Positions 1 through 64,000 of a DNA stretch of 64,000 nucleotides are shown here, one piece after another (the first letter of the stretch is position 1; every line of letters starts with the position of its first letter). The DNA is taken from the NCBI RefSeq assembly GCF_006494535.1, contig NZ_VHIQ01000005.1:124001-188000 (forward strand). Reading direction: 5' to 3'. The notes beneath the pieces are model-generated. The model searched no databases. It worked only from the letters and a program-made list of their open reading frames with translations, and was not told the DNA's origin. The stretch is from Paucihalobacter ruber (GTDB lineage Bacteria; Bacteroidota; Bacteroidia; Flavobacteriales; Flavobacteriaceae). The position numbers were made by a program, and so were the translations under genes.

Positions 1-597
1 AATGGCAACCGCACTGTAATTTTCGGCCTTTTCTAATAATGGTACTGCTTTGTTGGTGTATTCCACAGACTTCTGGTAATCTTCCATCACCATATACAAC
101 ACTCCGAGCGATCTGAAAGCGCTTCCTAATCCACCAGCATCATCAAGTGATTCGTACAATTCAATCGATTTAAACAGTACTTCTTGTGCCTTATCTAATT
201 GGCGCGTGTTTATATAATCTATGGAAAGTGTTCTGTAAGTATCAGCAATCTTCTTTTGGTCTGTACCTTTGAGGTAGTAACCTAATGCTTTTTCAGAATG
301 ATACACCACGGAATCTGGCGGGAATACCCCATTATAGCCATGCCAATTGGATAATTCTTCGTGAATTTGACCAATAATGCTGTCCTGTTCGGTTTCTAAA
401 CTCCGCTTCAAGGTTTGTAATCCCACAGAATGGTAGGCTTCAAAATCCTCTCCTGTGTAGGCGTTGGCGCGCAACCACGACAGGCAGGAGTCTATGGCTT
501 GCTTATTTAAATCTTTAGTTTTGAGGTCTTCACTTTGAGAAAGTGCAGCAATTGTCCAAAAGAAACAAATAAATAATACGATTGGTTGATTTTTCAT
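1..597 (-). CDS. TPR-repeat exported protein, C-terminus cut by window edge
   Basis: An open frame runs without a stop from an ATG at 597 to the window edge, giving the first 199 residues. The N-terminus (MKNQPIVLFICFFWTIAALS, then Q) is a signal peptide. The rest is alpha-helical with tetratricopeptide character, for example A-Y-YLKG, a DKAQEVLFKSIELYESL helix and a DYQKSVEYTNKAVPLLEKAE helix. In Bacteroidota this architecture is usual for the sensor part of TPR histidine kinases or TPR-LuxR regulators, but the catalytic or DNA-binding end lies outside the window, so the class is inference. It is read away from lysA, whose terminator lies between the two genes. Confidence 0.75.
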   Translation of the reverse strand, partial: MKNQPIVLFICFFWTIAALSQSEDLKTKDLNKQAIDSCLSWLRANAYTGEDFEAYHSVGLQTLKRSLETEQDSIIGQIHEELSNWHGYNGVFPPDSVVYHSEKALGYYLKGTDQKKIADTYRTLSIDYINTRQLDKAQEVLFKSIELYESLDDAGGLGSAFRSLGVLYMVMEDYQKSVEYTNKAVPLLEKAENYSAVAI

Positions 598-639
598 CAG
601 TCTTTATAACAATATAGTTTAAAGACTTGAGGCTTGGGT

Positions 640-647
640 TAAAGATA
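640..647 (-). promoter_or_regulatory. Possible -7 box of the TPR gene
   Basis: On the minus strand this reads TATCTTTA, one base off the Bacteroidota -7 consensus TAnnTTTG, 43 bases before the ATG at 597. No clear -33 TTG was found because the lysA terminator occupies that space. Confidence 0.35.
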
Positions 648-648
648 G

Positions 649-678
649 AAAAAAAGCGCTACCATCTGGCAACGCTTT
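649..678 (-). terminator. Rho-independent terminator of lysA
   Basis: Downstream of the lysA stop the minus strand folds into an 11-bp stem (AAAGCGTTGCC with GGTAGCGCTTT, allowing G-T pairs), with a four-base loop AGAT. It runs straight into a T tract. Confidence 0.8.
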
Positions 679-682
679 AAAA

Positions 683-1888
683 TTATAAGGCAATTTCTAT
701 CTGATTGTGAATGATATCGTCAAATGTTTCACGCTTTCTTATCAAATGCGCTTTGCCCTGATACCATAAAACTTCTGCCGGTCTGTAGCGCGAGTTGTAA
801 TTGCTGGCCATAGTAAAGCAATAAGCGCCTGCGTTTTTAAAGGCCAAAATGTCGCCTTCGGTTATTTCATTGATGCGACGGTTGTTCGCAAAGGTGTCTG
901 TCTCACAAATGTATCCTACTACCGTGTAAAAACGCTCTTTGCCATTCGGATTGGAAATGTTGTAAATTTCGTGCTGTGAACCGTATAACATCGGTCTAAT
1001 CAAATGGTTAAAACCAGAATCTACTTGAGCAAAAACCGTCGAGGTGGTTTGTTTTACCACATTCACTTTGGTTAAAAAATAACCAGCTTCACTTACCAAA
1101 AACTTGCCGGGTTCAAAAGCTAACGTCAATTCTTTGCCGTATTCTTTACAAAACTGGTTAAAACGTTTGGTGAGTTTGGTGCCTAACTCTTCAATATTGG
1201 TTTCAATATCTCCTGCTTTGTAAGGTACTTTAAATCCGGAACCAAAGTCGATAAATTCTAAGTTTTCGAAATTCTTGGCAGTTTCAAATAAAATTTCGCT
1301 TGCGTATAAAAACACATCAATATCTAAGATATCACTACCGGTATGCATGTGAATTCCGTTGATATTCATTTTTGTGTTTTCAACAATGCGTAATATATGC
1401 GGAATCTGATGAATTGAAATTCCAAATTTACTGTCGATGTGTCCTACCGAAATATTGCTGTTTCCACCGGCCATCACATGCGGATTGATTCTAATACAAA
1501 CAGGAACCTTTGGATGTTTGGTGCCAAATTGCTCCAAAATCGACAGGTTATCAATATTGATTTGAACGCCCAATTTGGCGGCAGTTTCAATCTCTTCCAA
1601 AGAAACGCCGTTTGGTGTGTAAATTATTTTACCCGGCTCAAAACCGGCCGTTAAACCTAATTTTACTTCTTGTATAGAAACAGTATCCAAACCAGCCCCC
1701 AGACTGTTAAATAATTTCAACACTGAAATGTTTGAAAGAGCTTTTGCGGCATAATTTAGCCGCAGCTGTTTCACCTTACTAAATGCATCGGTTAACCGTT
1801 TATACTGAGAAGTCATTTTTTCAGCGTTGTAAACATAAACCGGACTGCCAAAGTCCTGTGCAATTTTAAGTAAAGTATTTGTTTCCAT
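683..1888 (-). CDS. lysA: Diaminopimelate decarboxylase
   Basis: This PLP-dependent fold type III enzyme decarboxylates meso-diaminopimelate to L-lysine, the last step of lysine synthesis. The 401-aa length is typical. The PLP lysine is K49 in NYAAKA. Glycine-rich phosphate-binding residues are seen in GSGFKVPY, the EPGK segment stands where most homologues have EPGR, and CETDTFANNR carries the active-site cysteine contributed across the dimer. The start is ATG. It is divergent from sucC and followed by its own terminator, so it is probably monocistronic. Another enzyme of the same pathway, dapD, lies 30 kb away, so the pathway is scattered here. Confidence 0.93.
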   Translation of the reverse strand: METNTLLKIAQDFGSPVYVYNAEKMTSQYKRLTDAFSKVKQLRLNYAAKALSNISVLKLFNSLGAGLDTVSIQEVKLGLTAGFEPGKIIYTPNGVSLEEIETAAKLGVQINIDNLSILEQFGTKHPKVPVCIRINPHVMAGGNSNISVGHIDSKFGISIHQIPHILRIVENTKMNINGIHMHTGSDILDIDVFLYASEILFETAKNFENLEFIDFGSGFKVPYKAGDIETNIEELGTKLTKRFNQFCKEYGKELTLAFEPGKFLVSEAGYFLTKVNVVKQTTSTVFAQVDSGFNHLIRPMLYGSQHEIYNISNPNGKERFYTVVGYICETDTFANNRRINEITEGDILAFKNAGAYCFTMASNYNSRYRPAEVLWYQGKAHLIRKRETFDDIIHNQIEIAL

Positions 1889-2009
1889 TTTTTAAAAATT
1901 AATAAGTTGCGAAGCTATAAACTTATTTTGTTATAAAAGTTAGATTTTCCTTAAAAAATAGGCTTTCATCTTTTATTTTTTGCTTTCTATAAATCAACGT
2001 TAAAAAGTA

Positions 2010-2040
2010 TTGCTTAAACGTGTAAGTATGGTTACTTTTG
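2010..2040 (+). promoter_or_regulatory. sucC promoter
   Basis: A TTG at 2010-2012 and TACTTTTG at 2033-2040, separated by 20 bases, match the Bacteroidota -33/-7 promoter (TTG, about 19-20 bases, TAnnTTTG). The ATG follows 20 bases later. Confidence 0.75.
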
Positions 2041-2059
2041 TGCAGCAAAATTTCAAAGC

Positions 2060-3250
2060 ATGAATTTACACGAATATCAAGGAAAAGAAATACTCAGTCA
2101 TTTTGGTGTGCGCATTCAGCGCGGTATTGTAGCCAAAAGCGCTCAAGACGCAGTAACGGCTGCCAAACAATTACATGCCGAAACCGGCACCTCATGGTAT
2201 GTGGTTAAAGCACAAGTACATGCAGGTGGTCGCGGTAAGGGCGGCGGCGTTAAATTGGCCAAAAGTTTACAGGAGGTAGAAACCATTGCCGGGCAAATCA
2301 TTGGTATGAATTTGATCACCCCACAAACTTCTGCCGAAGGTAAAAAAGTACATCAGGTGTTAATTGCAGAAGATGTATATTACCCGGGTGAAAGTGAAAC
2401 TGCTGAGTTTTATATGTCGGTTTTATTAAACCGCGCAAGAGGCAGAAACATGATCATGTATTCTACCGAAGGAGGTATGGACATTGAGCATGTTGCCGAA
2501 ACTACACCTCATTTAATTTTTACTGAAGAAGTAGATCCTTCAGTCGGCTTAATGCCGTTTCAGGCCAGACGCATCGCGTTTAATTTGGGCTTGAGCGGTA
2601 ATGCCTTTAAAGAAATGACCAAATTTGTAACGTCGCTATACAAAGCCTACGTTAAATCTGACGCTTCCTTATTCGAAATCAATCCGGTTTTAAAAACTAG
2701 CGACAATAAAATTATGGCTGTTGATGCCAAAGTAACTATCGACGACAATGCCATGTTTAGGCATCAGGATTATGTTAACCTTAGAGATTTACGCGAGGAA
2801 AATCCGATCGAAGTAGAAGCCGGTGCTTTAGGTCTCAACTATGTTGATCTTGACGGTAACGTGGGTTGTATGGTCAACGGTGCCGGATTGGCAATGGCTA
2901 CAATGGACTTGATTAAACAAGCCGGTGGCGAGCCCGCCAACTTCCTCGATGTTGGTGGTACAGCAGATGCGGCCAGAGTAGAAGCGGCTTTTAAAATAAT
3001 TTTAAAAGATCCGAACGTAAAGGCCATTTTAATCAACATATTTGGTGGTATTGTGCGTTGCGACCGCGTTGCCCAAGGTGTTATTGATGCCTACAAAAAT
3101 ATAGGCGACATTAAAGTGCCCATCATTGTGCGCTTACAAGGTACTAATGCCGACGTGGCCAAAGAATTATTAGATAACTCCGGTTTGGCAGTGTTAAGTG
3201 CCACCGAGTTTAAAGAAGCAGCCGATAAGGTACATTCAGTGTTGGCATAA
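2060..3250 (+). CDS. sucC: Succinyl-CoA synthetase (ADP-forming) subunit beta
   Basis: This TCA-cycle subunit carries the ATP-grasp nucleotide-binding domain and the subunit interface; with SucD it interconverts succinyl-CoA and succinate while making ATP or GTP. The 396-aa length and the start [12 protein letters not shown] are diagnostic. The ATP-grasp part covers about residues 1-240 ([16 protein letters not shown] near 55-70), and the C-terminal CoA-ligase domain holds the [10 protein letters not shown] segment near residue 325. A terminator follows directly, and the alpha subunit gene sucD is not adjacent, so the two subunits are encoded apart. Confidence 0.96.
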
Positions 3251-3273
3251 AAGTAATAATACTCATATAAATG

Positions 3274-3301
3274 AAAAGCTCCTTAATCGGGAGCTTTTTT
3301 T
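3274..3301 (+). terminator. Terminator of sucC
   Basis: A 9-bp perfect stem (AAAAGCTCC, 3274-3282, with GGAGCTTTT, 3290-3298) with a 7-base loop merges into a run of seven T, 24 bases after the sucC stop. Confidence 0.85.
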
Positions 3302-3475
3302 ATGGGTATAAACCACACGCCGTTTTAGTATAAAGAAATATGTAACACCTAATTTTTTCGACACCTAAAATAAAATAGAACAACATAGAATTTAAGATTT
3401 TTTTATGGAACTTCTGTATTTTTTTTGCTAACTTTATGATTGTTAATGTAGTTCGTAAATTTAAAAAGAAGAGCC

Positions 3476-4228
3476 ATGAAAAATTTTAGTTATGCCTTAA
3501 TTGCTTTGATGTGTTTTAATCTCTCTCATGCGCAAAGCGATATCAGTAGCACTTCAAATCATTTTGTCAATACTCAATGGATAAATATGTCAATGGGGGC
3601 AGAAGCAATTGGTACAGGAGCTCTTAGTGCTAATCCTGATTTAATGAATGCTATTAAACAATCTCAATTGTTCGATTTAAATTGGGGAAAAGCAACAATG
3701 AAGCTTAATGACAATTTCGAGATTGTTGAGGCTCGTTATAATCCGTTTAACGATGCTATAGAAATTAAACAGAATGATAAAATTGTAGAGCTACCGAAAA
3801 GTAACAATCGCGAAATAAAATTCATTGATAGACGTATTACCTATCAAGCCAAGTCATATTATGGCAGTGATGGTAAAATTTATACGAGTTATTTTATTGT
3901 AAATAATATGGCTGATGATGTAACTGTACTAAAAAAGGAATGGATTGAAGAAAATCCTAATTATGGAAAAAGGCTTAATGCATATATGAACGTTGTAGTG
4001 GTTACAGAACAATTTAAGCGAAAAGACTATTATTATTTTATTGATGAAAATAATATGTTATTTCTTTTAACAACAGATAGGAACTTGATAAATAACATGT
4101 ATCCAAATCATGCTAAATCCATTATTAAATATATCAGAACAAATAAGTTGAGATCTGATGATGAGAACGATTTAATTACTCTGGCTAAATATATAAAAAC
4201 GCTTCAAGATGAAAATTCAGGAATGTAA
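3476..4228 (+). CDS. Secreted protein of unknown function
   Basis: A 250-aa protein with a signal peptide (MKNFSYALIALMCFNLSHAQ). I do not recognise its family. The mature part is charged, with short beta-prone stretches (IKFIDRRITYQAKSYYG, KIYTSYFIVNN) and no cysteine after the signal peptide, no lipobox and no T9SS sorting domain. It therefore probably stays in the periplasm or is released by the Sec route only. The gene is visibly more AT-rich than sucC upstream. It stands alone between two terminators, with AAAAAGAAGAG just before the ATG. A specific function cannot be given. Confidence 0.7.
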   Translation: MKNFSYALIALMCFNLSHAQSDISSTSNHFVNTQWINMSMGAEAIGTGALSANPDLMNAIKQSQLFDLNWGKATMKLNDNFEIVEARYNPFNDAIEIKQNDKIVELPKSNNREIKFIDRRITYQAKSYYGSDGKIYTSYFIVNNMADDVTVLKKEWIEENPNYGKRLNAYMNVVVVTEQFKRKDYYYFIDENNMLFLLTTDRNLINNMYPNHAKSIIKYIRTNKLRSDDENDLITLAKYIKTLQDENSGM

Positions 4229-4258
4229 ATGGAGTTATTAAAATAAGGTTGAGAATCT

Positions 4259-4289
4259 AAAAGAGTAATGTTAGACGTTACTCTTTTTT
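4259..4289 (+). terminator. Terminator after the secreted protein
   Basis: A 10-bp stem (AAAAGAGTAA, 4259-4268, with TTACTCTTTT, 4278-4287) with a 9-base loop ends in a T run, 31 bases after the stop codon. Confidence 0.75.
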
Positions 4290-4392
4290 GTTACACAATG
4301 ATGGTTTCAAAATTGGTACTTGTAAATGTAAAATTGACCATTTCAAAAATTTGAAAGAATTTCATCGCTACAGTTATGTGCTACCCTCAATG

Positions 4393-5094
4393 TTATAAAT
4401 GCAAACCACACTCGGTTTTTGGGTTGTTGTTCCATCTGCCATTCCTGTCTTCGCCGGGAACCGTGCAATGCTTACATCCAATGGAATGATAACCTTTGGC
4501 AACCAGAGGATGAAACGGTAAATTGTGCTCAGCAATATAAGCATCACGCGTTTCTTTGCTAATATCCAACAACGGATAAAATTTTAAGATGCCGTTGCGT
4601 TCTTCAAAAATATCTAATGAGGCCCGGTGGTCGCTTTGCCATTTCATCAACCCTGACATCCATACCGTGTAGCGCTGTTTAATGGCATCCAAAGGTTTTA
4701 CCTTATTAATGCTGCAGCAAAAATCCGGATTCTTAGTCCAGGTTTGGTCTTTGGTGGTAAACTCGTGTTCTTCTTTTAAAGCTTGAATAGATTTTACGGT
4801 GAGTCCATATTTTTCTGTTAGATATGCTTTGTATTGAAGCGTATCATCAAAGTGATATCCCGTGTCAATAAAAAAAACGGTTTGCTTGTTGTTAGCTTCA
4901 GAAACCAGCTTTAAAAGAAATGCTGAGGTAGCTGCAAAAGAACTAGTCAGCATCACATCATCTTCCTTAAAATCTTCGTAAAGTTGTGCAATACGTTCTC
5001 TGGCAGATAATGGTTTATATCTTTTATTGAGAGCAGCAATTTCTTCTTGGTTAATAGAATTGCTGGTTATAATATCTTTTGAAGTCTCAAACAT
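4393..5094 (-). CDS. cysH: Phosphoadenylyl/adenylyl-sulfate reductase, Fe-S type
   Basis: CysH reduces activated sulfate (APS or PAPS) to sulfite in sulfate assimilation. I start the 233-aa protein at the ATG at 5094 (MFETSKDI); the longer frame opens at 5118 with TTG and adds only eight poorly conserved residues. The adenosine-binding core is present (TSSFAATS near 50-57, FFIDTGYHF near 75-82). C126-C127 and C207-x-x-C210 form the CC...CxxC [4Fe-4S] signature of the plant/bacterial APS-reductase branch, and C229 in the ECGLHL tail is the catalytic cysteine. The usual cysDN or sulfite-reductase neighbours are absent from the window. Confidence 0.9.
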   Translation of the reverse strand: MFETSKDIITSNSINQEEIAALNKRYKPLSARERIAQLYEDFKEDDVMLTSSFAATSAFLLKLVSEANNKQTVFFIDTGYHFDDTLQYKAYLTEKYGLTVKSIQALKEEHEFTTKDQTWTKNPDFCCSINKVKPLDAIKQRYTVWMSGLMKWQSDHRASLDIFEERNGILKFYPLLDISKETRDAYIAEHNLPFHPLVAKGYHSIGCKHCTVPGEDRNGRWNNNPKTECGLHL

Positions 5095-5187
5095 AAATGT
5101 TATTAAATAGGCCGGCAAGTTAAGCGTAAATGGCTAATTTGTAAAATGTCACCACATTTTTATGAATCTTTTAAAATATCAACTCTA

Positions 5188-5418
5188 TTATTCCTTTTTC
5201 GGCAACGGACCGCGTAAATGAATGATTAATCCGTTAAGGAAATTTCGAAGAATCTGGTCGCCACACTCCACGTATTTAGGATGGTCTTCACGTCTAAATA
5301 AAGCGCCTAACTCGCTTTTAGTCACTTTAAAATCTACGAGCTCTAAAATTTCAACAATATCATCGTTGGTTAGTTTAAGTGCAACTCTTAATTTTTTCAG
5401 GATATCATTATTGGTCAT
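5188..5418 (-). CDS. DUF1456 (YehS-like) protein, single repeat
   Basis: A 76-aa protein whose start (MTNNDILKKLRVALKLTNDDIVEILELV) and following F-VTKSEL-ALFRREDHPKY segment match the DUF1456 family. Members such as E. coli YehS carry two copies of this motif in about 150 residues, while this one has a single copy ending in LRGPLPKKE. The molecular role of the family is unknown. It lies 93 bases upstream of cysH on the same strand and 19 bases after the esterase, so all three could be co-transcribed. Confidence 0.75.
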   Translation of the reverse strand: MTNNDILKKLRVALKLTNDDIVEILELVDFKVTKSELGALFRREDHPKYVECGDQILRNFLNGLIIHLRGPLPKKE

Positions 5419-5437
5419 AGCTTTTAAATAATTTGAG

Positions 5438-6256
5438 TTATTGATTGGTTAGCCAAATATAGGCATCTGGGAATTGCGCACTCCAAAATGCCTCGTTGTG
5501 CCGGCCTCCTTGAATAATGTTATTTACAATGTTTTCCTTGTCAACACCTTTTTCTAATAGCAAATTTACCATCTTTTGTTGATTGGGCACTGCGTTTTCA
5601 CTTTCTTCTGTTCCAGTAACAAAGTAAAATCTTGAAACTTTAGCCAATGAGGTGTTTGATGCAAAAGTATAAATGTCCTCACTAAACCAAAACGAAGGTG
5701 AAAAAACTCCGGCGTTACCAAATACTTCGGGATATTTTAAAATGGCATAAAACGACAGTAATCCCCCAAGTGATGAACCCACGATGCTGGTGTTCTCATT
5801 TTCAGATAAGGTTCTAAAATTGGTGTCAATATATGGCTTTAAGGTTTCAACTATAAAATTTAAATAAGCATTGCCTTGACCGCCACCGTATTTGTTATTT
5901 GAGAAAGGGGTGAGTTCATCCAGTCGTTTGTCATTGCCATGTTCAATACCTACAATAATACTTTCTGAGCCTTCAAAATTATCTAAAAATTCGTCAATTT
6001 GCCATTCACCCGCAAAAGAGGTTTGGGCATCAAATAAGTTTTGAGCGTCGTGCATATATATGACCGGATACGCGTTTTCAGAATTTTGATAATTCTTAGG
6101 TAAATACACCCAAATTTGTTTATCGGTTTTGAGTTGTGGAGCATGAATTGTGAACTTATTAACTTGTTGTTTTTCAGTTGATTGAGAAAACAAAAATGAT
6201 GAAAATACCGATAAAATCAGTAGGAAAATACAACAAAAACCGCTCAATTTGCCCAT
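5438..6256 (-). CDS. Alpha/beta-hydrolase, esterase D/Fes-type (PF00756)
   Basis: A 272-aa secreted hydrolase with a signal peptide ending at FLFSQ (about residue 25). The putative-esterase fold shows WVYLPKNYQ, PVIYMHDAQNLFD, the nucleophile elbow GSSLGG (about residue 163) and the C-terminal histidine in GGRHNEAFW. Relatives include enterobactin esterase-like and S-formylglutathione hydrolase-like enzymes, but the substrate cannot be told from sequence. It heads a possible operon with the DUF1456 gene and cysH and is divergent from the TerB-like gene. Confidence 0.85.
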   Translation of the reverse strand: MGKLSGFCCIFLLILSVFSSFLFSQSTEKQQVNKFTIHAPQLKTDKQIWVYLPKNYQNSENAYPVIYMHDAQNLFDAQTSFAGEWQIDEFLDNFEGSESIIVGIEHGNDKRLDELTPFSNNKYGGGQGNAYLNFIVETLKPYIDTNFRTLSENENTSIVGSSLGGLLSFYAILKYPEVFGNAGVFSPSFWFSEDIYTFASNTSLAKVSRFYFVTGTEESENAVPNQQKMVNLLLEKGVDKENIVNNIIQGGRHNEAFWSAQFPDAYIWLTNQ

Positions 6257-6386
6257 GACTGCTGAGATGAAAGTTTAAATTAATCGATTAAATACTAAAA
6301 ACTTTTCGACAAGTTACAAATAATCAACGACAACAATATTTTCATTCTGTCTATTTTAGTAATCTAAATTCTTGACTCCCTCAGGT

Positions 6387-6788
6387 ATGATAAACAGAGT
6401 AGAAAAATTGAGTTTGCTGTCTGAAATGATCGCATTCGCAAGGTTAGATGAATCTCTAAAATCTATTGAATATAAATTTCTATTAGGTGTTGCAGAACAG
6501 CTTGAAATTTCAAAGGAAGATTTTGATTATTTAATTGAGCATCCCGTAAATTATGTGCATTTAAAATCATATAGTGAACGAATTGTTCAATTTCATCGTT
6601 TGGTGTTATTGATGAATCTAGGCAGCGAAATTAAGCCCAAGGATTTAGTAAGACTTCACAACTTTGGTTTAAGAATGGGTTTAAGTCACGAATCTATTAA
6701 TCGCGTATTAGACTTGATGGAGAGTTTCCCGAACAAAATCGTTCCGGCCGATTTTTTAATAGATATTTTTAAATTGCAGTATAATTAA
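6387..6788 (+). CDS. TerB-like small helical protein
   Basis: The protein is 133 aa when started at the ATG at 6387 (MINRVEKLSLLSEMIAFARL); the longer frame begins with TTG at 6372. It is all-helical, and the LLSEMIAFARLDESLKSIEYKFLLGVAEQLEIS segment resembles the metal-binding core of the TerB/DjlA-like fold, although the acidic residues are only partly kept. The function is unknown. In related genomes small proteins at this position have been labelled excinuclease subunit B only because uvrB lies next door; there is no UvrB homology here. It converges with uvrB. Confidence 0.65.
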   Translation: MINRVEKLSLLSEMIAFARLDESLKSIEYKFLLGVAEQLEISKEDFDYLIEHPVNYVHLKSYSERIVQFHRLVLLMNLGSEIKPKDLVRLHNFGLRMGLSHESINRVLDLMESFPNKIVPADFLIDIFKLQYN

Positions 6789-6898
6789 AACAGCCTTCAG
6801 AAAATAATCTTTTTTACACACCTAAGGCCCCCTCAAGGGGACAATCCTGATAATTGAAATGCTATTAATTTAGGTTTAAAGGCAGTTTTTTTTAAACC

Positions 6899-8902
6899 TT
6901 AAATCTTTAATTTTTCAAGTTTAGCCTGATAGGCGGTAATTTCATCTCTAAACTTGGCGGCCTCCATAAAATCCAGTGCCTTCGCAGCTGCTTCCATTTG
7001 CTTGCGTTTATCTCTAATAGCTTTTTCCAACTCGCTTTTTGTAAGATATTTAGATTCGGTTTCAGCAGCTTTTCTGGCTTCCTGTTCGTAATAATAGGTA
7101 CTCACCGAATTTTTAGATAAGGCATTGTCCAGCGACTTGTTTAAAGCTGTTGGCGTGATATTGTTCGCCGTGTTGTAGGCTATTTGCTTTTCTCTTCTGT
7201 AGTTAGTTTCATCAATTGTTTTTTGCATGCTATTAGTAATTTTATCGGCATACATAATGGCCTTGCCGTTCAGGTTCCTCGCGGCGCGTCCTACAGTTTG
7301 GGTCAACGAACGATTAGAACGTAAAAAGCCTTCCTTGTCTGCATCGAGGATGGCAACCAGCGATACTTCGGGTAAATCCAACCCTTCACGCAACAGGTTA
7401 ACACCCACCAAAACATCGAATAAGCCTTTTCTCAAATCTTGCATGATTTCAACGCGTTCCAGTGTATCTACATCGCTGTGAATGTATCGGCATCTAATGG
7501 CAACTCTGGTTAAGTATTTTACCAGTTCTTCAGCCATACGTTTGGTAAGGGTTGTCACAAGAGTGCGTTCATCTTTTTCTACACGCTGCTGTATTTCTTC
7601 AATTAAATCATCAATCTGGTTAAGGCTGGGACGCACTTCTATCACAGGATCCAGTAGGCCGGTGGGTCTAATCACCTGTTCAACATATACACCACCTGTT
7701 TTTTGCATTTCGTAATCGGCCGGTGTAGCACTCACGTAAATCACCTGATTTTGCAAGGCTTCAAATTCTTCAAACTTTAAGGGTCGGTTATCCATGGCTG
7801 CAGGTAATCTGAAACCGTATTCCACCAAATTTTCCTTTCTGCTTCTATCACCACCATACATGGCATGTACCTGAGAAATGGTGACATGGCTTTCATCAAC
7901 CACCATTAAATAATCGTTTGGAAAATAGTCTAACAAACAAAACGGTCTGGTTCCCGGTGCACGACCATCGAGATAGCGCGAGTAATTTTCAATTCCTGAA
8001 CAATAACCGAGCTCTCGTATCATTTCTAAATCGAATTCAGTGCGTTCTTTTAAGCGTTTGGCTTCTAAATGCTTACCGATTTCGTTAAAATAATCGTGTT
8101 GCTTTACCAAATCGTCCTGAATATCGATGATAGCTTTTTGAAGGATGTCTGGTGAAGTCACAAACATATTGGCCGGATAAATTGTCAATCGGTCATAACT
8201 CTCCAAAACTTCGTTGGTTTGTACATCAAAGGCTTCAATTTCTTCAATTTCATCGCCAAAGAAGTGAATTCTGAAAGCATTATCAGCATAACCGGGAAAA
8301 ATATCAACAGTGTCACCTTTAATTCTGAAGTTACCGTTGTTAAACTGCGCTTCGGTTCTTGAATATAAACTTTGAACCAGTTGATGCAGCAGTTTGGTTC
8401 TTGAAATCACCTGGTCGCGTTCTAAGGTAATCACATTCTTTTGAAATTCAATTGGATTACCAATGCCGTATAAACAAGACACCGAAGCTACCACAAGCAC
8501 GTCGCGTCTGCCCGAAAGCAGGGAAGAAGTGGTGCTAAGTCTTAGCTTTTCGATTTCCTCATTAATCGATAAATCTTTTTCTATGTAAGTGCCAGAAGTG
8601 GGAATGTAGGCTTCCGGCTGGTAATAGTCGTAATAAGACACAAAATATTCAACTGCGTTGTCCGGAAAAAACTGTTTAAATTCAGAATATAATTGTGCGG
8701 CTAGTGTCTTGTTATGTGCCAAGACTAAGGTTGGCCGTTGTACTTTTTCAATCACATTGGCGACGGTAAAAGTTTTACCCGAACCGGTAACACCTAACAG
8801 CGTTTGGTATTTGTCGCCCGCAGTAATCCCTTGGGCCAAACTGTTAATAGCTTGGGGCTGATCTCCGGTAGGTTCAAATTGTGATGAGATTTTAAAACGC
8901 AT
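6899..8902 (-). CDS. uvrB: Excinuclease ABC subunit B
   Basis: UvrB is the damage-verifying helicase-like subunit of the UvrABC nucleotide excision repair nuclease. The 667-aa length is full. Walker A is GVTGSGKT (residues 37-44). The beta-hairpin region SYYDYYQPEAYIP, the DESH box (near 338), the helicase motif TVGRAARN and the C-terminal UVR domain (about 628-663) that contacts UvrC are all visible. The start is ATG, with MRFKISSQFEPTGDQPQAI matching the family. It is a single gene, transcribed towards the TerB-like gene. Confidence 0.97.
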   Translation of the reverse strand: MRFKISSQFEPTGDQPQAINSLAQGITAGDKYQTLLGVTGSGKTFTVANVIEKVQRPTLVLAHNKTLAAQLYSEFKQFFPDNAVEYFVSYYDYYQPEAYIPTSGTYIEKDLSINEEIEKLRLSTTSSLLSGRRDVLVVASVSCLYGIGNPIEFQKNVITLERDQVISRTKLLHQLVQSLYSRTEAQFNNGNFRIKGDTVDIFPGYADNAFRIHFFGDEIEEIEAFDVQTNEVLESYDRLTIYPANMFVTSPDILQKAIIDIQDDLVKQHDYFNEIGKHLEAKRLKERTEFDLEMIRELGYCSGIENYSRYLDGRAPGTRPFCLLDYFPNDYLMVVDESHVTISQVHAMYGGDRSRKENLVEYGFRLPAAMDNRPLKFEEFEALQNQVIYVSATPADYEMQKTGGVYVEQVIRPTGLLDPVIEVRPSLNQIDDLIEEIQQRVEKDERTLVTTLTKRMAEELVKYLTRVAIRCRYIHSDVDTLERVEIMQDLRKGLFDVLVGVNLLREGLDLPEVSLVAILDADKEGFLRSNRSLTQTVGRAARNLNGKAIMYADKITNSMQKTIDETNYRREKQIAYNTANNITPTALNKSLDNALSKNSVSTYYYEQEARKAAETESKYLTKSELEKAIRDKRKQMEAAAKALDFMEAAKFRDEITAYQAKLEKLKI

Positions 8903-8950
8903 GGTACAAAAATAACACTTTTGACGCCTAAATTTTTTAGAATGGGCGTC

Positions 8951-11278
8951 TTATCTTTTTAGGGTGAAATGACCGCTAAAGCTGGTGCCATCGCCTAAAG
9001 TAGCCGTATACCAATAGTCGTTGGTGGGCAAGAGATTTCCGTTAAAGGTGCCATCCCAACCTGAGCCCAACGGACTAATTGTAGCCAATAATTTTCCATA
9101 TCGGTCAAATATTTTGATGTTGATATCGCTGTTGAATTCTTGATCTACGCCATACACCTGCCAAAAGTCATTAAAACCGTCGTTGTTAGGTGTGAAATAT
9201 TTCGGGAAGCCCAAAACTGCAAATCGTCTTGAACTTATACCACAACCATTTACATCTCTTACATAAACGGTGTGGAAACCTGGTGCTACATTTTCAAACC
9301 GGTTACCGTCCTGATACAATCCATTTTCGTTATCCAGAGCAAATTCGTAGCTACCTGAGCCCGAAACAAAAATTTCAACCGTATTATTGTTGTTTTGTGT
9401 GACATTAATAGTTTCTATCTCTGCAATTTCCGAAGCTAAAACAGTGATATTTCTGGAGCTGCTACAACCATTGGTACTTGTAACAATTACAGTATAGATT
9501 CCCGGTTGATTGATGTTGATAAACGAGGTACTTATCTCGGTGGTTACACCCTTGAACAGCCATTCATAAGAAAAATTAGATGGAATGTTGTTGATAATAC
9601 CGCTATTCAAAGTAATGGTATTTGGAAACGTATTGAGACAATAATAAACGCTTTCGTCCGGTAAAAGTTGTGGTGTTTCCAATACCCGTAGGTTTAAATT
9701 AGCTATGCCAAAACATTGGTTATTAGATCGAACATTAACAAACAAGGTTTGGTTAAATGCATTGATGTTTTCGTAATTCAATGGCAAGGGGTTGATTCTG
9801 TTTTCAGCATTATTGGCCGTTTCATAAAATAACAGTTGTGCGTCGTCCGGGATTTGATTGGCGATGGAATTTCTTACCTGAGATAAATTGAAAGTGGCAA
9901 AACCTTCTCCATTAGTGGTATCGCAAGCGGTTAATTCGGGAATGTTAATTTGGGTTATGCTAATTTCGAGTTGTAACGGAGCCACATTAAAACATCCTGA
10001 CTGACTAAAAACTCGTGCGTAAACGTTTTGAAAAGGATTAGAACTTTCAAAATTGGTAGGGTTTGGAATTGGATTGTTGAACTGAAAAGCATCTTCTTCG
10101 GTAAGGAAAAAATCAGCAATTACCAGATTGGGATTGTCATTGGTAAGTTCAGCCTGAGCGTTAAATAGGTTATAAATAGCCGTTCCGTTTTGCTCAAAAT
10201 CACATTCGGTTAAAACGGCGTTGAAAACTTCGGGTAATTCGTCGTATTCAATGACGATTTCGCCAAAAGATTCACAATTGTTATCTAATAGAATTTCAAC
10301 ATTATAAGTGCCGGCTTCATCGATAGTCAAAGTAGCGTCAGTTTCACCTTCTAATGCTAAACCGTCTCTAAACCACTGGTATTGGTTGTTGCCGGGTTCG
10401 GTGGCGTCTATGGTAAAGGTTTCGTCGCCGCACAAGGCATTACCGGTTGATAATAATCGGTTAAGTCCTAATGGTGTGGAGAGCTGAAAACTTCCGCCTT
10501 CCAAAAATACAGCCGAGTCAAAACGGTAATTAATGTGGTCTGCAATCACCAGTTTAACACGGTAGGTTTCATTGGGTATAATATCGGCTGTGGCTGTGAG
10601 CACTTTGGTTTGGCCGTTAAAATTGATAGGTGCGTCGACCCCGTTAAAGGTATCGAAATAAAACTCGTTTTGAGCCGGACAACCACCGGGAATTTCGGGT
10701 AGTACGTTGGTGACCTTAATGGGAATATCAGTGCCCGGAACTACAGCAATATTGGTGTATAACTGGTCGTTGATGGGGCGAATTAAAAAAGCAAACAAAT
10801 CTGAAAATCTGCAGGTATTGGTGTTGTTTTCCTGATATTCTTCCGAAGCAAATAAATACCTAAAGCTAATTTGTGAAGCAACAGCTTCAAATTCAAATTC
10901 AATGATGGTAGCGTTGATTGTTCTGTCTTCATCTAAATAAAATTCGAGTTCATCGTCGCCAATCCATCCCGGCGCATCGTCATCGCTTAGGTTGTTGTTC
11001 GGCCCGGGCACATTAGACAGTCTTCCGGTGGATAGAACAATACCGCGTTCAAACGGAAAGCCTGAGTTGTTGCCTTCAAAATATCCAAAACTGCTGTCAC
11101 CATCTGAAAAATTACCCCCAACAAAATTCACCACATTCACGTTGGTAATGCAGTCGCTGTCGATTAAAATATTTTCAATCAGTTCTTGTGGAGAATAGGT
11201 TTGTGCATCTACCGAAATATTTTGACCAAATATCAGGTTTGAAATGCAACAGCCAATAAACAACATTAAATAGCGCAT
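8951..11278 (-). CDS. T9SS type B secreted protein, choice-of-anchor L domain
   Basis: A 775-aa exported protein. The order is signal peptide (1-18), choice-of-anchor L domain (about 20-265, with GYFEGN-SGFPFERGIVLSTG and FLFASEEYQE-like segments), an Ig-like segment (about 275-345, YQWFRDGLALEG), two copies of the roughly 87-residue CDxxxDG repeat, a second Ig-like segment, and a C-terminal CHU_C/type B sorting domain (about 695-775) ending in GHFTLKR. The last domain sends proteins through the type IX system to the cell surface. It is the downstream member of the four-gene paralogous cluster and has its own promoter. A role as adhesin or matrix protein is inference. Confidence 0.88.
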   Translation of the reverse strand: MRYLMLFIGCCISNLIFGQNISVDAQTYSPQELIENILIDSDCITNVNVVNFVGGNFSDGDSSFGYFEGNNSGFPFERGIVLSTGRLSNVPGPNNNLSDDDAPGWIGDDELEFYLDEDRTINATIIEFEFEAVASQISFRYLFASEEYQENNTNTCRFSDLFAFLIRPINDQLYTNIAVVPGTDIPIKVTNVLPEIPGGCPAQNEFYFDTFNGVDAPINFNGQTKVLTATADIIPNETYRVKLVIADHINYRFDSAVFLEGGSFQLSTPLGLNRLLSTGNALCGDETFTIDATEPGNNQYQWFRDGLALEGETDATLTIDEAGTYNVEILLDNNCESFGEIVIEYDELPEVFNAVLTECDFEQNGTAIYNLFNAQAELTNDNPNLVIADFFLTEEDAFQFNNPIPNPTNFESSNPFQNVYARVFSQSGCFNVAPLQLEISITQINIPELTACDTTNGEGFATFNLSQVRNSIANQIPDDAQLLFYETANNAENRINPLPLNYENINAFNQTLFVNVRSNNQCFGIANLNLRVLETPQLLPDESVYYCLNTFPNTITLNSGIINNIPSNFSYEWLFKGVTTEISTSFININQPGIYTVIVTSTNGCSSSRNITVLASEIAEIETINVTQNNNNTVEIFVSGSGSYEFALDNENGLYQDGNRFENVAPGFHTVYVRDVNGCGISSRRFAVLGFPKYFTPNNDGFNDFWQVYGVDQEFNSDINIKIFDRYGKLLATISPLGSGWDGTFNGNLLPTNDYWYTATLGDGTSFSGHFTLKR

Positions 11279-11300
11279 ATATTTTGCCTAAAACCGCGTG

Positions 11301-11308
11301 CAAAGATA
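11301..11308 (-). promoter_or_regulatory. -7 box of the 775-aa T9SS gene
   Basis: The minus strand reads TATCTTTG, an exact TAnnTTTG match, 22 bases before the ATG at 11278. The -33 element is weak. Confidence 0.65.
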
Positions 11309-11353
11309 CAATCCTTGAATATTTATCTGTTGAAATATTTGTTAAAGCTAAAA

Positions 11354-14300
11354 TTAGCGTTTTAAAGTAAAATGTCCTTTAGCTTGAAATTTTATATCGC
11401 CTCTAACTACATCTGCTAAGAACCAATAATCGTTAGTCGGCATGAGTTGGTTGTTATAGGTGCCGTCCCAACCTTGTGAGCTTGATGTGAGTGTTTTTAG
11501 AAGCTTCCCATAGCGGTCAAATATATAAACTATTGTTCCCGGCATCGTTTCAACGCCCGAAATATGCCAGGTGTCAAAATACCCGTCGTTGTTGGGTGTC
11601 ATAAATTTTGGGGCATCAATCACCACGACCTCACGCGTTACTTCAGAACATCCATTTAAATCTATAATGGTAATGGTGTGATAACCTAAAGTCACATTTT
11701 CAAAAAGGTTAGATGTTTGAGGAGCTTCTCCGTCGAGCGAGTAGGCATAATTTCCTATACCGTTCACCGTAATAGTAATATTGTTGGGGTCTGAAAAGTC
11801 AATCACTTCAACTACTTCAATGTTGGCAGACTCAGATTCAATGACATCAAAACTGACTGAAGTTTCACAGCCAAAAATACTGGTCACCATTACCGAATAG
11901 TTGCCAATTTGAGAAATTTCTATTTCAGGAGTGGTAGCTCCGGTAGACCATAAATAATTATCATATTGATTATTGGTATTTGCGCTTACCACTACCGAAC
12001 CAAGGTCTAAACAAATCACTTGTGTTGGAATTTCTACCTCAGGTCTTGGATTCACTATGATGCCAAATTGGGTAGTACTAAAACATCCTGTTGAATTGTT
12101 TTGGACTCTCACAAAAATTTCGTCCATGTCTTGTGCTTCATAGTAAGTATCCAGCGCATTTTGGGCCAGTTGGGTATCTGTGAGTGTGTTGTAATAACTT
12201 ACCGTATAGTCATTAGGGTTTTGTGTTCCTAAAATAGTTGCTGTTTGAACGTTTAAGTCAAAAAACAAGAAACCGTCAAAATCATCATCGCAGGCTACGA
12301 GGTCGTCGGGCTGGTTGGCTATTGGCAATGGGTTCACCTGCAAGATAAAATCATAAATGATAAAGCATCCCATTGTATTGTTTGAAACTCTCGCAAATAA
12401 CAAGTCGTTATTAGTTTGATAGTTGTAAATCTCCGGTAAGGCATTTACATTATTGACTGCATCTATTTCAGAAGTAAAATAAGCAATGTTAAGATTTGAA
12501 GTATTGTCAACCATCACATTACTGATCTCGTTTAAATTAATTGTTTCATTGAGATGGTAGCAAATGTCATAGATAACAAAATCGTTGATAGCCGGCGGTA
12601 AGTTAACTTCCAAAGCAATTGGCACCGCTACATGACAATTTGAAATGGTGTTGGTAACCTTAAAATAAACTGTTTGCGGATTACTTGTATTGGTGTAATT
12701 TGAAGGATTTGTAATGGGGTTTTGGTTGGCTTCTAAATCTTCTAGATTTTCAAAATAAGCAGTTACCAGATTGTCTTGTCTTACATCTAAAATTGAATTA
12801 GACGCACTTGTTAAATCAAAATTAGTTATTCCATCATAGTTATCATCGCATGCAATTAATGGTGGAGCAAAATTCACCTGCGGCACCTGAATAACATTTA
12901 TGGTAAAACTTGTGATACCCACGCAAATGGTGCCATTGTCGATTCTCGCAAAAATGGTTTGGGGGTTAAGACTATTAGTGAAAGTTAGCGGTAAAGCATT
13001 TTCATTGTTTTCAGCTTCTACTTGATTGAGATGAAAAGTAATGTTGAGATTGTCGTTGATGCCCTGTGAAATTTCATCAATTTTTTGATTGAGGTCGATG
13101 GTTTCTCGACCATCATTTGAAATATCATCGCACAAAAACACATCTAATGGTTCATTGAATTCGGGTATACTACCCACTTCTATAATAAACGACGAAGTTC
13201 CAAAGCAACTCTCATCGCTTATGTTTTCAACTCTTATATATATGGTCTGCGGATTTGTAGTATTTTGATAAGCCGAGGCTTTATCAATCATATTGGTGCG
13301 GTTTTCAGCATCAGTTTGATTCTCAAAATATAAAACCTGCTTGCCGTTTTGTCCGTTCAGTATTTCAGAATCTTTTATGTTGAAATAGAAATCGGCAAAA
13401 TCATTGTTGCTTGAGTCACAAATTTTATAGTTTGAAATACTTTGAAATTGTGGTAATGTATTGATAATAATATTAATAACCTCAATTGAAAAACAACTTG
13501 TTAAGGTGCTTTCAACTCTTGCGAATACTTGTGTGGAAGCCGTAGTAAAAGCTTCAGGTGTGGTGATAGGGTCAATATTGGAGTTAGCATCCTGTTCAGA
13601 TGTATGAAAACTAATCACTAAATCATTAGTACTGCTTACCAATTCGTCAATGGTGTTGTTTAAATTAATGATGCTAACACCATCAAAATCATTATCACAA
13701 ACCAAAATATCGTTTGGTGTTGAGGTTTCAGGAGCCGGAATTAGATTAATGACAAATGAATTTACGTCAGCACAGCCGGTACTATTTTCTTGTATTCTGG
13801 TGAAGATAGTTTGAGGATTGCTGATGTTTTGATAAAAAGTAGGTAAAGCATTTGTGTTGTTTTCAGCATCAGTTTCTGTAGCAAAATAAGTAACAGTAAA
13901 TTCAGATTGACCTTGATTAACCTGATTATCAAAAGTACTTAAATCTATAATTGTAAAACCATCTTGATCGGTATCGCAATAATCAACACTGCCAATCGAT
14001 TCAAATTCTGTTATGGCATTTAAAACAAATTCAATGCTCTCGTACTCGGTACAAGTTGGACTCATTACCTCAATGTAAATAACCTGCGGGTTAGATGTAG
14101 GCACAAATGGTTCGAGTAGGTTGAGTGCGTTAGTTTGATTGTTTCGATCTTCTTCGCTTGTGTAAAAGTTCATGGAAACATCAGGCAAATCATTAATCAT
14201 TACCGTTGCAATATTGAATAAATTAAAGGTTTCAACACCGTCATTACCAATATCGCAAAGCGAAAAATCTCTAATTTCTGTTCCTGTAAGTAATAAGTTG

Positions 14301-16177
14301 GTGTGTATTTCAAACGGTCTTACCGAGGCACAACCAGTTGTAATGTCTTCAACTCTTATAAAAACAACCTGTTCAGCTATGTTGGTATTTTGATAATTTG
14401 AAGGATTGGCAATGGCATTGATTCCAGATTGACCATCTTCTAAAGTTTCATGAAAAGTTACCGTTACATTGGTGAGTCCTTGAAGTACATCTGCAACAAC
14501 ATCATTTAGGTTAAAATTTGCAAAACCATTATAATCACTGTCACAGGCATCCAGAAAAATTGATTCAAAGCTAATGGCCGGATTTGATTGAACGACAACC
14601 TCTAATGCAGTGGTAGTGTAACAACCACTGTTAATGTCTGTAACGCGGGCATAAACGGTTTCGTTTGGATTAACATTCACATAAGGCATCGCTATGGGAT
14701 TAGCCGCATTGTCAGCATCTGTTGGGCTAAAATGATAGGTGACCGTTAAATTGGAATTGTTATTGGTAATTTCTTCATCTTTAAGTTGAAGGTTAATTTG
14801 TGTGAAGCCATCCGGATCACTGTCATCGCAAACTAACAGCGGTGTTGGCTCTGTAATCGCAGGTAGTTCATTAACAATTAAATTAAAAGAATTAAAGGCT
14901 AAACAACCTGAATTTCTATCTTCAATACGCACATGAATGGTTTGCGGATTGTTAGTATTTTGTATAGGACTTGTTATTGGGTTAACGTTGTCTTGCGCTG
15001 CCGTAGCAGTATAGTGGTAACTAAAACTATAATTTGAAGAAGGTACCGATGCTAAAACTTCTGCATTTTTCAGCGACAAGTCAAAGGTTTGTGCGCCGTT
15101 GTTATTGAAGTCACAGAGCTCAAAATCTGCAATTGGATTAGCACTTTGAGTACTGCTCAAAGTAACGTTAATATCATCTTCAATAATACAAAAGGTGCCG
15201 GCCAGAGGAATTTCAATTTCAACTCGATAGTTTCCTGATTGCTCAATGGTAAGCAACGGATTGTTCTCTCCATTTATTAACGTATTATTAAAAAACCATT
15301 GGTAGGTAGCTAAGTTGTTGCCGGTATCTGCATTGAGTTGAACTTCATCGGCGCATGTTGAAAAATCTTCGCCCAAATCAACAAAAGAGTTGAAGCTATT
15401 TCCTTGAATAAAGACTGCCGAGTCGTAATTGGTGTCGTTTTGGTCGGCAATTACCAATTTAATTTGGTATTCCTGATTGGGAACAATACTTGCTGAAGCA
15501 GTTAAAACGGTGGTTCGACCGTTGTAATTGGTATCACCCATGTTGTAACCGTCAAAAAATTGTTCATTTGCAGCCGGACAAAAACCCACTATTTCCGGAC
15601 GAATATTACTGGTGTTGACAGGGGTATTGGTATTTGGAATAAGTGCAATATTAGTGTAAGGTTGGTTGCTTCCGATAGGTCTTATTAAAAAAGCAAAACC
15701 GTCTGCGTAGTCACATGGGTTGTTGGCAAAGTATTCTTCGGAGGCCAGAATATAATTAAACGAAATTTGATTGGTAGTAGAAATAAAGTTGAATTGAATA
15801 GAAGTGGCATTAAATGTGTTTGAAATCCCTAAAGTGTTTTCTAAATCACTATCGGTGCCCCAAGAGGTATTGCCTTCATTTAATACCTGAGTATTCAGTG
15901 TATTACCGGCAGATCGTGCATTACCCGTTGAAAGAACGATGCCGGTTTCAAAAGGGAAATTTGATCCTCCACGTTCGAAATAACCAAAACTGTTAATGTT
16001 ATTTACGGAACCATTTATTGTAGATGAAATATTGGAAACTTCAACGCAGCCTGATATTAATTGGTTTTCTATGAGTTCCCGGGCCGAAAGATTGTCGTTT
16101 ACAGAAATAAGTTGTCCAAATGAAAGCACACTGAAGCAACATAATAAAACTGTGAGGGATAGTAGTTTAAAAGACAT
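11354..16177 (-). CDS. Giant T9SS type B protein with 11 tandem repeats
   Basis: A 1607-aa exported protein. A signal peptide (to about residue 21) is followed by a choice-of-anchor L domain (about 22-270), an Ig-like segment (about 275-345), eleven tandem repeats of about 85-90 residues (about 350-1380), another Ig-like segment and a type B T9SS sorting domain (about 1525-1607, FMTPNNDGYFDTW ... GHFTLKR). Each repeat opens with C-D-x-D-x-DG-like acidic residues, contains a V-YF-T--DA-N--NPI-like middle, then Q-TI-ARV and a second cysteine near its end. Repeat 10 has lost most of the acidic motif. It looks like an extended surface stalk; ligand and function are unknown. Confidence 0.88.
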   Translation of the reverse strand: MSFKLLSLTVLLCCFSVLSFGQLISVNDNLSARELIENQLISGCVEVSNISSTINGSVNNINSFGYFERGGSNFPFETGIVLSTGNARSAGNTLNTQVLNEGNTSWGTDSDLENTLGISNTFNATSIQFNFISTTNQISFNYILASEEYFANNPCDYADGFAFLIRPIGSNQPYTNIALIPNTNTPVNTSNIRPEIVGFCPAANEQFFDGYNMGDTNYNGRTTVLTASASIVPNQEYQIKLVIADQNDTNYDSAVFIQGNSFNSFVDLGEDFSTCADEVQLNADTGNNLATYQWFFNNTLINGENNPLLTIEQSGNYRVEIEIPLAGTFCIIEDDINVTLSSTQSANPIADFELCDFNNNGAQTFDLSLKNAEVLASVPSSNYSFSYHYTATAAQDNVNPITSPIQNTNNPQTIHVRIEDRNSGCLAFNSFNLIVNELPAITEPTPLLVCDDSDPDGFTQINLQLKDEEITNNNSNLTVTYHFSPTDADNAANPIAMPYVNVNPNETVYARVTDINSGCYTTTALEVVVQSNPAISFESIFLDACDSDYNGFANFNLNDVVADVLQGLTNVTVTFHETLEDGQSGINAIANPSNYQNTNIAEQVVFIRVEDITTGCASVRPFEIHTNLLLTGTEIRDFSLCDIGNDGVETFNLFNIATVMINDLPDVSMNFYTSEEDRNNQTNALNLLEPFVPTSNPQVIYIEVMSPTCTEYESIEFVLNAITEFESIGSVDYCDTDQDGFTIIDLSTFDNQVNQGQSEFTVTYFATETDAENNTNALPTFYQNISNPQTIFTRIQENSTGCADVNSFVINLIPAPETSTPNDILVCDNDFDGVSIINLNNTIDELVSSTNDLVISFHTSEQDANSNIDPITTPEAFTTASTQVFARVESTLTSCFSIEVINIIINTLPQFQSISNYKICDSSNNDFADFYFNIKDSEILNGQNGKQVLYFENQTDAENRTNMIDKASAYQNTTNPQTIYIRVENISDESCFGTSSFIIEVGSIPEFNEPLDVFLCDDISNDGRETIDLNQKIDEISQGINDNLNITFHLNQVEAENNENALPLTFTNSLNPQTIFARIDNGTICVGITSFTINVIQVPQVNFAPPLIACDDNYDGITNFDLTSASNSILDVRQDNLVTAYFENLEDLEANQNPITNPSNYTNTSNPQTVYFKVTNTISNCHVAVPIALEVNLPPAINDFVIYDICYHLNETINLNEISNVMVDNTSNLNIAYFTSEIDAVNNVNALPEIYNYQTNNDLLFARVSNNTMGCFIIYDFILQVNPLPIANQPDDLVACDDDFDGFLFFDLNVQTATILGTQNPNDYTVSYYNTLTDTQLAQNALDTYYEAQDMDEIFVRVQNNSTGCFSTTQFGIIVNPRPEVEIPTQVICLDLGSVVVSANTNNQYDNYLWSTGATTPEIEISQIGNYSVMVTSIFGCETSVSFDVIESESANIEVVEVIDFSDPNNITITVNGIGNYAYSLDGEAPQTSNLFENVTLGYHTITIIDLNGCSEVTREVVVIDAPKFMTPNNDGYFDTWHISGVETMPGTIVYIFDRYGKLLKTLTSSSQGWDGTYNNQLMPTNDYWFLADVVRGDIKFQAKGHFTLKR

Positions 16178-16349
16178 CTTATTTTTTGGTTATCTATATG
16201 AGCTCGGTCTATTTTTATTATTAAACAGACTTAACTATTTTTCACCGACGAAAGTATATTATAAATAGATGAAATGCAATTAATAACGATGAAGTGCATA
16301 ATACTTTAACATTTGATAGGTAAATATGCTTTCAATTATTCAAAAAACA

Positions 16350-16376
16350 CCAAATTCCAAATTCCAAATTCCAAAT
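16350..16376. repeat. Heptamer tandem repeat (CCAAATT)n
   Basis: Three full CCAAATT units and a partial fourth lie in the 280-base gap between two T9SS genes. The same heptamer array recurs near 51348. The rest of the gap (16178-16457) contains no gene that I can support. Confidence 0.8.
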
Positions 16377-16457
16377 GTCAATTACCAAATATCGGCATTC
16401 GTAGGCATAAAGTACCAAATTAAAGAAGCTAGAAACTAAAATCTGCGTATAGTAGGA

Positions 16458-18242
16458 TTAATAGTTAATTGTAATCCAGCCTTTGAAATCCTTATAATTT
16501 GGGTCGCGCAATTTAAGAATGTAATAATAACTGCCTTGCGGAACTACATTTGAGGTGCCATTTAGACCCCGATTTGGCACGCCATTCCACGGTTGGTTAT
16601 TATCTCCCACAAAAATGAGTGTTCCGTAACGGTTGAAAATGAGTAGTTCATGGTTAACAAAAATGTCGTACAAGCCCTGAATGTTGAACCAATCGTTTAA
16701 GCCGTCGTTGTTGGGAGAAAAGCCTTCAGGAATTCTTGGTGGACAGTTTTCTACTGTTAAATCTGTTTCAAATACTTCAAAACAAGATGCAGTGAGGTGT
16801 TTGATATAAATTTTTTGAGGATTCGCTTGGTTGTTAAAGCTGAAGGCCGAATAGATTGGGTTAATGTTCTGGTATAACTCCTCTAAATTTTCAAAAAAAC
16901 TATAGTTGTCTTCATTTTGATCGGGTAATCCCAAGATAAGCGACCACAAATCAAAAGTACCAACCTCAAAACCTTCATTACAGGCCGTAGCGCCGGCTAT
17001 CGTAACGATGTCTGGAGGTAGATTCAAAGCTACCAATTGCGAGATACTGTTGTTACTCTCATCCAGTTCTGTTACCATACCGTTACCTGTACCGTCATCG
17101 TCAACTGCTATGCGAAGCGTAAATTCAGGGCTGATATCTTCGGGGATGGTGAGGGTGATCAATCCGCTTTCTGAGGCACTGATGGCAATGTCATTGTTGG
17201 TGGCACTTTGACCAATCAGCCTATCATCTGCATAAAAAGCTATGGGTGTACCCGAAGGTAGTATATCGGTACTGTTAAGGTTGAATACCTCAAATTCAAC
17301 TTCTATATCGAAAATGTTACAACGTGTGAAAACGTCGTTAATGGTTATGGTAGCATCGGGCAACTGACTGTTTAAAACCGTAATGATGTTATTGATCATC
17401 ACAAAATCCTGACCGGATGTGAGTTCAATAATCGCTGAATCGTCTCCTATATTGATAAAGTTTTGGATATTGTAAACATCAATATCCATATTCCAAAGCT
17501 CGTTGCTACCCGTAAAACTATTGGTGCTGTTAAAGGCATTGTTAATCGGATTTAACGGTGGATTGCTAAGGGCAATGCCATTAATACTCAGCGTTTCGTT
17601 CACAGCTAAAGCTGCATCACCTTCCCAGGCTAGAAAACCAATTTTAGCACCTTCGGTGTCTAAAACATTCAAATTGTCTAAGGTAATGGTTAGGCTGTTT
17701 GGTACGCTTTGTAGTCCGTCGTAAACATTTACTTGGTTAAGTGGAAGGTTTTCATCTTCAAAAATTATAATGATAGACCAACCCGCGAAATTGGTTCCTG
17801 ATGGACAATAGGGTGCAATCACTTCGGTAAGGTCCAAATTTGACAAGGTATAATCGCCATCACCGGTGTCTAGTACCAAGTTGGTAACCTCGGCAAATGC
17901 TGCGAAAAAAATGCGACTGGCATCAAGGCTATTGGTAAAGGTTCTTTCTGCTGAGATGGGAACCTCATTTAATTGAACCTCAAAATCGCCCGGTCCGGAA
18001 CCTGCCCAATACAAATAGGCAGCTACAATAGTTTGGCTGTTGGTTAAATTAAGCGTCGCTGAAGAAGTCGTTAGAATTTCGCAAACCGAAAATGGCCCAT
18101 TTTCAGAGGTGTTCATGGTATTGCCAATGGCGGTGTAGTCGTATCGTCCGTTAAACTGTTGGTATAGACTTACATCTTGAGCCGATACAACAGAAAAAAC
18201 AGTTAGACTCAAAAATACAGAAAGTGTTTGGTACCACTTCAT
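16458..18242 (-). CDS. T9SS type B secreted protein, one CDxxxDG-type repeat
   Basis: A 594-aa exported protein with signal peptide MKWYQTLSVFLSLTVFSVVSAQ. Residues about 25-280 form a beta-rich domain (AAYLYWAGSGPGDF, FAGWSIIIIFED) of a kind seen in gliding-associated secreted proteins. About 285-400 is CARDB-like (VEFEVFNLNSTDILPSGTP, DESNNSISQ). A single weak copy of the repeat shared with its neighbours follows (ACNEGFEVGTFDLW), then the type B sorting domain (GFSPNNDGLNDWFNIQGL). Its last residues, GWITINY, differ from the GHFTLKR end of the three paralogues. Confidence 0.85.
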   Translation of the reverse strand: MKWYQTLSVFLSLTVFSVVSAQDVSLYQQFNGRYDYTAIGNTMNTSENGPFSVCEILTTSSATLNLTNSQTIVAAYLYWAGSGPGDFEVQLNEVPISAERTFTNSLDASRIFFAAFAEVTNLVLDTGDGDYTLSNLDLTEVIAPYCPSGTNFAGWSIIIIFEDENLPLNQVNVYDGLQSVPNSLTITLDNLNVLDTEGAKIGFLAWEGDAALAVNETLSINGIALSNPPLNPINNAFNSTNSFTGSNELWNMDIDVYNIQNFINIGDDSAIIELTSGQDFVMINNIITVLNSQLPDATITINDVFTRCNIFDIEVEFEVFNLNSTDILPSGTPIAFYADDRLIGQSATNNDIAISASESGLITLTIPEDISPEFTLRIAVDDDGTGNGMVTELDESNNSISQLVALNLPPDIVTIAGATACNEGFEVGTFDLWSLILGLPDQNEDNYSFFENLEELYQNINPIYSAFSFNNQANPQKIYIKHLTASCFEVFETDLTVENCPPRIPEGFSPNNDGLNDWFNIQGLYDIFVNHELLIFNRYGTLIFVGDNNQPWNGVPNRGLNGTSNVVPQGSYYYILKLRDPNYKDFKGWITINY

Positions 18243-18284
18243 ACTAAATTTATTGTTGCCACGAATTTATCAAAAAAAGATCTA

Positions 18285-21200
18285 TTACCTCTTTAAAGTA
18301 AAATGCCCGTTTAGGTGTCTGCCATCTTCTAATGTAACAGAAAACCAATAATCGTTGGTAGGCATGAGTTGACCGTTAAATGTGCCATCCCATCCGGTGC
18401 CAAGCGGATCGATTTGTGCCAGTAATTTTCCGTAGCGATCGTAAATGTAAATAATGGTGTTAGGTTGAAAATCGCGGTTGATACCTTTTACTTGCCAGAA
18501 ATCGTTAAAACCATCGCCATTAGGGGTGAAGTATTTTGGGAAACCAATTACTGAGACGGTTTCTTCAACAATACCACAATTATTTCGGTCTCTGATATAA
18601 ACGGTGTAGATACCGGGTTGCAGATTGTTGAAGGTATTGCTCTCCTGATAGGGACCAAAACTGTCCAAAGCGTAGTCGTAATCTCCTTCACCGCTAACGA
18701 TAACGGTAATGCTGTTATCTTGAGCAGCATCGGTGACTTGCACATTTTCAACGGTGGCGATATTAGACGGCAATACTGTGATGGTACGGTCTTTAAAACA
18801 GCCGTTGGTATTGGTTACGCGTACTGTATAAGTACCGGGCGCATTGACCTGTATTTGCATACTGGTTTCGCCGGTAGACCAGTTATAAAAAAAGTTGTTG
18901 GGCAGGTTGTTTAACACGCCGCTATCGAGGGTGATGGTTTCGGGAAAAAAGTTGAGGCAGTAGAGGGTTTCAAATGTTGTTTCAATTTGGGGTAATTCAA
19001 AAACGGTTAATAACACTTCATTAATACCAAAACAGGCGTTGTCGTTTTCAACCCTTACAAAGATGGTGTGATTAAAAGCCACCGTATTGGTGTAGTTATT
19101 GGGTAGTTCATTTTGCTCCAATAGTGCATCTTCAAGTGTTTCGTAATAGGCAATGTCTAAACCGGCTGGTAAACCCTGTAATACTTGCGCATTGGCTTGA
19201 GACAGGTTAAAGGTATAAAAACCGTCTTCAAGACCATCATCATCACATGCGCTGAGTTGTGCATCATTGGCTGCGGTGGCGCTAACTTCTAAAGTAACGG
19301 TTGCAGTGCTCGTACAACCGGTGCTGGTATTGGTGACTTGAGCATAAATGGTTTGCGGATTTTCAAAATTGGCAAAATTGTTACCGTCAATAGGATTGGT
19401 ATTGTTGTTTAAATCGGTTTCGTTTAGAAAATAATCAACACTTCTATTGGGTTGGCCATTGGTGATGTCTTCAAATATCTCATTGATATTAAACAGGGTA
19501 AAACCGTCTGGGATACCATCTTCATCGCATTGAAAAATTGTACTGTTCGTGAATTCCGGCACGGGATTTACAATAAAATTCAAAGCCGAAATTGTAAAAC
19601 AATCAGTATTGTTGTTATTGGTGATTCGCACAAAAACCGTATCGTTAAACGGTGTGGTATTTTGATAGTTGCCAATGATTGGATTGGTATTGCTATCGGC
19701 ATCTGCCTGCGAGTTGTAATAACTTACATTAAAGTCTGAAGTGCTTTGAGTTCCCAGTACATCTGCGTTAAAATCGGTTAAATTAAATTCAGAAATACCA
19801 TCGGTAAGGTCATTAAAATCATCGCAAATTTCAAGGGTATTAATCCCAAAAACTACAGGAGTTAAAAATACTTGGTACTCAAAGTCGGTAATGTCAAAAC
19901 AATTGGGATTATTCTGATTTTGCACCCTAGCATAAATGGTTTGCGGATTAGAACTATTAGTGAAGTTACCTTCAATAGGGTTGAGGTTATCCATAGCCGC
20001 TTCCATAGAGGTGAAATATAACACTTCGTAAGTATTTGAGTCCAGACTGTCTAATATTTCAGTGCTCTTGGTGGTTAAATCGAATTCGGATATAAAGCTG
20101 TCGCTGCAAATTTCAACATTAGTGGGTTGATTGGCAATCACCGGTACCTCAAAATAAGACACGATGGCTTCACCTTCAATAGGGCATTCGCCATTATTGG
20201 GTTCTATGAACAATTGATAGAACCCCGGTGTGCTTACGGTTAAGTTAAAAAGTGTTTCGTCGGTTAGTTCATTACCATCTCTAAACCATGTGTAATCGGC
20301 TCCGGGGATCTCGTCGCCCTGAAGTGTAAATGTACCACCATCGCAGAGTAATAATTCTGATGTACTAATACCATTTCTGATAATGTCTATTTCAGAATTA
20401 AACAGCGACTGAATAAACGGTGGTAAGCCAATGGTACTTCGGTTTTGACCGGTGCCATTCACATCCAGTAGCACACCCTGTTCATTATAATTTGCTGCCA
20501 TACCTGAAGCTTCCGGATTATTGATGACACCTAAGAAGCGTGAAACTGTGTTATTGAAGGTAAAGCTTAACTGTGCCCGGTATATTTTTTTGTTGATGCC
20601 CAGTTGTAAGGCACCGGCACTCATAGCATTGGAGGTGTGAATGATTTGAGCAGAAGCCGCTATATTGGCAGCTTCTAAATCCCACTGAATAACCTGACTG
20701 GCACCGTCACCACTAATGCCAAGACCAACAGTGGCGTATAATTTTTTATTTTCGGCGGAGAATTCTATGCCGTACGGACTGTTATTATTTTGTTGTGAAT
20801 AGATTTCTATAGGGTTTGAGACTGTTCCGGTGTCATTATCAAAATCGTATAAATACACGGCTCCGGGTCCATCGGTTGCTGTTTGGGTTGAAAAGCCGTG
20901 ATGTGCCACCGCTAGTTTACTGCCATCGGGTGAGGCTTTAAGATAACCCAGTGCATTTCTTCGGTAGCCGGCAAAAGGCACAAAAGGTTCTACGGTTGAA
21001 ATCACCGGTGTGGTTTCTACGCCGGTTTCGGTAACTTTAAATGCGTAAAAATTTGAACCAAAATGAGATAGCACCCAAAACGATGAACAGTCGTCCGCCC
21101 GAACTGCCGTAATTTTTTCTGAACATTTATAACTAGCCTGAATGGAATTGTTGGGATCGTAAGTAATGAGTTCTACATTTTTTTCGGTTGGGACCACATC

Positions 21201-21680
21201 TCCCAAACCAGCTCGCAGCGACATGTCTATTAATGAATATCTCAGCCCATCGTTTGAGCCATTACCGGCAGATTGATTTGGAAATGAAGGCGTATTAAAA
21301 TGATGTGGTTCATCAACTGTAAAAATGTAAAAGAAATTGTCGTCTTGAGGTCTTGGCACAATAAGTCCTGATGAGGTACTGGAGTTATCACCGAGCAAGC
21401 CTGTACCGGATGCCTCATTAGCGTTAGGCATGGGCAGGTGGTTGCGATTCCAGATGGTTCTTCCATCTGAATAAAACAATAAATTACCGTTGGTATCTGA
21501 AATAGAAGTGCAGCCTTCAAGCGTACTGAGCCGGCCATTCGTTAGTGCTGTTACCTGATCGGTATTTTGATTAAATCTAACACCTGCAAACTGACCAAAG
21601 TACCAGTTGGCCGCCTCGTTTTGAGCCAATCCTTTGAAGCCCAATAATAAAATTAAGGTAAAATATAAGTAATACTTCAT
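18285..21680 (-). CDS. T9SS type B secreted protein with N-terminal propeller-like domain
   Basis: 1131 aa when started at the ATG at 21680 (MKYYLYFTLILLLGFKGLAQ signal peptide); the longer frame opens with TTG at 21692, only a few bases after the -7 box, so it is unlikely. Residues about 20-420 resemble beta-propeller domains common in Bacteroidota surface proteins (NWYFGQFAGVRFN, GNLLFYSDGRTIWN, LKASPDGSKLAVA). Next come an Ig-like segment, four copies of the CDxxxDG repeat, a second Ig-like segment and the type B T9SS domain ending in GHFTLKR. It is first in the four-gene cluster. Confidence 0.87.
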   Translation of the reverse strand: MKYYLYFTLILLLGFKGLAQNEAANWYFGQFAGVRFNQNTDQVTALTNGRLSTLEGCTSISDTNGNLLFYSDGRTIWNRNHLPMPNANEASGTGLLGDNSSTSSGLIVPRPQDDNFFYIFTVDEPHHFNTPSFPNQSAGNGSNDGLRYSLIDMSLRAGLGDVVPTEKNVELITYDPNNSIQASYKCSEKITAVRADDCSSFWVLSHFGSNFYAFKVTETGVETTPVISTVEPFVPFAGYRRNALGYLKASPDGSKLAVAHHGFSTQTATDGPGAVYLYDFDNDTGTVSNPIEIYSQQNNNSPYGIEFSAENKKLYATVGLGISGDGASQVIQWDLEAANIAASAQIIHTSNAMSAGALQLGINKKIYRAQLSFTFNNTVSRFLGVINNPEASGMAANYNEQGVLLDVNGTGQNRSTIGLPPFIQSLFNSEIDIIRNGISTSELLLCDGGTFTLQGDEIPGADYTWFRDGNELTDETLFNLTVSTPGFYQLFIEPNNGECPIEGEAIVSYFEVPVIANQPTNVEICSDSFISEFDLTTKSTEILDSLDSNTYEVLYFTSMEAAMDNLNPIEGNFTNSSNPQTIYARVQNQNNPNCFDITDFEYQVFLTPVVFGINTLEICDDFNDLTDGISEFNLTDFNADVLGTQSTSDFNVSYYNSQADADSNTNPIIGNYQNTTPFNDTVFVRITNNNNTDCFTISALNFIVNPVPEFTNSTIFQCDEDGIPDGFTLFNINEIFEDITNGQPNRSVDYFLNETDLNNNTNPIDGNNFANFENPQTIYAQVTNTSTGCTSTATVTLEVSATAANDAQLSACDDDGLEDGFYTFNLSQANAQVLQGLPAGLDIAYYETLEDALLEQNELPNNYTNTVAFNHTIFVRVENDNACFGINEVLLTVFELPQIETTFETLYCLNFFPETITLDSGVLNNLPNNFFYNWSTGETSMQIQVNAPGTYTVRVTNTNGCFKDRTITVLPSNIATVENVQVTDAAQDNSITVIVSGEGDYDYALDSFGPYQESNTFNNLQPGIYTVYIRDRNNCGIVEETVSVIGFPKYFTPNGDGFNDFWQVKGINRDFQPNTIIYIYDRYGKLLAQIDPLGTGWDGTFNGQLMPTNDYWFSVTLEDGRHLNGHFTLKR

Positions 21681-21699
21681 TCTCGATAGCAACAGCTAC

Positions 21700-21707
21700 C
21701 AAAGATA
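21700..21707 (-). promoter_or_regulatory. -7 box of the 1131-aa T9SS gene
   Basis: TATCTTTG on the minus strand, an exact consensus match, abuts the ABC permease stop codon and lies 19 bases before the ATG at 21680. It supports that start and suggests the T9SS gene is not only read through from the ABC operon. Confidence 0.65.
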
Positions 21708-22532
21708 TTATAAATCTCGTTTTTTTAATAATTTGTAGGATAAAAACACAAATATGAAGGTCCAGAGTAATACAATCAGTACTTCGTGCCAGTGTACTGC
21801 AAAATCATAGGCCATTTCGGTTTTATCAGGGAATTTGGTCATGGCTAAGCGCTGAAAGGGTTGGTCAATGAGTTTGTACATAGATTTTAAAGGGAAGAAG
21901 TTTTGAATTTTTTCGGCAAAGGCCATATCGCTTTTCCATGCAATAAGTCCAAAGCTAATCCATTCAACGATGTATAAAACAAACAAAAAGGCCAACGCAA
22001 ATGCCGAACGTTTTAACAGCATGGCGAAAAACAAGCACAAACTAAAAAAGCCAACAAGTTTTACAAAATACGCCAGGATAAATTCCGACTCTCTAAAAAT
22101 GATACCAATTTCGTTGTAACTTGAGTAATATAAGCCTATGGCTAATGTGAGTAAAAAGATGATTAAGGTAGAAATCAACGAAAAGAATACAATGGCATAA
22201 AACTTAGACAATATAAATTCCCGTTTGCTCAAACCATCAATCAAGTTCTGTTTTAAAGTGCGGTTGCTGTATTCGTTACCTATCATACTTACCACTACAA
22301 TGGCGAAAAAGAACTTGAACTGCGATGCAAAAAAGGTGGTGAGATGCCATATAATAGGGAAGTTAAAAACACCCATTTCCCCTAATTCAAAAGTGAACAA
22401 GCCAAAAAAATTGATTTTAAATGAGGACAACAGCAGTATAAAAAATGGTAAAACAAACGATATGAAAATGAGCACTTTATTGACTCTGCTCAATAATAAT
22501 TTTTGTAATTCAAGTTGTAGTAAGCGAATCAT
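21708..22532 (-). CDS. ABC-2 type transporter permease
   Basis: A 274-aa membrane protein with about six hydrophobic segments (VLIFISFVLPFFILLLSSF, FFFAIVVVSMIG, IVFFSLISTLIIFLLTLAI, LVGFFSLCLFFAMLL, ALAFLFVLYIVEWISFG, LIVLLWTFIFVFLSYKLL). The NEYSNRTLKQNLIDGLSKREF segment after the second helix is typical of ABC-2 permeases of the NatB/gliding-type exporters. The start is ATG. It follows the ATPase gene by 11 bases, so the two make one exporter whose substrate is unknown. Confidence 0.88.
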   Translation of the reverse strand: MIRLLQLELQKLLLSRVNKVLIFISFVLPFFILLLSSFKINFFGLFTFELGEMGVFNFPIIWHLTTFFASQFKFFFAIVVVSMIGNEYSNRTLKQNLIDGLSKREFILSKFYAIVFFSLISTLIIFLLTLAIGLYYSSYNEIGIIFRESEFILAYFVKLVGFFSLCLFFAMLLKRSAFALAFLFVLYIVEWISFGLIAWKSDMAFAEKIQNFFPLKSMYKLIDQPFQRLAMTKFPDKTEMAYDFAVHWHEVLIVLLWTFIFVFLSYKLLKKRDL

Positions 22533-22543
22533 TGTATGGTTGA

Positions 22544-23446
22544 TTAGTTGGATTGTTGGTCGGTTAATTGCAGGAACTGTTCTTCTAAGCTCTCTTTTCG
22601 TTTCACCAAATGAGAAAGGGCTATATTTTCTTTAAAAAGCATTTGGTTAAAGGTGGTTGCATCGATGGGTTCGTTCAGGAAGGCTGTTATTAAATCACCT
22701 TCAATTTTCACTTTACTTATTACATCATTGTTATTTAAATAGTTAACAAGAGTTTCCTGATCGTTACATTTAAGCTCAAAGAAGCCATGGCTGCTAATCA
22801 TTTCGTCAACACGACCTGAATAAAGTTTAACACCATGGCGTAATACTACCACATGGCTGCACACTTTTTCAACTTCATCTAATAAGTGCGAAGCCAATAA
22901 AATAGTGGTACCGCCTGCGGCAATGTCTTTTATGATTTGTCTGATTTGATGAATTCCCTGCGGATCTAAACCGTTGGTGGGTTCATCTAATATTAATATT
23001 TCCGGATCGTTTAAAAGTGCTGATGCAATGGCCAGACGCTGTTTCATACCCAATGAAAAGGTTTGAAATTTGCTATGGCGACGATCCCAAAGGTTGACTA
23101 TTTTGAGTTTTTCTTCAATTTTTGAAATATCAACCCCTTTAATTTTACAAACCAGTTTTAGATTTTGAATGGCCGTCATGTAAGGATAAAAATTTGGTCG
23201 CTCTATAATGGCGCCGACCTTTTTTAAAGCATTGTGTGTAGACACCGTGCCATTAAACCAGCTAAAATCACCGCTGGTTTTATTAACAACGTTTAAAACA
23301 ATGCCTAAAGTGGTAGATTTACCGCTGCCATTGGGTCCTAAAATACCGTAAACATTGCCTTTGTTAATGCTAAAGCTTAAATCCTGAACAGCGGTGATAC
23401 TGCCAAATTTTTTGGTAAGATTATTAATGCTGAGAATTGTTTCCAA
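22544..23446 (-). CDS. ABC transporter ATP-binding protein, TTG start
   Basis: A 300-aa ATPase partnering the downstream permease. Walker A is GPNGSGKST (37-45), the signature is FSLGMKQRLA, Walker B is ILILDEPTNGLD, and a C-terminal extension (about 210-300) is typical of multidrug/NatA-like ATPases. The reading frame has no ATG upstream before a stop near 23497 and none suitable downstream, and METILSINNLTKKFG aligns with family N-termini. The TTG at 23446 is therefore the likely initiation codon. Confidence 0.9.
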   Translation of the reverse strand: METILSINNLTKKFGSITAVQDLSFSINKGNVYGILGPNGSGKSTTLGIVLNVVNKTSGDFSWFNGTVSTHNALKKVGAIIERPNFYPYMTAIQNLKLVCKIKGVDISKIEEKLKIVNLWDRRHSKFQTFSLGMKQRLAIASALLNDPEILILDEPTNGLDPQGIHQIRQIIKDIAAGGTTILLASHLLDEVEKVCSHVVVLRHGVKLYSGRVDEMISSHGFFELKCNDQETLVNYLNNNDVISKVKIEGDLITAFLNEPIDATTFNQMLFKENIALSHLVKRKESLEEQFLQLTDQQSN

Positions 23447-23519
23447 AATTGATGAAGTTTGATTGGTTAAAAATAGGACGAAACAAGCACTAAAATGTTA
23501 CAAATAATGATTAAGTTAC

Positions 23520-23527
23520 TACATTTG
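23520..23527 (+). promoter_or_regulatory. -7 box of the kinase-like gene
   Basis: TACATTTG, an exact TAnnTTTG match, lies 16 bases before the ATG at 23544. No clear -33 TTG was seen. Confidence 0.55.
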
Positions 23528-23543
23528 AAAAAGATTGACCGGT

Positions 23544-24602
23544 ATGCAAGACTTAAAAATATCTAAGAAGAAACCATCCTATCCTGTTTCTGACAGATTG
23601 AATAAATATCTGAAAGAGTATAACCGCCATTTGAGAATTTCAGTTTCTTACGAAGATTTATTGCGCTTTCAGGGTTCTGTAGCAGTTTACGACAAAAACG
23701 ATAACGATACCCTTTGGACACGCGTTTACTACAGCGAATTTGACCGGGCTGAAATAGATTTGAACCTTAAAAAAGTATATACCATTTTACATTCTGATGG
23801 GAACCAGAGAACCATACCGTTTTTAAATGTAGATGCCATTGATTACTGTACCTTTGGAAACAGTAAGCCTTTTAGGGTGAAGGTGAGAAATATTCTCAAT
23901 GACAATTTCACCTATTTCTATGTGAAAAAGGCCGACGCTTCCAGAATTTACGGATTGGAACTGGAACACATGCTATCTCCTTATAACCTTAATTTTTTAG
24001 TTTATAAAAACACCTTAATAGAAGAGCACATCGCCGGAATTCCAGGAGACGAATTTATTCAGAATAGTTTAGAAGATTGTACGCCATCTGAAAAATCTCA
24101 AATTGCCAAGGAGTTCGTTAAATTTAATGAACGCTGCATGATCAGACTATTGGGAGATATGCGTTCTTACAACTACGTTATTGTACCTATTCACGATTTT
24201 GATCATGTTGTTTTTAAAATTAGAGCCATAGATTTTGACCAACAATGTTATGAAGGAAAATTTAATGTGTATCGCCCACAGTTTTTCAAAGAGAATAACC
24301 GAATGGTGACTTTGGTATCTGAGCGATTAACGAAAGATTCAATCGACCAGTATAAAATTGAGGAGCGCTCTATAGTTGCCAAGCGAATTATAAGTTATCA
24401 CGACAGGCTCAATCAACTCGTAGATTGCATGATTCACGACGAAATTTCTTCCGAAGCACACATAGAAATGCTAAAAACAACCATCTATGACTATACCTTA
24501 GACGTTAAATTCAAGCGTTCTAAAAATATGGGTGAAATTTTGAAAAATGCCCTTGACTTCGTTAAACGAAATTATGAAGATGTTAATGCCAAAGATTTTT
24601 AA
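23544..24602 (+). CDS. Uncharacterised protein with kinase-like motifs
   Basis: 352 aa from the ATG at 23544; the longer frame begins with TTG at 23535. I do not recognise a named family. Three spaced features recall the aminoglycoside phosphotransferase/lipopolysaccharide-kinase fold: EEHIAGIPGDEF at 160-171 (hinge-like), GDMRSYN at 204-210 (catalytic Asp with Asn five residues on, as in HGDxxxxN) and IDFD at 229-232 (metal-binding Asp). The N-terminal 150 residues are beta-rich (SVAVYDKND, TLWTRVYYSEF, VYTILHSDG) and could be a kinase N-lobe, but no Gly-rich loop or clear ATP-binding Lys is evident. The kinase link is inference. It ends overlapping the convergent neighbour by four bases. 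Confidence 0.7.
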   Translation: MQDLKISKKKPSYPVSDRLNKYLKEYNRHLRISVSYEDLLRFQGSVAVYDKNDNDTLWTRVYYSEFDRAEIDLNLKKVYTILHSDGNQRTIPFLNVDAIDYCTFGNSKPFRVKVRNILNDNFTYFYVKKADASRIYGLELEHMLSPYNLNFLVYKNTLIEEHIAGIPGDEFIQNSLEDCTPSEKSQIAKEFVKFNERCMIRLLGDMRSYNYVIVPIHDFDHVVFKIRAIDFDQQCYEGKFNVYRPQFFKENNRMVTLVSERLTKDSIDQYKIEERSIVAKRIISYHDRLNQLVDCMIHDEISSEAHIEMLKTTIYDYTLDVKFKRSKNMGEILKNALDFVKRNYEDVNAKDF

Positions 24603-25111
24603 TTCCAGTTTTCGTCAAAGTCTAAACCGTCGTAGTCTTCAATATCTAAACCATCGTCGAACTCATCGTTGAAGTCGTCAAAATCTTCAGCTTCAAAAGA
24701 TTTTTCGGGTGCGCTTTCAGGTATTTGACCGTGAATAAACATCAGGTTGGGGTAGTTGGTGCCTTCGGCTTCTTCAACTATTTCGGCCAGTTCCACGAAG
24801 AATGTCCACATATATAAAAAATCGTAAACATAAATAAGCTTGGTTTGGGCCTCGTGTACAGCTTCATTGATTAAAGTATTACCCATATATCGAACGCCGG
24901 GTTCTTCAGTGTCAAACATGGTAATTTCTTCGCCTTCGTTCCAGTCATCATCACTTAAATAAAACGAGGAGATTTCCAATCCGTCAAAACCAAAACTTTG
25001 CGAAATACAGTTGTGTAAATCTTCTAAAGTATCGGTTTCTCTTATTTCGATATCTCTAAACACATCATCATCAGTATCGTTGTCGAGTACTACTCTAAAT
25101 CTGTAAATCAT
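24599..25111 (-). CDS. pRiA4b ORF-3-like protein with acidic tail
   Basis: A 170-aa protein of the plasmid pRiA4b ORF-3 / IS1096 TnpR-passenger family (PF07929): the start MIYRFRVVLDND, TLEDLHNCISQSFGFD, SSFYLSDDDWN and KLIYVYDFLYMW match. The family occurs widely on Bacteroidota chromosomes without any transposon, so the name does not imply mobility here. The last 35 residues (about 136-170) are almost entirely Asp/Glu/Phe/Asn. It has its own -7 box and is not overlapped by the downstream heme gene. The function is unknown. Confidence 0.8.
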   Translation of the reverse strand: MIYRFRVVLDNDTDDDVFRDIEIRETDTLEDLHNCISQSFGFDGLEISSFYLSDDDWNEGEEITMFDTEEPGVRYMGNTLINEAVHEAQTKLIYVYDFLYMWTFFVELAEIVEEAEGTNYPNLMFIHGQIPESAPEKSFEAEDFDDFNDEFDDGLDIEDYDGLDFDENWN

Positions 25112-25130
25112 ATTTTCGGTTTTAAGATTA

Positions 25131-25138
25131 CAAATATA
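25131..25138 (-). promoter_or_regulatory. -7 box of the pRiA4b-like gene
   Basis: The minus strand reads TATATTTG, an exact TAnnTTTG match, 19 bases before the ATG at 25111. Confidence 0.55.
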
Positions 25139-25142
25139 AAAA

Positions 25143-26183
25143 TTAAGTCAATGCTTGCGCAGTTTGGGTGGTGAGAGCTCTGCGACTTTCGAGAACGAGG
25201 TAAAACTGAACACCAATTAGTATAGCGGCAATTACCAGGTGTAAAGGCTGTGTTGAAAATGGAAAATCAAAGTAATACATCAAGATTCCTGTAGCAATTT
25301 CAAGGGCAATGCAAAGGATGACCAAATTCATTTTACCATAACCTAGTTGTAGCTTTCTATTTCTCATAAACAACCAGCCGTTAACCAGCAGCACTAAAAC
25401 AGACAGCGATCTGTGTACATAAAAATTAATGGTAGGTTGGGCCAGCCATTCACTCTTAATATAGCCAATTTCTTTAACCTGTTCGTCAATATATTGTCTT
25501 ACTTGGGTACCTAGAACAATCTGGATAAGTGTTAAAACAGTGGCAAAAATCAATAAATTGTGAAAACCCACATCTGCCAACTGATTTTTAAAACTGGTCT
25601 TTGAGGCGTAAATAAGGTATAAAATCACAAAGACAATGAGTAGTGCCATGACCATATGAATGGTGATTTTATAAGGTGCCAAATTAGAATCCACAACGGT
25701 TTTTCCTAACCAGGCTTGAAATCCCATGGCAAAAACAGTTAAAATGCTTAATGGCAATAGCCACTTGTTGTCTTTCCAAAGCCAAATGGACATGATGGTA
25801 AAAATTAAAATAGGAATACCGGATAGCGCACCAAGGAGACGGTTGATATATTCAACCCAGGTATGCAACGGATTGAAGATATTGTAATCGTGTGTGGTGA
25901 AATTATTCCAGTTGTCGGGGTTAAAACTGTCGCCCGAGGTAAAATTACTTTTGGCCACTTTTAAGCTTTCGTCTACTATAATCACGATACCCTTTTTGTA
26001 TTCGTAATTTGCTTTAAACTCCAGCTGTTCAGCTTCGGTTGGCGGTATATAGTAACCGAAACACTTTGGCCAGTCGGGACAACCCATTCCCGAACCTGTC
26101 ATTCTCACAACAGCACCGGCAATAATGACCAAATAAATAAGCACAAGTGCTATTTTGGCGGTTTTTCTAAATTTCTTAATCAT
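25143..26183 (-). CDS. ctaA: Heme A synthase (COX15/CtaA family)
   Basis: This integral membrane enzyme converts heme O to heme A for cytochrome oxidase. The 346-aa sequence starts in a basic N-terminus and has about eight hydrophobic helices. VVRMTGSGMGCPDWPKCFG (about 25-43) is the family hallmark with C35 and C41, and HTWVEYINRLLGAL carries heme-ligand histidine and the conserved ENR-like motif. H176 or so in KITIHMVMAL and H254 or so in VHRSLSV are further heme-ligand candidates. The start ATG overlaps the stop of the upstream nucleotidyltransferase gene by four bases, so the two are translationally coupled. ctaB is not in the window. Confidence 0.93.
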   Translation of the reverse strand: MIKKFRKTAKIALVLIYLVIIAGAVVRMTGSGMGCPDWPKCFGYYIPPTEAEQLEFKANYEYKKGIVIIVDESLKVAKSNFTSGDSFNPDNWNNFTTHDYNIFNPLHTWVEYINRLLGALSGIPILIFTIMSIWLWKDNKWLLPLSILTVFAMGFQAWLGKTVVDSNLAPYKITIHMVMALLIVFVILYLIYASKTSFKNQLADVGFHNLLIFATVLTLIQIVLGTQVRQYIDEQVKEIGYIKSEWLAQPTINFYVHRSLSVLVLLVNGWLFMRNRKLQLGYGKMNLVILCIALEIATGILMYYFDFPFSTQPLHLVIAAILIGVQFYLVLESRRALTTQTAQALT

Positions 26184-27625
26184 AATTTTTCGGTAGCAAT
26201 TTTTAATCCTAATTTTTTTCCTTCGTTGAGCATCATCTTATAAGCAGCTTCGTATTCGTTTGGAATATCGCCTTCTAAAACAGCTTCTTTGATTCGCTCT
26301 TTAATAATACCAATCTCGCGCGATGGCTGAATATTAAAAGTTTTCATAATATCTTCGCCTGAAATGGGTGGCTGAAAGTTTCTAACGTGATCGCGCTCTT
26401 CAACTTCTTCCATTTTCTTTCGAACCAGCTTAAAGTTGTTGTGATATTTTTTAAACTTTTTAGGGTTTTTGGTTGTGATATCGGCTTCGCAAAGCGTCAT
26501 TAAATCTTCTATACAATCGCCGGCATCAAAAATGAGTCTTCGCACGGCAGAATCGGTTACATCACCTGATACTGCAATAGGTCTGGAGCTCATAAAAACG
26601 AGCTTTTGAACGTATTTCATTTTGTCATTCAATGGCATTTTCAATCTTTTAAACAAATGAAATACCATTTTAGAACCTTTTAATTCGTGACCGTGAAAGG
26701 TCCAGCCAATTTTTTCGTGAAACTTCTTGGTTGGTGCCTTACCAATATCGTGAAGCAAAGCGGCCCAACGCAACCAAACATTATCGGTGTATTTGCTAAT
26801 GTTATCAACCACTTCTAGTGTGTGATAAAAGTTGTCTTTATGACGCTGACCTTCAATTTCTTCAATGCCTTTTAAGGCTGTTAGTTCGGGAAGTATAAGT
26901 TCCAGCAATCCGGTTTTCTCGAGAAGAATAAACCCTTTTGAAGGTTGTTCACTTTCAAGAATTTTGTGCAGCTCGGTGACGATGCGTTCTTGTGTAATAA
27001 TTTTAATACGTCGGCAGTTTTTGGCAATTGAGTTTAAAGAACGTTTGTTAATGATAAAATCCAGTTGCGTTGCAAACCTAATGGCGCGTAACATTCTTAG
27101 TGGATCATCGCTGTAAGTAACATCAGGATCGAGAGGTGTTTTGATTAGACCATTTTTTAAATCTTCTAACCCATCGAAAGGGTCGAGTAGTTGACCGTAA
27201 TCATCTTCATTTAAGCTTATAGCCAAGGCGTTGATAGTAAAATCACGCCTGTTTTGATCGTCTTCTAAGGTGCCGCTTTCTACAGCCGGATTTCTGCTGT
27301 TTTCGTTGTAAGATTCTTTTCTGGCACCAACAAATTCAATTTCCAAATCATCAAAACGCAACATGGCCGTACCATAGGTTTTAAAGATTTTAACCTGTGG
27401 TTTATTAGGTAGAAGTGAAGCCGTTTTTTTGGCAAGGTCTATGCCGCTGCCTATGGCAACAATATCAATATCTTTTGCATCACCACGATTTAAAATAAAG
27501 TCTCTTACATAACCACCAATTACATAACTATTAAGACCTAGTTGTTTTGAGGCTTTTGAAATTATTGAAAAAACAGGGTTAGTTAAGGCTGTAGTAAAGG
27601 TGTTATTTAAGTTGATTTTATTCAC
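26180..27625 (-). CDS. cca: CCA tRNA nucleotidyltransferase / poly(A) polymerase family, HD domain
   Basis: A 481-aa class II nucleotidyltransferase. GGYVRDFIL (37-45) and the catalytic acidic pair KDIDIV (D52, D54) define the polymerase head. RRDFTINALA and the DPLRMLRAIRFA motif follow, and an HD phosphohydrolase domain (ALLHDIGK near 288) forms the C-terminal half. The family adds the 3' CCA of tRNA; a poly(A)-type activity cannot be excluded from sequence. The frame opens with GTG at 27625: an in-frame stop 10 bases upstream precludes an ATG further out, and the next Met lies inside the catalytic domain. Confidence 0.92.
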   Translation of the reverse strand: MNKINLNNTFTTALTNPVFSIISKASKQLGLNSYVIGGYVRDFILNRGDAKDIDIVAIGSGIDLAKKTASLLPNKPQVKIFKTYGTAMLRFDDLEIEFVGARKESYNENSRNPAVESGTLEDDQNRRDFTINALAISLNEDDYGQLLDPFDGLEDLKNGLIKTPLDPDVTYSDDPLRMLRAIRFATQLDFIINKRSLNSIAKNCRRIKIITQERIVTELHKILESEQPSKGFILLEKTGLLELILPELTALKGIEEIEGQRHKDNFYHTLEVVDNISKYTDNVWLRWAALLHDIGKAPTKKFHEKIGWTFHGHELKGSKMVFHLFKRLKMPLNDKMKYVQKLVFMSSRPIAVSGDVTDSAVRRLIFDAGDCIEDLMTLCEADITTKNPKKFKKYHNNFKLVRKKMEEVEERDHVRNFQPPISGEDIMKTFNIQPSREIGIIKERIKEAVLEGDIPNEYEAAYKMMLNEGKKLGLKIATEKL

Positions 27626-27650
27626 TAATATCGTCTATGTATTGTGACTG

Positions 27651-27658
27651 CAAAGGTA
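27651..27658 (-). promoter_or_regulatory. -7 box upstream of cca
   Basis: The minus strand reads TACCTTTG, an exact match, 25 bases before the GTG start. It sits inside a 37-base sequence that recurs, slightly changed, at 29383-29418. Confidence 0.6.
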
Positions 27659-27688
27659 CAACTTACACCATAGCTTTTAAAATGCCAA
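27652..27688. repeat. Direct repeat copy A (about 37 bp)
   Basis: It begins AAAGGTACAAC and ends TTTTAAAATGCCAA. It aligns with copy B (29383-29418) at about 31 of 37 positions with one gap, same orientation, 1.7 kb apart. Confidence 0.6.
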
Positions 27689-27728
27689 ATGAAAATAAGT
27701 AGTTCTTTTTAAAGTGAATCTTTTAGGC

Positions 27729-27758
27729 TTTGGATTTATAGAAACCCGATTATCTTTG
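27729..27758 (+). promoter_or_regulatory. Well-formed promoter without a recognised gene
   Basis: TTTG at 27729-27732 and TATCTTTG at 27751-27758 are separated by 18 bases, a near-perfect Bacteroidota promoter pointing right. No intact gene follows on this strand before the convergent sulfotransferase. Confidence 0.55.
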
Positions 27759-27848
27759 AGTAGTTTGAAGTAGTTGTTAAAATGTGAAGACTATTAAATA
27801 TTGAGTTTTTGAAATAACAAGCTTTAACTTAATTTTAGTTCATTTTGA

Positions 27849-28094
27849 ATGGACTGTTTTTGTTCTTCTTATATTGATAAATCAGCTATTTTGAATTCGG
27901 CATTTGGAAAGCCATTATGGCTGGAAAGAACCTGTTTTACTTAACGCTGGAGAAATTTATTTGTTCTGATTTTGGACGATATTGAAAGAGCTGCGATTAT
28001 GCATGAGAGCATATCTCTTAAGATTTTTTTTGAGTATATAAAGAAGTGTTTAAATAAGACTAATGTCAAAAACAATATTGTTGCTTATTTGTAA
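27849..28094 (+). pseudogene. Possible decayed small ORF downstream of the orphan promoter
   Basis: From an ATG at 27849 the frame is open for 31 codons, meets TAA at 27942, then stays open for 49 more codons (LDDIERAAIMHES-like, ending NNIVAYL) to a TAA at 28092. I do not recognise the product. In AT-rich DNA such a frame can be accidental, and an untranslated transcript is an alternative. The remainder of the 490-base gap (27626-28115) holds only the repeat, the promoters and AT-rich sequence. Confidence 0.25.
28004..28030 (+). terminator. Weak terminator-like hairpin
   Basis: A 6-bp stem (TGAGAG, 28004-28009, with CTCTTA, 28015-28020, one G-T pair) and a 5-base loop CATAT are followed by AGA and eight T. 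It lies about 245 bases after the orphan promoter. Confidence 0.35.
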
Positions 28095-28098
28095 TCTT

Positions 28099-28110
28099 AA
28101 AATAGACAAG
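28099..28110. repeat. 12-bp direct repeat, left of the sulfotransferase
   Basis: AAAATAGACAAG, identical to 28887-28898, five bases beyond the 3' end of the sulfotransferase gene. Confidence 0.5.
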
Positions 28111-28115
28111 TTTTG

Positions 28116-28754
28116 TTAAACTTTAAAATTAAAGCTGTAGCCAAAAGTCTCAAAATCTCTTTTCCAAAGTTTTTGAACGAGTTCGATATTTTTTTGAGGA
28201 TAGTAATCGGAATAATCTAAAGTTTCTGCTTTTTTGGTATGAGGCATAGCGATATTGGTTAAACCAATTTTTTTGCAAACGTTACCCCAATCCTCTTCTA
28301 AATTCTCAAATTTCCCAATAAAATCCATCAAAATAGCACCATTTTTATCACACAACATATTTACCTGATGAGCATCGAACCTTGTGGATTGATATAAAAT
28401 GAAGTCGTTAAACGAGTTCAGGGCTAAAACTTTCTTATGTCTCCCGTGACTATGTGTTCTTCTAATGTATTCGTATTCAGAGACTAATCTAGTGAAAGGA
28501 TTTCGCACAAAAGCAAATTTAAAATATCCATCAAATATGTCTAAAGGCATAATTTTTTTCACATCTAAAATAGTGGCATGTTGCCTAAACCGAAAATTAT
28601 GATAATCTTTTTCTAAATTAATTTTACTTAAAACTTTAGAAAATAGATCACTTGGTCGAGGTAAACTATAAATTTGGAGTGGTATTTTAACGCTTCCTCC
28701 TGCGGATTTTCTAATATGAATGAAAATAAATTTGTGACTGTCTGATATCAACAT
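28116..28754 (-). CDS. Sulfotransferase family protein
   Basis: A 212-aa P-loop sulfotransferase of the carbohydrate type (Sulfotransfer_2-like). FIHIRKSAGGS (10-21) is the PAPS 5'-phosphosulfate loop, with Arg where most members have Pro (IPKTAG). FVRNPFTRLVSEYEY (about 82-96) holds the 3'-phosphate-binding Arg and Ser. HQVNML and FIGKFENLEEDW are also family-typical. It would transfer sulfate from PAPS to a surface glycan or lipid. It is more AT-rich than core genes, stands alone, and is bracketed by a 12-bp direct repeat, which suggests a cassette gained separately. Neighbouring glycan genes fit a surface-decoration role. Confidence 0.85.
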   Translation of the reverse strand: MLISDSHKFIFIHIRKSAGGSVKIPLQIYSLPRPSDLFSKVLSKINLEKDYHNFRFRQHATILDVKKIMPLDIFDGYFKFAFVRNPFTRLVSEYEYIRRTHSHGRHKKVLALNSFNDFILYQSTRFDAHQVNMLCDKNGAILMDFIGKFENLEEDWGNVCKKIGLTNIAMPHTKKAETLDYSDYYPQKNIELVQKLWKRDFETFGYSFNFKV

Positions 28755-28886
28755 AAACAGGGATTTAGGATTTTGGTATTTTTTTGATAAAAAACAGTAT
28801 CGGTTTCAAACTCTTTTATGTAATTATAAATTAGGGAATCTTAATTATGCTGATAAGTTGTATCGCTCTCCGAACCAAAACATATC

Positions 28887-28898
28887 AAAATAGACAAG
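28887..28898. repeat. 12-bp direct repeat, right of the sulfotransferase
   Basis: AAAATAGACAAG, identical to 28099-28110. The 28755-28987 interval around it contains no gene that I can support. Confidence 0.5.
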
Positions 28899-29003
28899 CT
28901 TTTTAATTTTCTCTTAAATGATAAATCATTGTTTATTTGCCCAACCATAATTTTGAATGTCCAACACCTTTTTATTTTAATTCACCACAAATATAGAAAA
29001 TAG

Positions 29004-29376
29004 TCATCCTCTGACAAATCCAAAGATGTTATCCTCATAAAGTCTTTTTTGAAAGAATAGTAATGAAAAGAATGAATTCATTTTAGTCGATATAGAAACT
29101 TTCAAATAAATGATGCCTTTTGCAATATGAGCATCAGTAAATGCTTCACAAGATTTAATTTCCAAAATCATGTTATTGCAGACCACAAAATTAGGATAAC
29201 ATTTTCGTTTTAAAGTAATTTCATTATATTGTCATTCTTTTTATTTTCAAATTTAATTTGCGCGTTTGAATTCATATGCTAATGCTTCTTATAAACGATT
29301 TCAGAAAAGCTACTACCTAAATTATTATGAACTTGAAACAAAATCATTATTCGTACATATATGGCCAAAATTTTTA
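29004..29376 (-). pseudogene. Remnant of a GxxExxxY (PDDEXK_3-like) protein gene
   Basis: Read on the minus strand, VHNNLGSSFSEIVYKK (from 29332) matches the GxxExxxY region that names the family. A stop and a frame change follow. QYNEITLKRKCYPNFVVCNN (from 29231) and then MILEIKSCEAFTDAHIAKGI match the nuclease-like core (FVV-N--ILEIKS, TDAH-A). The frame then drifts and ends at 29004. At least one stop and one frameshift split the gene, and no intact start is seen. The family is found near degraded or mobile DNA in Bacteroidota; its function is not established. Confidence 0.7.
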
Positions 29377-29382
29377 AAATGA

Positions 29383-29418
29383 AAAGGTACAACGTGCACC
29401 ACTGTTTTAAAGTGCCAA
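29383..29418. repeat. Direct repeat copy B (about 36 bp)
   Basis: It begins AAAGGTACAACGTGCACCA and ends with AGTGCCAA. It is the counterpart of copy A at 27652-27688. It overlaps the broken 3' end of the rhamnosyltransferase remnant and precedes the GxxExxxY remnant. Confidence 0.6.
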
Positions 29419-29775
29419 TTCAAAATTCATAGTTAAATCTAGAATGATTTTATAGTTTGTAATAACCCAAATTTCTTTTATAGTCGGAAAAAAGGCATCC
29501 ATACCATCAACGAATATTGGCGAAAATCCTGAAAATTGAGATTGTAAATTTGTAATGGTATTTCTGTATTTGGGTTTGGTACTTTCGTCAAAAAATACCA
29601 ATCACTCAAAATTTTTATTGGTTTGTGCAGCAACAAACGGAAAACAAAAGTTGGCAAACAATTCAAAGCGATTGTCGTGCCATTGGTCTGTTAAAACGGA
29701 AATGTTCTTTTTACCGGTGTTCCAATCTGATTTTCTTAAGTTAAATCGGGTGATGATGTAATGTTTGTAGGTCAC
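29407..29775 (-). pseudogene. Truncated rhamnosyltransferase-like gene with an internal TGA
   Basis: From GTG at 29775 the minus strand encodes TYKHYIITRFNLRKSDWNT, then LTDQWHDNRFELFANFCFP and AAQTNKNFE. A TGA at 29602-29604 follows, and the frame continues LVFFDESTKPKYRNTI ... FVDGMDAFFPTIKEI. This is the N-terminal third of the putative rhamnosyltransferase family (glycosyltransferase-A-like). The TGA stands where homologues have Trp (FEWLVFFD), so a single TGG-to-TGA change is likely. After TIKEI the similarity stops and about two thirds of the gene is missing. It is a dead gene beside the live glycan genes. Confidence 0.75.
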
Positions 29776-29840
29776 AAATACTATTTAAGTTTTATCTGTT
29801 TTGAATGTGAATTCAAAACTAATCAAATAAATTAAAGTAT

Positions 29841-29848
29841 TACTTTTA
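29841..29848 (+). promoter_or_regulatory. Probable -7 box of the Kdo/WaaP-like kinase gene
   Basis: TACTTTTA, one base off TAnnTTTG, 19 bases before the ATG at 29867. Confidence 0.45.
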
Positions 29849-29866
29849 CGGCGCAATTTAAATGTC

Positions 29867-30619
29867 ATGTCTTTTATTATCAAACTTCATCCCGAAAGTG
29901 ACTTAACTACCGGTCAAGTGCAGACTATTATTGATCAATTTAATAATAAAGGTGAACTGATTGGTGATGGTAAAAGAAACGTGATAAAAATTATTGAGGT
30001 AGAAGGTATAAAATACAACGTCAAGTCCTTTAAAATCCCCAATATTTTTAATAAGATTGCTTATAAATTTTTAAGAAAAGGAAAGGCCGAACGTTCTTTT
30101 GAATACGCATCAAAGCTTAAAACGATGGATATTTTAACGCCTGATCCACAAGCTTATGTAATTGAAGAATCGTTCTTGTTTAGAAGGAGTTTTTATATTA
30201 GCAAACAATTGGATTACGACTTTACCATTAGAAAAATGGTAGATGATCCAAATTGTGATGAGTTTGAAAATGTAGTTCGAGCCTTTACTCGATTTACCTT
30301 TAACTTACATGAAAAGGGAATTCATTTTATTGACCATTCGCCCGGAAATACTTTGATTAAAAAGAATGGAGAGCATTATTTATTTTATCTGGTAGATTTA
30401 AACAGAATGAATTTTGGAACGCTCGACTTTAGTACAAGAATCAAAAATTTTGCAAGACTATCTGCACCCGATAAAATGTTAGAGGTGATGAGTGATGAAT
30501 ATTCAAAACTCATTAATCAGCCAAAAGCAGAAGTTTTTAAGCTTATGAAACACTATGCTGATACTTTTAGGAATAAACTGCTTCGAAAAAAACGTTTAAA
30601 AAAACGCTTAAAAATATAA
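29867..30619 (+). CDS. Lipopolysaccharide kinase (Kdo/WaaP family)
   Basis: A 250-aa kinase-fold protein expected to phosphorylate a sugar of the lipopolysaccharide core, probably Kdo, at the cytoplasmic face. The catalytic loop is HFIDHSPGN (D156, N161), and YLVDLNRMNF supplies the metal-binding Asp. The N-lobe has KIIEVEGIKYNVKSFK with the likely ATP-binding Lys. The C-terminus is very basic (NKLLRKKRLKKRLKI), which suits binding to a membrane surface. It converges with the glycosyltransferase gene, three bases apart. Family assignment is firm; the exact acceptor is inference. Confidence 0.82.
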   Translation: MSFIIKLHPESDLTTGQVQTIIDQFNNKGELIGDGKRNVIKIIEVEGIKYNVKSFKIPNIFNKIAYKFLRKGKAERSFEYASKLKTMDILTPDPQAYVIEESFLFRRSFYISKQLDYDFTIRKMVDDPNCDEFENVVRAFTRFTFNLHEKGIHFIDHSPGNTLIKKNGEHYLFYLVDLNRMNFGTLDFSTRIKNFARLSAPDKMLEVMSDEYSKLINQPKAEVFKLMKHYADTFRNKLLRKKRLKKRLKI

Positions 30620-30622
30620 GGC

Positions 30623-31390
30623 TTACTTGTTTTTAATGAGCTCTTTTAATATTTTAAATCTGTGTGAAACTCCATAAGCATTGTAGTAGCAGATGTTAAA
30701 TCCAGCTTTGCCGTCTAAGAAACCCAGCCTGAACACATAGTTGTAAATAAATTTGTAAAACGGTTTAAAAATAACTTTAAACACCGTTGGTTTTTTACTT
30801 TGTTCTAACAATTGTTTTGCCTGTAATGTAGCATAGTGTTCCATCTTTTGCTTAAAATGAGTCCAGTTGCTAAAAGAATAATGTAACATCTTGTTTATCA
30901 TCTTACCACTTGTACCGTTAACTCTTAATTGTTCGTGCACTAAAATGGCCTCGTCGTACTTGGCTTTATTTTTCTTAAAAAGCCTATAAGTAGCGTCACT
31001 TTGTAATCCTGAAAATCTTATTTTTTGATTGTTGAAATAAAATTGTCGTCTGATCTTGTAAGCGTCGTATTTTGGATTTCTAACGGTCGCTATGATTTCA
31101 GATTGAAGTTTTTGTGGAATGCGTTCATCAGCATCTAAAAACAATACCCAGTCATACTTTGCTTGAGAGATTGCGAAGTTTCGTTGATCGGGGAAACTTT
31201 CAAATGTTTTTTGAATGGCGGTGACATTCGAAAAATTATGTAACATCTTAAAGGTACCATCGGTACTAAACGAATCCACAACAATAATTTCGTCTGCAAA
31301 TGCAACTTGCTTAATAGTAGCTTCAATGTGCAGTGCTTCGTTATAACATATAATCAGTGCTGAAAGTCCTGTTGGGTGTTCTTTTGTCAT
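30623..31390 (-). CDS. Family 2 glycosyltransferase, WaaE/KdtX-like
   Basis: A 255-aa GT-A enzyme. LSALIICYNEALHIEATI opens the nucleotide-binding fold, EIIVVDSFSTDGT follows, and DWVLFLDADERI carries the DxD metal site. The C-terminal half (KAKYDEAILVHEQL, HYSFSNWTHF, KPFYKFIYNYVFRLGFLDG) matches the lipopolysaccharide core beta-1,4-glucosyltransferase group (WaaE/KdtX), which contacts the membrane. It probably adds a core sugar; donor and linkage are not deducible. Its neighbours are the Kdo-kinase-like gene and another GT2 gene. Confidence 0.87.
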   Translation of the reverse strand: MTKEHPTGLSALIICYNEALHIEATIKQVAFADEIIVVDSFSTDGTFKMLHNFSNVTAIQKTFESFPDQRNFAISQAKYDWVLFLDADERIPQKLQSEIIATVRNPKYDAYKIRRQFYFNNQKIRFSGLQSDATYRLFKKNKAKYDEAILVHEQLRVNGTSGKMINKMLHYSFSNWTHFKQKMEHYATLQAKQLLEQSKKPTVFKVIFKPFYKFIYNYVFRLGFLDGKAGFNICYYNAYGVSHRFKILKELIKNK

Positions 31391-31548
31391 GCCAAATAAT
31401 AGTAGCCTCGCAAAAGTAGTATTTTAAAATCGAAAATACACTTTGGCTCAAAAGATCAATTTATATGTCCTCAATAGTTAAAGAACCCTTATGCTATAAC
31501 CCTAACTGTTGATTCACCTTTTTCAAGAATCAATGTTATTCTAATTAT

Positions 31549-31556
31549 TATCTTTG
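31549..31556 (+). promoter_or_regulatory. -7 box of the second glycosyltransferase gene
   Basis: TATCTTTG, an exact consensus match, 30 bases before the ATG at 31586. Confidence 0.6.
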
Positions 31557-31585
31557 CGCAGTATATAAAATACGATAATAACATC

Positions 31586-32404
31586 ATGAGCAATCTTAAT
31601 ATTTCTGTAATAATTAGTACCTACAATTCTGAAGAGTGGCTTGAAAAAGTTCTGGAAAGTTATAAATATCAGGATTACCAAAATTTTGAGGTGATCATTG
31701 CCGACGATGGGTCTAGAGCTTCTACCAAAGAACTCATTGACAGTTATAAGGCCGATTACCCGGTGGATTTAAGACATATTTGGCATGAAGATCTTGGTTA
31801 CAGGCGTCAGGAATTGTTAAATAAATGTATCGTTGAAACGGCCTATGATTACATACTCATGACTGATGGCGATTGTATTGCACGAAAAGATTTTGTGTCA
31901 ACACATGCCAAGTTTGCCGAGCGCGGCTATTTTTTGTCAGGAGGATACCTAAAGTTAAATATGGTCACTAGTAAAGCCATCAAACTTGAAGACATTAAAA
32001 ATGGCAACTGTTTTTCGACGAAATGGTTAACAGAAAACGGAAAAATTACATTTAAACAGTCAATTAAATTAAAGGCTAAAGGTAACTATGCAGACTTTTT
32101 GGATTATTTAACACCAACCGGTGCAACATTTAACAATTGTAATTCCAGTGCATGGAAAGAAGATCTAATTGCCATCAATGGGTATGACGAGCGCATGCAG
32201 TATGGTGGTCCTGACAGAGAGCTTGGAGAGCGCTTGCACAACAATGGTATTAAATCAAAACAAATAAGACACAAAGCCATTGTTTTGCATTTAGACCACC
32301 CAAGAGGTTACAAAACCAAAGAGTCTATCCAAAAAAACGAAGCCATTAGAGGTTTAACCAAAGTAGAAAAGCGTATCTGGACAGACTACGGAATTAAAAA
32401 ATAA
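31586..32404 (+). CDS. Family 2 glycosyltransferase with C-terminal galactosyltransferase-like region
   Basis: A 272-aa GT-A enzyme. ISVIISTYNSEEWLEKVLES is the N-terminal fold, FEVIIADDGS binds nucleotide, YILMTDGDCI has the DxD-type motif (DGD), and NNCNSSAWKEDLIAINGYDERM-type sequence with GGPDRELGERL is the conserved acceptor/catalytic region seen in chondroitin-synthase-like and Gly-transf-2C domains. The donor sugar is unknown. It has its own promoter and converges with dapD, eight bases apart, without an obvious terminator between them. Confidence 0.87.
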   Translation: MSNLNISVIISTYNSEEWLEKVLESYKYQDYQNFEVIIADDGSRASTKELIDSYKADYPVDLRHIWHEDLGYRRQELLNKCIVETAYDYILMTDGDCIARKDFVSTHAKFAERGYFLSGGYLKLNMVTSKAIKLEDIKNGNCFSTKWLTENGKITFKQSIKLKAKGNYADFLDYLTPTGATFNNCNSSAWKEDLIAINGYDERMQYGGPDRELGERLHNNGIKSKQIRHKAIVLHLDHPRGYKTKESIQKNEAIRGLTKVEKRIWTDYGIKK

Positions 32405-32412
32405 TCGTGCTA

Positions 32413-33228
32413 TTAAACAGCTACGTTATATTCTCTCAACGCATCGTTTAACGACGTTTTTAAATCGGTTGAAGCTTTTCGCTTTCCTATAATTAAAGCA
32501 CACGGTACTTGAAATTCTCCTGCAGGAAATTTCTTGGTATAACTCCCCGGAATTACTACAGATCTTGCCGGAACAACACCTTTGGTCTCAACAGGGGTTT
32601 CGCCGGTTACATCAATAATTTTTGTGGAGGCAGTAAGAACCACATTGGCACCTAAAACAGCTTCTTTTTCTACTCTTACGCCTTCAACAACAATACATCT
32701 GGAGCCGATAAAGGCATTGTCTTCAATAATTACGGGAGCTGCCTGCAGGGGTTCTAATACACCGCCAATACCTACACCACCGGACAAGTGTACATGTTTG
32801 CCAATCTGCGCACAACTACCAACAGTTGCCCAGGTATCTACCATTGTGCCTTCGTCTACATATGCGCCAATATTGACATAACTCGGCATCATGATCACAC
32901 CTTTTGAAATGTAAGCACCATGTCTGGCAACCGCATGAGGCACCACTCTAATGCCTTTTTCGGCATAGCCGGTTTTTAACGGGATTTTATCGTGATATTC
33001 AAATATGCCAACTTCAAAAGTTTCCATTTTTTGAATAGGGAAGTACAAAACAACTGCTTTTTTTACCCATTCGTTCACTTGCCAGCCATTGGTAGTTGGC
33101 TCTGCTACGCGCAATTTGCCGTTGTCTAATAAAGAAATAACTTCTCTAATAGCATTAATAGTTTCTGAATTTTGAAGTAATGCCCTATCATTCCAAGCGT
33201 TTTCTATAGTGTTTTGTAGTGAATTCAT
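32413..33228 (-). CDS. dapD: Tetrahydrodipicolinate N-succinyltransferase
   Basis: DapD transfers succinyl from succinyl-CoA to tetrahydrodipicolinate in the succinylase route to meso-diaminopimelate and lysine. The 271-aa length is typical. The N-terminal helical domain includes ISLLDNGKLRVAEP and NGWQVNEWVKKAV. The left-handed beta-helix hexapeptide repeats run from about residue 105 to 235 (GVIMMPSYVNIGAYVDEGTMVD and GGVGIGGVLEP regions). The start is ATG. It is monocistronic. Together with lysA it shows that lysine is made through the succinylated branch. Confidence 0.95.
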   Translation of the reverse strand: MNSLQNTIENAWNDRALLQNSETINAIREVISLLDNGKLRVAEPTTNGWQVNEWVKKAVVLYFPIQKMETFEVGIFEYHDKIPLKTGYAEKGIRVVPHAVARHGAYISKGVIMMPSYVNIGAYVDEGTMVDTWATVGSCAQIGKHVHLSGGVGIGGVLEPLQAAPVIIEDNAFIGSRCIVVEGVRVEKEAVLGANVVLTASTKIIDVTGETPVETKGVVPARSVVIPGSYTKKFPAGEFQVPCALIIGKRKASTDLKTSLNDALREYNVAV

Positions 33229-33410
33229 ATCATCGATTTTAAAAACACAAAGATAATTTTATAGCCAAAAGCTATCTATCAAATTTTACTAATAATTTCA
33301 CAAAATTGGTTGTGATCCTTTCAAAATACTGGTTTATTAAATCATACAGATAACTGATTTTATTATTGAGGGATAAAAATCATCACTTTTGTTGATGCCT
33401 ATTTATGTTT

Positions 33411-33448
33411 AAAACACCTGTATGTAATTATTGCAAAGGTGTTTTTTT
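33411..33448. terminator. Orphan terminator-like hairpin upstream of guaD
   Basis: A 9-bp perfect stem (AAAACACCT, 33411-33419, with AGGTGTTTT, 33437-33445) with a 17-base loop ends in a T run on the plus strand, immediately before the -7 box of the guanine deaminase gene. No gene is read into it. The rest of the dapD-guaD gap (33229-33497) is AT-rich and without a gene. Confidence 0.5.
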
Positions 33449-33455
33449 ATCTTTG
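33448..33455 (+). promoter_or_regulatory. -7 box of the guanine deaminase gene
   Basis: TATCTTTG, an exact consensus match, 42 bases before the ATG at 33498. It shares its first base with the T run of the orphan hairpin. Confidence 0.6.
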
Positions 33456-33497
33456 TTTTACAATTGTTAAGTTTTAATCTTTGTAAAAAAAAGTAGC

Positions 33498-33971
33498 ATG
33501 TGCAGCCATAAAACTTTGATGCAAATAGCCATTGATTTGTCTTTAGAAGGCATGAACAACAATAAAGGCGGACCCTTTGGAGCCATTGTTGTTAAAGATG
33601 GAAATATTATAGGTAGAGGTAATAACAAAGTTACATCAAGCTCAGATCCGACGGCTCATGCTGAAATTGTAGCTATTAGAGAAGCCTGTAAACGTTTGCA
33701 AAGCTTTCAGTTAGACGATTGTGTTATTTATACTTCTTGTGAACCTTGTCCCATGTGTATGGGTGCCATTTATTGGGCGAGACCAAAAAAAGTGTATTAT
33801 GCCAACAATAAACAGGATGCAGCAGCCATTGGTTTTGATGATGATTTTATTTACAAAGAAATTGAACTTCCATTAAGCAAAAGGCAAATCCCCTTTGAGC
33901 AGATATCTAGGAAAGAAGCACTGGCAGTTTTTAAAGCCTGGCAGGAAAAATTGGATAAAATTGAATATTAG
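33498..33971 (+). CDS. guaD: Guanine deaminase (GuaD-like cytidine deaminase-fold enzyme)
   Basis: A 157-aa zinc deaminase. H54-A-E56 and C81-x-x-C84 (SCEPCPMCMGAIYWARP) are the zinc/proton-shuttle residues of the cytidine deaminase superfamily. Length, GGPFGAIVVKDG, SSDPTAHAEIVAIR, GFDDDFIYKEIELP and the terminal IEY resemble Bacillus GuaD, which deaminates guanine to xanthine, rather than tRNA adenosine deaminase TadA. The domain-swapped C-terminus of GuaD is present. The substrate call rests on this similarity only. It is 48 bases upstream of ruvX, which has its own -7 box. Confidence 0.82.
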   Translation: MCSHKTLMQIAIDLSLEGMNNNKGGPFGAIVVKDGNIIGRGNNKVTSSSDPTAHAEIVAIREACKRLQSFQLDDCVIYTSCEPCPMCMGAIYWARPKKVYYANNKQDAAAIGFDDDFIYKEIELPLSKRQIPFEQISRKEALAVFKAWQEKLDKIEY

Positions 33972-34010
33972 TTTAAACGGTTGTCACTAATAAATGTGAA
34001 TTCACTTTAC

Positions 34011-34018
34011 TACCTTTG
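34011..34018 (+). promoter_or_regulatory. -7 box almost touching the ruvX start
   Basis: TACCTTTG, an exact consensus match, ends two bases before the first of two adjacent ATG codons (34020 and 34023). Transcription would begin at or inside the start codon. Confidence 0.5.
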
Positions 34019-34019
34019 A

Positions 34020-34436
34020 ATGATGAAACGCATCATAGCATTTGATTTTGGACAAAAACGAACGGGTATTGCTGTTACCGATCCGCTTCAAATTATTGCT
34101 TCGGGATTAACTACCATCAATTCTGAAAATTTAATAATCTTTTTAAAAGATTATTTAAAAACTGAACCGGTAGAACGTTTTGTAATTGGCGAACCTAAAT
34201 CATTAATCAATCAGGAAACGCACAGCAGCAATTTGGTGAAACATTACACCGGTCTGCTCAAGCAACATTTTCCTGATATTCCCATTACCATGGTTGATGA
34301 ACGTTTTACCTCTAAAATGGCCTTTCAATCGATGATTGATAGTGGTTTGAGCAAAAAACAGCGCCAGAATAAAGCCTTGGTAGACGAGATAAGTGCAACC
34401 ATTATTCTTCAAAGTTACTTATCTTCATTAAATTAG
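34020..34436 (+). CDS. ruvX: Putative Holliday junction resolvase / pre-16S rRNA nuclease
   Basis: A 138-aa RNase H-fold YqgF-family protein. The signature IIAFDFGQKRTGIAVTDP has the first catalytic Asp (D9), FVIGEP and the VDERFTS motif with the second acidic pair, and DEISATIILQSYL the third. E. coli YqgF processes pre-16S rRNA, while other members cut branched DNA. The start may be the second ATG (34023), because the -7 box is so close. It is followed by an AT-rich gap and then the def operon. Confidence 0.93.
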   Translation: MMKRIIAFDFGQKRTGIAVTDPLQIIASGLTTINSENLIIFLKDYLKTEPVERFVIGEPKSLINQETHSSNLVKHYTGLLKQHFPDIPITMVDERFTSKMAFQSMIDSGLSKKQRQNKALVDEISATIILQSYLSSLN

Positions 34437-34551
34437 GATTTATATAACATTTTTCAATTTTTGAACCTTTCATTTTAAATCATCATATACTTCAGAACCT
34501 ATTATTGAAATGCTTTTTTAATTTAAAGTTACAGCAATCATTTTAGAATTG

Positions 34552-34559
34552 TATTTTTG
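34552..34559 (+). promoter_or_regulatory. -7 box of the def operon
   Basis: TATTTTTG, an exact TAnnTTTG match, 17 bases before the ATG at 34577. Confidence 0.55.
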
Positions 34560-34576
34560 CAAAAAAAATAAATGTC

Positions 34577-35167
34577 ATGATTTTACCTATCGTTGCCTAC
34601 GGCGATTCGGTTTTAAAGAAAAAAGCAGAACCAATCACTCAGGATTATCCAGAACTTGAGGCCTTGATAACTAATATGTTTGAAACCATGTATGGTGCCT
34701 ATGGTGTTGGATTGGCGGCACCGCAAATAGGTTTGCCAATTAGATTATTTGTGGTAGATACCGAGCCGTTTGCCGACGATGAAGACCTTTCAAAAGAAGA
34801 ACAGGAAGCCATGAAAGACTTTAAGCAGGTTTTTATAAATCCCGAAATATTAGAAGAAACAGGAGATGAATGGGCTTTTAACGAAGGCTGTTTAAGTATT
34901 CCCGACGTGAGAGAAGATGTGTTTAGAAAACCAACCATCACCATTAAATTTCAGGACGAAAAGTTCAACGCACACACCATGACTTATAACGGACTTATAG
35001 CGCGGGTTATTCAGCACGAATACGACCATATTGAAGGTGTACTGTTTACAGACAGGCTGTCGGCTTTCAAAAAAAGAATAATAAAAGGCAGACTTAATAA
35101 CATTTCAAAAGGTAATATTAATGTAGATTACCGCATGAAATTTCCGTTATTAAAGAAAAAAAGATAA
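34577..35167 (+). CDS. def: Peptide deformylase
   Basis: Def removes the N-formyl group from nascent proteins. All three metal-site motifs are intact: GVGLAAPQIG (43-52), EGCLSIP (about 114-120, with the metal Cys) and QHEYDHIEG (about 154-162, HExxH). The 196-aa length is usual. Compared with many homologues the segment between motifs 1 and 2 carries an acidic insertion (DDEDLSKEEQEAMK), as is common in Bacteroidota. It is the first gene of a tight operon with the DUF5606 protein (26 bases on) and mazG. Confidence 0.96.
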   Translation: MILPIVAYGDSVLKKKAEPITQDYPELEALITNMFETMYGAYGVGLAAPQIGLPIRLFVVDTEPFADDEDLSKEEQEAMKDFKQVFINPEILEETGDEWAFNEGCLSIPDVREDVFRKPTITIKFQDEKFNAHTMTYNGLIARVIQHEYDHIEGVLFTDRLSAFKKRIIKGRLNNISKGNINVDYRMKFPLLKKKR

Positions 35168-35193
35168 TTACAAATTAAGATATTCCACATTTT

Positions 35194-35616
35194 ATGAGTT
35201 TAGACAAAATTATGTCCATTTCGGGCAAGCCGGGTTTGTATAAAGTGTTAACCCAAACCAGAAATGGTGCCATTGTAGAATCGTTATTAGACAATAAGCG
35301 ACTCAACGTTAACATTCACAGCAATGTTAGTATTTTAAGTGAAATAGCTATCTATACCATCCATGAAGAAAAGCCACTCGCCGAAATTTTTGAATCTATC
35401 AAACAAAAGGAAAACGGACAACAAACGTCAATAAGTCATAAAGACAGCAAAGATGCATTAGAGGAATATTTTTTCAATATTTTACCCGATTACGATGAAG
35501 ATCGCGTCTATGCATCCGATATTAAAAAAGTGATTCAGTGGTATAATTTGTTGCAAAAAAACGACTTACTTCCATCAGCTTCAACTGAAGACAAGGGAAG
35601 CGACGAAGAGGAATAA
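35194..35616 (+). CDS. DUF5606 domain protein
   Basis: A 140-aa cytoplasmic protein. The start MSLDKIMSISGKPGLYKVLTQTR and the VIQWYNLLQKNDLL segment match DUF5606, a Bacteroidota family usually found between peptide deformylase and MazG, as here. It begins with a small beta-rich domain and ends in an acidic tail (EDKGSDEEE). The function is unknown, though its conserved position suggests a housekeeping role tied to protein maturation or nucleotide clean-up. It lies 14 bases before mazG. Confidence 0.82.
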   Translation: MSLDKIMSISGKPGLYKVLTQTRNGAIVESLLDNKRLNVNIHSNVSILSEIAIYTIHEEKPLAEIFESIKQKENGQQTSISHKDSKDALEEYFFNILPDYDEDRVYASDIKKVIQWYNLLQKNDLLPSASTEDKGSDEEE

Positions 35617-35630
35617 TCTTAAAGTAGTCA

Positions 35631-36404
35631 ATGGTAGATAAAACAAAACAATTAGAAGCTTTTAATCGCCTGCTTATCATCATGGACGAGTTGCGTGAGC
35701 AATGTCCATGGGATAAAAAGCAAACCATGGAGTCGCTTCGTCATTTAACCATTGAAGAAGTTTACGAACTGGGCGACGCTATTTTAGACAAAGATTTGGA
35801 CGAAGTTAAAAAGGAGCTGGGCGATGTGTTGCTACATATTGTTTTTTATGCCAAAATTGGCAGCGAAACCAACAGTTTTGATATGGCTGATGTTTGCAAT
35901 AGTATTTGCGATAAACTCATTGAAAGGCATCCGCATATTTATGCCGACGTTAAGGTTGAAGATGAAGAAGAGGTAAAGCGTAACTGGGAAAAACTAAAAC
36001 TCAAAGAAGGAAAAACGAGTGTGCTTCAAGGGGTACCGAAAAGTTTGCCTGCCGTTGTAAAAGCCAATCGTATTCAAGATAAAGTTGCCGGTGTTGGTTT
36101 TGACTGGGAAGAACCCAATCAGGTTTGGGAAAAGGTTCAGGAAGAATTGCAAGAGTTACAAACCGAAGTGGCAAGCGGAAATTACGAAGGCATTGAAAAC
36201 GAAATGGGCGACGTTATGTTTTCACTCATCAACTACGCGAGGTTTTTAAAAATAAATCCTGAAAATGCGCTCGAACGAACCAATAAAAAATTCATCAAGC
36301 GTTTTATGTACCTCGAACAAAAAGCCAAGTCTTTAAACAAAGATTTAAAAGATATGACACTTGCCGAAATGGACGTATTTTGGGAAGAAGCCAAAAAGCT
36401 TTAA
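35631..36404 (+). CDS. mazG: Nucleoside triphosphate pyrophosphohydrolase
   Basis: MazG hydrolyses NTPs and dNTPs to monophosphates and pyrophosphate, a house-cleaning role that can also affect (p)ppGpp pools. The 257-aa protein carries two tandem all-alpha NTP-PPase domains: CPWDKKQTMESLRHLTIEEVYEL with the ExxE...ExxD metal sites (DEVKKELGDVLLHIVF) in the N-half, and VQEELQELQTEV with ENEMGDVMFSLINYAR in the C-half. It is the last gene of the def operon and is followed by a bidirectional terminator. Confidence 0.95.
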   Translation: MVDKTKQLEAFNRLLIIMDELREQCPWDKKQTMESLRHLTIEEVYELGDAILDKDLDEVKKELGDVLLHIVFYAKIGSETNSFDMADVCNSICDKLIERHPHIYADVKVEDEEEVKRNWEKLKLKEGKTSVLQGVPKSLPAVVKANRIQDKVAGVGFDWEEPNQVWEKVQEELQELQTEVASGNYEGIENEMGDVMFSLINYARFLKINPENALERTNKKFIKRFMYLEQKAKSLNKDLKDMTLAEMDVFWEEAKKL

Positions 36405-36407
36405 TTG

Positions 36408-36446
36408 AAAAAGCCCTTGGAAATTAAAAAGCCCAAGGGCTTTTTT
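36408..36446. terminator. Bidirectional terminator between mazG and the DUF349 gene
   Basis: A 13-bp perfect stem (AAAAAGCCCTTGG, 36408-36420, with CCAAGGGCTTTTT, 36433-36445) is flanked by T-rich ends on both strands and sits between two convergent genes. Confidence 0.88.
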
Positions 36447-36447
36447 G

Positions 36448-38568
36448 TTAATACATATCCTTAATTTTAACAAGTTTTTGTTTCCAGGTTTCCAAAACTT
36501 CTTTTTGTTTCGCTATGTTTTTATGAACCTCCTGAACCAACGGGTTATCTGAATTGGTGTCTGAGAAGAACATTAAATTGTTTTCCAACTGGTTAATTTC
36601 GGACTTAATCTCATCTATTTTCTTTCTTATAAAAGAACGTTCGTTATCAAGAGCTCTGGTATCATCTGGATTAGAAAGTGATTCTAATTTGTTTTCATAC
36701 TTAATCATTTCAGCTTTTGAGGAATCTATCTTGAGTTTTTTAAAGATACCGTCCAATACCTTATTAAATTTACCTTCTATAAAGCGTTTGTTGTTTGGTA
36801 CATGACCGATTGACTTCCACGCATCAATTATTTCCTGAACTTTTTTCTTGTCTTTTTGAATGTCTTCGGTTAATTCAAAGCTTTTGAGTTTTTTAAGGAG
36901 CTCGTTCTTTTTATCGAAAGCGTCGTACAACTCTTTATCTGCTTCTCTTTGTTTGTCATGTAGCCTGTCAAAATAGTAATTACAAGCACTTTTAAACTGT
37001 TTCCAAACCTTATTGCTATCTTTTCTAGGAACATGACCTATGTCTTTCCATTGATTTTGAATGTTTTTCATCAACGGTGTGACCGTTTCAAAATCTGTAC
37101 TGTCTTTATTGTCTTCAGCAATTTTAATAAGGTCCAGCTTTTTTTGAAGGTTGTCGAATTGATCTTTTTTAAGTCCTTTATAATAGGCATTTTTAGCTCT
37201 GTTAAAAGATCTAACAGCCGCCTTGAATTCGTTCCAGCATTCTTGGTTGTTAGCTCGTGGTACTCTACCGGCAGTAAAGAAGGCTTCTCTTAAAGCTTCT
37301 ATTTCTTTAATACCTTGCTGCCAACCATTATGGTTTTTGATATCTTTTTTTGCAATGGCTTCAATCTTTGCAATAATATCTTTTTTAACAACCAAGTTAT
37401 CTTCAAAAGCCTGCTCCAGATTATTTAAATAGTCTTGTCTCTTGTCGTGTATTACTTTGGTTGCGGCACTAAATTGCTCCCAAATCTCGTCCCTGTATTC
37501 TCTGTCTACCGGACCTAGTTCTTCTTTCCAGATCTTATGAAGTAATTGTAATTCTCTAAATGCTAAATTGATATCGCCAATTTCACCTAATTCTTCGGCA
37601 CGTTTAATAACCTTACGCTTTTCTTCGAGGTTGTGCTTAAAGTCCATATCCCTCAAATCTCGGTTGAGGTGTAAAAAATCGTAAAATATCTCTACATGGT
37701 GGTGGTAGGTATTCCAAACATCATTGTAATGATTGCGCGGAATGGGTCCGGCATGACGCCATTGCTCTTGTAAATCTTTAAAATGTTTGTAAGTGGTGTT
37801 GATATTTTCTTCAACATTTATTAAGCCCTTTATTTCTTCAATAATATGAAGTCTGTTTTCAAGATTGGCATTTAAATTTCGTTCTAATTCTTTGTGGTAT
37901 GTATTGAGTTTACCTTTATAATCGCGATAGACGACATTAAATGAATTTTTAATGTCGCTTTGGAAATAAAAATCTATTTCATTGCCACCTTCGTTCACAA
38001 ATTCCTCTTTCTTTTCTTCATAAAGGGCTTTGTATTTTTGATTGAACTCAGATTTTATTTCATTAACGGGCTTTCTGATGGTTTGGATTTTTCTCGAAGC
38101 CACCAAATTTTCGAATTCCTTGACCAGTTGTTCTAGTGAAAGAGCATGGTAATCTATTTCTTCAATTTCGTGGCGTTCAGCATTGGTTTCATCTTCACTA
38201 TCTTCTGCATTGGCGGCAGCTATAGAACCTACATGGTCTAAATCTGTTTCTTCATGCTCCTCATCATCATCTTCGCTTTCATCACTATCATCATCATTAT
38301 CATCATTGGCTGAGGCTGTATCGACCTGCGATGTATTATCGTCAACTTGCATTTCTTCTACTTCACCACCTAAGTCATTGTCGTCATTGGCTAAAGTATT
38401 TTCTGCCAGCTCTGAGTCCGCAACATTTTCAATTGATTCTCCTTCTGTTGTAGAAGTTGAACTAATCTCAACCTCACTTTCAGAATTTTCAACCGGGTTT
38501 TCAGAAACCTCGTTTTTAATTGTATCTTCTTGTCCGTCTGCATTTTGCAGGTTATCTTTCTCAAGCAT
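36448..38568 (-). CDS. DUF349-repeat protein with acidic N-terminus
   Basis: A 706-aa protein. Residues about 1-140 are very rich in Asp, Glu, Ser and Asn and are probably disordered. From about 170 to 620 come several DUF349 helical units recognisable by W---G-VPR---N-VW--F and IGHVPNNKR-type segments with FY-/YY-aromatic spacing. A coiled coil (about 640-706, ENKLESL ... EINQLENNL) closes the protein. DUF349 proteins are cytoplasmic helical bundles of uncertain function. It has the best-formed promoter in the window and converges with the def operon. Confidence 0.85.
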   Translation of the reverse strand: MLEKDNLQNADGQEDTIKNEVSENPVENSESEVEISSTSTTEGESIENVADSELAENTLANDDNDLGGEVEEMQVDDNTSQVDTASANDDNDDDSDESEDDDEEHEETDLDHVGSIAAANAEDSEDETNAERHEIEEIDYHALSLEQLVKEFENLVASRKIQTIRKPVNEIKSEFNQKYKALYEEKKEEFVNEGGNEIDFYFQSDIKNSFNVVYRDYKGKLNTYHKELERNLNANLENRLHIIEEIKGLINVEENINTTYKHFKDLQEQWRHAGPIPRNHYNDVWNTYHHHVEIFYDFLHLNRDLRDMDFKHNLEEKRKVIKRAEELGEIGDINLAFRELQLLHKIWKEELGPVDREYRDEIWEQFSAATKVIHDKRQDYLNNLEQAFEDNLVVKKDIIAKIEAIAKKDIKNHNGWQQGIKEIEALREAFFTAGRVPRANNQECWNEFKAAVRSFNRAKNAYYKGLKKDQFDNLQKKLDLIKIAEDNKDSTDFETVTPLMKNIQNQWKDIGHVPRKDSNKVWKQFKSACNYYFDRLHDKQREADKELYDAFDKKNELLKKLKSFELTEDIQKDKKKVQEIIDAWKSIGHVPNNKRFIEGKFNKVLDGIFKKLKIDSSKAEMIKYENKLESLSNPDDTRALDNERSFIRKKIDEIKSEINQLENNLMFFSDTNSDNPLVQEVHKNIAKQKEVLETWKQKLVKIKDMY

Positions 38569-38597
38569 TTTTGAATCTTGTATTTATATTAAAAAGT

Positions 38598-38628
38598 TAA
38601 AGATAATAACCAATTGGCTATTTTCAAA
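38598..38628 (-). promoter_or_regulatory. Promoter of the DUF349 gene
   Basis: On the minus strand TTTG (38625-38628) and TATCTTTA (38598-38605) are separated by exactly 19 bases, 29 bases before the ATG at 38568. Confidence 0.7.
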
Positions 38629-38652
38629 ACATTGTGTTTTAATAACTTTAAA

Positions 38653-39390
38653 TTAAGGCTTATTCCAAAGTTTCCAGGCTTTTTCTGCCTGAAGCTCCAA
38701 CATTTGTAATCCGTTTAAAATCTGTGCACCATGTTGCTTTCCTTTTTTAAGAAATAAGGTTTCAGACGGATTGTAAATTAAATCGAACAAAAGATGTTTG
38801 CTGGTTATATGCTCATAAGGAATATTAGGACATGCATCTACCGCAGGATAAGTACCTAAAGGTGTACAATTAATGATAATTTGATGCGATGCAATGATTG
38901 GACTATTAAGATTTTCGTAAATAAAGTTAACGTGATCTGAGTAGTTTCTCGATACAAAGCTATAAGGTATTTCAAGTTTTTTTAACGCAAAGGCCACAGC
39001 TTTTGAAGCGCCACCGGTACCTAAGATAAGCGCCTTTTTATGGTGTGGTTTTAAATGAGGCTCTAAGGATTTTATGAATCCGTAGAAATCTGTATTATAA
39101 CCCTTTAATTTACCATTTTTTTCAATTTTAATTGTGTTGACTGCGCCAATTTTTTTAGCATTTTTAGACAAATTGTCTAAAAAAGGAATGATTTCTTCCT
39201 TGTAGGGAATGGTTACATTAAGTCCTTTTAATTTTGGATGCGTGCTTAAAATATTCGGGAACTCAATTATTTCTTTTAAATCGAAATTATTGTAGCTACA
39301 GTGTAAATGTTCGTTTTCAAACTTTTTTGTGAAATATTGTTTTGAAAAAGAGTAGGAAATATTTCTTCCTATAAGGCCAAATTCAGTCAT
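38653..39390 (-). CDS. aroE: Shikimate dehydrogenase
   Basis: AroE reduces 3-dehydroshikimate with NADPH in aromatic amino acid synthesis. The 245-aa length is at the short end of the family. YSFSKQYFTKKF near residue 13 is the substrate-binding start, NVTIPYKE holds the catalytic Lys (about K63), NTDFYGF the conserved Asn/Asp, and LGTGGASKAVAFAL (about 118-131) the nucleotide-binding loop. The ATG overlaps the stop of the upstream DUF368 gene by four bases, so translation is coupled. Confidence 0.93.
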   Translation of the reverse strand: MTEFGLIGRNISYSFSKQYFTKKFENEHLHCSYNNFDLKEIIEFPNILSTHPKLKGLNVTIPYKEEIIPFLDNLSKNAKKIGAVNTIKIEKNGKLKGYNTDFYGFIKSLEPHLKPHHKKALILGTGGASKAVAFALKKLEIPYSFVSRNYSDHVNFIYENLNSPIIASHQIIINCTPLGTYPAVDACPNIPYEHITSKHLLFDLIYNPSETLFLKKGKQHGAQILNGLQMLELQAEKAWKLWNKP

Positions 39391-40403
39391 TTAATTTTTC
39401 TTGTTTTTTGTCCGTACCATTCTAGGGCAAGAACCACAAAAATACCAAGTATTGCGTACATTACGGCAAAAAGTGTTTCGGAATTGAGTTCGGGTAGATA
39501 TCTTTGGTAATTTTGAATGATAGGTGAGTCGTTGATGTCTAATAACAATTCGCCTTGGGCATTGGTTTTAAAAATTGTTTTTTTCCAGGGCCAAACCACA
39601 CCTAGAGATCCAACAATAAAACCAATAATGGTAGCCAGTGTTATGCTTTTATAATGTTTTAAAATGTAACTGAGAATATGAGAAAACGTTACCAAACCAG
39701 CTACAGAACCCAAGGTGAAAACTACTAATACTTTTAATAATCTGAGTCGCTCACTGTTATAAACAAACTCAAAATTTAATCTTACTATTTCGGTTAGGGT
39801 ATCAAATAAGGCATTGACCGAATCAACCAGCAGTAAGACATAATTCCCCATTAAAATTAAAATAAAAGAGCCTGAAAATCCCGGAAGTGTCATACCGCTA
39901 ACGCTAATCATTCCACAGATAAATACAAAAAACAGATTGTCGTTTTCTTTGGCCGGATTTAAAAAACTAATTCCCAAACCGAGCACAATTCCTATACCAA
40001 GTGCAATTCCGGTTTTTAAATGCCATTGATTAAAATCTTTATTGATGTAATAAATAGAACCTATAATCATTCCAAAAAACAAACTCCAAACATACAGTTC
40101 GTAGTGGTCTAAAAAGTAGTCGAGAATTTTAGATACGCTAAAGTAGCTCACTATCATCCCAAAAAATAACAGACCTAAAAACTTGCCGTTGATATATCTG
40201 TAAAAGCTATTAAATCTACCATTGATAAGTAATTTAAAGGCTTTACCATTAACTTTTTGAAGCGAGTAAATAAACTCTTCATAAAAGCCTGCCACAAAAG
40301 CCACAACACCTCCCGAAACGCCGGGAACCTTGTTGGCTGCACCCATCCCAATACCTTTTATGACAAGAAATAATTTATCTGAAAATGTTCGGGTACTTTC
40401 CAT
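39387..40403 (-). CDS. DUF368 membrane protein (PopT-type undecaprenyl-phosphate translocase family), copy 2
   Basis: A 338-aa polytopic protein of the DUF368 family. Members (PopT) have been shown to take part in recycling the undecaprenyl-phosphate lipid carrier across the cytoplasmic membrane. The signature MGAANKVPGVSGGVVAFVAGFYEE (about 15-38) and its inverted second copy SGMTLPGFSGSFILILMGNY (about 168-187) show the internal repeat typical of the family. It is a paralogue of the gene immediately upstream (one-base gap) and is coupled to aroE. Confidence 0.88.
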   Translation of the reverse strand: MESTRTFSDKLFLVIKGIGMGAANKVPGVSGGVVAFVAGFYEEFIYSLQKVNGKAFKLLINGRFNSFYRYINGKFLGLLFFGMIVSYFSVSKILDYFLDHYELYVWSLFFGMIIGSIYYINKDFNQWHLKTGIALGIGIVLGLGISFLNPAKENDNLFFVFICGMISVSGMTLPGFSGSFILILMGNYVLLLVDSVNALFDTLTEIVRLNFEFVYNSERLRLLKVLVVFTLGSVAGLVTFSHILSYILKHYKSITLATIIGFIVGSLGVVWPWKKTIFKTNAQGELLLDINDSPIIQNYQRYLPELNSETLFAVMYAILGIFVVLALEWYGQKTRKIK

Positions 40404-40404
40404 A

Positions 40405-41367
40405 TTAAGCGCGCTTTGAGCCTAGTTTCTCTAAAATGAAAATAGTTAAAAAACCTATTAACATAAGGGTCATAGCCAAAATAATTTGGGGTTCACCATT
40501 ATAGGCTGAAGGTGCTATACTTTCTTCGAGAAGTGGCACTTTTAGACCTTCAGAATTTAATCGCCAGGTTAATACTTTTTTCCATGGCCATATTTTATTA
40601 AGCGAACCTATCATAAAGCCGGTTAGAATGGCGAGTGTTAAGTTTTTATGATGTTTAAACATCCAGTTTAAAATTTTCGAAAACACTTTGATACCAACAA
40701 TAGCTCCAATACCCAACATGGCAAATTTTGTAATGGCTTCCAGAAATAATGCAGAATTTAGTGTTGTAACACTTTCTATCAGGTTATTAATTGTTTCAAT
40801 AGCAATTTCATAAGCGCCAAGCAGCAATAATATAAATGCTCCCGAAATACCGGGCAAAATCATGGCAATAATGGCAACAAAGCCACAAAACAGCAGATAA
40901 AGATTGCTGTCGGGCGAAGCAAATGGCTCGGCTCTTGTAACATAATAAGATAAAAGTGTGCTAATTATTATGGCCGAAATGATTAAGAAATTGGTTGTTT
41001 TTATTTGTTTGCCAATGAAAACAATGCTGGCAACTACCAAACCAAAGAAAAAAGACCATAGTAATACAGGTTCATTTTGAAGTAGCCACTTAATAATTTT
41101 GGCCAGCGAAAGAATACTAATGGCTATTCCTGTAACAAGTGCTAACAAAAAGCTGCCATTAATATTTTTCCAGAAAAGCTTAAATCCGTGAGATTTTATA
41201 AGTTTTAGACTAGAAAGATTGAGTTTATCAATACTTTCAATTAGTTCTTCATAAATACCAGAAATAAACGCTATGGTACCACCGGAAACACCCGGAACAA
41301 CATCGGCTGCACCCATGGCCATGCCTTTGAGACCTACAAGAAAAAGGTGAAATTTATTTCTACCCAT
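40405..41367 (-). CDS. DUF368 membrane protein (PopT-type), copy 1
   Basis: A 320-aa paralogue of the next gene. MGAADVVPGVSGGTIAFISGIYEE (about 17-40) and MILPGISGAFILLLLGAYE (about 170-188) are the two P-G-SG motifs of the family, each at the start of a helical half. Both copies keep these motifs, so neither looks decayed. The flanking DUF368/aroE genes and the TPR gene upstream form a compact minus-strand run. A lipid-carrier recycling role comes from family knowledge; division of labour between the copies is unknown. Confidence 0.88.
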   Translation of the reverse strand: MGRNKFHLFLVGLKGMAMGAADVVPGVSGGTIAFISGIYEELIESIDKLNLSSLKLIKSHGFKLFWKNINGSFLLALVTGIAISILSLAKIIKWLLQNEPVLLWSFFFGLVVASIVFIGKQIKTTNFLIISAIIISTLLSYYVTRAEPFASPDSNLYLLFCGFVAIIAMILPGISGAFILLLLGAYEIAIETINNLIESVTTLNSALFLEAITKFAMLGIGAIVGIKVFSKILNWMFKHHKNLTLAILTGFMIGSLNKIWPWKKVLTWRLNSEGLKVPLLEESIAPSAYNGEPQIILAMTLMLIGFLTIFILEKLGSKRA

Positions 41368-41404
41368 AATTTTAAAACAAACAGCCGTAAAGGTATAAAA
41401 TTAA

Positions 41405-42811
41405 TCAGCCCTTTTTGTTTTTTGACTGTAGCTGTTTCAGAATTTTTTTGCTGGATAGCTTTGGAAATAACTCATCTATGATGAAATGGTAATCGGCATT
41501 AAATTTCAGACCGTTCACCATATGATATTCGGCTTCGGTATTATTACCTAAAGTAAAATGTAAACCGGCTAAACGATACTGTATTTCGGCATTTTCAGGA
41601 TAGAATTCTGACGCCTGATCTAAATTAAATACGGCGGCTTCGTATTCTCCCAATAAAATTAATATATCTGCGCGCGCCATCCAGGTTTCAATTTCGTAAT
41701 TGCCCAATTCTAATGTGCGCTTGTAGCCGTGTTCTGCCTCTTCGTATGATTTTAATCGGTGATTGATTTGAGCGTAGAGTTTCCAGTACAACACATTTTC
41801 ACTGTCAATGTTAACAGCTTTATTAATATAATACAAAGCCTTTTGATAGTTGTTTTGTTTAATATAGAATTTTGTAATGGCAATCCAACCCTTATCTAAC
41901 AACGGATCTTCATGAACTGTTTTATTGAAGTGATAAAGGGCCAATTCGTCATTACCCATTTTTTGATAACAATAGCCAATTCTCAATAATGCAAACGACG
42001 AAGGCTCATCGAGCAATAATGTATATTTATAATTTTCGATGGCTTCTTTGTAATTATGCTGTTTTTCAAGAACTTTTCCTTTTTCAAGATAGGCACCAAT
42101 AAAAGTATCATCAGAAAAAATAGCAAAATCAAACGCTGCCAACGCCTTTTTGTAAGCTTTTTGGTTGAAATACTGCTTGCCTAACTGATGCCATGCTACT
42201 TCACTATATGGGTTTTTATCTAAATAAGTATTTAAAAATAGAATGGCTTCATCGCTTTTATCGGCAAAGTCATAGCAATAAATTACATTGTATAGTGCTG
42301 AATAGTCTTCTGGGTCTAATTCAACACACTTAGTGAAATATTTTCGGGCATTGTTGTAGTCGTCAATAAACAAATACTCCATTCCAATGAGGCTGTAAAT
42401 ATCAATGCTGTCGTAAGGATCGTCATTAAGAGTCAAGGCTATTTTAAGTGCCTCAATAGCTTTGAGATGCTCGTCTTGTTTTGAAAGTACATTTGCCTTT
42501 TGAATATAGATTTCTTCGTTGTTGGGTTCTAATTCGTAGAGCTTGTCTAATAGCTTGTTAGCTTTGTCAAAATCGTCTGACATCACGTACATCTCTACCT
42601 GAAATAATTGTAAATTAGTTGACGATGGATGTTGCTCAAGGCCTAATTTAAGGGCTTTTTTCGCCAAACTAATTTTACCTAGATCGAGATAATGATGTAT
42701 GATATTTTCGAATTCCTCTGAATCAAAGAATAAAACGTTGTTGGTTTTAAGCATTGATTCAAACTTGTTTAAAGATAAATTGTAGTGTTCGTCTTCGTGA
42801 CTAAACTGCAT
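41405..42811 (-). CDS. Tetratricopeptide repeat protein
   Basis: 468 aa from the ATG at 42811 (MQFSHEDEHYNL); the longer frame adds two residues through a GTG at 42817. It has no signal peptide. About eleven TPR units cover residues 55-440 (for example ALKIALTLNDDPYDSIDIYS, YSLIGMEYLFIDDYNNARKY, AWHQLGKQYFNQKAYKKAL). It is a cytoplasmic scaffold with unknown partners. It lies 37 bases upstream of the DUF368 pair and may be co-transcribed with it. Confidence 0.85.
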   Translation of the reverse strand: MQFSHEDEHYNLSLNKFESMLKTNNVLFFDSEEFENIIHHYLDLGKISLAKKALKLGLEQHPSSTNLQLFQVEMYVMSDDFDKANKLLDKLYELEPNNEEIYIQKANVLSKQDEHLKAIEALKIALTLNDDPYDSIDIYSLIGMEYLFIDDYNNARKYFTKCVELDPEDYSALYNVIYCYDFADKSDEAILFLNTYLDKNPYSEVAWHQLGKQYFNQKAYKKALAAFDFAIFSDDTFIGAYLEKGKVLEKQHNYKEAIENYKYTLLLDEPSSFALLRIGYCYQKMGNDELALYHFNKTVHEDPLLDKGWIAITKFYIKQNNYQKALYYINKAVNIDSENVLYWKLYAQINHRLKSYEEAEHGYKRTLELGNYEIETWMARADILILLGEYEAAVFNLDQASEFYPENAEIQYRLAGLHFTLGNNTEAEYHMVNGLKFNADYHFIIDELFPKLSSKKILKQLQSKNKKG

Positions 42812-42968
42812 AAGCACGTAGTATTTGTGGTTGTAATAAAATTAAGATTCTATTGTAAGCATTGGTTTTTTATGGGTTATTGTTTTCAACAAAGTAATTA
42901 ACAGGTTTAAAAAACTGTAAATTAGCTAGGTATAGTATGTGTCAACAGTTATTAAAAGCCGTGAACAC

Positions 42969-44156
42969 TTAATTTGTGGGTTGTATTTTATTTAAAACGG
43001 ACATTAAAATATCACATCCTTCAAGAATTTCTTCGTTTGAGATGGTTAAAGGTGGTGTAATTCTTACGGCTTTAGGTTCGTATAGTAACCAGAATAAAAT
43101 GAGTCCGGCTTCCTGACCTTGCAATACAATTTGATTGGTAATATCTGCTGAAGGCGTCATCGCGGCCAGCATTAAACCTTTGCCTCGAATTTCGGTAATT
43201 AAAGGATGTTTTAAATGTTTTCTAATGAGCTGCTCTTTTTCTAAAGTTTCCTGAATAAGGTTACTTTCTGTAATTTCCTTCAAGGTTGCCAATGCAGCTG
43301 CAGCAATCACCGGATGACCTCCAAAGGTTGTAATATGGCCTAATTTTGGTTCATCGCTCAATGTTATCATATGTTCATAAGAAGCCGTGAAAGCACCAAT
43401 TGGCATGCCACCACCTAGGCCTTTACCGGTAACGACTACGTGTGGTACACAATTGTAGTTTTCGAAGCCAAATAATTTTCCGGTACGACCTATACCGGGC
43501 TGAATTTCGTCTAAAATAAGCAGTGCTCCAACATTATCGCAACGCTCTTTTACTTTTTTAAGATAATTGTCTTGAGGCTCGATAAAACCGGCACCACCTT
43601 GAATGGTTTCAAGCACAACACCCGCAGTTTTTGTCGTAATTTGATTGATGTCAAGTTCATGGTTAAATTCAATAAACCGCACATCGGGCATTAACGGTCT
43701 GAATGCTTGTTTGCGTTCTTCAAACCCCATGATACTCAAAGCTCCAATAGTATTGCCGTGGTAGGCTTTGTTGGCGGCGATAATCTCGCTTCGTCCGGTA
43801 ACGCGCTTGGCCAGTTTAATGGCACCATCAATAGCTTCTGTGCCTGAATTAGTTAAATAGGTCGTATCCAACGGCGCGGGTAGGTGAGAGGCCAGTAATT
43901 TTGATAATTCTACAGCCGGCTTTTGGGCGTATTCGCCATAAACCATCACGTGTAAATACTTGTCCAATTGATTTTTAATGGCATTTACCACTTTCGGGTG
44001 CTGATGCCCTAAACTGCAGGCTGATACCCCGGCTACAAAATCTAAGTATTTTTTACAATTGATATCGTAAATATAAGATCCTTTGGCGTATGAAACTTCC
44101 ATCGCCAAGGGATGCGGCGTTGTTTGCGCTTGGTATTTTAGAAAGTCGGCCTTCAT
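42969..44156 (-). CDS. Class III aminotransferase, acetylornithine/aspartate-family type
   Basis: 395 aa from the ATG at 44156 (MKADFLKYQAQTTPHPL); the longer frame opens with TTG at 44165. This is a PLP fold type I enzyme. TYLTNSGTEAIDGAIKLAKR is the cofactor phosphate region, LLILDEIQPGIGRTG the Asp that holds the pyridine nitrogen, and VVTGKGLGGGMPIGAF has the PLP Lys. The sequence is close to acetylornithine and omega-amino acid aminotransferases. No arginine-synthesis genes adjoin, so the substrate is uncertain. It follows the OstA-like gene by about ten bases with this start. Confidence 0.88.
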   Translation of the reverse strand: MKADFLKYQAQTTPHPLAMEVSYAKGSYIYDINCKKYLDFVAGVSACSLGHQHPKVVNAIKNQLDKYLHVMVYGEYAQKPAVELSKLLASHLPAPLDTTYLTNSGTEAIDGAIKLAKRVTGRSEIIAANKAYHGNTIGALSIMGFEERKQAFRPLMPDVRFIEFNHELDINQITTKTAGVVLETIQGGAGFIEPQDNYLKKVKERCDNVGALLILDEIQPGIGRTGKLFGFENYNCVPHVVVTGKGLGGGMPIGAFTASYEHMITLSDEPKLGHITTFGGHPVIAAAALATLKEITESNLIQETLEKEQLIRKHLKHPLITEIRGKGLMLAAMTPSADITNQIVLQGQEAGLILFWLLYEPKAVRITPPLTISNEEILEGCDILMSVLNKIQPTN

Positions 44157-44165
44157 CAACGGCAA

Positions 44166-45974
44166 TTAGTTGTCTTTTTTATTACTGATTTTCGAGATTA
44201 CTTTTTCTTGGGTGACTTCTTTTTTTGAATCTTCTTCAGATGGTTTCGGGATGTTTCTGGCAGCCTTACTGGTGGTGTCGTCTTTATCTTTTTTAGTGGC
44301 TTCAACGCGTTCCAGCAGTGCTTCATCAAAAAACTCCTCTTGCGGAATGTAGGGATCTAAGCCCTTTATAACAGGTAATACTAAAGGTGGTTCGTCTTTA
44401 AATAAATCTTCAACGCTGTTGGGTTTTTCTTCTTCGCGCCAGTCAAACCCTCTAAAAAGTCTGGCGTTTTTTGGGAAATCTTCTTCGGGATACAACAAAC
44501 CGTCTACCTGTTTAATCATTCTAATTTCATCAATGTCGTTGTCAGTTATTTGAATATTGATTAAAGCCGACATAGATTTATTAATTCCCACCAGTTCGTT
44601 TTCGCTATTGTAGGAATAGTAAATCACTTCGGCATTTTTAATGATGTCTACGTTATACAGCTCGTTATCTCTAAACAAGCCAATTAATGTTTGGCCTTTT
44701 ATTTGGTTAAAACCGCCACTCAAGGTGTCTTTGCTAATTAAAAAAGCATTGTTAAATACTCTAAGACTGTCTAGTTTTTCTGTTTCTACGTTTGAAATTA
44801 AATGAATGGTGTCTCCGGTCATCTGGTTACCTATATTCCACAAAATGGGTTTTCGGGCAGTTGCAAATACATCAGATGTTGAAAACCGCCTTAAATTTAT
44901 CATCTGTGTGAGTCCGCTTTTATGATCAACATGAACTGAATCTGCCTTGCCCGATAAATCGCTTTTGTAAATTCTCACATCGTAGTAAGCCCGTGTAATG
45001 CGATGTTCTTCAGGGCCGGTAACCATAAGCGTATCGCTACGCATATATATGGAGTCCTTATCCTGAACCGAAATGGCCAGCACCCGTTTGGTAATAAATA
45101 CCGAATCTTTGTCTTTAAAAACTTCGGCATAATGACCCTTTATGATGCTTTTGTTAATGGTATCGGTAACAGTAATATTATTTGATGCCGATGCAAAACT
45201 AGTATTACGGTTGAAGTATAAACTGTCGCCTTCAATAGTTCGATTGTCATAATCTATTTTAGAATTTTTAATAAAATATCCGGTATCATTATTGGTATTG
45301 TAAAAACCGCGTTCGCAATATATGTTGTTGTTTTCACCTTTAATGGTTGATGGACCGTACATATAGGAGTGTCCGGTTTCAGAATAAAAGTCTAAATGAT
45401 TGGTTTTTAAAACGTATTCGGGATTGACCAAAACTACATTATCGACAAATTGATATTTTTGTGTTTCGAGATAATATCTTCCTATGGTGCTGGTGATGGT
45501 ACCCGAGGTGTCTCTAACAACCTTTCCCATTGATTTGTAATAGGCTTGTTGTTTGGTGCGATCAAACCAAAGTGTATCGGTGGTTAAAACAGATTTAGGC
45601 TCGGTTAGTACAACATCACCACTGGCAAAAGCCAATTGGGTTTTACCGCTGTATTCTGCATACTTGGCGGTCATATTAATAGTGTCGCCTTGTTGCATAT
45701 TTACATTGCTAAAGGCCTCAATGAAGTCTTCTTTTTCGTAATAAAGTGCTTTATCGCAATAAAGGTTTACACCTTCGTGTATAAAGTGAACCTGTTGTTG
45801 GTTATCGCGTCTAAATTCTCTTACGCCTTCACCAAGTTCAGGACTGGATAACGCAAAACCTGAGTATTTAATGGTGATACGTTTTTTCTCTTGACCAAAT
45901 GTCGATGCAGAGACGCATAGCAATACGAGAAGTAAAAAAACTTGTTTTATTTTCAAAATTAATGCTTTAACCAA
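44166..45974 (-). CDS. OstA/LptA-like exported protein, TTG start
   Basis: A 602-aa protein of the OstA-like family (LptA/LptD N-terminal beta-jellyroll), which binds lipopolysaccharide in transit to the outer membrane. After the signal peptide (cleavage after TFGQ, about residue 28) repeated short beta motifs (ALYYEKEDFIEAFSNV, KYAEYSGKTQLAFASGDV, LDFYSETGHSYMYG) form a long groove-like domain to about 500. The tail is charged and low complexity. The frame has no ATG: an in-frame stop lies just upstream of TTG 45974. A second TTG at 45956 gives the tidier signal peptide (KIKQVFLLLVLLCVSAS), so the start is one of these. Confidence 0.83.
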   Translation of the reverse strand: MVKALILKIKQVFLLLVLLCVSASTFGQEKKRITIKYSGFALSSPELGEGVREFRRDNQQQVHFIHEGVNLYCDKALYYEKEDFIEAFSNVNMQQGDTINMTAKYAEYSGKTQLAFASGDVVLTEPKSVLTTDTLWFDRTKQQAYYKSMGKVVRDTSGTITSTIGRYYLETQKYQFVDNVVLVNPEYVLKTNHLDFYSETGHSYMYGPSTIKGENNNIYCERGFYNTNNDTGYFIKNSKIDYDNRTIEGDSLYFNRNTSFASASNNITVTDTINKSIIKGHYAEVFKDKDSVFITKRVLAISVQDKDSIYMRSDTLMVTGPEEHRITRAYYDVRIYKSDLSGKADSVHVDHKSGLTQMINLRRFSTSDVFATARKPILWNIGNQMTGDTIHLISNVETEKLDSLRVFNNAFLISKDTLSGGFNQIKGQTLIGLFRDNELYNVDIIKNAEVIYYSYNSENELVGINKSMSALINIQITDNDIDEIRMIKQVDGLLYPEEDFPKNARLFRGFDWREEEKPNSVEDLFKDEPPLVLPVIKGLDPYIPQEEFFDEALLERVEATKKDKDDTTSKAARNIPKPSEEDSKKEVTQEKVISKISNKKDN

Positions 45975-46025
45975 AATAACTCATTTTGGAGCCGTAAATT
46001 ATTGTTTAACAAAACTTTTAACAAT

Positions 46026-47306
46026 TTACATGACCTTTCTAACGATTGTTTGCTTTCTATCAGGCCCAACTGAAACGATGGTAATTGGAATTTGAAGCTC
46101 TTTTTCAAGAAATGCCACATAATCGTTAAACTCTTTTGGAAGTTCATCGTCGCTGTTCATGGCGGTTAAATCGGCTTGCCAGCCCTTTAGTTCTGTGTAA
46201 ATTGGCGTAACATTTTCCGCTTCAATATTATAAGGTAAATGCGAAATAGTGTCGCCTTTATAAATGTAGGCTGTGCAAACTTTTAGATGATCAAATCCTG
46301 AAAGCACATCGCCTTTCATCATAATAAGTTGAGTCACCCCGTTAATTCTGCAAGAATATTTAAGAGCAACCAAATCCAACCAACCGCAGCGTCTTGGTCT
46401 GCCGGTTGTAGCGCCAAATTCTTGACCAACACGTCCCATGGTTTCGCCGTATTCGTCGAATAATTCGGTTGGAAAAGGTCCAGACCCAACTCTTGTGGTG
46501 TAAGCTTTAAATATTCCAAACACTTCACCAATAGCACTCGGTGGTATTCCTAAACCCGTGCATGCACCGGCTGCTGTTGTATTTGACGAAGTAACATAAG
46601 GATAGGTTCCAAAGTCAATATCTAACAATGAGCCTTGGGCACCTTCGGCTAAGATGGTTTTATTGTTTTGTTGTGCCTGATATATATATTCTTCAGAATC
46701 AATAAATTGTAGAGATTTTAGAGTTTCTACCGCGCTAAAAAATTCGTTCTCCAATTCTTGTAAATCGTATTGAACGTCAACATTGTAAAAAGCAATCATG
46801 GCTTCATGCTTGTCTGCTAATGCGCGGTATTTGTCTTTCCAATCTGCTAATTCTACATCTCCAACACGAATACCATTTCTACCGGTTTTGTCCATGTAAG
46901 TTGGGCCAATACCTTTAAGTGTTGAACCAATTTTAGCCTTACCCTTGGCAGCCTCACTGGCCGCATCGAGCAATCTGTGTGTCGGTAAAATAATATGCGC
47001 TTTTCTGGAAATAAGCAAAGACTTTTGGTAATTAACATTTTGAAGGTCGAGCTTGTCCAATTCTTTTTTAAAGATTACCGGATCAATCACCACACCATTA
47101 CCTACAATATTGATGGTGTTATCGTGAAAAATACCTGATGGTATGGTATGTAAAACGTGTTTTTTCCCGTTAAAAACCAGGGTATGACCTGCATTTGGGC
47201 CACCTTGAAAACGTGCAACAATATCGTATTTTGAGGTGAATACATCAACAATTTTTCCTTTGCCTTCGTCACCCCATTGTAAGCCTAGTAGTAAATCTAC
47301 TGCCAT
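46026..47306 (-). CDS. purA: Adenylosuccinate synthetase
   Basis: PurA joins IMP and aspartate using GTP in AMP synthesis. The 426-aa length is standard. GDEGKGK (12-18) is the phosphate-binding loop with catalytic Asp, NAGHTL (about 39-44) has the catalytic His, GPTYMDKTGRNGIRVGD binds IMP, and TTGRPRRCGWLDLVAL is the C-terminal hallmark. The start is ATG. It is 12 bases after the Fur-family gene, so the two share an operon. Confidence 0.97.
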   Translation of the reverse strand: MAVDLLLGLQWGDEGKGKIVDVFTSKYDIVARFQGGPNAGHTLVFNGKKHVLHTIPSGIFHDNTINIVGNGVVIDPVIFKKELDKLDLQNVNYQKSLLISRKAHIILPTHRLLDAASEAAKGKAKIGSTLKGIGPTYMDKTGRNGIRVGDVELADWKDKYRALADKHEAMIAFYNVDVQYDLQELENEFFSAVETLKSLQFIDSEEYIYQAQQNNKTILAEGAQGSLLDIDFGTYPYVTSSNTTAAGACTGLGIPPSAIGEVFGIFKAYTTRVGSGPFPTELFDEYGETMGRVGQEFGATTGRPRRCGWLDLVALKYSCRINGVTQLIMMKGDVLSGFDHLKVCTAYIYKGDTISHLPYNIEAENVTPIYTELKGWQADLTAMNSDDELPKEFNDYVAFLEKELQIPITIVSVGPDRKQTIVRKVM

Positions 47307-47318
47307 GTTTAAATTAAG

Positions 47319-47771
47319 TTATTTAGTTGTGTTTTTTGTTCCGTAAAAGTAAAGAGAGTGGTTGCTTATTTTAATATCAAACACTTCTTCGATGGTTTTT
47401 TTTATTGATTGGATTCTTGGGTCGCAAAACTCTATTACTTCTCCCGTATCTGTAAGAATAACATGGTCGTGCTGTCTGTCAAAATATGATTTTTCATAGT
47501 GCGCCTGACTTTGTCCGAACTGATGTTTTCTAACAAGCCCGCAATCCAAAAGTAGTTCTATGGTGTTATAAAGGGTAGCTCTGCTTACCCGATAATTTTT
47601 ATTTTTCATCATGATATAGAGCGATTCTATATCGAAATGTTCGTTACTTTCGTAGATTTCCTGAAGAATAGCGTAACGTTCGGGGGTTTTACGGTGACCT
47701 TTTTCTTCCAGGAATTTGGTAAAAACATTTTTTACAATTTCTTGATTAGATTCTTTGGTTTTTGCATTCAT
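47319..47771 (-). CDS. Fur family transcriptional regulator lacking the CxxC zinc motif
   Basis: A 150-aa regulator. The winged helix runs to about residue 85 ([32 protein letters not shown]), followed by the dimer/metal domain. [19 protein letters not shown] has the regulatory-site histidines and glutamate, but the usual CxxC structural zinc pair is replaced by LTDT. It probably represses metal-responsive genes; whether iron, peroxide or zinc is sensed cannot be told. It is first in the operon with purA and has an exact -7 box inside the gap after relA/spoT. Confidence 0.88.
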
Positions 47772-47791
47772 AAGCCATTGCTTTTGCTGCG

Positions 47792-47799
47792 CAAATTTA
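47792..47799 (-). promoter_or_regulatory. -7 box of the fur-purA operon
   Basis: The minus strand reads TAAATTTG, an exact TAnnTTTG match, 20 bases before the ATG at 47771 and just after the stop of the upstream gene. Confidence 0.55.
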
Positions 47800-47807
47800 A
47801 GTTTTTT

Positions 47808-50027
47808 TTAAACGCGTCTTACTTTATCTATGCCGTTTATCTTTTTTAGGTTATCAATGAGTGTTTTGAGCATGTTTATGTTTTTCACCACAACAGTAAT
47901 TTTGCCATTAAAAACGCCGCTATCGCTTTCAAAACTTAAATTCTTCATATTAACATGCATGTTTTGAGAAATAAGTTTGGTGATTTCGTTTACCAAACCT
48001 AAATTGTCAATACCCGATAGTTCTATTTGTGAGGTGTATTCCTGTTGCGAAGAGTCTATCCATTTGGCCGTCATTATTCTGTAGGCGTAATTTGATTGCA
48101 GGCTAAGTGCATTTGGACAAGTTTTTTTATGAACTTTAATACCTTCGTTAATGGTTAAAAACCCAAAAACTTCGTCGCCAGGAATGGGATTGCAACAATT
48201 GGCAAGTTTATAATCCAGTTTTTGTTCGTCTTTGCCGAATACCAACATGTCGTACTTGTTGGTAATCTCATCCTTGTCAATATCTTTTAATGTTTCGGTT
48301 CTTCTGATTTTATTTTTGAGATAGCTTACCAAAGCGTTACTACGTGAGGATGCAAAAGCTTTTAGCATGGTATTATCGATACTTCCGTTGCCAATGCGAT
48401 AAAATAAATCTAATGAAGTACTTAATTTAAAATAATTAACCAGCTCATTAATAGAACGTTCGTTAAGGGTTATTTTAAGAGACTTTAATTTTCGGCGTAG
48501 AATTTCCTTACCGTCTTCTGCAATGTCTTTTTTCTCTTCTCTTAAAGAGGTTTTAATTTTACTTCTTGCTCGGGCCGTTGTAGCATAATCCAACCAGTTT
48601 ACATTAGGTTTGGCATTGTCTGAGGTTAAAATTTCAACTCTGTCACCACTTTTTAACACATGACTTAGTGGTACTAGTTTACCGTTTACTTTGGCACCAC
48701 GTGTACGCATACCTACTTCGGTGTGAATGCTAAAGGCAAAATCTAACGGTGTAGCGCCTTTTGGCAGAGAAATTAAGTCGCCTTTGGGTGAAAAGACAAA
48801 TATTTCTTTTGAATATAAGTTGAGTTTAAACTGTTCAACAAAATCAACGGCATTGGTTTCGCTGTTTTCGAGAGCCTCCTGTAATTTTTGAATCCAGCTT
48901 TCTAAAAGATCTTCTTCCTGTTCTTTTTCGTTGGTGCCTTGTTTGTACTTATAATGCGCTGCGTAGCCTTTTTCGGCTACTTCATTCATTCGTTCGCTTC
49001 TGATTTGTACTTCGACCCATCGTCCTTTTGGCCCTATTACGGTAATATGCAAGGCCTCATACCCCGTAGATTTAGGTGATGAGATCCAGTCGCGTAACCT
49101 TACAGGATTAGGTGTGAAATGATCGGTTACAATAGAATATATTTTCCATGCCAGAAACTTTTCGTTGGCAGCGTCTGATTTATAGATGATTCGAACAGCA
49201 AACTTATCGTAAACTTCATCAAAGGTCACACCTTGTTTAATCATTTTTTGCCTGATGGAGTAAATGGATTTTGGTCTGCCTTTTATCTCGTAATTTAAAC
49301 TTTCTTTATCGAGTGAATCTACAATAACCTTTGAAAAATCTTTGATATAGATGTCTTGCTCTTCTTTACTTTCCTCCATTTTGTTGAGGATATCGTTATA
49401 GACTTCAGGCTCGGTGTATTTTAAACCCAGATCTTCAAGTTCGGTTTTAATATTGTAAAGCCCTATTTTGTGCGCCAGTGGTGCGTATATGTAAAGGGTT
49501 TCAGAAGCTATTTTAAGTTGTTTATCTAAGCGCATCGACTCCATGGTTTGCATGTTGTGCAAACGGTCGGCAATTTTTATGATGATAACCCGCACGTCAT
49601 CGTTGAGTGTGAGCAACATTTTTCTGAAGTTTTCTGCCTGTAAAGACACATCTCCATCGGTGTCTAATTTTGAAATTTTTGTAAGTCCGTCAACAATTTT
49701 AGCAACCGTCGACCCAAATAAGCGTTCAATGTCGGCAAGTGTATAGTTTTCGTTGTCTTCAACTACATCATGAAGTAAAGCTGCAGCAATAGAGGTAGCA
49801 TCGAGACCAATTTCCTGGGCTACAATTTTAGCGACAGCAATGGGGTGAAAAATATAGGCTTCACCCGATTTGCGACGTTGATTTTTATGCGCATCAACAG
49901 CCACCTCAAAGGCCTCACGGATAAACTTTTTATCCTCGCGACTTAAAGTGCGGTAACTAACCTTTAAAAGCTCTTTGTAGGCTTTGGCAATAGCGGCGTT
50001 TTCTTTTTCTATATCAACTTCAGTCAT
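47808..50027 (-). CDS. Bifunctional (p)ppGpp synthetase/hydrolase (RelA/SpoT)
   Basis: A full-length 739-aa stringent-response enzyme. The HD hydrolase domain is intact (ALLHDVVEDN near 86-95, then IIIKIADRLHNMQT). The synthetase domain has GRPKSIYSIRQKM and STGYEALHITVIGPKG, the TGS domain FVFSPKGDLISLPKGATPLDFAF (about 385-445), a zinc-finger-like CCNPIPGDEV region, and a C-terminal ACT domain (about 665-739). Both active sites look functional, so it should make and degrade (p)ppGpp. The start is ATG. Confidence 0.96.
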   Translation of the reverse strand: MTEVDIEKENAAIAKAYKELLKVSYRTLSREDKKFIREAFEVAVDAHKNQRRKSGEAYIFHPIAVAKIVAQEIGLDATSIAAALLHDVVEDNENYTLADIERLFGSTVAKIVDGLTKISKLDTDGDVSLQAENFRKMLLTLNDDVRVIIIKIADRLHNMQTMESMRLDKQLKIASETLYIYAPLAHKIGLYNIKTELEDLGLKYTEPEVYNDILNKMEESKEEQDIYIKDFSKVIVDSLDKESLNYEIKGRPKSIYSIRQKMIKQGVTFDEVYDKFAVRIIYKSDAANEKFLAWKIYSIVTDHFTPNPVRLRDWISSPKSTGYEALHITVIGPKGRWVEVQIRSERMNEVAEKGYAAHYKYKQGTNEKEQEEDLLESWIQKLQEALENSETNAVDFVEQFKLNLYSKEIFVFSPKGDLISLPKGATPLDFAFSIHTEVGMRTRGAKVNGKLVPLSHVLKSGDRVEILTSDNAKPNVNWLDYATTARARSKIKTSLREEKKDIAEDGKEILRRKLKSLKITLNERSINELVNYFKLSTSLDLFYRIGNGSIDNTMLKAFASSRSNALVSYLKNKIRRTETLKDIDKDEITNKYDMLVFGKDEQKLDYKLANCCNPIPGDEVFGFLTINEGIKVHKKTCPNALSLQSNYAYRIMTAKWIDSSQQEYTSQIELSGIDNLGLVNEITKLISQNMHVNMKNLSFESDSGVFNGKITVVVKNINMLKTLIDNLKKINGIDKVRRV

Positions 50028-50100
50028 AACACTAAGATAAACTAATGCGTGTTAATTAGCAATGTTTTCATTTATTATTTAAATATAATATTTTTTAAAG

Positions 50101-51333
50101 TTAATGTTTTAAAACCTGTATGCGCTTGAGTAAAGTTGGATGTGAATAATGCATAAAAACGTAAGCCGGATGCGGTGTAAGGTTGCTTAAACTATTTTTA
50201 GATAATTTTTTTAATCCCGAAATTAACGGTTCTGCCTTGTAAGTGGTTTTAGCGTAGTGATCGGCCTGGTATTCGAATGTTCTCGATAAGTAATTCATAA
50301 TAAGTCCTGTGATTTCTGAGATAGGACTATACAACAACCCGAATGCAATCAATCCGGCATGAAAACTAGGAGTGCTTACGCCTATGGCATTTGAAAGCAA
50401 AGGGTTTGAAATGAAAATTGACAGTAGGTATAAGGTAATACCGGTTAAAATGATTGAAAGTAGCAGGTTGATAATAATGTGTTGCTTTTTGTAATGACCA
50501 ACTTCGTGAGCCAATACAGCAACAATTTCGTCTTCGTCTAAATCGTTGATGAGGGTATCGTACAAAGTTACACGCTTTTCTTTGCCGAAACCGGAGAAGT
50601 AGGCGTTGGCTTTGGTGCTTCGCTTAGACCCGTCAATAACAAAAATATTGTCTAGATTAAAACCTACCGAGGCTGCATAACCTGAAATTTTATCGCGCAA
50701 ACTGCCATTTTCCAATGGGGTTTGTTTATTAAACAACGGCACTATGAGTCTGGCGTAAAACATATTCATAAAGACTGTAAACAAAGTGATGACAATCCAG
50801 GCATAAATCCAGAATTTTTCTTGGGTAAATTGATAAATCCATACAATGAATGCCAAAATTCCACCTCCTAAAAGTACGAGCATGAGCAATCCTTTTAGTT
50901 TGTCTTTTATAAAAGTAGCCTTTGATGTTTTATTAAATCCGAATTGTTCTTCTATTACAAAAGTTTTATAATATGAAAACGGTGTTGACAACAAATCGCT
51001 GGCTATCATGATGATTCCAAAAAATATCAGCGCTACCACGATGGGATGACTACTGTAATTCCGGGCAATTTGATCTACCCATTCAAAACCGTCCAACCAT
51101 AGAAAAGCGATGGTTAAAACAAATGAAAACAGTGAACTCCATAAGCCAAATTTGTAATTAGTAAATTTGTAATTCATGGATTTTTGATAGGCTTCGGTAT
51201 CGAAAACATCGTTTATTTCCGAAGGAACTTCATCTTTAAAGTGTTTGGCGTTTAAGGCATCTAAAACTTTATCGATGATGAAATTAACGGTTAAAATGCC
51301 AATGATAATATAGAAAAGTGTTTGGGCTGTCAT
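50101..51333 (-). CDS. M48 family metalloprotease, Ste24/CAAX-protease type
   Basis: 410 aa from the ATG at 51333 (MTAQTLFYIIIGIL). The upstream 20-codon extension to 51393 has no family similarity and is translated repeat sequence, so I leave it out. It has six or seven membrane helices, the zinc site HEVGH (H276 to H280), and the downstream FEYQADHYAK segment with the third ligand Glu and conserved Asp. It resembles the eukaryotic Ste24 CAAX prenyl protease group; the bacterial substrates are unknown but probably misfolded membrane proteins. It stands alone between the RelA/SpoT and TrmH genes. Confidence 0.9.
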   Translation of the reverse strand: MTAQTLFYIIIGILTVNFIIDKVLDALNAKHFKDEVPSEINDVFDTEAYQKSMNYKFTNYKFGLWSSLFSFVLTIAFLWLDGFEWVDQIARNYSSHPIVVALIFFGIIMIASDLLSTPFSYYKTFVIEEQFGFNKTSKATFIKDKLKGLLMLVLLGGGILAFIVWIYQFTQEKFWIYAWIVITLFTVFMNMFYARLIVPLFNKQTPLENGSLRDKISGYAASVGFNLDNIFVIDGSKRSTKANAYFSGFGKEKRVTLYDTLINDLDEDEIVAVLAHEVGHYKKQHIIINLLLSIILTGITLYLLSIFISNPLLSNAIGVSTPSFHAGLIAFGLLYSPISEITGLIMNYLSRTFEYQADHYAKTTYKAEPLISGLKKLSKNSLSNLTPHPAYVFMHYSHPTLLKRIQVLKH

Positions 51334-51347
51334 AGTTTTAAAACTTT

Positions 51348-51388
51348 CAAATTCCAAATTCCAAATTCCAAACCCAATAATTATTGGG
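51348..51388. repeat. Heptamer repeat plus 16-bp palindrome
   Basis: (CCAAATT)n from 51348 to about 51372, as at 16350, followed at once by the perfect palindrome CCCAATAATTATTGGG (51373-51388). It lies between the M48 protease and TrmH genes. Confidence 0.75.
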
Positions 51389-51448
51389 ACCAAATTTTGA
51401 ATTCAAGATGTGAAATTAAAGATTTGAAGTTATTTTTTAATTGTTTGG

Positions 51449-52246
51449 TTATAAAAATTTGCGTTGACGTTTGGCTTCAAAAAGTAAAATACCGGCAGCC
51501 ACCGAAACGTTCATCGAATCTATGGTGCCTTGCATGGGTATAATAATATTTTGCGTGGCCGAATTGGTCCATTCGGCACTTAAGCCTGCATCTTCTGTGC
51601 CAACCACAATCGCAGTTGGATGCGTGAGATCTATTTCGGTGTAATTTTTAGCAGATTGTAATGAGGCACAATAAATAGCGATGTTATGGTCTTTTAAAAA
51701 CGATATGACCTCATGCGTTGTGCCCGTTGCAATTTGATTGGTAAAAACGCAGCCAACACTGCTTCTAATGATATTGGGGTTATATAAATCGGTTTTTGGA
51801 TTGGCAATAATTACGGCATCTACATTGGCGGCGTCTGCCGTACGCAGCAGTGCACCTATATTTCCCGGTTTTTCGGGTGCTTCGGCTACTAAAATTAACG
51901 GATTGGCTTTTGATAAATTTAAATCTGAAAGCTTGTGCATTTTACATTCTGCCAGGGCAAGAACGCCTTCAGTGCCATCGCGATGCGCTAATTTTTGAAA
52001 TACTTCTTTTGAAACTTCAATCACTTCTACACCGTAATGTAAAAAGGATTTAGCCTCGGTTTCTGAAAATAAATCGGGATAGAAAAGAAGGGTTTTGATG
52101 TTAAAACCACCTTTAATGGCAAGTGATAACTCTCTTTTGCCTTCAATTAAAAATAACTTTGTTTGATTTCGCTCTCTTGATTTCTCTTTTAATTTCAGGA
52201 GTGATTTAATATATGGATTTTGTGAACTTGTTATTTTTTTTAACAT
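51449..52246 (-). CDS. TrmH/SpoU family RNA 2'-O-methyltransferase
   Basis: A 265-aa protein. The N-terminal substrate-binding domain (about 1-95, SSQNPYIKSLLKLKEKSRERNQTKLFLIEG) is followed by a SPOUT knot domain with the three TrmH motifs: EKPGNIGALLRTADAANVDAVI, IVVGTEDAGLS and IIPMQGTIDSMNVSVAAGILLFEA. It methylates a ribose in rRNA or tRNA using S-adenosylmethionine; the target is not deducible. The length and the extra N-domain fit the 23S rRNA RlmB/TsnR-like side of the family. Confidence 0.92.
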   Translation of the reverse strand: MLKKITSSQNPYIKSLLKLKEKSRERNQTKLFLIEGKRELSLAIKGGFNIKTLLFYPDLFSETEAKSFLHYGVEVIEVSKEVFQKLAHRDGTEGVLALAECKMHKLSDLNLSKANPLILVAEAPEKPGNIGALLRTADAANVDAVIIANPKTDLYNPNIIRSSVGCVFTNQIATGTTHEVISFLKDHNIAIYCASLQSAKNYTEIDLTHPTAIVVGTEDAGLSAEWTNSATQNIIIPMQGTIDSMNVSVAAGILLFEAKRQRKFL

Positions 52247-52277
52247 TGTAAATGATACTTATAGTGGTAAAGACGCT

Positions 52278-53432
52278 TTAAATTTTGGTCAGAAATTGTT
52301 TTAATTCTGATATTTCAGGATTGATTGCTAAAATAGTTCCGGTTTTATCAACTAAGATTTGGGCGCCTCCTTGATTCGATATGTTGTGTTTTTCCCATAT
52401 TTTATTTTCATCACTTATTTCTGCGAGTTGAACCCATGGATAATTGTATTTTTTTAGAGCTTCTAAGTACTGTTCTTCAGATGTTATGCCTCCAATGACT
52501 CCTATAATTTCAAGGTTTGAATTACTCAACTCTTCGTATATTGAAAACATAGATTTACTTTTTTTGATACAAGGCCCACACCAGGGAGCCCACAAATCTA
52601 TGAGTGTAAATTCGTTTTGTGAAATAAATTTTGAAAGAGTATAAATCTTGCCTAGTGAATCTCTAGCTGAAAAATCTATATACTTTCCACCAACTTTAAA
52701 ATTACTTAAAGCATCTAACCTTAATTTGGCAATTTCATTATATGGATGATCAGGTATTTTTTTGTGAAATAAATTGGCGTATTTTTTTAGTGTATCGACA
52801 TCAAAAAAATGTCGATCGGATTCTACTCTCAAAATTTCCAAAAACTTTCCATAACCAAATAAATTTATTTTGCTTTTTAAATAACGAAGTTCAAAATTGG
52901 AAACATCTGTAATAATTGAATTTATACTATCAGTTAATGATTGATATGAATCTGATTCAATTTGACCAATTTTATACAATGAATCTTTCTTTCGATTTAA
53001 GATGTTGTATGTGTTAAAGTATTTGTTTTTAATTATTTGATTATAAATAGTTTCTTCTTCATAAAGGGAACTTCCAATAACTGTGTTTTCTTCAAATTTT
53101 TCAATTGGATACAGCGTGAATTTGATTGTGTCATTTTCAGGTAAGAATTGAATTGGCGCCCACATTCCGGAGTCTAGTTCGTCTTGAAATATTAATTCAT
53201 AAACTTCAATAAAATCAAATTGCATTTCATGATTAAAAAAACCATTTTCATCAATTTTAATTTCTAAACCACTGTTTCTGAAATCTTGTGTTGATTTTTT
53301 TAATATTAAAATTTCACTGTTTCTGTCAACAACCTTTCCGGTTAAATAAGATATGTTTTTATCATTTTTATCACATGATAAAATCATAATTAATAAAATT
53401 ATTCCAGGGATAAAAAATATTTTTTTCGACAT
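52278..53432 (-). CDS. TlpA-like thioredoxin-fold lipoprotein with DUF4369-like N-terminus
   Basis: A 384-aa lipoprotein (lipobox ILSC, Cys20). Residues about 28-125 are a beta-rich DUF4369-like domain (TGKVVDRNSEILILKKS), about 130-240 are helical, and about 245-384 form a TlpA/ResA thioredoxin domain with the redox motif WCGPC (near 290). Such periplasmic proteins reduce disulfides, for example in cytochrome c maturation. The second half of the CxxC domain and the cis-Pro region (GGAQILVDKTG) are present. The gene is clearly more AT-rich than its neighbours. Confidence 0.87.
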   Translation of the reverse strand: MSKKIFFIPGIILLIMILSCDKNDKNISYLTGKVVDRNSEILILKKSTQDFRNSGLEIKIDENGFFNHEMQFDFIEVYELIFQDELDSGMWAPIQFLPENDTIKFTLYPIEKFEENTVIGSSLYEEETIYNQIIKNKYFNTYNILNRKKDSLYKIGQIESDSYQSLTDSINSIITDVSNFELRYLKSKINLFGYGKFLEILRVESDRHFFDVDTLKKYANLFHKKIPDHPYNEIAKLRLDALSNFKVGGKYIDFSARDSLGKIYTLSKFISQNEFTLIDLWAPWCGPCIKKSKSMFSIYEELSNSNLEIIGVIGGITSEEQYLEALKKYNYPWVQLAEISDENKIWEKHNISNQGGAQILVDKTGTILAINPEISELKQFLTKI

Positions 53433-53698
53433 GTTATTGTTTTAACTTTTGTTCTATAAGAAATAAGAACATTAATATATTTTTTATTGGATTTATTTAA
53501 GTAAGAACTCTTAATAGTTTAGATTAGTGCCTTAAAGGTATTCTTTATTACTACAAATTAAAATAATAATCTAAGATATTCGATTAGTTTGATAATTTTT
53601 TAAATGAAATATTTTGGATGGGTTTAGTTTTGAATATTAATAGGAATTCATTTACATAATGAATATCTTTAGAGTGATTTTCCCCAATTAAGAAAGCT

Positions 53699-54484
53699 AT
53701 GATGAAAAACGTATTGATTGTATTTTGTGTACTATGTGCTATCAACTGCGACAATTCGCCAAAATCTGAAAAAAAAATCTCAAGAAAATTTCAAGTTGAA
53801 CAGAGTCGTTTTCCAACAGTTTTGGAGCAAATATTTGAGGTTCATGGCGGATTAAACAGATGGGAACAGATGAAGCGCTTGGAATTTTCCTTTGATAACT
53901 CCAATACCACCGAAAGGCATTCTGTTGACTTAAAATCCCGAAAAACACTTATTGAAAGCGAGGCTTATACCATTGGTTTTGATGGTTCAAATACCTGGAT
54001 TAAGAGTGATAATAACACCTTCAACATTGACCCTAAGTTTTATTATAACCGCATGTTTTATTTATATGCCATGCCATTTGTTGTATCCGATCCCGGTATT
54101 TTTTATACCGAGCGTAAAGATGCTACCTTAGAATTTGAGCGATATGGCGCAGTTCATATTGGTTTTAGAAGAAGTATTGGTACTTCGCCTCAAGACGAAT
54201 ACATCATTTATTACAATAAAAAAACCATGGAAATGACCTGGTTGGCTTATACAGTTACTTATTTTGATAAAAAAAGAAGCACCGATTGGTATTTTGTTAA
54301 ATACGACAACTGGCAGGAAGTTAATGGTTTGAAACTTCCAAAAACCATGATCACCTACAGCACTAAAGACGACAAACCTTCTGAACCTATTAAGACTATT
54401 AATTTTTTTGATGTGAGTGTCACCTTAGATACTATCGATGATCAAAAATTTGAAGCGATCAAAGGTAGTCGCTTCGTTCAATAA
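53699..54484 (+). CDS. Lipoprotein of the DUF6503/LolA-like kind
   Basis: A 261-aa lipoprotein (MMKNVLIVFCVLCAINC, lipobox Cys17). The mature part begins with FEVHGGLNRWEQMKRLEFSF and continues as a beta-rich domain (GFDGSNTWIKSD, DEYIIYYNKKTMEMTWLAYTVTYF, WQEVNGLKLPKTMITYS), resembling the LolA/LppX-type half-barrel that binds lipid. The call is by pattern and not certain. Upstream, an inverted repeat (ATTCATT/AATGAAT, 53646-53664) touches a TATCTTTA box at 53664-53671. No other feature was seen in 53433-53698. Confidence 0.7.
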   Translation: MMKNVLIVFCVLCAINCDNSPKSEKKISRKFQVEQSRFPTVLEQIFEVHGGLNRWEQMKRLEFSFDNSNTTERHSVDLKSRKTLIESEAYTIGFDGSNTWIKSDNNTFNIDPKFYYNRMFYLYAMPFVVSDPGIFYTERKDATLEFERYGAVHIGFRRSIGTSPQDEYIIYYNKKTMEMTWLAYTVTYFDKKRSTDWYFVKYDNWQEVNGLKLPKTMITYSTKDDKPSEPIKTINFFDVSVTLDTIDDQKFEAIKGSRFVQ

Positions 54485-54512
54485 AAAAACCCGCTCATTG
54501 GCGGGTCCTTTT
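54485..54512. terminator. Bidirectional terminator
   Basis: The stem ACCCGC/GCGGGT (54489-54494 with 54501-54506) and a 6-base loop have a T run on both strands. It sits between the convergent lipoprotein and amidohydrolase genes. Confidence 0.82.
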
Positions 54513-54514
54513 GA

Positions 54515-55816
54515 TTAGTCTTGTTGTTCGTTGAACTTGTTGGAATAACGCTGATATAAATTAGTGTGATGACTTTCTAAAGAAATATTTCTGCCATCAA
54601 TAAAAGCATGGCTTAAAACATTACCTCTCATATCTAATGCATCACCTTCAGAAATAAAAAGTGTAGCACTTTTACCAACTTCCAATGTGCCGTACTTATC
54701 GTCGATGCCTAATATTTTAGCCGCGTTACTTGTAATTAGTTTTAAAGCATCTTCCTTATCCATACCTTGTCCAACAACCTGCCCGGCGTAAAACGGGAGA
54801 TTTCTGGTGTTCATACGCTCCATTCTACCGCCCGGATTGATGGTTACCAATAAACCTGCATCGTGAAGCAACTTTGGATTTTTATAGGGTAAATCGTAAT
54901 CGTCGTCTTCAAAGCTCGGCGTACTTTGGGTTCTGCCAACCACCACCGGAATGTTGTGTTGCTTTAAAAAATCGGTAATTTTATAAGCGTGATAGGCGCC
55001 AACTAAAACCACCTTATCAATACCCATTTCTTTGGCAAAAGTAACAGCATCAATAATTTCTTTTTCGCTTGTGGCATCAATAAACAACTTCTGAGATCCA
55101 TCAAATAAACCCTGTACGGCTTCAAAAGCTAGATTCTTTTTAGCGGGTTTGGTTTTGGCGTAAATTTTCGCGTCGGTTAAAAAGGTTTTAAAAGTTTCGA
55201 TTTCGCTGCTGTAGTTCTTGTTAGGTGAGTAACCCGCAGGTTCACCTAACCACCATCTGCCGCGAGAAAAACTATTGGGCCAGTTGAGGTGAAGCGCATC
55301 GTCAACTTTAACCGCGGCATCTTCCCAATTCCAGGCATCAAATTGAACAACTGATGATGTACCTGTTAATCTGCCACCGCGAGGTACAATCTGTCCCATT
55401 AAAACACCGTTGGGACGCATACTTTCTACAACCCGACTTTCGGCATTGTAGGCGATTAAACTTCTAATGTTCGGTGAGATACTTCCAATTTCATTAACAT
55501 CCATACTGGCGCGAACAGCATCAACTTCACCTAAGCCTAAAGTACTGTTAACTGTTATAAAACCCGGATATACATGTTTACCTTCTGCGTTAATGATTTT
55601 TCCCTTAGGTGAGACATTTGCACCTACTTCGGTAATAACACCATTATCAAATACAATGGTGGCGTTGTTAACAACGGTTCCGTTACCAACATGAGCGGTG
55701 ACACCTGTTATTGAAATGGTCTCGGTTTGTTTTCCTGCGGGTGTTTGCTGGGCATTCGTAAAAAGACTCATCAGCATTAAGCCACTTAAAAATATATGTT
55801 GAATTAAATGTTTCAT
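54515..55816 (-). CDS. Amidohydrolase-fold protein without the first metal motif
   Basis: A 433-aa exported protein (signal peptide to about residue 22). It has the amidohydrolase composite-domain start (ITGVTAHVGNGTVVNNATIVFDNG) and end (AAKILGIDDKYGTLEVGKSATLFI). At the point where active members have D-x-H-x-H, it reads YPGFITVNSTLGLGEVD, and no equivalent His pair is visible. It is probably not a canonical metallohydrolase. It lies 107 bases after the large paralogue and is probably read with it. Confidence 0.82.
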   Translation of the reverse strand: MKHLIQHIFLSGLMLMSLFTNAQQTPAGKQTETISITGVTAHVGNGTVVNNATIVFDNGVITEVGANVSPKGKIINAEGKHVYPGFITVNSTLGLGEVDAVRASMDVNEIGSISPNIRSLIAYNAESRVVESMRPNGVLMGQIVPRGGRLTGTSSVVQFDAWNWEDAAVKVDDALHLNWPNSFSRGRWWLGEPAGYSPNKNYSSEIETFKTFLTDAKIYAKTKPAKKNLAFEAVQGLFDGSQKLFIDATSEKEIIDAVTFAKEMGIDKVVLVGAYHAYKITDFLKQHNIPVVVGRTQSTPSFEDDDYDLPYKNPKLLHDAGLLVTINPGGRMERMNTRNLPFYAGQVVGQGMDKEDALKLITSNAAKILGIDDKYGTLEVGKSATLFISEGDALDMRGNVLSHAFIDGRNISLESHHTNLYQRYSNKFNEQQD

Positions 55817-55922
55817 CTGTTTAAATTATTTGTTTTTTATAGGTCAGATGGAACACCCTAAATAATTATGCGTTTGTGTGCAAAATTTTTACATGGGTGT
55901 TTCATTTTGTTCTTTGTTTTAA

Positions 55923-58904
55923 TTAGTCGTGATCTTGAAATCCTTCAAATAAATGATCGGTATCGCAATGGAAATCGCGCTCGGCACGTTTGGTAGGCGT
56001 TTGAGTTTTTCCGCCGCCATTTTTGGCATCCATCATCATTTTCATTAGTTTATTTCTTTCTTCGTTAATTGCCTGGCGTTTTTTCATGTCTTCTTCTAAA
56101 TCAAAATAAACGGCACCATCGATGATGGTTTTTTCAGGTTTGGCGTAAAGTGACAACGGATGATCGTTCCATAGAACCAGATCAGCATCTTTACCTTCTT
56201 TGATGCTTCCGGTTCGGTTGTCAATATGAAGCATTTTTGCCGGGTTAATAGTCACCATTTTCCAGGCTTCTTCTTCGCTAACACCGCCGTATTTTACAGT
56301 TTTGGCGGCTTCCTGATTGAGACGTCTAATCATTTCACCATCGTCGCTGTTGATGGCAACGTTTAAACCAACATTTTGCATAATAGCGGCATTGTAGGGT
56401 ATGGCATCGTTAACTTCGTATTTGTAAGCCCACCAGTCGCTAAATGTTGAAGCACCAATAACGCCGTGTTTTTTCATGATGTCGGCCACTTTGTAGCCTT
56501 CTAGAATATGCGTGAAAGTATTCACCTTAAAATTGAAGGATTCGGCTACTTTCATCAACATATTAATTTCGCTTTGTACATAAGAATGACAGCTGATAAA
56601 ACGCTCACCATTTAAAATTTCGAGCAGGGTTTCCATCTCCTCATCATAGCGGAAAGACTTCCCGCTTTTCTTTTGTGCTTCGTATTCTTTGGCCTGTTGG
56701 AAATAGTCCATATAAACTTGTTCAACGCCCATTCTGGTTTGAGGGAATCTAGCAGTTTCGGTATTACCCCAGTTAGATTGTTTTACGTTTTCACCTAAAG
56801 CGAATTTGATAAACTTAGGCGAATTGCTGTAAATCATGTTATTGGCATTTTCACCCCATTTAAATTTAACGATGGCCGAACGACCTCCGATTGGGTTGGC
56901 AGAACCATGTAAGAGCTGCGCTGAGGTAACACCACCTGCCAGAGCGCGATACACTCCAATGTCATCGGGGTCTACCACATCTTCCATTTTAACTTCGGCT
57001 GAAGAATTGTGTCCGCCTTCGTTTACCGATGATAAAGCCAAATGGGAATGTTCGTCAATAATTCCGGCCGTTAAATGTTTGCCGGTAGCGTCGATTACCT
57101 GCGCGTTTCCTGCTGAAAGGTTTTTACCTATTTTAGAAATTTTACCGTTTTTAACCAAAACGTCTGTGTTTTCTAAATTGCCGTTGGCCTCGCTCGTCCA
57201 AACAGTAGCATTTTTAAACAGCATATCCTGAGATTTAGGAAGGCTATTGTTTCCAAAAGCCATATTTGGATACGTAACCGATACAGTTTCGGGCGTACTT
57301 TCTTCTTTTTTATCCTTCTTTTTACTTTCAAAGGCTTGAGTTTTGGTTGCTGTGAAAGCCGATGCCAATCCGTTAGGTAAGATGAGTCTTCCGCTCAAGT
57401 TATCGGAAGTGTTACTTACAATGCTTGTCATACGATATAACTCATCGTCTTTGGTCATTCCAATTTCTACCCAATTGTCTTTGTAGGCGATGGTAGATTT
57501 ATATTTGATAGTATCCACCGTAATTTCAATACTTGGTTTAGAAATTTCGCCACCAAGTTTCATAGTGTAGTTTTTGCCGGCTACGTTTAAATTATAGTCG
57601 CCTCTAATGTCTTTTTGATTTAGGTCGTTTATCACGTGTTTTTCACCCTGAATCCAGTTCTCATAAAAAGTTGTGCCTTTATCAAAAATAGGCCCTGATG
57701 TAATTGTAAAATTGGCAAATGAGCCATTGTTTAAATTACCAATTTGGTTGTTGTTTAAAATGCTTGCCGGCACTGTGGTGAGGGCTTTAAGTGCTGTAGT
57801 TTCATCTAAACCATAGCTGATGGCTTTTTGGATTCGGCTTATAATTTCTTTGGCCGATTTCAAATCGTGGGTTGTAAAAGCAAAAGGTACATTGTTTTCT
57901 GCTAAAACCTTTGGATTGCCAGGTGCCTGATTCCAATGTCTCATATCTTGAAGAGATACATATTCTGCCTGGTAAGGATTGGAAACGTCGTAAGCATCAG
58001 GAAAATTTAATGGAATAATGAAGGTAGCATTGGTAGCTTTTACATCTTTAATGTTTTCATATTCATAGCCGCTACCTACGATAATATATTGTATGTTAAA
58101 TAAATCACCGACTTTATCGGCTCTCAAATTATTTAACTTGTCTTTTGATTCAAAAATAGCAGGTAAGCTTTTGTTTTTATTTAAAGCTTCTAAAGATAAA
58201 TCTTTGTTTTTAGCGTTCCCTTTAGCATACCAATCGGCGTCATGATACATTTGTCTCAATAAGGCTAAAGTTCCCATAGTAGAACTTGGATACGACTGGT
58301 TTTTAACCACGCTTCTTGAAAATGAAAAGTGCTGTGTAGCCTTTTCCTGAAGAATGCGTTCACCATTATTACCATTTTGGTTTAAGGCCACTACCATACC
58401 GGTGCCACGGGCTATACCATCGTGATGATGCGTACCAACGGCTGCAAATCCGGCCTCAACTAGTTCCTTGGCTTTTTTGTCGTCAAATTTAAAATGGTCG
58501 GCAGCATTGACTTCCGGCATAATATGATCGTTCCAGTAATAACCGGTGCGCGAAGGGTCGTATTGAGGCGATCTTCCAAATCCGGCGCTTCGTTTCGGTT
58601 TTTCAATACCAAAATCGCTGTAAGCGTCAATAAAAGAAGGATAAATGTATTTACCTTCAAGATTAATAATTTTTGTGTTTTCAGGAAGTTTCACTGAGGT
58701 GCCAACCTGAAGTACCTTACCGTTTTGAATAAGCAAAGTAGCGTTGTCAATTTTTTGTGTTGCATTTACATAAACAGTGGCATTTGTAAATGCTGTGTAA
58801 TTAGAGTTGTTGTTGCTAACGCCGTCATTTTTTGGAAAGTATTCTTGTGAGAATAACGATATTTGCCACAAAAACAACAACAAGGAAAAAGTTAATCTTG
58901 TCAT
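55923..58904 (-). CDS. Double amidohydrolase-domain exported protein
   Basis: A 993-aa exported protein with two amidohydrolase-type halves. The N-half (about 25-445) has the fold signature (TNATVYVNATQKIDNATLLI, YPSFIDAYSDFG) but no D-x-H-x-H. The C-half (about 610-960) keeps DEHSHLALSS, CHSYVQSEINML, TFTHILEG and AINSDDGE, which look like a full binuclear metal site, and ends with an imidazolonepropionase-like GSIKEGKDADLVLW. It is probably a periplasmic metallohydrolase with unknown substrate; the dead N-half may serve structure. The smaller paralogue downstream most resembles the N-half. Confidence 0.87.
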   Translation of the reverse strand: MTRLTFSLLLFLWQISLFSQEYFPKNDGVSNNNSNYTAFTNATVYVNATQKIDNATLLIQNGKVLQVGTSVKLPENTKIINLEGKYIYPSFIDAYSDFGIEKPKRSAGFGRSPQYDPSRTGYYWNDHIMPEVNAADHFKFDDKKAKELVEAGFAAVGTHHHDGIARGTGMVVALNQNGNNGERILQEKATQHFSFSRSVVKNQSYPSSTMGTLALLRQMYHDADWYAKGNAKNKDLSLEALNKNKSLPAIFESKDKLNNLRADKVGDLFNIQYIIVGSGYEYENIKDVKATNATFIIPLNFPDAYDVSNPYQAEYVSLQDMRHWNQAPGNPKVLAENNVPFAFTTHDLKSAKEIISRIQKAISYGLDETTALKALTTVPASILNNNQIGNLNNGSFANFTITSGPIFDKGTTFYENWIQGEKHVINDLNQKDIRGDYNLNVAGKNYTMKLGGEISKPSIEITVDTIKYKSTIAYKDNWVEIGMTKDDELYRMTSIVSNTSDNLSGRLILPNGLASAFTATKTQAFESKKKDKKEESTPETVSVTYPNMAFGNNSLPKSQDMLFKNATVWTSEANGNLENTDVLVKNGKISKIGKNLSAGNAQVIDATGKHLTAGIIDEHSHLALSSVNEGGHNSSAEVKMEDVVDPDDIGVYRALAGGVTSAQLLHGSANPIGGRSAIVKFKWGENANNMIYSNSPKFIKFALGENVKQSNWGNTETARFPQTRMGVEQVYMDYFQQAKEYEAQKKSGKSFRYDEEMETLLEILNGERFISCHSYVQSEINMLMKVAESFNFKVNTFTHILEGYKVADIMKKHGVIGASTFSDWWAYKYEVNDAIPYNAAIMQNVGLNVAINSDDGEMIRRLNQEAAKTVKYGGVSEEEAWKMVTINPAKMLHIDNRTGSIKEGKDADLVLWNDHPLSLYAKPEKTIIDGAVYFDLEEDMKKRQAINEERNKLMKMMMDAKNGGGKTQTPTKRAERDFHCDTDHLFEGFQDHD

Positions 58905-58996
58905 TTTTTAAAGTTAGTTAATATGTTAGAGGCTTAAAGATAGAAATACTCTTAAAAACTAAAATTTTGTTTGGTGTTTTTTAACTTTTGAAAAGC

Positions 58997-60055
58997 TTAT
59001 TTTGAAAGGTTATAATTAACAATCAGTGCAACCACATAGCTATAAGACTCGATACCTTTTACTTGATTGTTGGCCTTTAGAAACTGATTATAACTGCTTT
59101 TAAAGATAACTTCGGAAGAGTTTTTATAAGATTCCCAAAATTCTCTCACTTCCCTGAAGTTTTTTAAAACACCTGTATTAATATTTTTAGTAATATTTTC
59201 ATAGTCAGAAGGACTACGTTTGAATAAATCATTTAAGCAATGGCCTAAAGCAAAGGCTTGACCAGAATATTGAAAGTACAAATCGGTATGGCTGGTTGTT
59301 GCCAAATAAGCTATAAAATTGGCTTCGTTTTCGGCGGCGTAACCCAATTGATGGGCTACTTCATGGCTGGCGGTTGAGGGAAATCTAAATTTTGGTAACA
59401 AATAATCTACCTGGGCTTCGTTGGTAAACGGATTTAGATATCCTGAAAAACCCATATAGGTGAGTGGCACACTATAAAGTGATGTTTTCAGACTTTTAGG
59501 ATGATATTTTAAATGCGGATAGTCTTTTGATAAATTTTCAAAACCTTTGGGTACTAACGCCAATAATTGCGCTTTACTCATTTTAAATGTAACAATACTA
59601 CTGTCGTTTTCTGCTAATTGCAATTGCAAAGCGTTGGTTTGCTTTATAAGTCGATGGGTTACTTGAATCAGCTCTTCAGTTGAATAATCGGTGTTTAAAT
59701 TAAGACTTTCGTGTAGCGGTAATCGGTAATAATTAAAAGCCCATAATACGTGAAATACTGCATAAACTGTCGATATAACGGCCAATATATCTGTAAGCCA
59801 GCCCAACGGATTCATGGTTATTTTAGCGCGGTTGATGTAAAGCCAGCGCAAGGCGTAAATTCCTAGAATTGTGTAGACTACATCACCAAACGACAATGGT
59901 ATCCAGCCAAATACATAGTGTAACAGTTTAGAGCTGAATTTAAAAATACCATTGCTGTAAATTATTTCTACCAAATTTGGAAAGTGCGACAGCAGTTTCA
60001 CCAAAAGTATTTGTGGGATAATAGCAAGCGCAATGAGTTGTTTTTTGGTGAGCAT
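58997..60055 (-). CDS. DUF3810 membrane zinc-peptidase-like protein
   Basis: A 352-aa protein with three hydrophobic segments in the first 135 residues (about 8-25, 55-75, 88-110) and a soluble C-terminal part. H231-EVAH (ASHEVAHQLGYAAENEANF) is an HExxH zinc motif followed by a Glu 10-14 residues on, as in gluzincins. DUF3810 is a Bacteroidota family whose activity is unproven. The start is ATG. It is divergent from pepD. Confidence 0.85.
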   Translation of the reverse strand: MLTKKQLIALAIIPQILLVKLLSHFPNLVEIIYSNGIFKFSSKLLHYVFGWIPLSFGDVVYTILGIYALRWLYINRAKITMNPLGWLTDILAVISTVYAVFHVLWAFNYYRLPLHESLNLNTDYSTEELIQVTHRLIKQTNALQLQLAENDSSIVTFKMSKAQLLALVPKGFENLSKDYPHLKYHPKSLKTSLYSVPLTYMGFSGYLNPFTNEAQVDYLLPKFRFPSTASHEVAHQLGYAAENEANFIAYLATTSHTDLYFQYSGQAFALGHCLNDLFKRSPSDYENITKNINTGVLKNFREVREFWESYKNSSEVIFKSSYNQFLKANNQVKGIESYSYVVALIVNYNLSK

Positions 60056-60180
60056 GACTGATTTGGACCCTGAATTTGTTATGGTAAATATACTTAATTG
60101 CCAGCTAAGATAAAGTTCATAAATAAGTTTAGTATTATAAAATTACAATTGAAAATTTAAAGTACATCATTGCAAATAAC

Positions 60181-60188
60181 TACCTTTG
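60181..60188 (+). promoter_or_regulatory. -7 box of the pepD-like gene
   Basis: TACCTTTG, an exact consensus match, 24 bases before the ATG at 60213. Confidence 0.6.
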
Positions 60189-60212
60189 TAAAACAAAGAT
60201 AAAACCTATTAT

Positions 60213-61670
60213 ATGACTGTTAGAGAATTAGAACCCAGAGTACTTTGGAACAAATTTGCTGACCTAAATGCCGTACCAAGACCTTCAAAAAAAGAAGAGC
60301 GTGTGATTGCTTTTATGAAACAATTTGGTGAAGACCTCGGTTTGGAAACTTTTGTTGATAAGGTTGGAAATGTGATTATTAAAAAACCTGCCACAATAGG
60401 TATGGAAAATCGCGCCACCATTGTTATGCAATCGCATTTAGATATGGTGCATCAAAAAAATAACGATACTAATTTTGATTTTGATGCCCAGGGAATTGAC
60501 ATGTATGTTGATGGTGATTGGGTAAAGGCTAAAGGTACTACTTTGGGCGCTGATAATGGTTTGGGAGTCGCAACTATCATGGCTATTTTAGAGAGTAAAG
60601 ATATTCCACATCCTGCTATTGAAGCATTATTTACCATAGATGAAGAAACCGGAATGACCGGCGCCAAAGGCTTAGAAGGCGGTTTGTTAGACGGTAGTAT
60701 TCTTTTAAACCTCGATACCGAAGAAGACGATGAAATTGGTGTTGGCTGTGCCGGCGGAATTGATGTAACAGCCAAGGGGAACTATTTTGCCAAACCCACC
60801 AATGCGCATCAAGTGGCATTTGAAATTGTAGTTAAAGGTCTGCAAGGCGGCCACTCCGGAATGGATATTCACAAGGGATTGGGAAATGCCAATAAAATAA
60901 TGAATAGGATGTTATATGCAACTTCTGAGAATTTTGGTGCGCACGTTGCAGAAATTCATGGTGGCGGACTTAGAAATGCCATTCCACGCGAAAGTAGGGC
61001 AGTAGTAGTGATTGAAAAAGAACATGAAAAAGATTTTCTAAATCATATTCACCTGTTGTCGGCTATTATCAAAACCGAATTTAAAACAATGGAACCGCAA
61101 CTCATCATTGCAATTGAAAAAACACAGTTACCTCATGAAATGATGAATGCCGAAAGTCAGGTTAGGCTAATTAATGCCATTTACGCGGCTTGTAACGGTG
61201 TCTATCGAATGAGTCCCGATATTCCAAATTTGGTTGAAACCTCTAATAATATTGCCAGTGTAACAGTTGGAGATGGTAAAATTGAAATCAAGTGTTTAAC
61301 ACGTTCGTCGAGTGAAAGTTCTAAACTAGACTTGGCCAACTCATTGAAGGCGACGTTTGAACTAATAGGTTGTGAGGTGCATTTTTCGGGAGATTATCCC
61401 GGTTGGACACCCAATATGGATTCGAAAATATTAAAAGTACTCAGCGCTATTTACGAAAAGCTAAATCATAGTAAACCCCATGTAGCCGCTTGTCACGCCG
61501 GATTAGAATGTGGTATTCTGGGACAAAATTACCCCGATATGGATATGATTAGTTTTGGTCCCAATATTAAAGGCGCACATTCTCCCGATGAGCGTGCACA
61601 AATATCGTCGGTGCAAAAATACTGGAAATTTGTGTTGGAGATTTTAAAGGAAATTCCGAAGGCCAAGTGA
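60213..61670 (+). CDS. pepD: Aminoacyl-histidine dipeptidase (M20 family)
   Basis: A 485-aa cytosolic di-zinc dipeptidase. QSHLDMVHQK (H-x-D ligand), GADNGLGVA, DEETGMTGA (catalytic Glu and ligand Glu) and the late CHAGLECG (His/Glu ligand) are all present, as in PepD/carnosinase-type enzymes. The lid domain with the KGLQGGHSGMDIHKGLGNAN segment is complete. It cuts Xaa-His and other short dipeptides. It starts with its own promoter and is followed by a repeat-rich gap, so it is probably monocistronic. Confidence 0.93.
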   Translation: MTVRELEPRVLWNKFADLNAVPRPSKKEERVIAFMKQFGEDLGLETFVDKVGNVIIKKPATIGMENRATIVMQSHLDMVHQKNNDTNFDFDAQGIDMYVDGDWVKAKGTTLGADNGLGVATIMAILESKDIPHPAIEALFTIDEETGMTGAKGLEGGLLDGSILLNLDTEEDDEIGVGCAGGIDVTAKGNYFAKPTNAHQVAFEIVVKGLQGGHSGMDIHKGLGNANKIMNRMLYATSENFGAHVAEIHGGGLRNAIPRESRAVVVIEKEHEKDFLNHIHLLSAIIKTEFKTMEPQLIIAIEKTQLPHEMMNAESQVRLINAIYAACNGVYRMSPDIPNLVETSNNIASVTVGDGKIEIKCLTRSSSESSKLDLANSLKATFELIGCEVHFSGDYPGWTPNMDSKILKVLSAIYEKLNHSKPHVAACHAGLECGILGQNYPDMDMISFGPNIKGAHSPDERAQISSVQKYWKFVLEILKEIPKAK

Positions 61671-61787
61671 TTTCTCACAGATAGCACAGATTTGCACAGA
61701 TTGAAATTTCCATATTCTTTAACCCTCTCAGGATTCTAAACCTTGAAAGGGCTAAATACGCTTCGTATTAATAAAATGCTAATAAAA

Positions 61788-61826
61788 TAAAGACCTCACA
61801 GGTTTAGAAAACCTGTGAGGTCTTTA
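61788..61826. repeat. Perfect 18-bp hairpin repeat element
   Basis: An 18-bp stem containing AAAGACCTCACAGGTTT is closed by AGA and followed by the exact complementary arm. Just before it are a smaller hairpin (AATACG/CGTATT, 61755-61769), an AACCCTCTCAGG-type element and a CACAGAT direct duplication (about 61675-61705). No gene lies in 61671-61910. Confidence 0.85.
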
Positions 61827-61910
61827 CAAAACAATTAATATTTAGTTTGAATGGTAATTAAATAATGAATTACCCGCTAATAATCTTAACGGATCGTCAT
61901 ATAACTTTAA

Positions 61911-63128
61911 TTATTCCACAATGCCAACCATTTCCATTATAAAAATAACATCGGCATTGGGTGGAATAAAACCACCTCCTGCACCACGCTCACCCCAGGC
62001 CAAATGTGATGGCATATATGCGAAAACTTTGTCTCCAACTTTCATTAGTGCGGCTGTTTCTTTAAATCCTGCAACCATACCTGCATCGGGACTAATTGGC
62101 ATAGGCATGGGTTGATAGGCATTAGCTGCTGCGCGCTGCTCATTGAGCATGCCGTGGCGCTCGGCTACACTTTGAACACTGGTATCGAACAATCGGCCAT
62201 CGGTAAAATAACCTTCGTAGTTCACTTTAACGGTGCTTCCGGCTGCCGGTTTTGGTCCGTTGCCTTTGGTAATGGTGTAAATTTTCAATCCGGAATCTAA
62301 TGTTGTAGATTTACCTAAATATTCGTCTAATAAAACTTTAACTTCTGTGGCTGCTTCTAAATTTTTAGCATCTCGTTTAGCTTGTTCTTCTTCGGCCTTT
62401 TTTGCTGCCTCTTCTCTTAATCTTTCCTGTTGTTCTTTAAGTTTCGGTAACTCGTTTGTAAATACATCAGCAGCATTAAATTTTTTAGCTTCGCTTCCTT
62501 TTCTAATAATATTTAATTGTTTAATAATAACCGGAGTTTCAGGTTTGCTTCCGTCCATTGTTTTAATATTGGATATGGAATCCTGAATATCTAAACCTAA
62601 AACAAGTTCACCAAAAACCGTGTGACAGCTACCACCCGGAAAAGTACCACATCTTTTTAACGTCCCATCTTCTTTAAAGGCGTCTAAATGAGGTGTTGCC
62701 ACTTCTGTTATAAAAAATTGAGATCCGTTAGTGTTAGGACCTGAGTTTGCCATCGATAAAATACCAGGCTTATTATGCTTTAATTCCGGGTGAAATTCGT
62801 CTTCAAACTTATAACCGGGACTTCCGCTGCCGGTTCCTGTCGGGTCACCACCTTGTATCATGAAATTATCAATTACGCGATGAAAAGTTAATGAATCATA
62901 AAAACGTTTCCCTTTAAATTCTTCGGAAACGCCGGGATGGGTACCTTCGGCTAAGGCTACAAAATTGGCAACCGTAACGGGCGTTTTGTCGTGGGTAAGT
63001 TTGGCAACCATGGTACCTTTATTGGTAACAAATTCTGCGTAAATTCCGTCTTCTAGCTCAGGATATTGCTCCTTGCAGGCTAAAAAACTTAAAAGTATGG
63101 CTAAATAAAGCATGCTGTTTTTAATCAT
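61911..63128 (-). CDS. Cyclophilin-FKBP fusion peptidyl-prolyl isomerase lipoprotein
   Basis: A 405-aa lipoprotein (LLSFLAC, Cys18). Residues about 30-205 are a cyclophilin domain ([31 protein letters not shown]). A helical, charged linker (about 220-265, [18 protein letters not shown]) leads to an FKBP domain (about 280-405, [37 protein letters not shown]). It should help fold periplasmic or exported proteins. Its ATG overlaps the gldI stop by eight bases, so it belongs to the gldI operon. Confidence 0.92.
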
Positions 63129-63666
63129 GATTAGTTTGTTTTATATTGTTAACTGTTACTTCGCAAATAATGGGTGTGTTAATACCTATTCTTTTTTGGT
63201 CTCCATAATATCCGTAGGCCAAATTTGACGGGAAATAAAAGGTGACTGTTTCGCCGGGTTTCATAATTTTTAATCCTTCGCGTAAACCTGTAAATAGTTC
63301 TTGCTGATCCATGGCATAGGTTTTCGGACTTACTTCATCTTCAGCATAAATCATATTTCCGTTAATATCTTTAATGTCGTAGTTATAGTTGATCAGGTCT
63401 CCAAACTTAGCTGTAATGGTATCAGTTTCAATTTTATTGTTGTAATAATACCAAAAGCCGTTTGGAGATGCAATAAAATCAGTTTCGGGCATTGTTGCCA
63501 TCAAGTCTTTAAAAGCAGCCTCTTGTTGTTTGTTAAGTTGAATGTTACGTTCAGCAGACTCTTTTATAAAAGAACCAGATGCAGTTGAAATTGGTTCTCT
63601 GGCTTCGGGAGATTTACATCCAAAGGCCAGGATGACAATTAGTAGGTTATAAACAAACAGTTTCAT
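63121..63666 (-). CDS. gldI: Gliding motility-associated peptidyl-prolyl isomerase GldI
   Basis: A 181-aa FKBP-type lipoprotein (VILAFGC, Cys17). After a charged linker ([16 protein letters not shown]) the FKBP-like domain covers about 75-175 ([58 protein letters not shown]). GldI is needed for gliding in several flavobacteria, where it helps fold gliding/secretion proteins. It is placed between nrnA and the cyclophilin-FKBP gene, the usual flavobacterial order. Confidence 0.93.
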
Positions 63667-63684
63667 GTTAATTTCTGTGGAATT

Positions 63685-64000
63685 TCATTGGGTTAATTCT
63701 GTTTTATAAGTGGGCAATATACTAATAAATTTTTCAACTGTTTCGTTTAAAGACAAATCGCTTTTTCCTCCAGCGGCATTGATGTGTCCACCACCTTCAA
63801 AATGATTTCTTGCAAAAGTGTTGACACAAAACTCACCGCGACTTCTAAACGACATTTTAATGATGTTTTCTTGTTCGCTTTCAATAAAAATGGTAGCAAA
63901 AACAACGCCTTTAACAGAGAGTCCGTAATTAACAAAACCTTCGGTGTCTCCTCGTTGATAGTGAAATTCGTTTAAATCTTTCTGACTTAAAACAATATAA
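63685..64000 (-). CDS. nrnA: DHH-family phosphoesterase (NrnA-like), N-terminus outside window
   Basis: The last 104 or so residues of a DHH/DHHA1 phosphoesterase. The DHHA1 signature GGGHINAAGG is clear, preceded by FRSRGEFCVNTFARNHF, and the protein ends in LPTYKTELTQ at a TGA (63685-63687). This is the C-terminal half of bifunctional oligoribonuclease/3'-phosphoadenosine phosphatase NrnA, which recycles nano-RNA and pAp. The catalytic DHH part lies beyond the window edge. It is 18 bases upstream of gldI, in one operon. Confidence 0.85.
   Translation of the reverse strand, partial: YIVLSQKDLNEFHYQRGDTEGFVNYGLSVKGVVFATIFIESEQENIIKMSFRSRGEFCVNTFARNHFEGGGHINAAGGKSDLSLNETVEKFISILPTYKTELTQ

Follow-up and report, generated by a model that had tools for sequence, protein, structure and literature searches.

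Bacterial tandem-repeat surface proteins are often discussed as length-variable. Among the described systems closest to the proteins considered here, GhpA of Aureispira (which we take to belong to the same phylum) is a chain of Ig-like domains about 5000 residues long according to its fragment numbering. Choice-of-anchor L proteins are captured by NF038133, a model that names a domain only, and the phrase "choice-of-anchor L" was not found in the literature full texts searched. Periscope proteins have a tip domain, a tandem-domain stalk, and a C-terminal anchor, and their repeats are described as highly identical and strain-variable in number (PMC9704523 and PMC9210967, in excerpt). Regarding secretion, the orphan type B substrates of F. 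johnsoniae, which carry a type B C-terminal domain (CTD) without an adjacent porP/sprF-like gene, are reported to share one orphan shuttle, the genome having one that is unpaired; a reporter carrying the sorting domain of Fjoh_1123 was static for the most part, moving in 3% of cells (PMC12618676, in excerpt). SprF is described as bonding to GldK through a CxC tail (PMC12635249, in excerpt). Among the matches listed, mostly open-access literature, no title or abstract opening describes T9SS proteins whose repeat number is fixed or changes by blocks.

In the window, i.e., the whole 64,000-nucleotide stretch of Paucihalobacter ruber DNA that was analysed, the ORF listing gives four adjacent minus-strand T9SS genes, here called p1 to p4, as consecutive reading frames within 8951-21692 (Table 1), which agrees with the initial annotation in gene order, strand, and protein lengths. 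For p4 there are two candidate starts, the ATG at 21680 and a TTG at 21692 that would give 1135 aa. The N-termini of all four proteins resemble signal peptides by eye, and the Ig-like labels of the domains flanking the arrays stand for matches below Pfam cut-offs. The tails that follow the array are 44-57% identical in pairwise comparisons among p1, p2, and p4, the p2 tail being 44% identical to both others. Promoter-like and terminator-like sites (52 vs 40.6, sd 6.2, and 11 vs 11.2, sd 3.4, in shuffles, respectively) were given no weight.

Table 1. Features of the locus, in coordinates of the window.
Feature	Position	Strand	Description or evidence
uvrB	6899..8902	-	Downstream neighbour; marker for the syntenic locus in relatives; context, outside the system
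p1	8951..11278	-	775 aa; apparent signal peptide, choice-of-anchor L head, Ig-like domain, 2 repeats, Ig-like domain, small domain, type B CTD
p1 type B sorting domain	8954..9211	-	118.2 bits (genome-wide type B search)
p1 repeats 1-2	9668..10234	-	Repeat HMM
p1 choice-of-anchor L domain	10490..11140	-	Residues 47-263; NF038133, 146.7 bits
p2	11354..16177	-	1607 aa; domain order as p1, but 11 repeats
p2 type B sorting domain	11357..11620	-	117.1 bits (genome-wide type B search)
p2 repeats 1-11	12038..15145	-	Repeat HMM; repeat 1 at 14858-15145
p2 repeats 9-10-11	12038..12880	-	Position profiles; block duplicated in 14-, 17-, and 20-repeat relatives
p2 choice-of-anchor L domain	15392..16072	-	Residues 36-262; NF038133, 152.4 bits
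p3	16458..18242	-	594 aa; own head, 1 repeat, divergent type B CTD
p3 type B sorting domain, divergent	16467..16733	-	50.2 bits (genome-wide type B search)
p3 single repeat	16737..17015	-	Repeat HMM; 27.7 bits with p2-only seed
p4	18285..21680	-	1131 aa; possible beta-propeller head, Ig-like domain, 4 repeats, Ig-like domain, small domain, type B CTD
p4 type B sorting domain	18288..18548	-	125.5 bits (genome-wide type B search)
p4 repeats 1-4	18987..20144	-	Repeat HMM
p4 head	20442..21617	-	Region aligned with 27 relatives (alignment A3)

The repeat is about 94 residues long, and a single HMM finds it in 2, 11, 1, and 4 copies in p1, p2, p3, and p4, respectively, before any iteration, which confirms the one repeat family and the counts proposed initially. 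Eight p2 copies seeded the HMM and so necessarily match it; the other ten copies also align, with scores up to 78.6 bits and the lowest one belonging to p3, whereas no domain in 2000 shuffled copies of p1-p4 scores above 9.8 bits with this HMM. CDxxxDG, given initially for the repeat, is indeed the usual motif, but it is missing in, e.g., p2 copy 10, p4 copy 1, and the p3 copy. Exactly two cysteines are present in 1238 of 1243 repeat copies, which suggests that a disulfide bond may form within each. No Pfam or NCBIfam model, Ig_7 and PKD included, covers the repeat: when the 18 copies were scanned singly, each family was matched by at most one of them, with a best E of 0.014. Sequence relatives in PDB were not found either, at E up to 1 for the repeat and up to 10 for a four-repeat profile. 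The structure predicted for one repeat, which the initial annotation had proposed to examine, is an Ig-like sandwich (pLDDT 93.8); a four-domain model has pLDDT 92.0, but pTM of only 0.62. Inside the p2 array the copies are 20-42% identical to each other, TRF reports no tandem array with the repeat-unit period in the four genes, and no clear lag-3 periodicity is seen in p2 (39.5% at lag 3 vs 33.9-38.6% at other lags). The idea that the arrays of p1, p3, and p4 stem from certain positions of p2 was considered and rejected, the mapping being unclean with margins of 0-12 bits in the copies of the window.

As for the heads, p1 and p2 both exceed the NF038133 curated cut-off of 27 bits by far, as the initial annotation of choice-of-anchor L would have it. 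The propeller-like character ascribed to the p4 head is backed by weak signals in homologues, but not by a Pfam propeller match of the window's own head. Of 28 homologous p4 heads, one or two match each of four propeller-type Pfam families, among which we count SGL and WDR55 (best E 0.0018-0.01), and there are four sub-significant PDB matches (E 0.39-0.82), presumably all propeller proteins. The p4 head is thus a possible beta-propeller.

Repeat numbers were counted in syntenic relatives, and also in named and family-wide relatives that were chosen by head alignment A2 and not by repeats. Orthologues of p1 have 2 repeats in 49 of 50 cases, those of p3 have 1 repeat in 75 of 78, and those of p4 (head at least 60% identical) have 4 repeats in all 38. 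Among 135 complete non-redundant proteins of the p2 clade, whose members by definition all have positions 3, 4, 6, and 7, there are 11 units in 114, 14 in 15, 17 in 3, 20 in 1, and 9 in 2. The initial annotation had expected copy number to vary among relatives, and named fixed numbers in orthologues as the outcome that would speak against it; the latter is nearly the case for p1, p3, and p4, and holds for the 114 eleven-unit proteins of p2. Another 15 proteins with the p2 head as best match were set aside from the clade; 9 of them have 11 units (8 via a spacing rule that supplies one undetected copy), 5 have 7, and 1 has 9 (10 in another count). Eight second paralogues appear to have 10 repeats, and in each of them one gap between detected copies, at 193-199 residues, is of double length; a separate 10-repeat form was rejected and these were counted as 11, the extra copy coming from spacing and not from alignment.

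In the family sample of 299 genomes, the 106 listed head matches down to E 3.6e-124 were taken, and their open frames are 1600-1670 aa long in 94 cases, 1880-1930 aa in 2, 2160-2195 aa in 3, and 1410-1450 aa in 2; of the five others, four are cut by a contig end, lack a sorting domain, or contain a stop, and the fifth has 504 aa. These matches come from 98 genomes, i.e., 81 genus codes by hand count. Many relatives are without the system: a p2-like gene is present in 18 of 41 uvrB neighbourhoods, and the p2 head, with the threshold applied here, in those 98 of the 299 genomes of the family sample.

Individual repeat positions are likewise retained. According to BLAST, the best match of a repeat in another genome has the same index in 3850 of 4180 comparisons (1 in 11 expected by chance), and 225 of 229 repeats match other proteins better (median best match) than any repeat inside their own protein. 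The position profiles were indexed from 71 eleven-repeat proteins, which therefore fit by construction, so that the independent tests of position identity are these BLAST matches and the later loci; in the latter, one or two units fall out of order in a few of the eleven-repeat proteins. Judging by these comparisons, each repeat position is a lineage of its own, conserved as an individual.

Position profiles also describe how p2 changes length. All 19 longer forms consist of repeats 1-8 followed by n copies of the block 9-10-11, with one unit of one 17-repeat protein placed elsewhere through a tie (margin 0). The two complete 9-repeat proteins, both from one genus, have lost repeats 10 and 11 and break the three-step rule; the idea of a hybrid domain at the end of a 9-repeat protein was rejected, since each half of its last repeat gets the best score as repeat 9. 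No single-repeat change is seen among the 135 p2 proteins, spacing-inferred copies included. In a quick tree with a comparison set of 38 of 113 eleven-repeat proteins, block copies group by their own lineage (loci L153/L154, L155, and L080/L119 at SH-aLRT 97, 96, and 99, respectively), and in the head tree the state of 14 or more repeats needs 9 changes, at least 4 of them forced by well supported branches. This suggests that the block was duplicated several times independently, a pattern that gene conversion could imitate. The block may form a structural unit.

Type B sorting domains were reported initially as the same in all four proteins. TIGR04131 indeed matches p1, p2, p3, and p4 with 113.5, 112.9, 44.7, and 119.7 bits, respectively (cut-off 35), but the p3 form is divergent, being 28-34% identical to the other three vs 51-65% among those. 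With these domains, a surface location of p1-p4 is well supported. The genome contains 14 type B domains and 6 matches to PF11751 (PorP/SprF-like shuttle), although divergent shuttles under the PF11751 threshold could escape this count. Five of the 14 domains lie beside a PF11751 match and 9 are orphan, p1-p4 among them; contig C15 has no PF11751 match, so there is no adjacent porP/sprF-like gene for these four, as in F. johnsoniae. One of the 6 shuttles, at C1:590608-591612, is unpaired. Its C-terminus is ...DCNCPAVN, a CxC tail, and the shuttle adjoining the presumed SprB, a type B protein of 3243 aa, ends in ...DCPCTKSKINKF, likewise CxC; three other shuttle ends have no cysteine in the last 70 residues. 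GldJ is encoded in the genome as well. In a comparison that left out one of the 14 domains (short frame), the orphan sorting domains form a cluster of eight with pairwise identities of 43-92%, p1, p2, and p4 falling inside this cluster and p3 alone outside. The presumed SprB domain is 39-45% identical to the orphans, near the lower edge of the cluster, and 42-45% identical to p1, p2, and p4. Therefore the shuttle of p1, p2, and p4 is probably the single orphan SprF-like one with its gliding-type CxC tail. By likeness to SprB, a role of these three proteins in motility may be supposed; p2, however, is shorter than the presumed SprB, which has no detected copy of the repeat.

We are inclined, by a modest preference, to see these proteins as disulfide-stapled T9SS fibre adhesins of fixed length with differing tips, of which p1, p2, and p4 travel via the orphan shuttle. 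The stapled Ig-like domains of the array would form a rod-like fibre whose length is fixed, with the cell-surface anchor at one end and at the other a tip domain, which is choice-of-anchor L in p1 and p2 and may be a propeller in p4, with p2 changing length almost only by whole terminal blocks and thus having 8+3n domains (11, 14, 17, or 20). Once exported, p1, p2, and p4 would be handed over by their sorting domains to the unpaired PorP/SprF-like shuttle, which has a C-terminal CxC similar to the SprF tail that couples to the gliding track. The adhesins may then either travel on the gliding machinery or be held in place by static anchoring; the mostly static Fjoh_1123 reporter speaks rather against the former. 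Since between species each orthologue has its own length and each position is conserved individually, the array does not behave as a stalk that varies freely. Of the one stalk family under different heads that was proposed initially, the single repeat family and the common tail of p1, p2, and p4 thus stand, and the variability is not supported between species; the arrays may serve as stalks.

Instead of selection on length, chance might explain the constancy: copies too dissimilar in DNA for recombination would be frozen with length unselected, and the triplet steps would follow from an old duplication plus unequal exchange. We regard this as possible, if doubtful. The low identity of the p2 copies and the TRF result fit such a history; moreover, the triplet copies are only 37-66% identical and therefore probably old, and two triplets, once present, yield steps of three by exchange alone. 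The grouping of triplets by lineage, however, points to separate duplications of the same block, and the repeated changes on well supported branches of the head tree, together with the lack of any one-repeat change, also argue against it.

A multivalent binder, in which each repeat has its own target and positional conservation reflects ligand specificity rather than spacing, appears unlikely. The distinct position lineages are consistent with it, as is their unequal conservation: median identities to the window's own p2 range from 38% (repeat 4) to 58% (repeats 1 and 7). Heads (68%) and tails (64%), however, are more conserved than any repeat, and no known family, binding or otherwise, matches the repeat in Pfam, NCBIfam, or PDB.

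A variable stalk like that of Periscope proteins, with repeat number tuned among relatives for reach, is very improbable. Paralogues within one genome do differ in number, as p1-p4 demonstrate, and at 8 loci there are two complete p2 paralogues whose lengths differ for reasons other than a missed copy (11 + 14 in 7 loci, 14 + 20 in 1). Between species, however, this reading was rejected, as syntenic and head-selected orthologues largely keep their number, and the copies here are dissimilar, in contrast to the highly identical Periscope repeats. Finally, a grappling-hook-like predation fibre related to GhpA is the least credible reading, for although GhpA is the best Foldseek match of the four-domain model (E 8.5e-14) and its fragments are the six best VIA entries (Z 8.4-9.5, 289-314 residues aligned, rmsd 10.4-11.8), the vertebrate Ig chains of ICAM-5 and Robo1 come next at Z 8.0-8.3, a lead of about 1 Z unit, two more GhpA entries reach only 7.5 and 6.2, VIA warns that for repeats Z under about 13 may mean a common arrangement alone, sequence homology is undetectable in the PDB searches above, and GhpA is far larger.

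Returning to the fixed-length adhesin, a more specific and quite tentative version is that p2 is a secreted molecular ruler of quantised length, with 8+3n Ig-like domains, in which the block 9-10-11 would be one structural turn or joint, duplicated independently in several lineages, and two quantised lengths would occur together in some genomes. If so, only whole turns could be added, and the orientation of the tip to the cell would be kept.

These genes represent a widespread flavobacterial family whose repeat has no Pfam or NCBIfam model, and whose copy number is near-exact, position-specific, and kept across many genera, being altered almost only in a three-domain unit. Whether the reach or orientation of an adhesin tip must be exact thus becomes a testable question, and the p1-p4 family supplies natural candidates for substrates that take the orphan type B shuttle route.

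The four adjacent genes for T9SS surface proteins, p1-p4, are arranged in tandem on the minus strand, flanked by uvrB and a further open reading frame.

Open reading frames of the locus and its flanks (window coordinates)
Feature	Coordinates	Strand	Remark
uvrB	6899-8902		neighbour of p1
p1	8951-11278	minus	ORF
p2	11354-16177	minus	ORF
p3	16458-18242	minus	ORF
p4	18285-21692, ATG at 21680	minus	ORF
ORF beyond p4	21708-22532

A profile search with eight repeats of p2 as the seed detects 2, 11, 1, and 4 copies in p1, p2, p3 and p4, respectively. Scores of the ten non-seed copies range from 27.7 to 78.6 bits, against a maximum of 9.8 bits among 2000 shuffled copies of the four proteins. The initial annotation of the four genes (coordinates, lengths, and copy numbers) is thus correct. 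It had also rightly placed a choice-of-anchor L domain at the N-terminal start of p1 and p2 and a common type B sorting domain at the C-terminus of all four proteins; the analysis shows the p3 version to be divergent. Ig-like and PKD family matches flanking the arrays fall under the Pfam cut-offs. In the gap between p3 and p2, the heptanucleotide CCAAATT occurs 3.9 times without mismatch (16350-16376); the tract precedes the start of p2 by ~170-200 bp and could be a variable promoter-region tract; at the matching place in a genome of the same genus (L021) TRF reports only another, weak repeat.

The repeat unit has ~94 residues, with 20-42% identity within the p2 array. Even with E values up to 1 allowed, no Pfam or NCBIfam family is matched by more than one of the 18 copies, and a sequence match to a PDB chain was not found. 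At E up to 1e-8, it is present in 19 of 148 genomes of the phylum, 15 of which, including the window's own, belong to the same family. The predicted structure of a single copy, a check proposed in the initial annotation, is a confident fold (pLDDT 93.8, pTM 0.82) with strands at 7-12, 20-22, 37-42, 58-60, 66-74, and 80-91 and two short helices. Its VIA matches are mostly Ig-like chains with GhpA on top (Z 5-6.5, a range that the tool rates middling). As for the four-domain model of p2 repeats 8-11, its pLDDT of 92.0 and pTM of 0.62 indicate that each domain is sure and their mutual arrangement only moderately so. The six top matches are GhpA fragments (Z 8.4-9.5, 289-314 residues, rmsd 10.4-11.8); ICAM-5 and Robo1 have Z 8.0-8.3, and two other GhpA entries 7.5 and 6.2. 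Exactly two cysteines are found in 1238 of 1243 repeats from 113 eleven-repeat p2 proteins, a constancy that suggests one disulfide staple per domain.

Relatives were taken from three partly overlapping sets (e.g., L021 and L062 are one contig, judging by length), and duplicates and incomplete proteins were removed before the final counts. The first set comprises 41 family neighbourhoods located via a UvrB anchor, among which 18 have a p2-like gene and 9 none of the searched features, two of the latter being short contig-end stretches (L023, L058). The second consists of 80 named loci picked by the p2 head (the domain preceding the array) alone, the best 80 of 374. The third includes 40 stretches with a head match, drawn from a sample of 299 genomes of the family, 20 chosen for odd length or distance and 20 for divergence.

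The initial annotation named variable copy number among relatives as support for its idea; orthologues proved mostly constant. In the non-redundant complete set p1 has 2 repeats in 49 of 50 cases (the remaining one has none), and p3 has 1 in 75 of 78, the other three being counted as 3 (for two of these, from two detected copies plus the spacing rule). For p4 with heads at least 60% identical, 4 repeats are found in 38/38; propeller-head proteins below 60%, which are other paralogues or diverged, have 4 (23 proteins), 2 (16), 1 (7), or 6 (1). The p2 clade (n = 135) has 11 repeats in 114 proteins, 14 in 15, 17 in 3, 20 in 1, and 9 in 2. Another 15 proteins with a best head match to p2 were excluded from it for having no position-specific repeat 3, 4, 6, or 7 (11 units in 9, 7 in 5, 9 in 1). 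Open-frame lengths on their own give the same peaks, with 1600-1670 aa in 94 of the 106 head matches taken, among those listed, from the 299-genome sample (down to E 3.6e-124); two more listed matches (E ~1e-107, frames of 1634 and 1613 aa) stand outside this tally. Among eight distant relatives by choice-of-anchor L head (L161-L168, heads 43-53% identical), five have 7 repeats (L161, L162, L164, L165, and L166; four genus codes, heads 45-52% identical to p2), which may be a second fixed number. The other three have about 10 (9 in the de-duplicated count), 12 (sorting domain not found), and 11 that follow another order.

Positions were compared across 20 eleven-repeat proteins from the first set, including three paralogues of a single genome. 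Of 4180 best matches between proteins, 3850 fall at an identical index (expected by chance: 1 in 11). For 225 of the 229 repeats, other proteins give a median match that exceeds the best match within the repeat's own protein. From this positional matching, the array predates the sampled lineages and has had no turnover. Position-specific profiles were built by index from 71 canonical proteins, which fit them by construction. They map the 14-repeat form as 1-11 followed by 9-10-11, the 17-repeat form with two extra blocks, and the 20-repeat form with three. The map is seen in 15/15 fourteen-repeat, 1/1 twenty-repeat, and 2/3 seventeen-repeat proteins, the third having one unit put at position 2 with margin 0; later-fetched proteins outside the profile set have it as well (L153 and L154 with 14 repeats, L155 and L156 with 17). 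Block copies within one protein are 37-66% identical. In a tree of blocks from 19 longer proteins and 38 of the 113 eleven-repeat ones, the blocks of L153/L154 (SH-aLRT 97) and of L155 (96) and the later blocks of L080/L119 (99) cluster by lineage, and the head tree needs 9 changes for the 14+ state, 4 of them forced by well supported branches. From both trees we read that the same block 9-10-11 was probably duplicated several times, the alternative being gene conversion. One genus (G014, G283) is an exception to block steps: repeats 10 and 11 are cleanly lost there and 9 remain.

Complete 11-repeat and complete 14-repeat forms occur together in seven loci. Two genomes (L024, L172) each have a tandem of three complete 11-repeat p2-like genes; at L024, beside uvrB, a fourth adjoins, cut there and whole in L119 (same contig, judging by length) with 17 repeats. 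An extra paralogue of ~815 aa, which has four repeats but lacks a recognised head and accounts for 38 proteins across the 80 named loci, often lies between p3 and p4 (e.g., L065, L076) and is absent from the window. Elsewhere in the window's own genome (L144, contig C19 1-9822), a 3274-aa open frame has two weak repeat copies; a type B domain was not found in it. At L090 (10723-16821) a second p2-like copy is apparently broken, with 8 repeats and no sorting domain; after it a further partial copy runs to the stretch end.

Passages of two reports describe the type B domain as marking a T9SS substrate that a PorP/SprF-like carrier keeps at the surface (PMC12635249, PMC12618676). The window's own genome has 14 type B domains and 6 such carriers, with 5 substrate-carrier pairs adjacent. 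Nine type B substrates, p1-p4 among them, lack a neighbouring carrier, and one carrier lacks a neighbouring substrate; we class p1-p4 as orphan T9SS type B substrates. The unpaired carrier has a CxC tail, as does the one adjoining the presumed SprB, a type B protein of 3243 residues. The ends of three other carriers, which adjoin type B genes, are free of cysteine over their final 70 residues. The sixth carrier match belongs to a longer fused frame of 726 aa, also beside a type B gene (L152, C14:127422-129599). The sorting domains of eight orphans (p1, p2, p4, and five more) share 43-92% identity, with p3 apart; that of the presumed SprB is 39-45% identical to these eight. In F. johnsoniae one orphan carrier, Fjoh_1677, is described as serving three orphan type B substrates (PMC12618676), and an account of SprF has it bonded to GldK of the gliding track via a CxC tail (PMC12635249). 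Judging by the orphan layout, the CxC tail, the clustered sorting domains, and the F. johnsoniae precedent, p1, p2, and p4 would share the unpaired carrier. They may also travel on the gliding track, although a Fjoh_1123 reporter is described as mostly static in F. johnsoniae (PMC12618676). The two systems are likened through the orphan arrangement.

The best explanation, which we favour by a modest margin over even chances, is that p1-p4 are T9SS type B surface adhesins forming fixed-length fibres of Ig-like domains with different tips; confidence is lowered slightly because the position mapping is partly by construction and counts vary in distant head relatives. That array length is frozen, with no selection on it, has a lower but still substantial probability. 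Fixed-length fibres would resemble Periscope proteins in layout, with a tip, a stalk of repeats, and an anchor. Periscope repeats, in the literature cited, are near-identical and vary in number (PMC9704523, PMC9210967, PMC8201768); in this family the reverse holds. The phrase "choice-of-anchor L" was not found in the literature searched, though NCBIfam names the domain. What is new here is the position-fixed repeat array, together with its block-wise growth.
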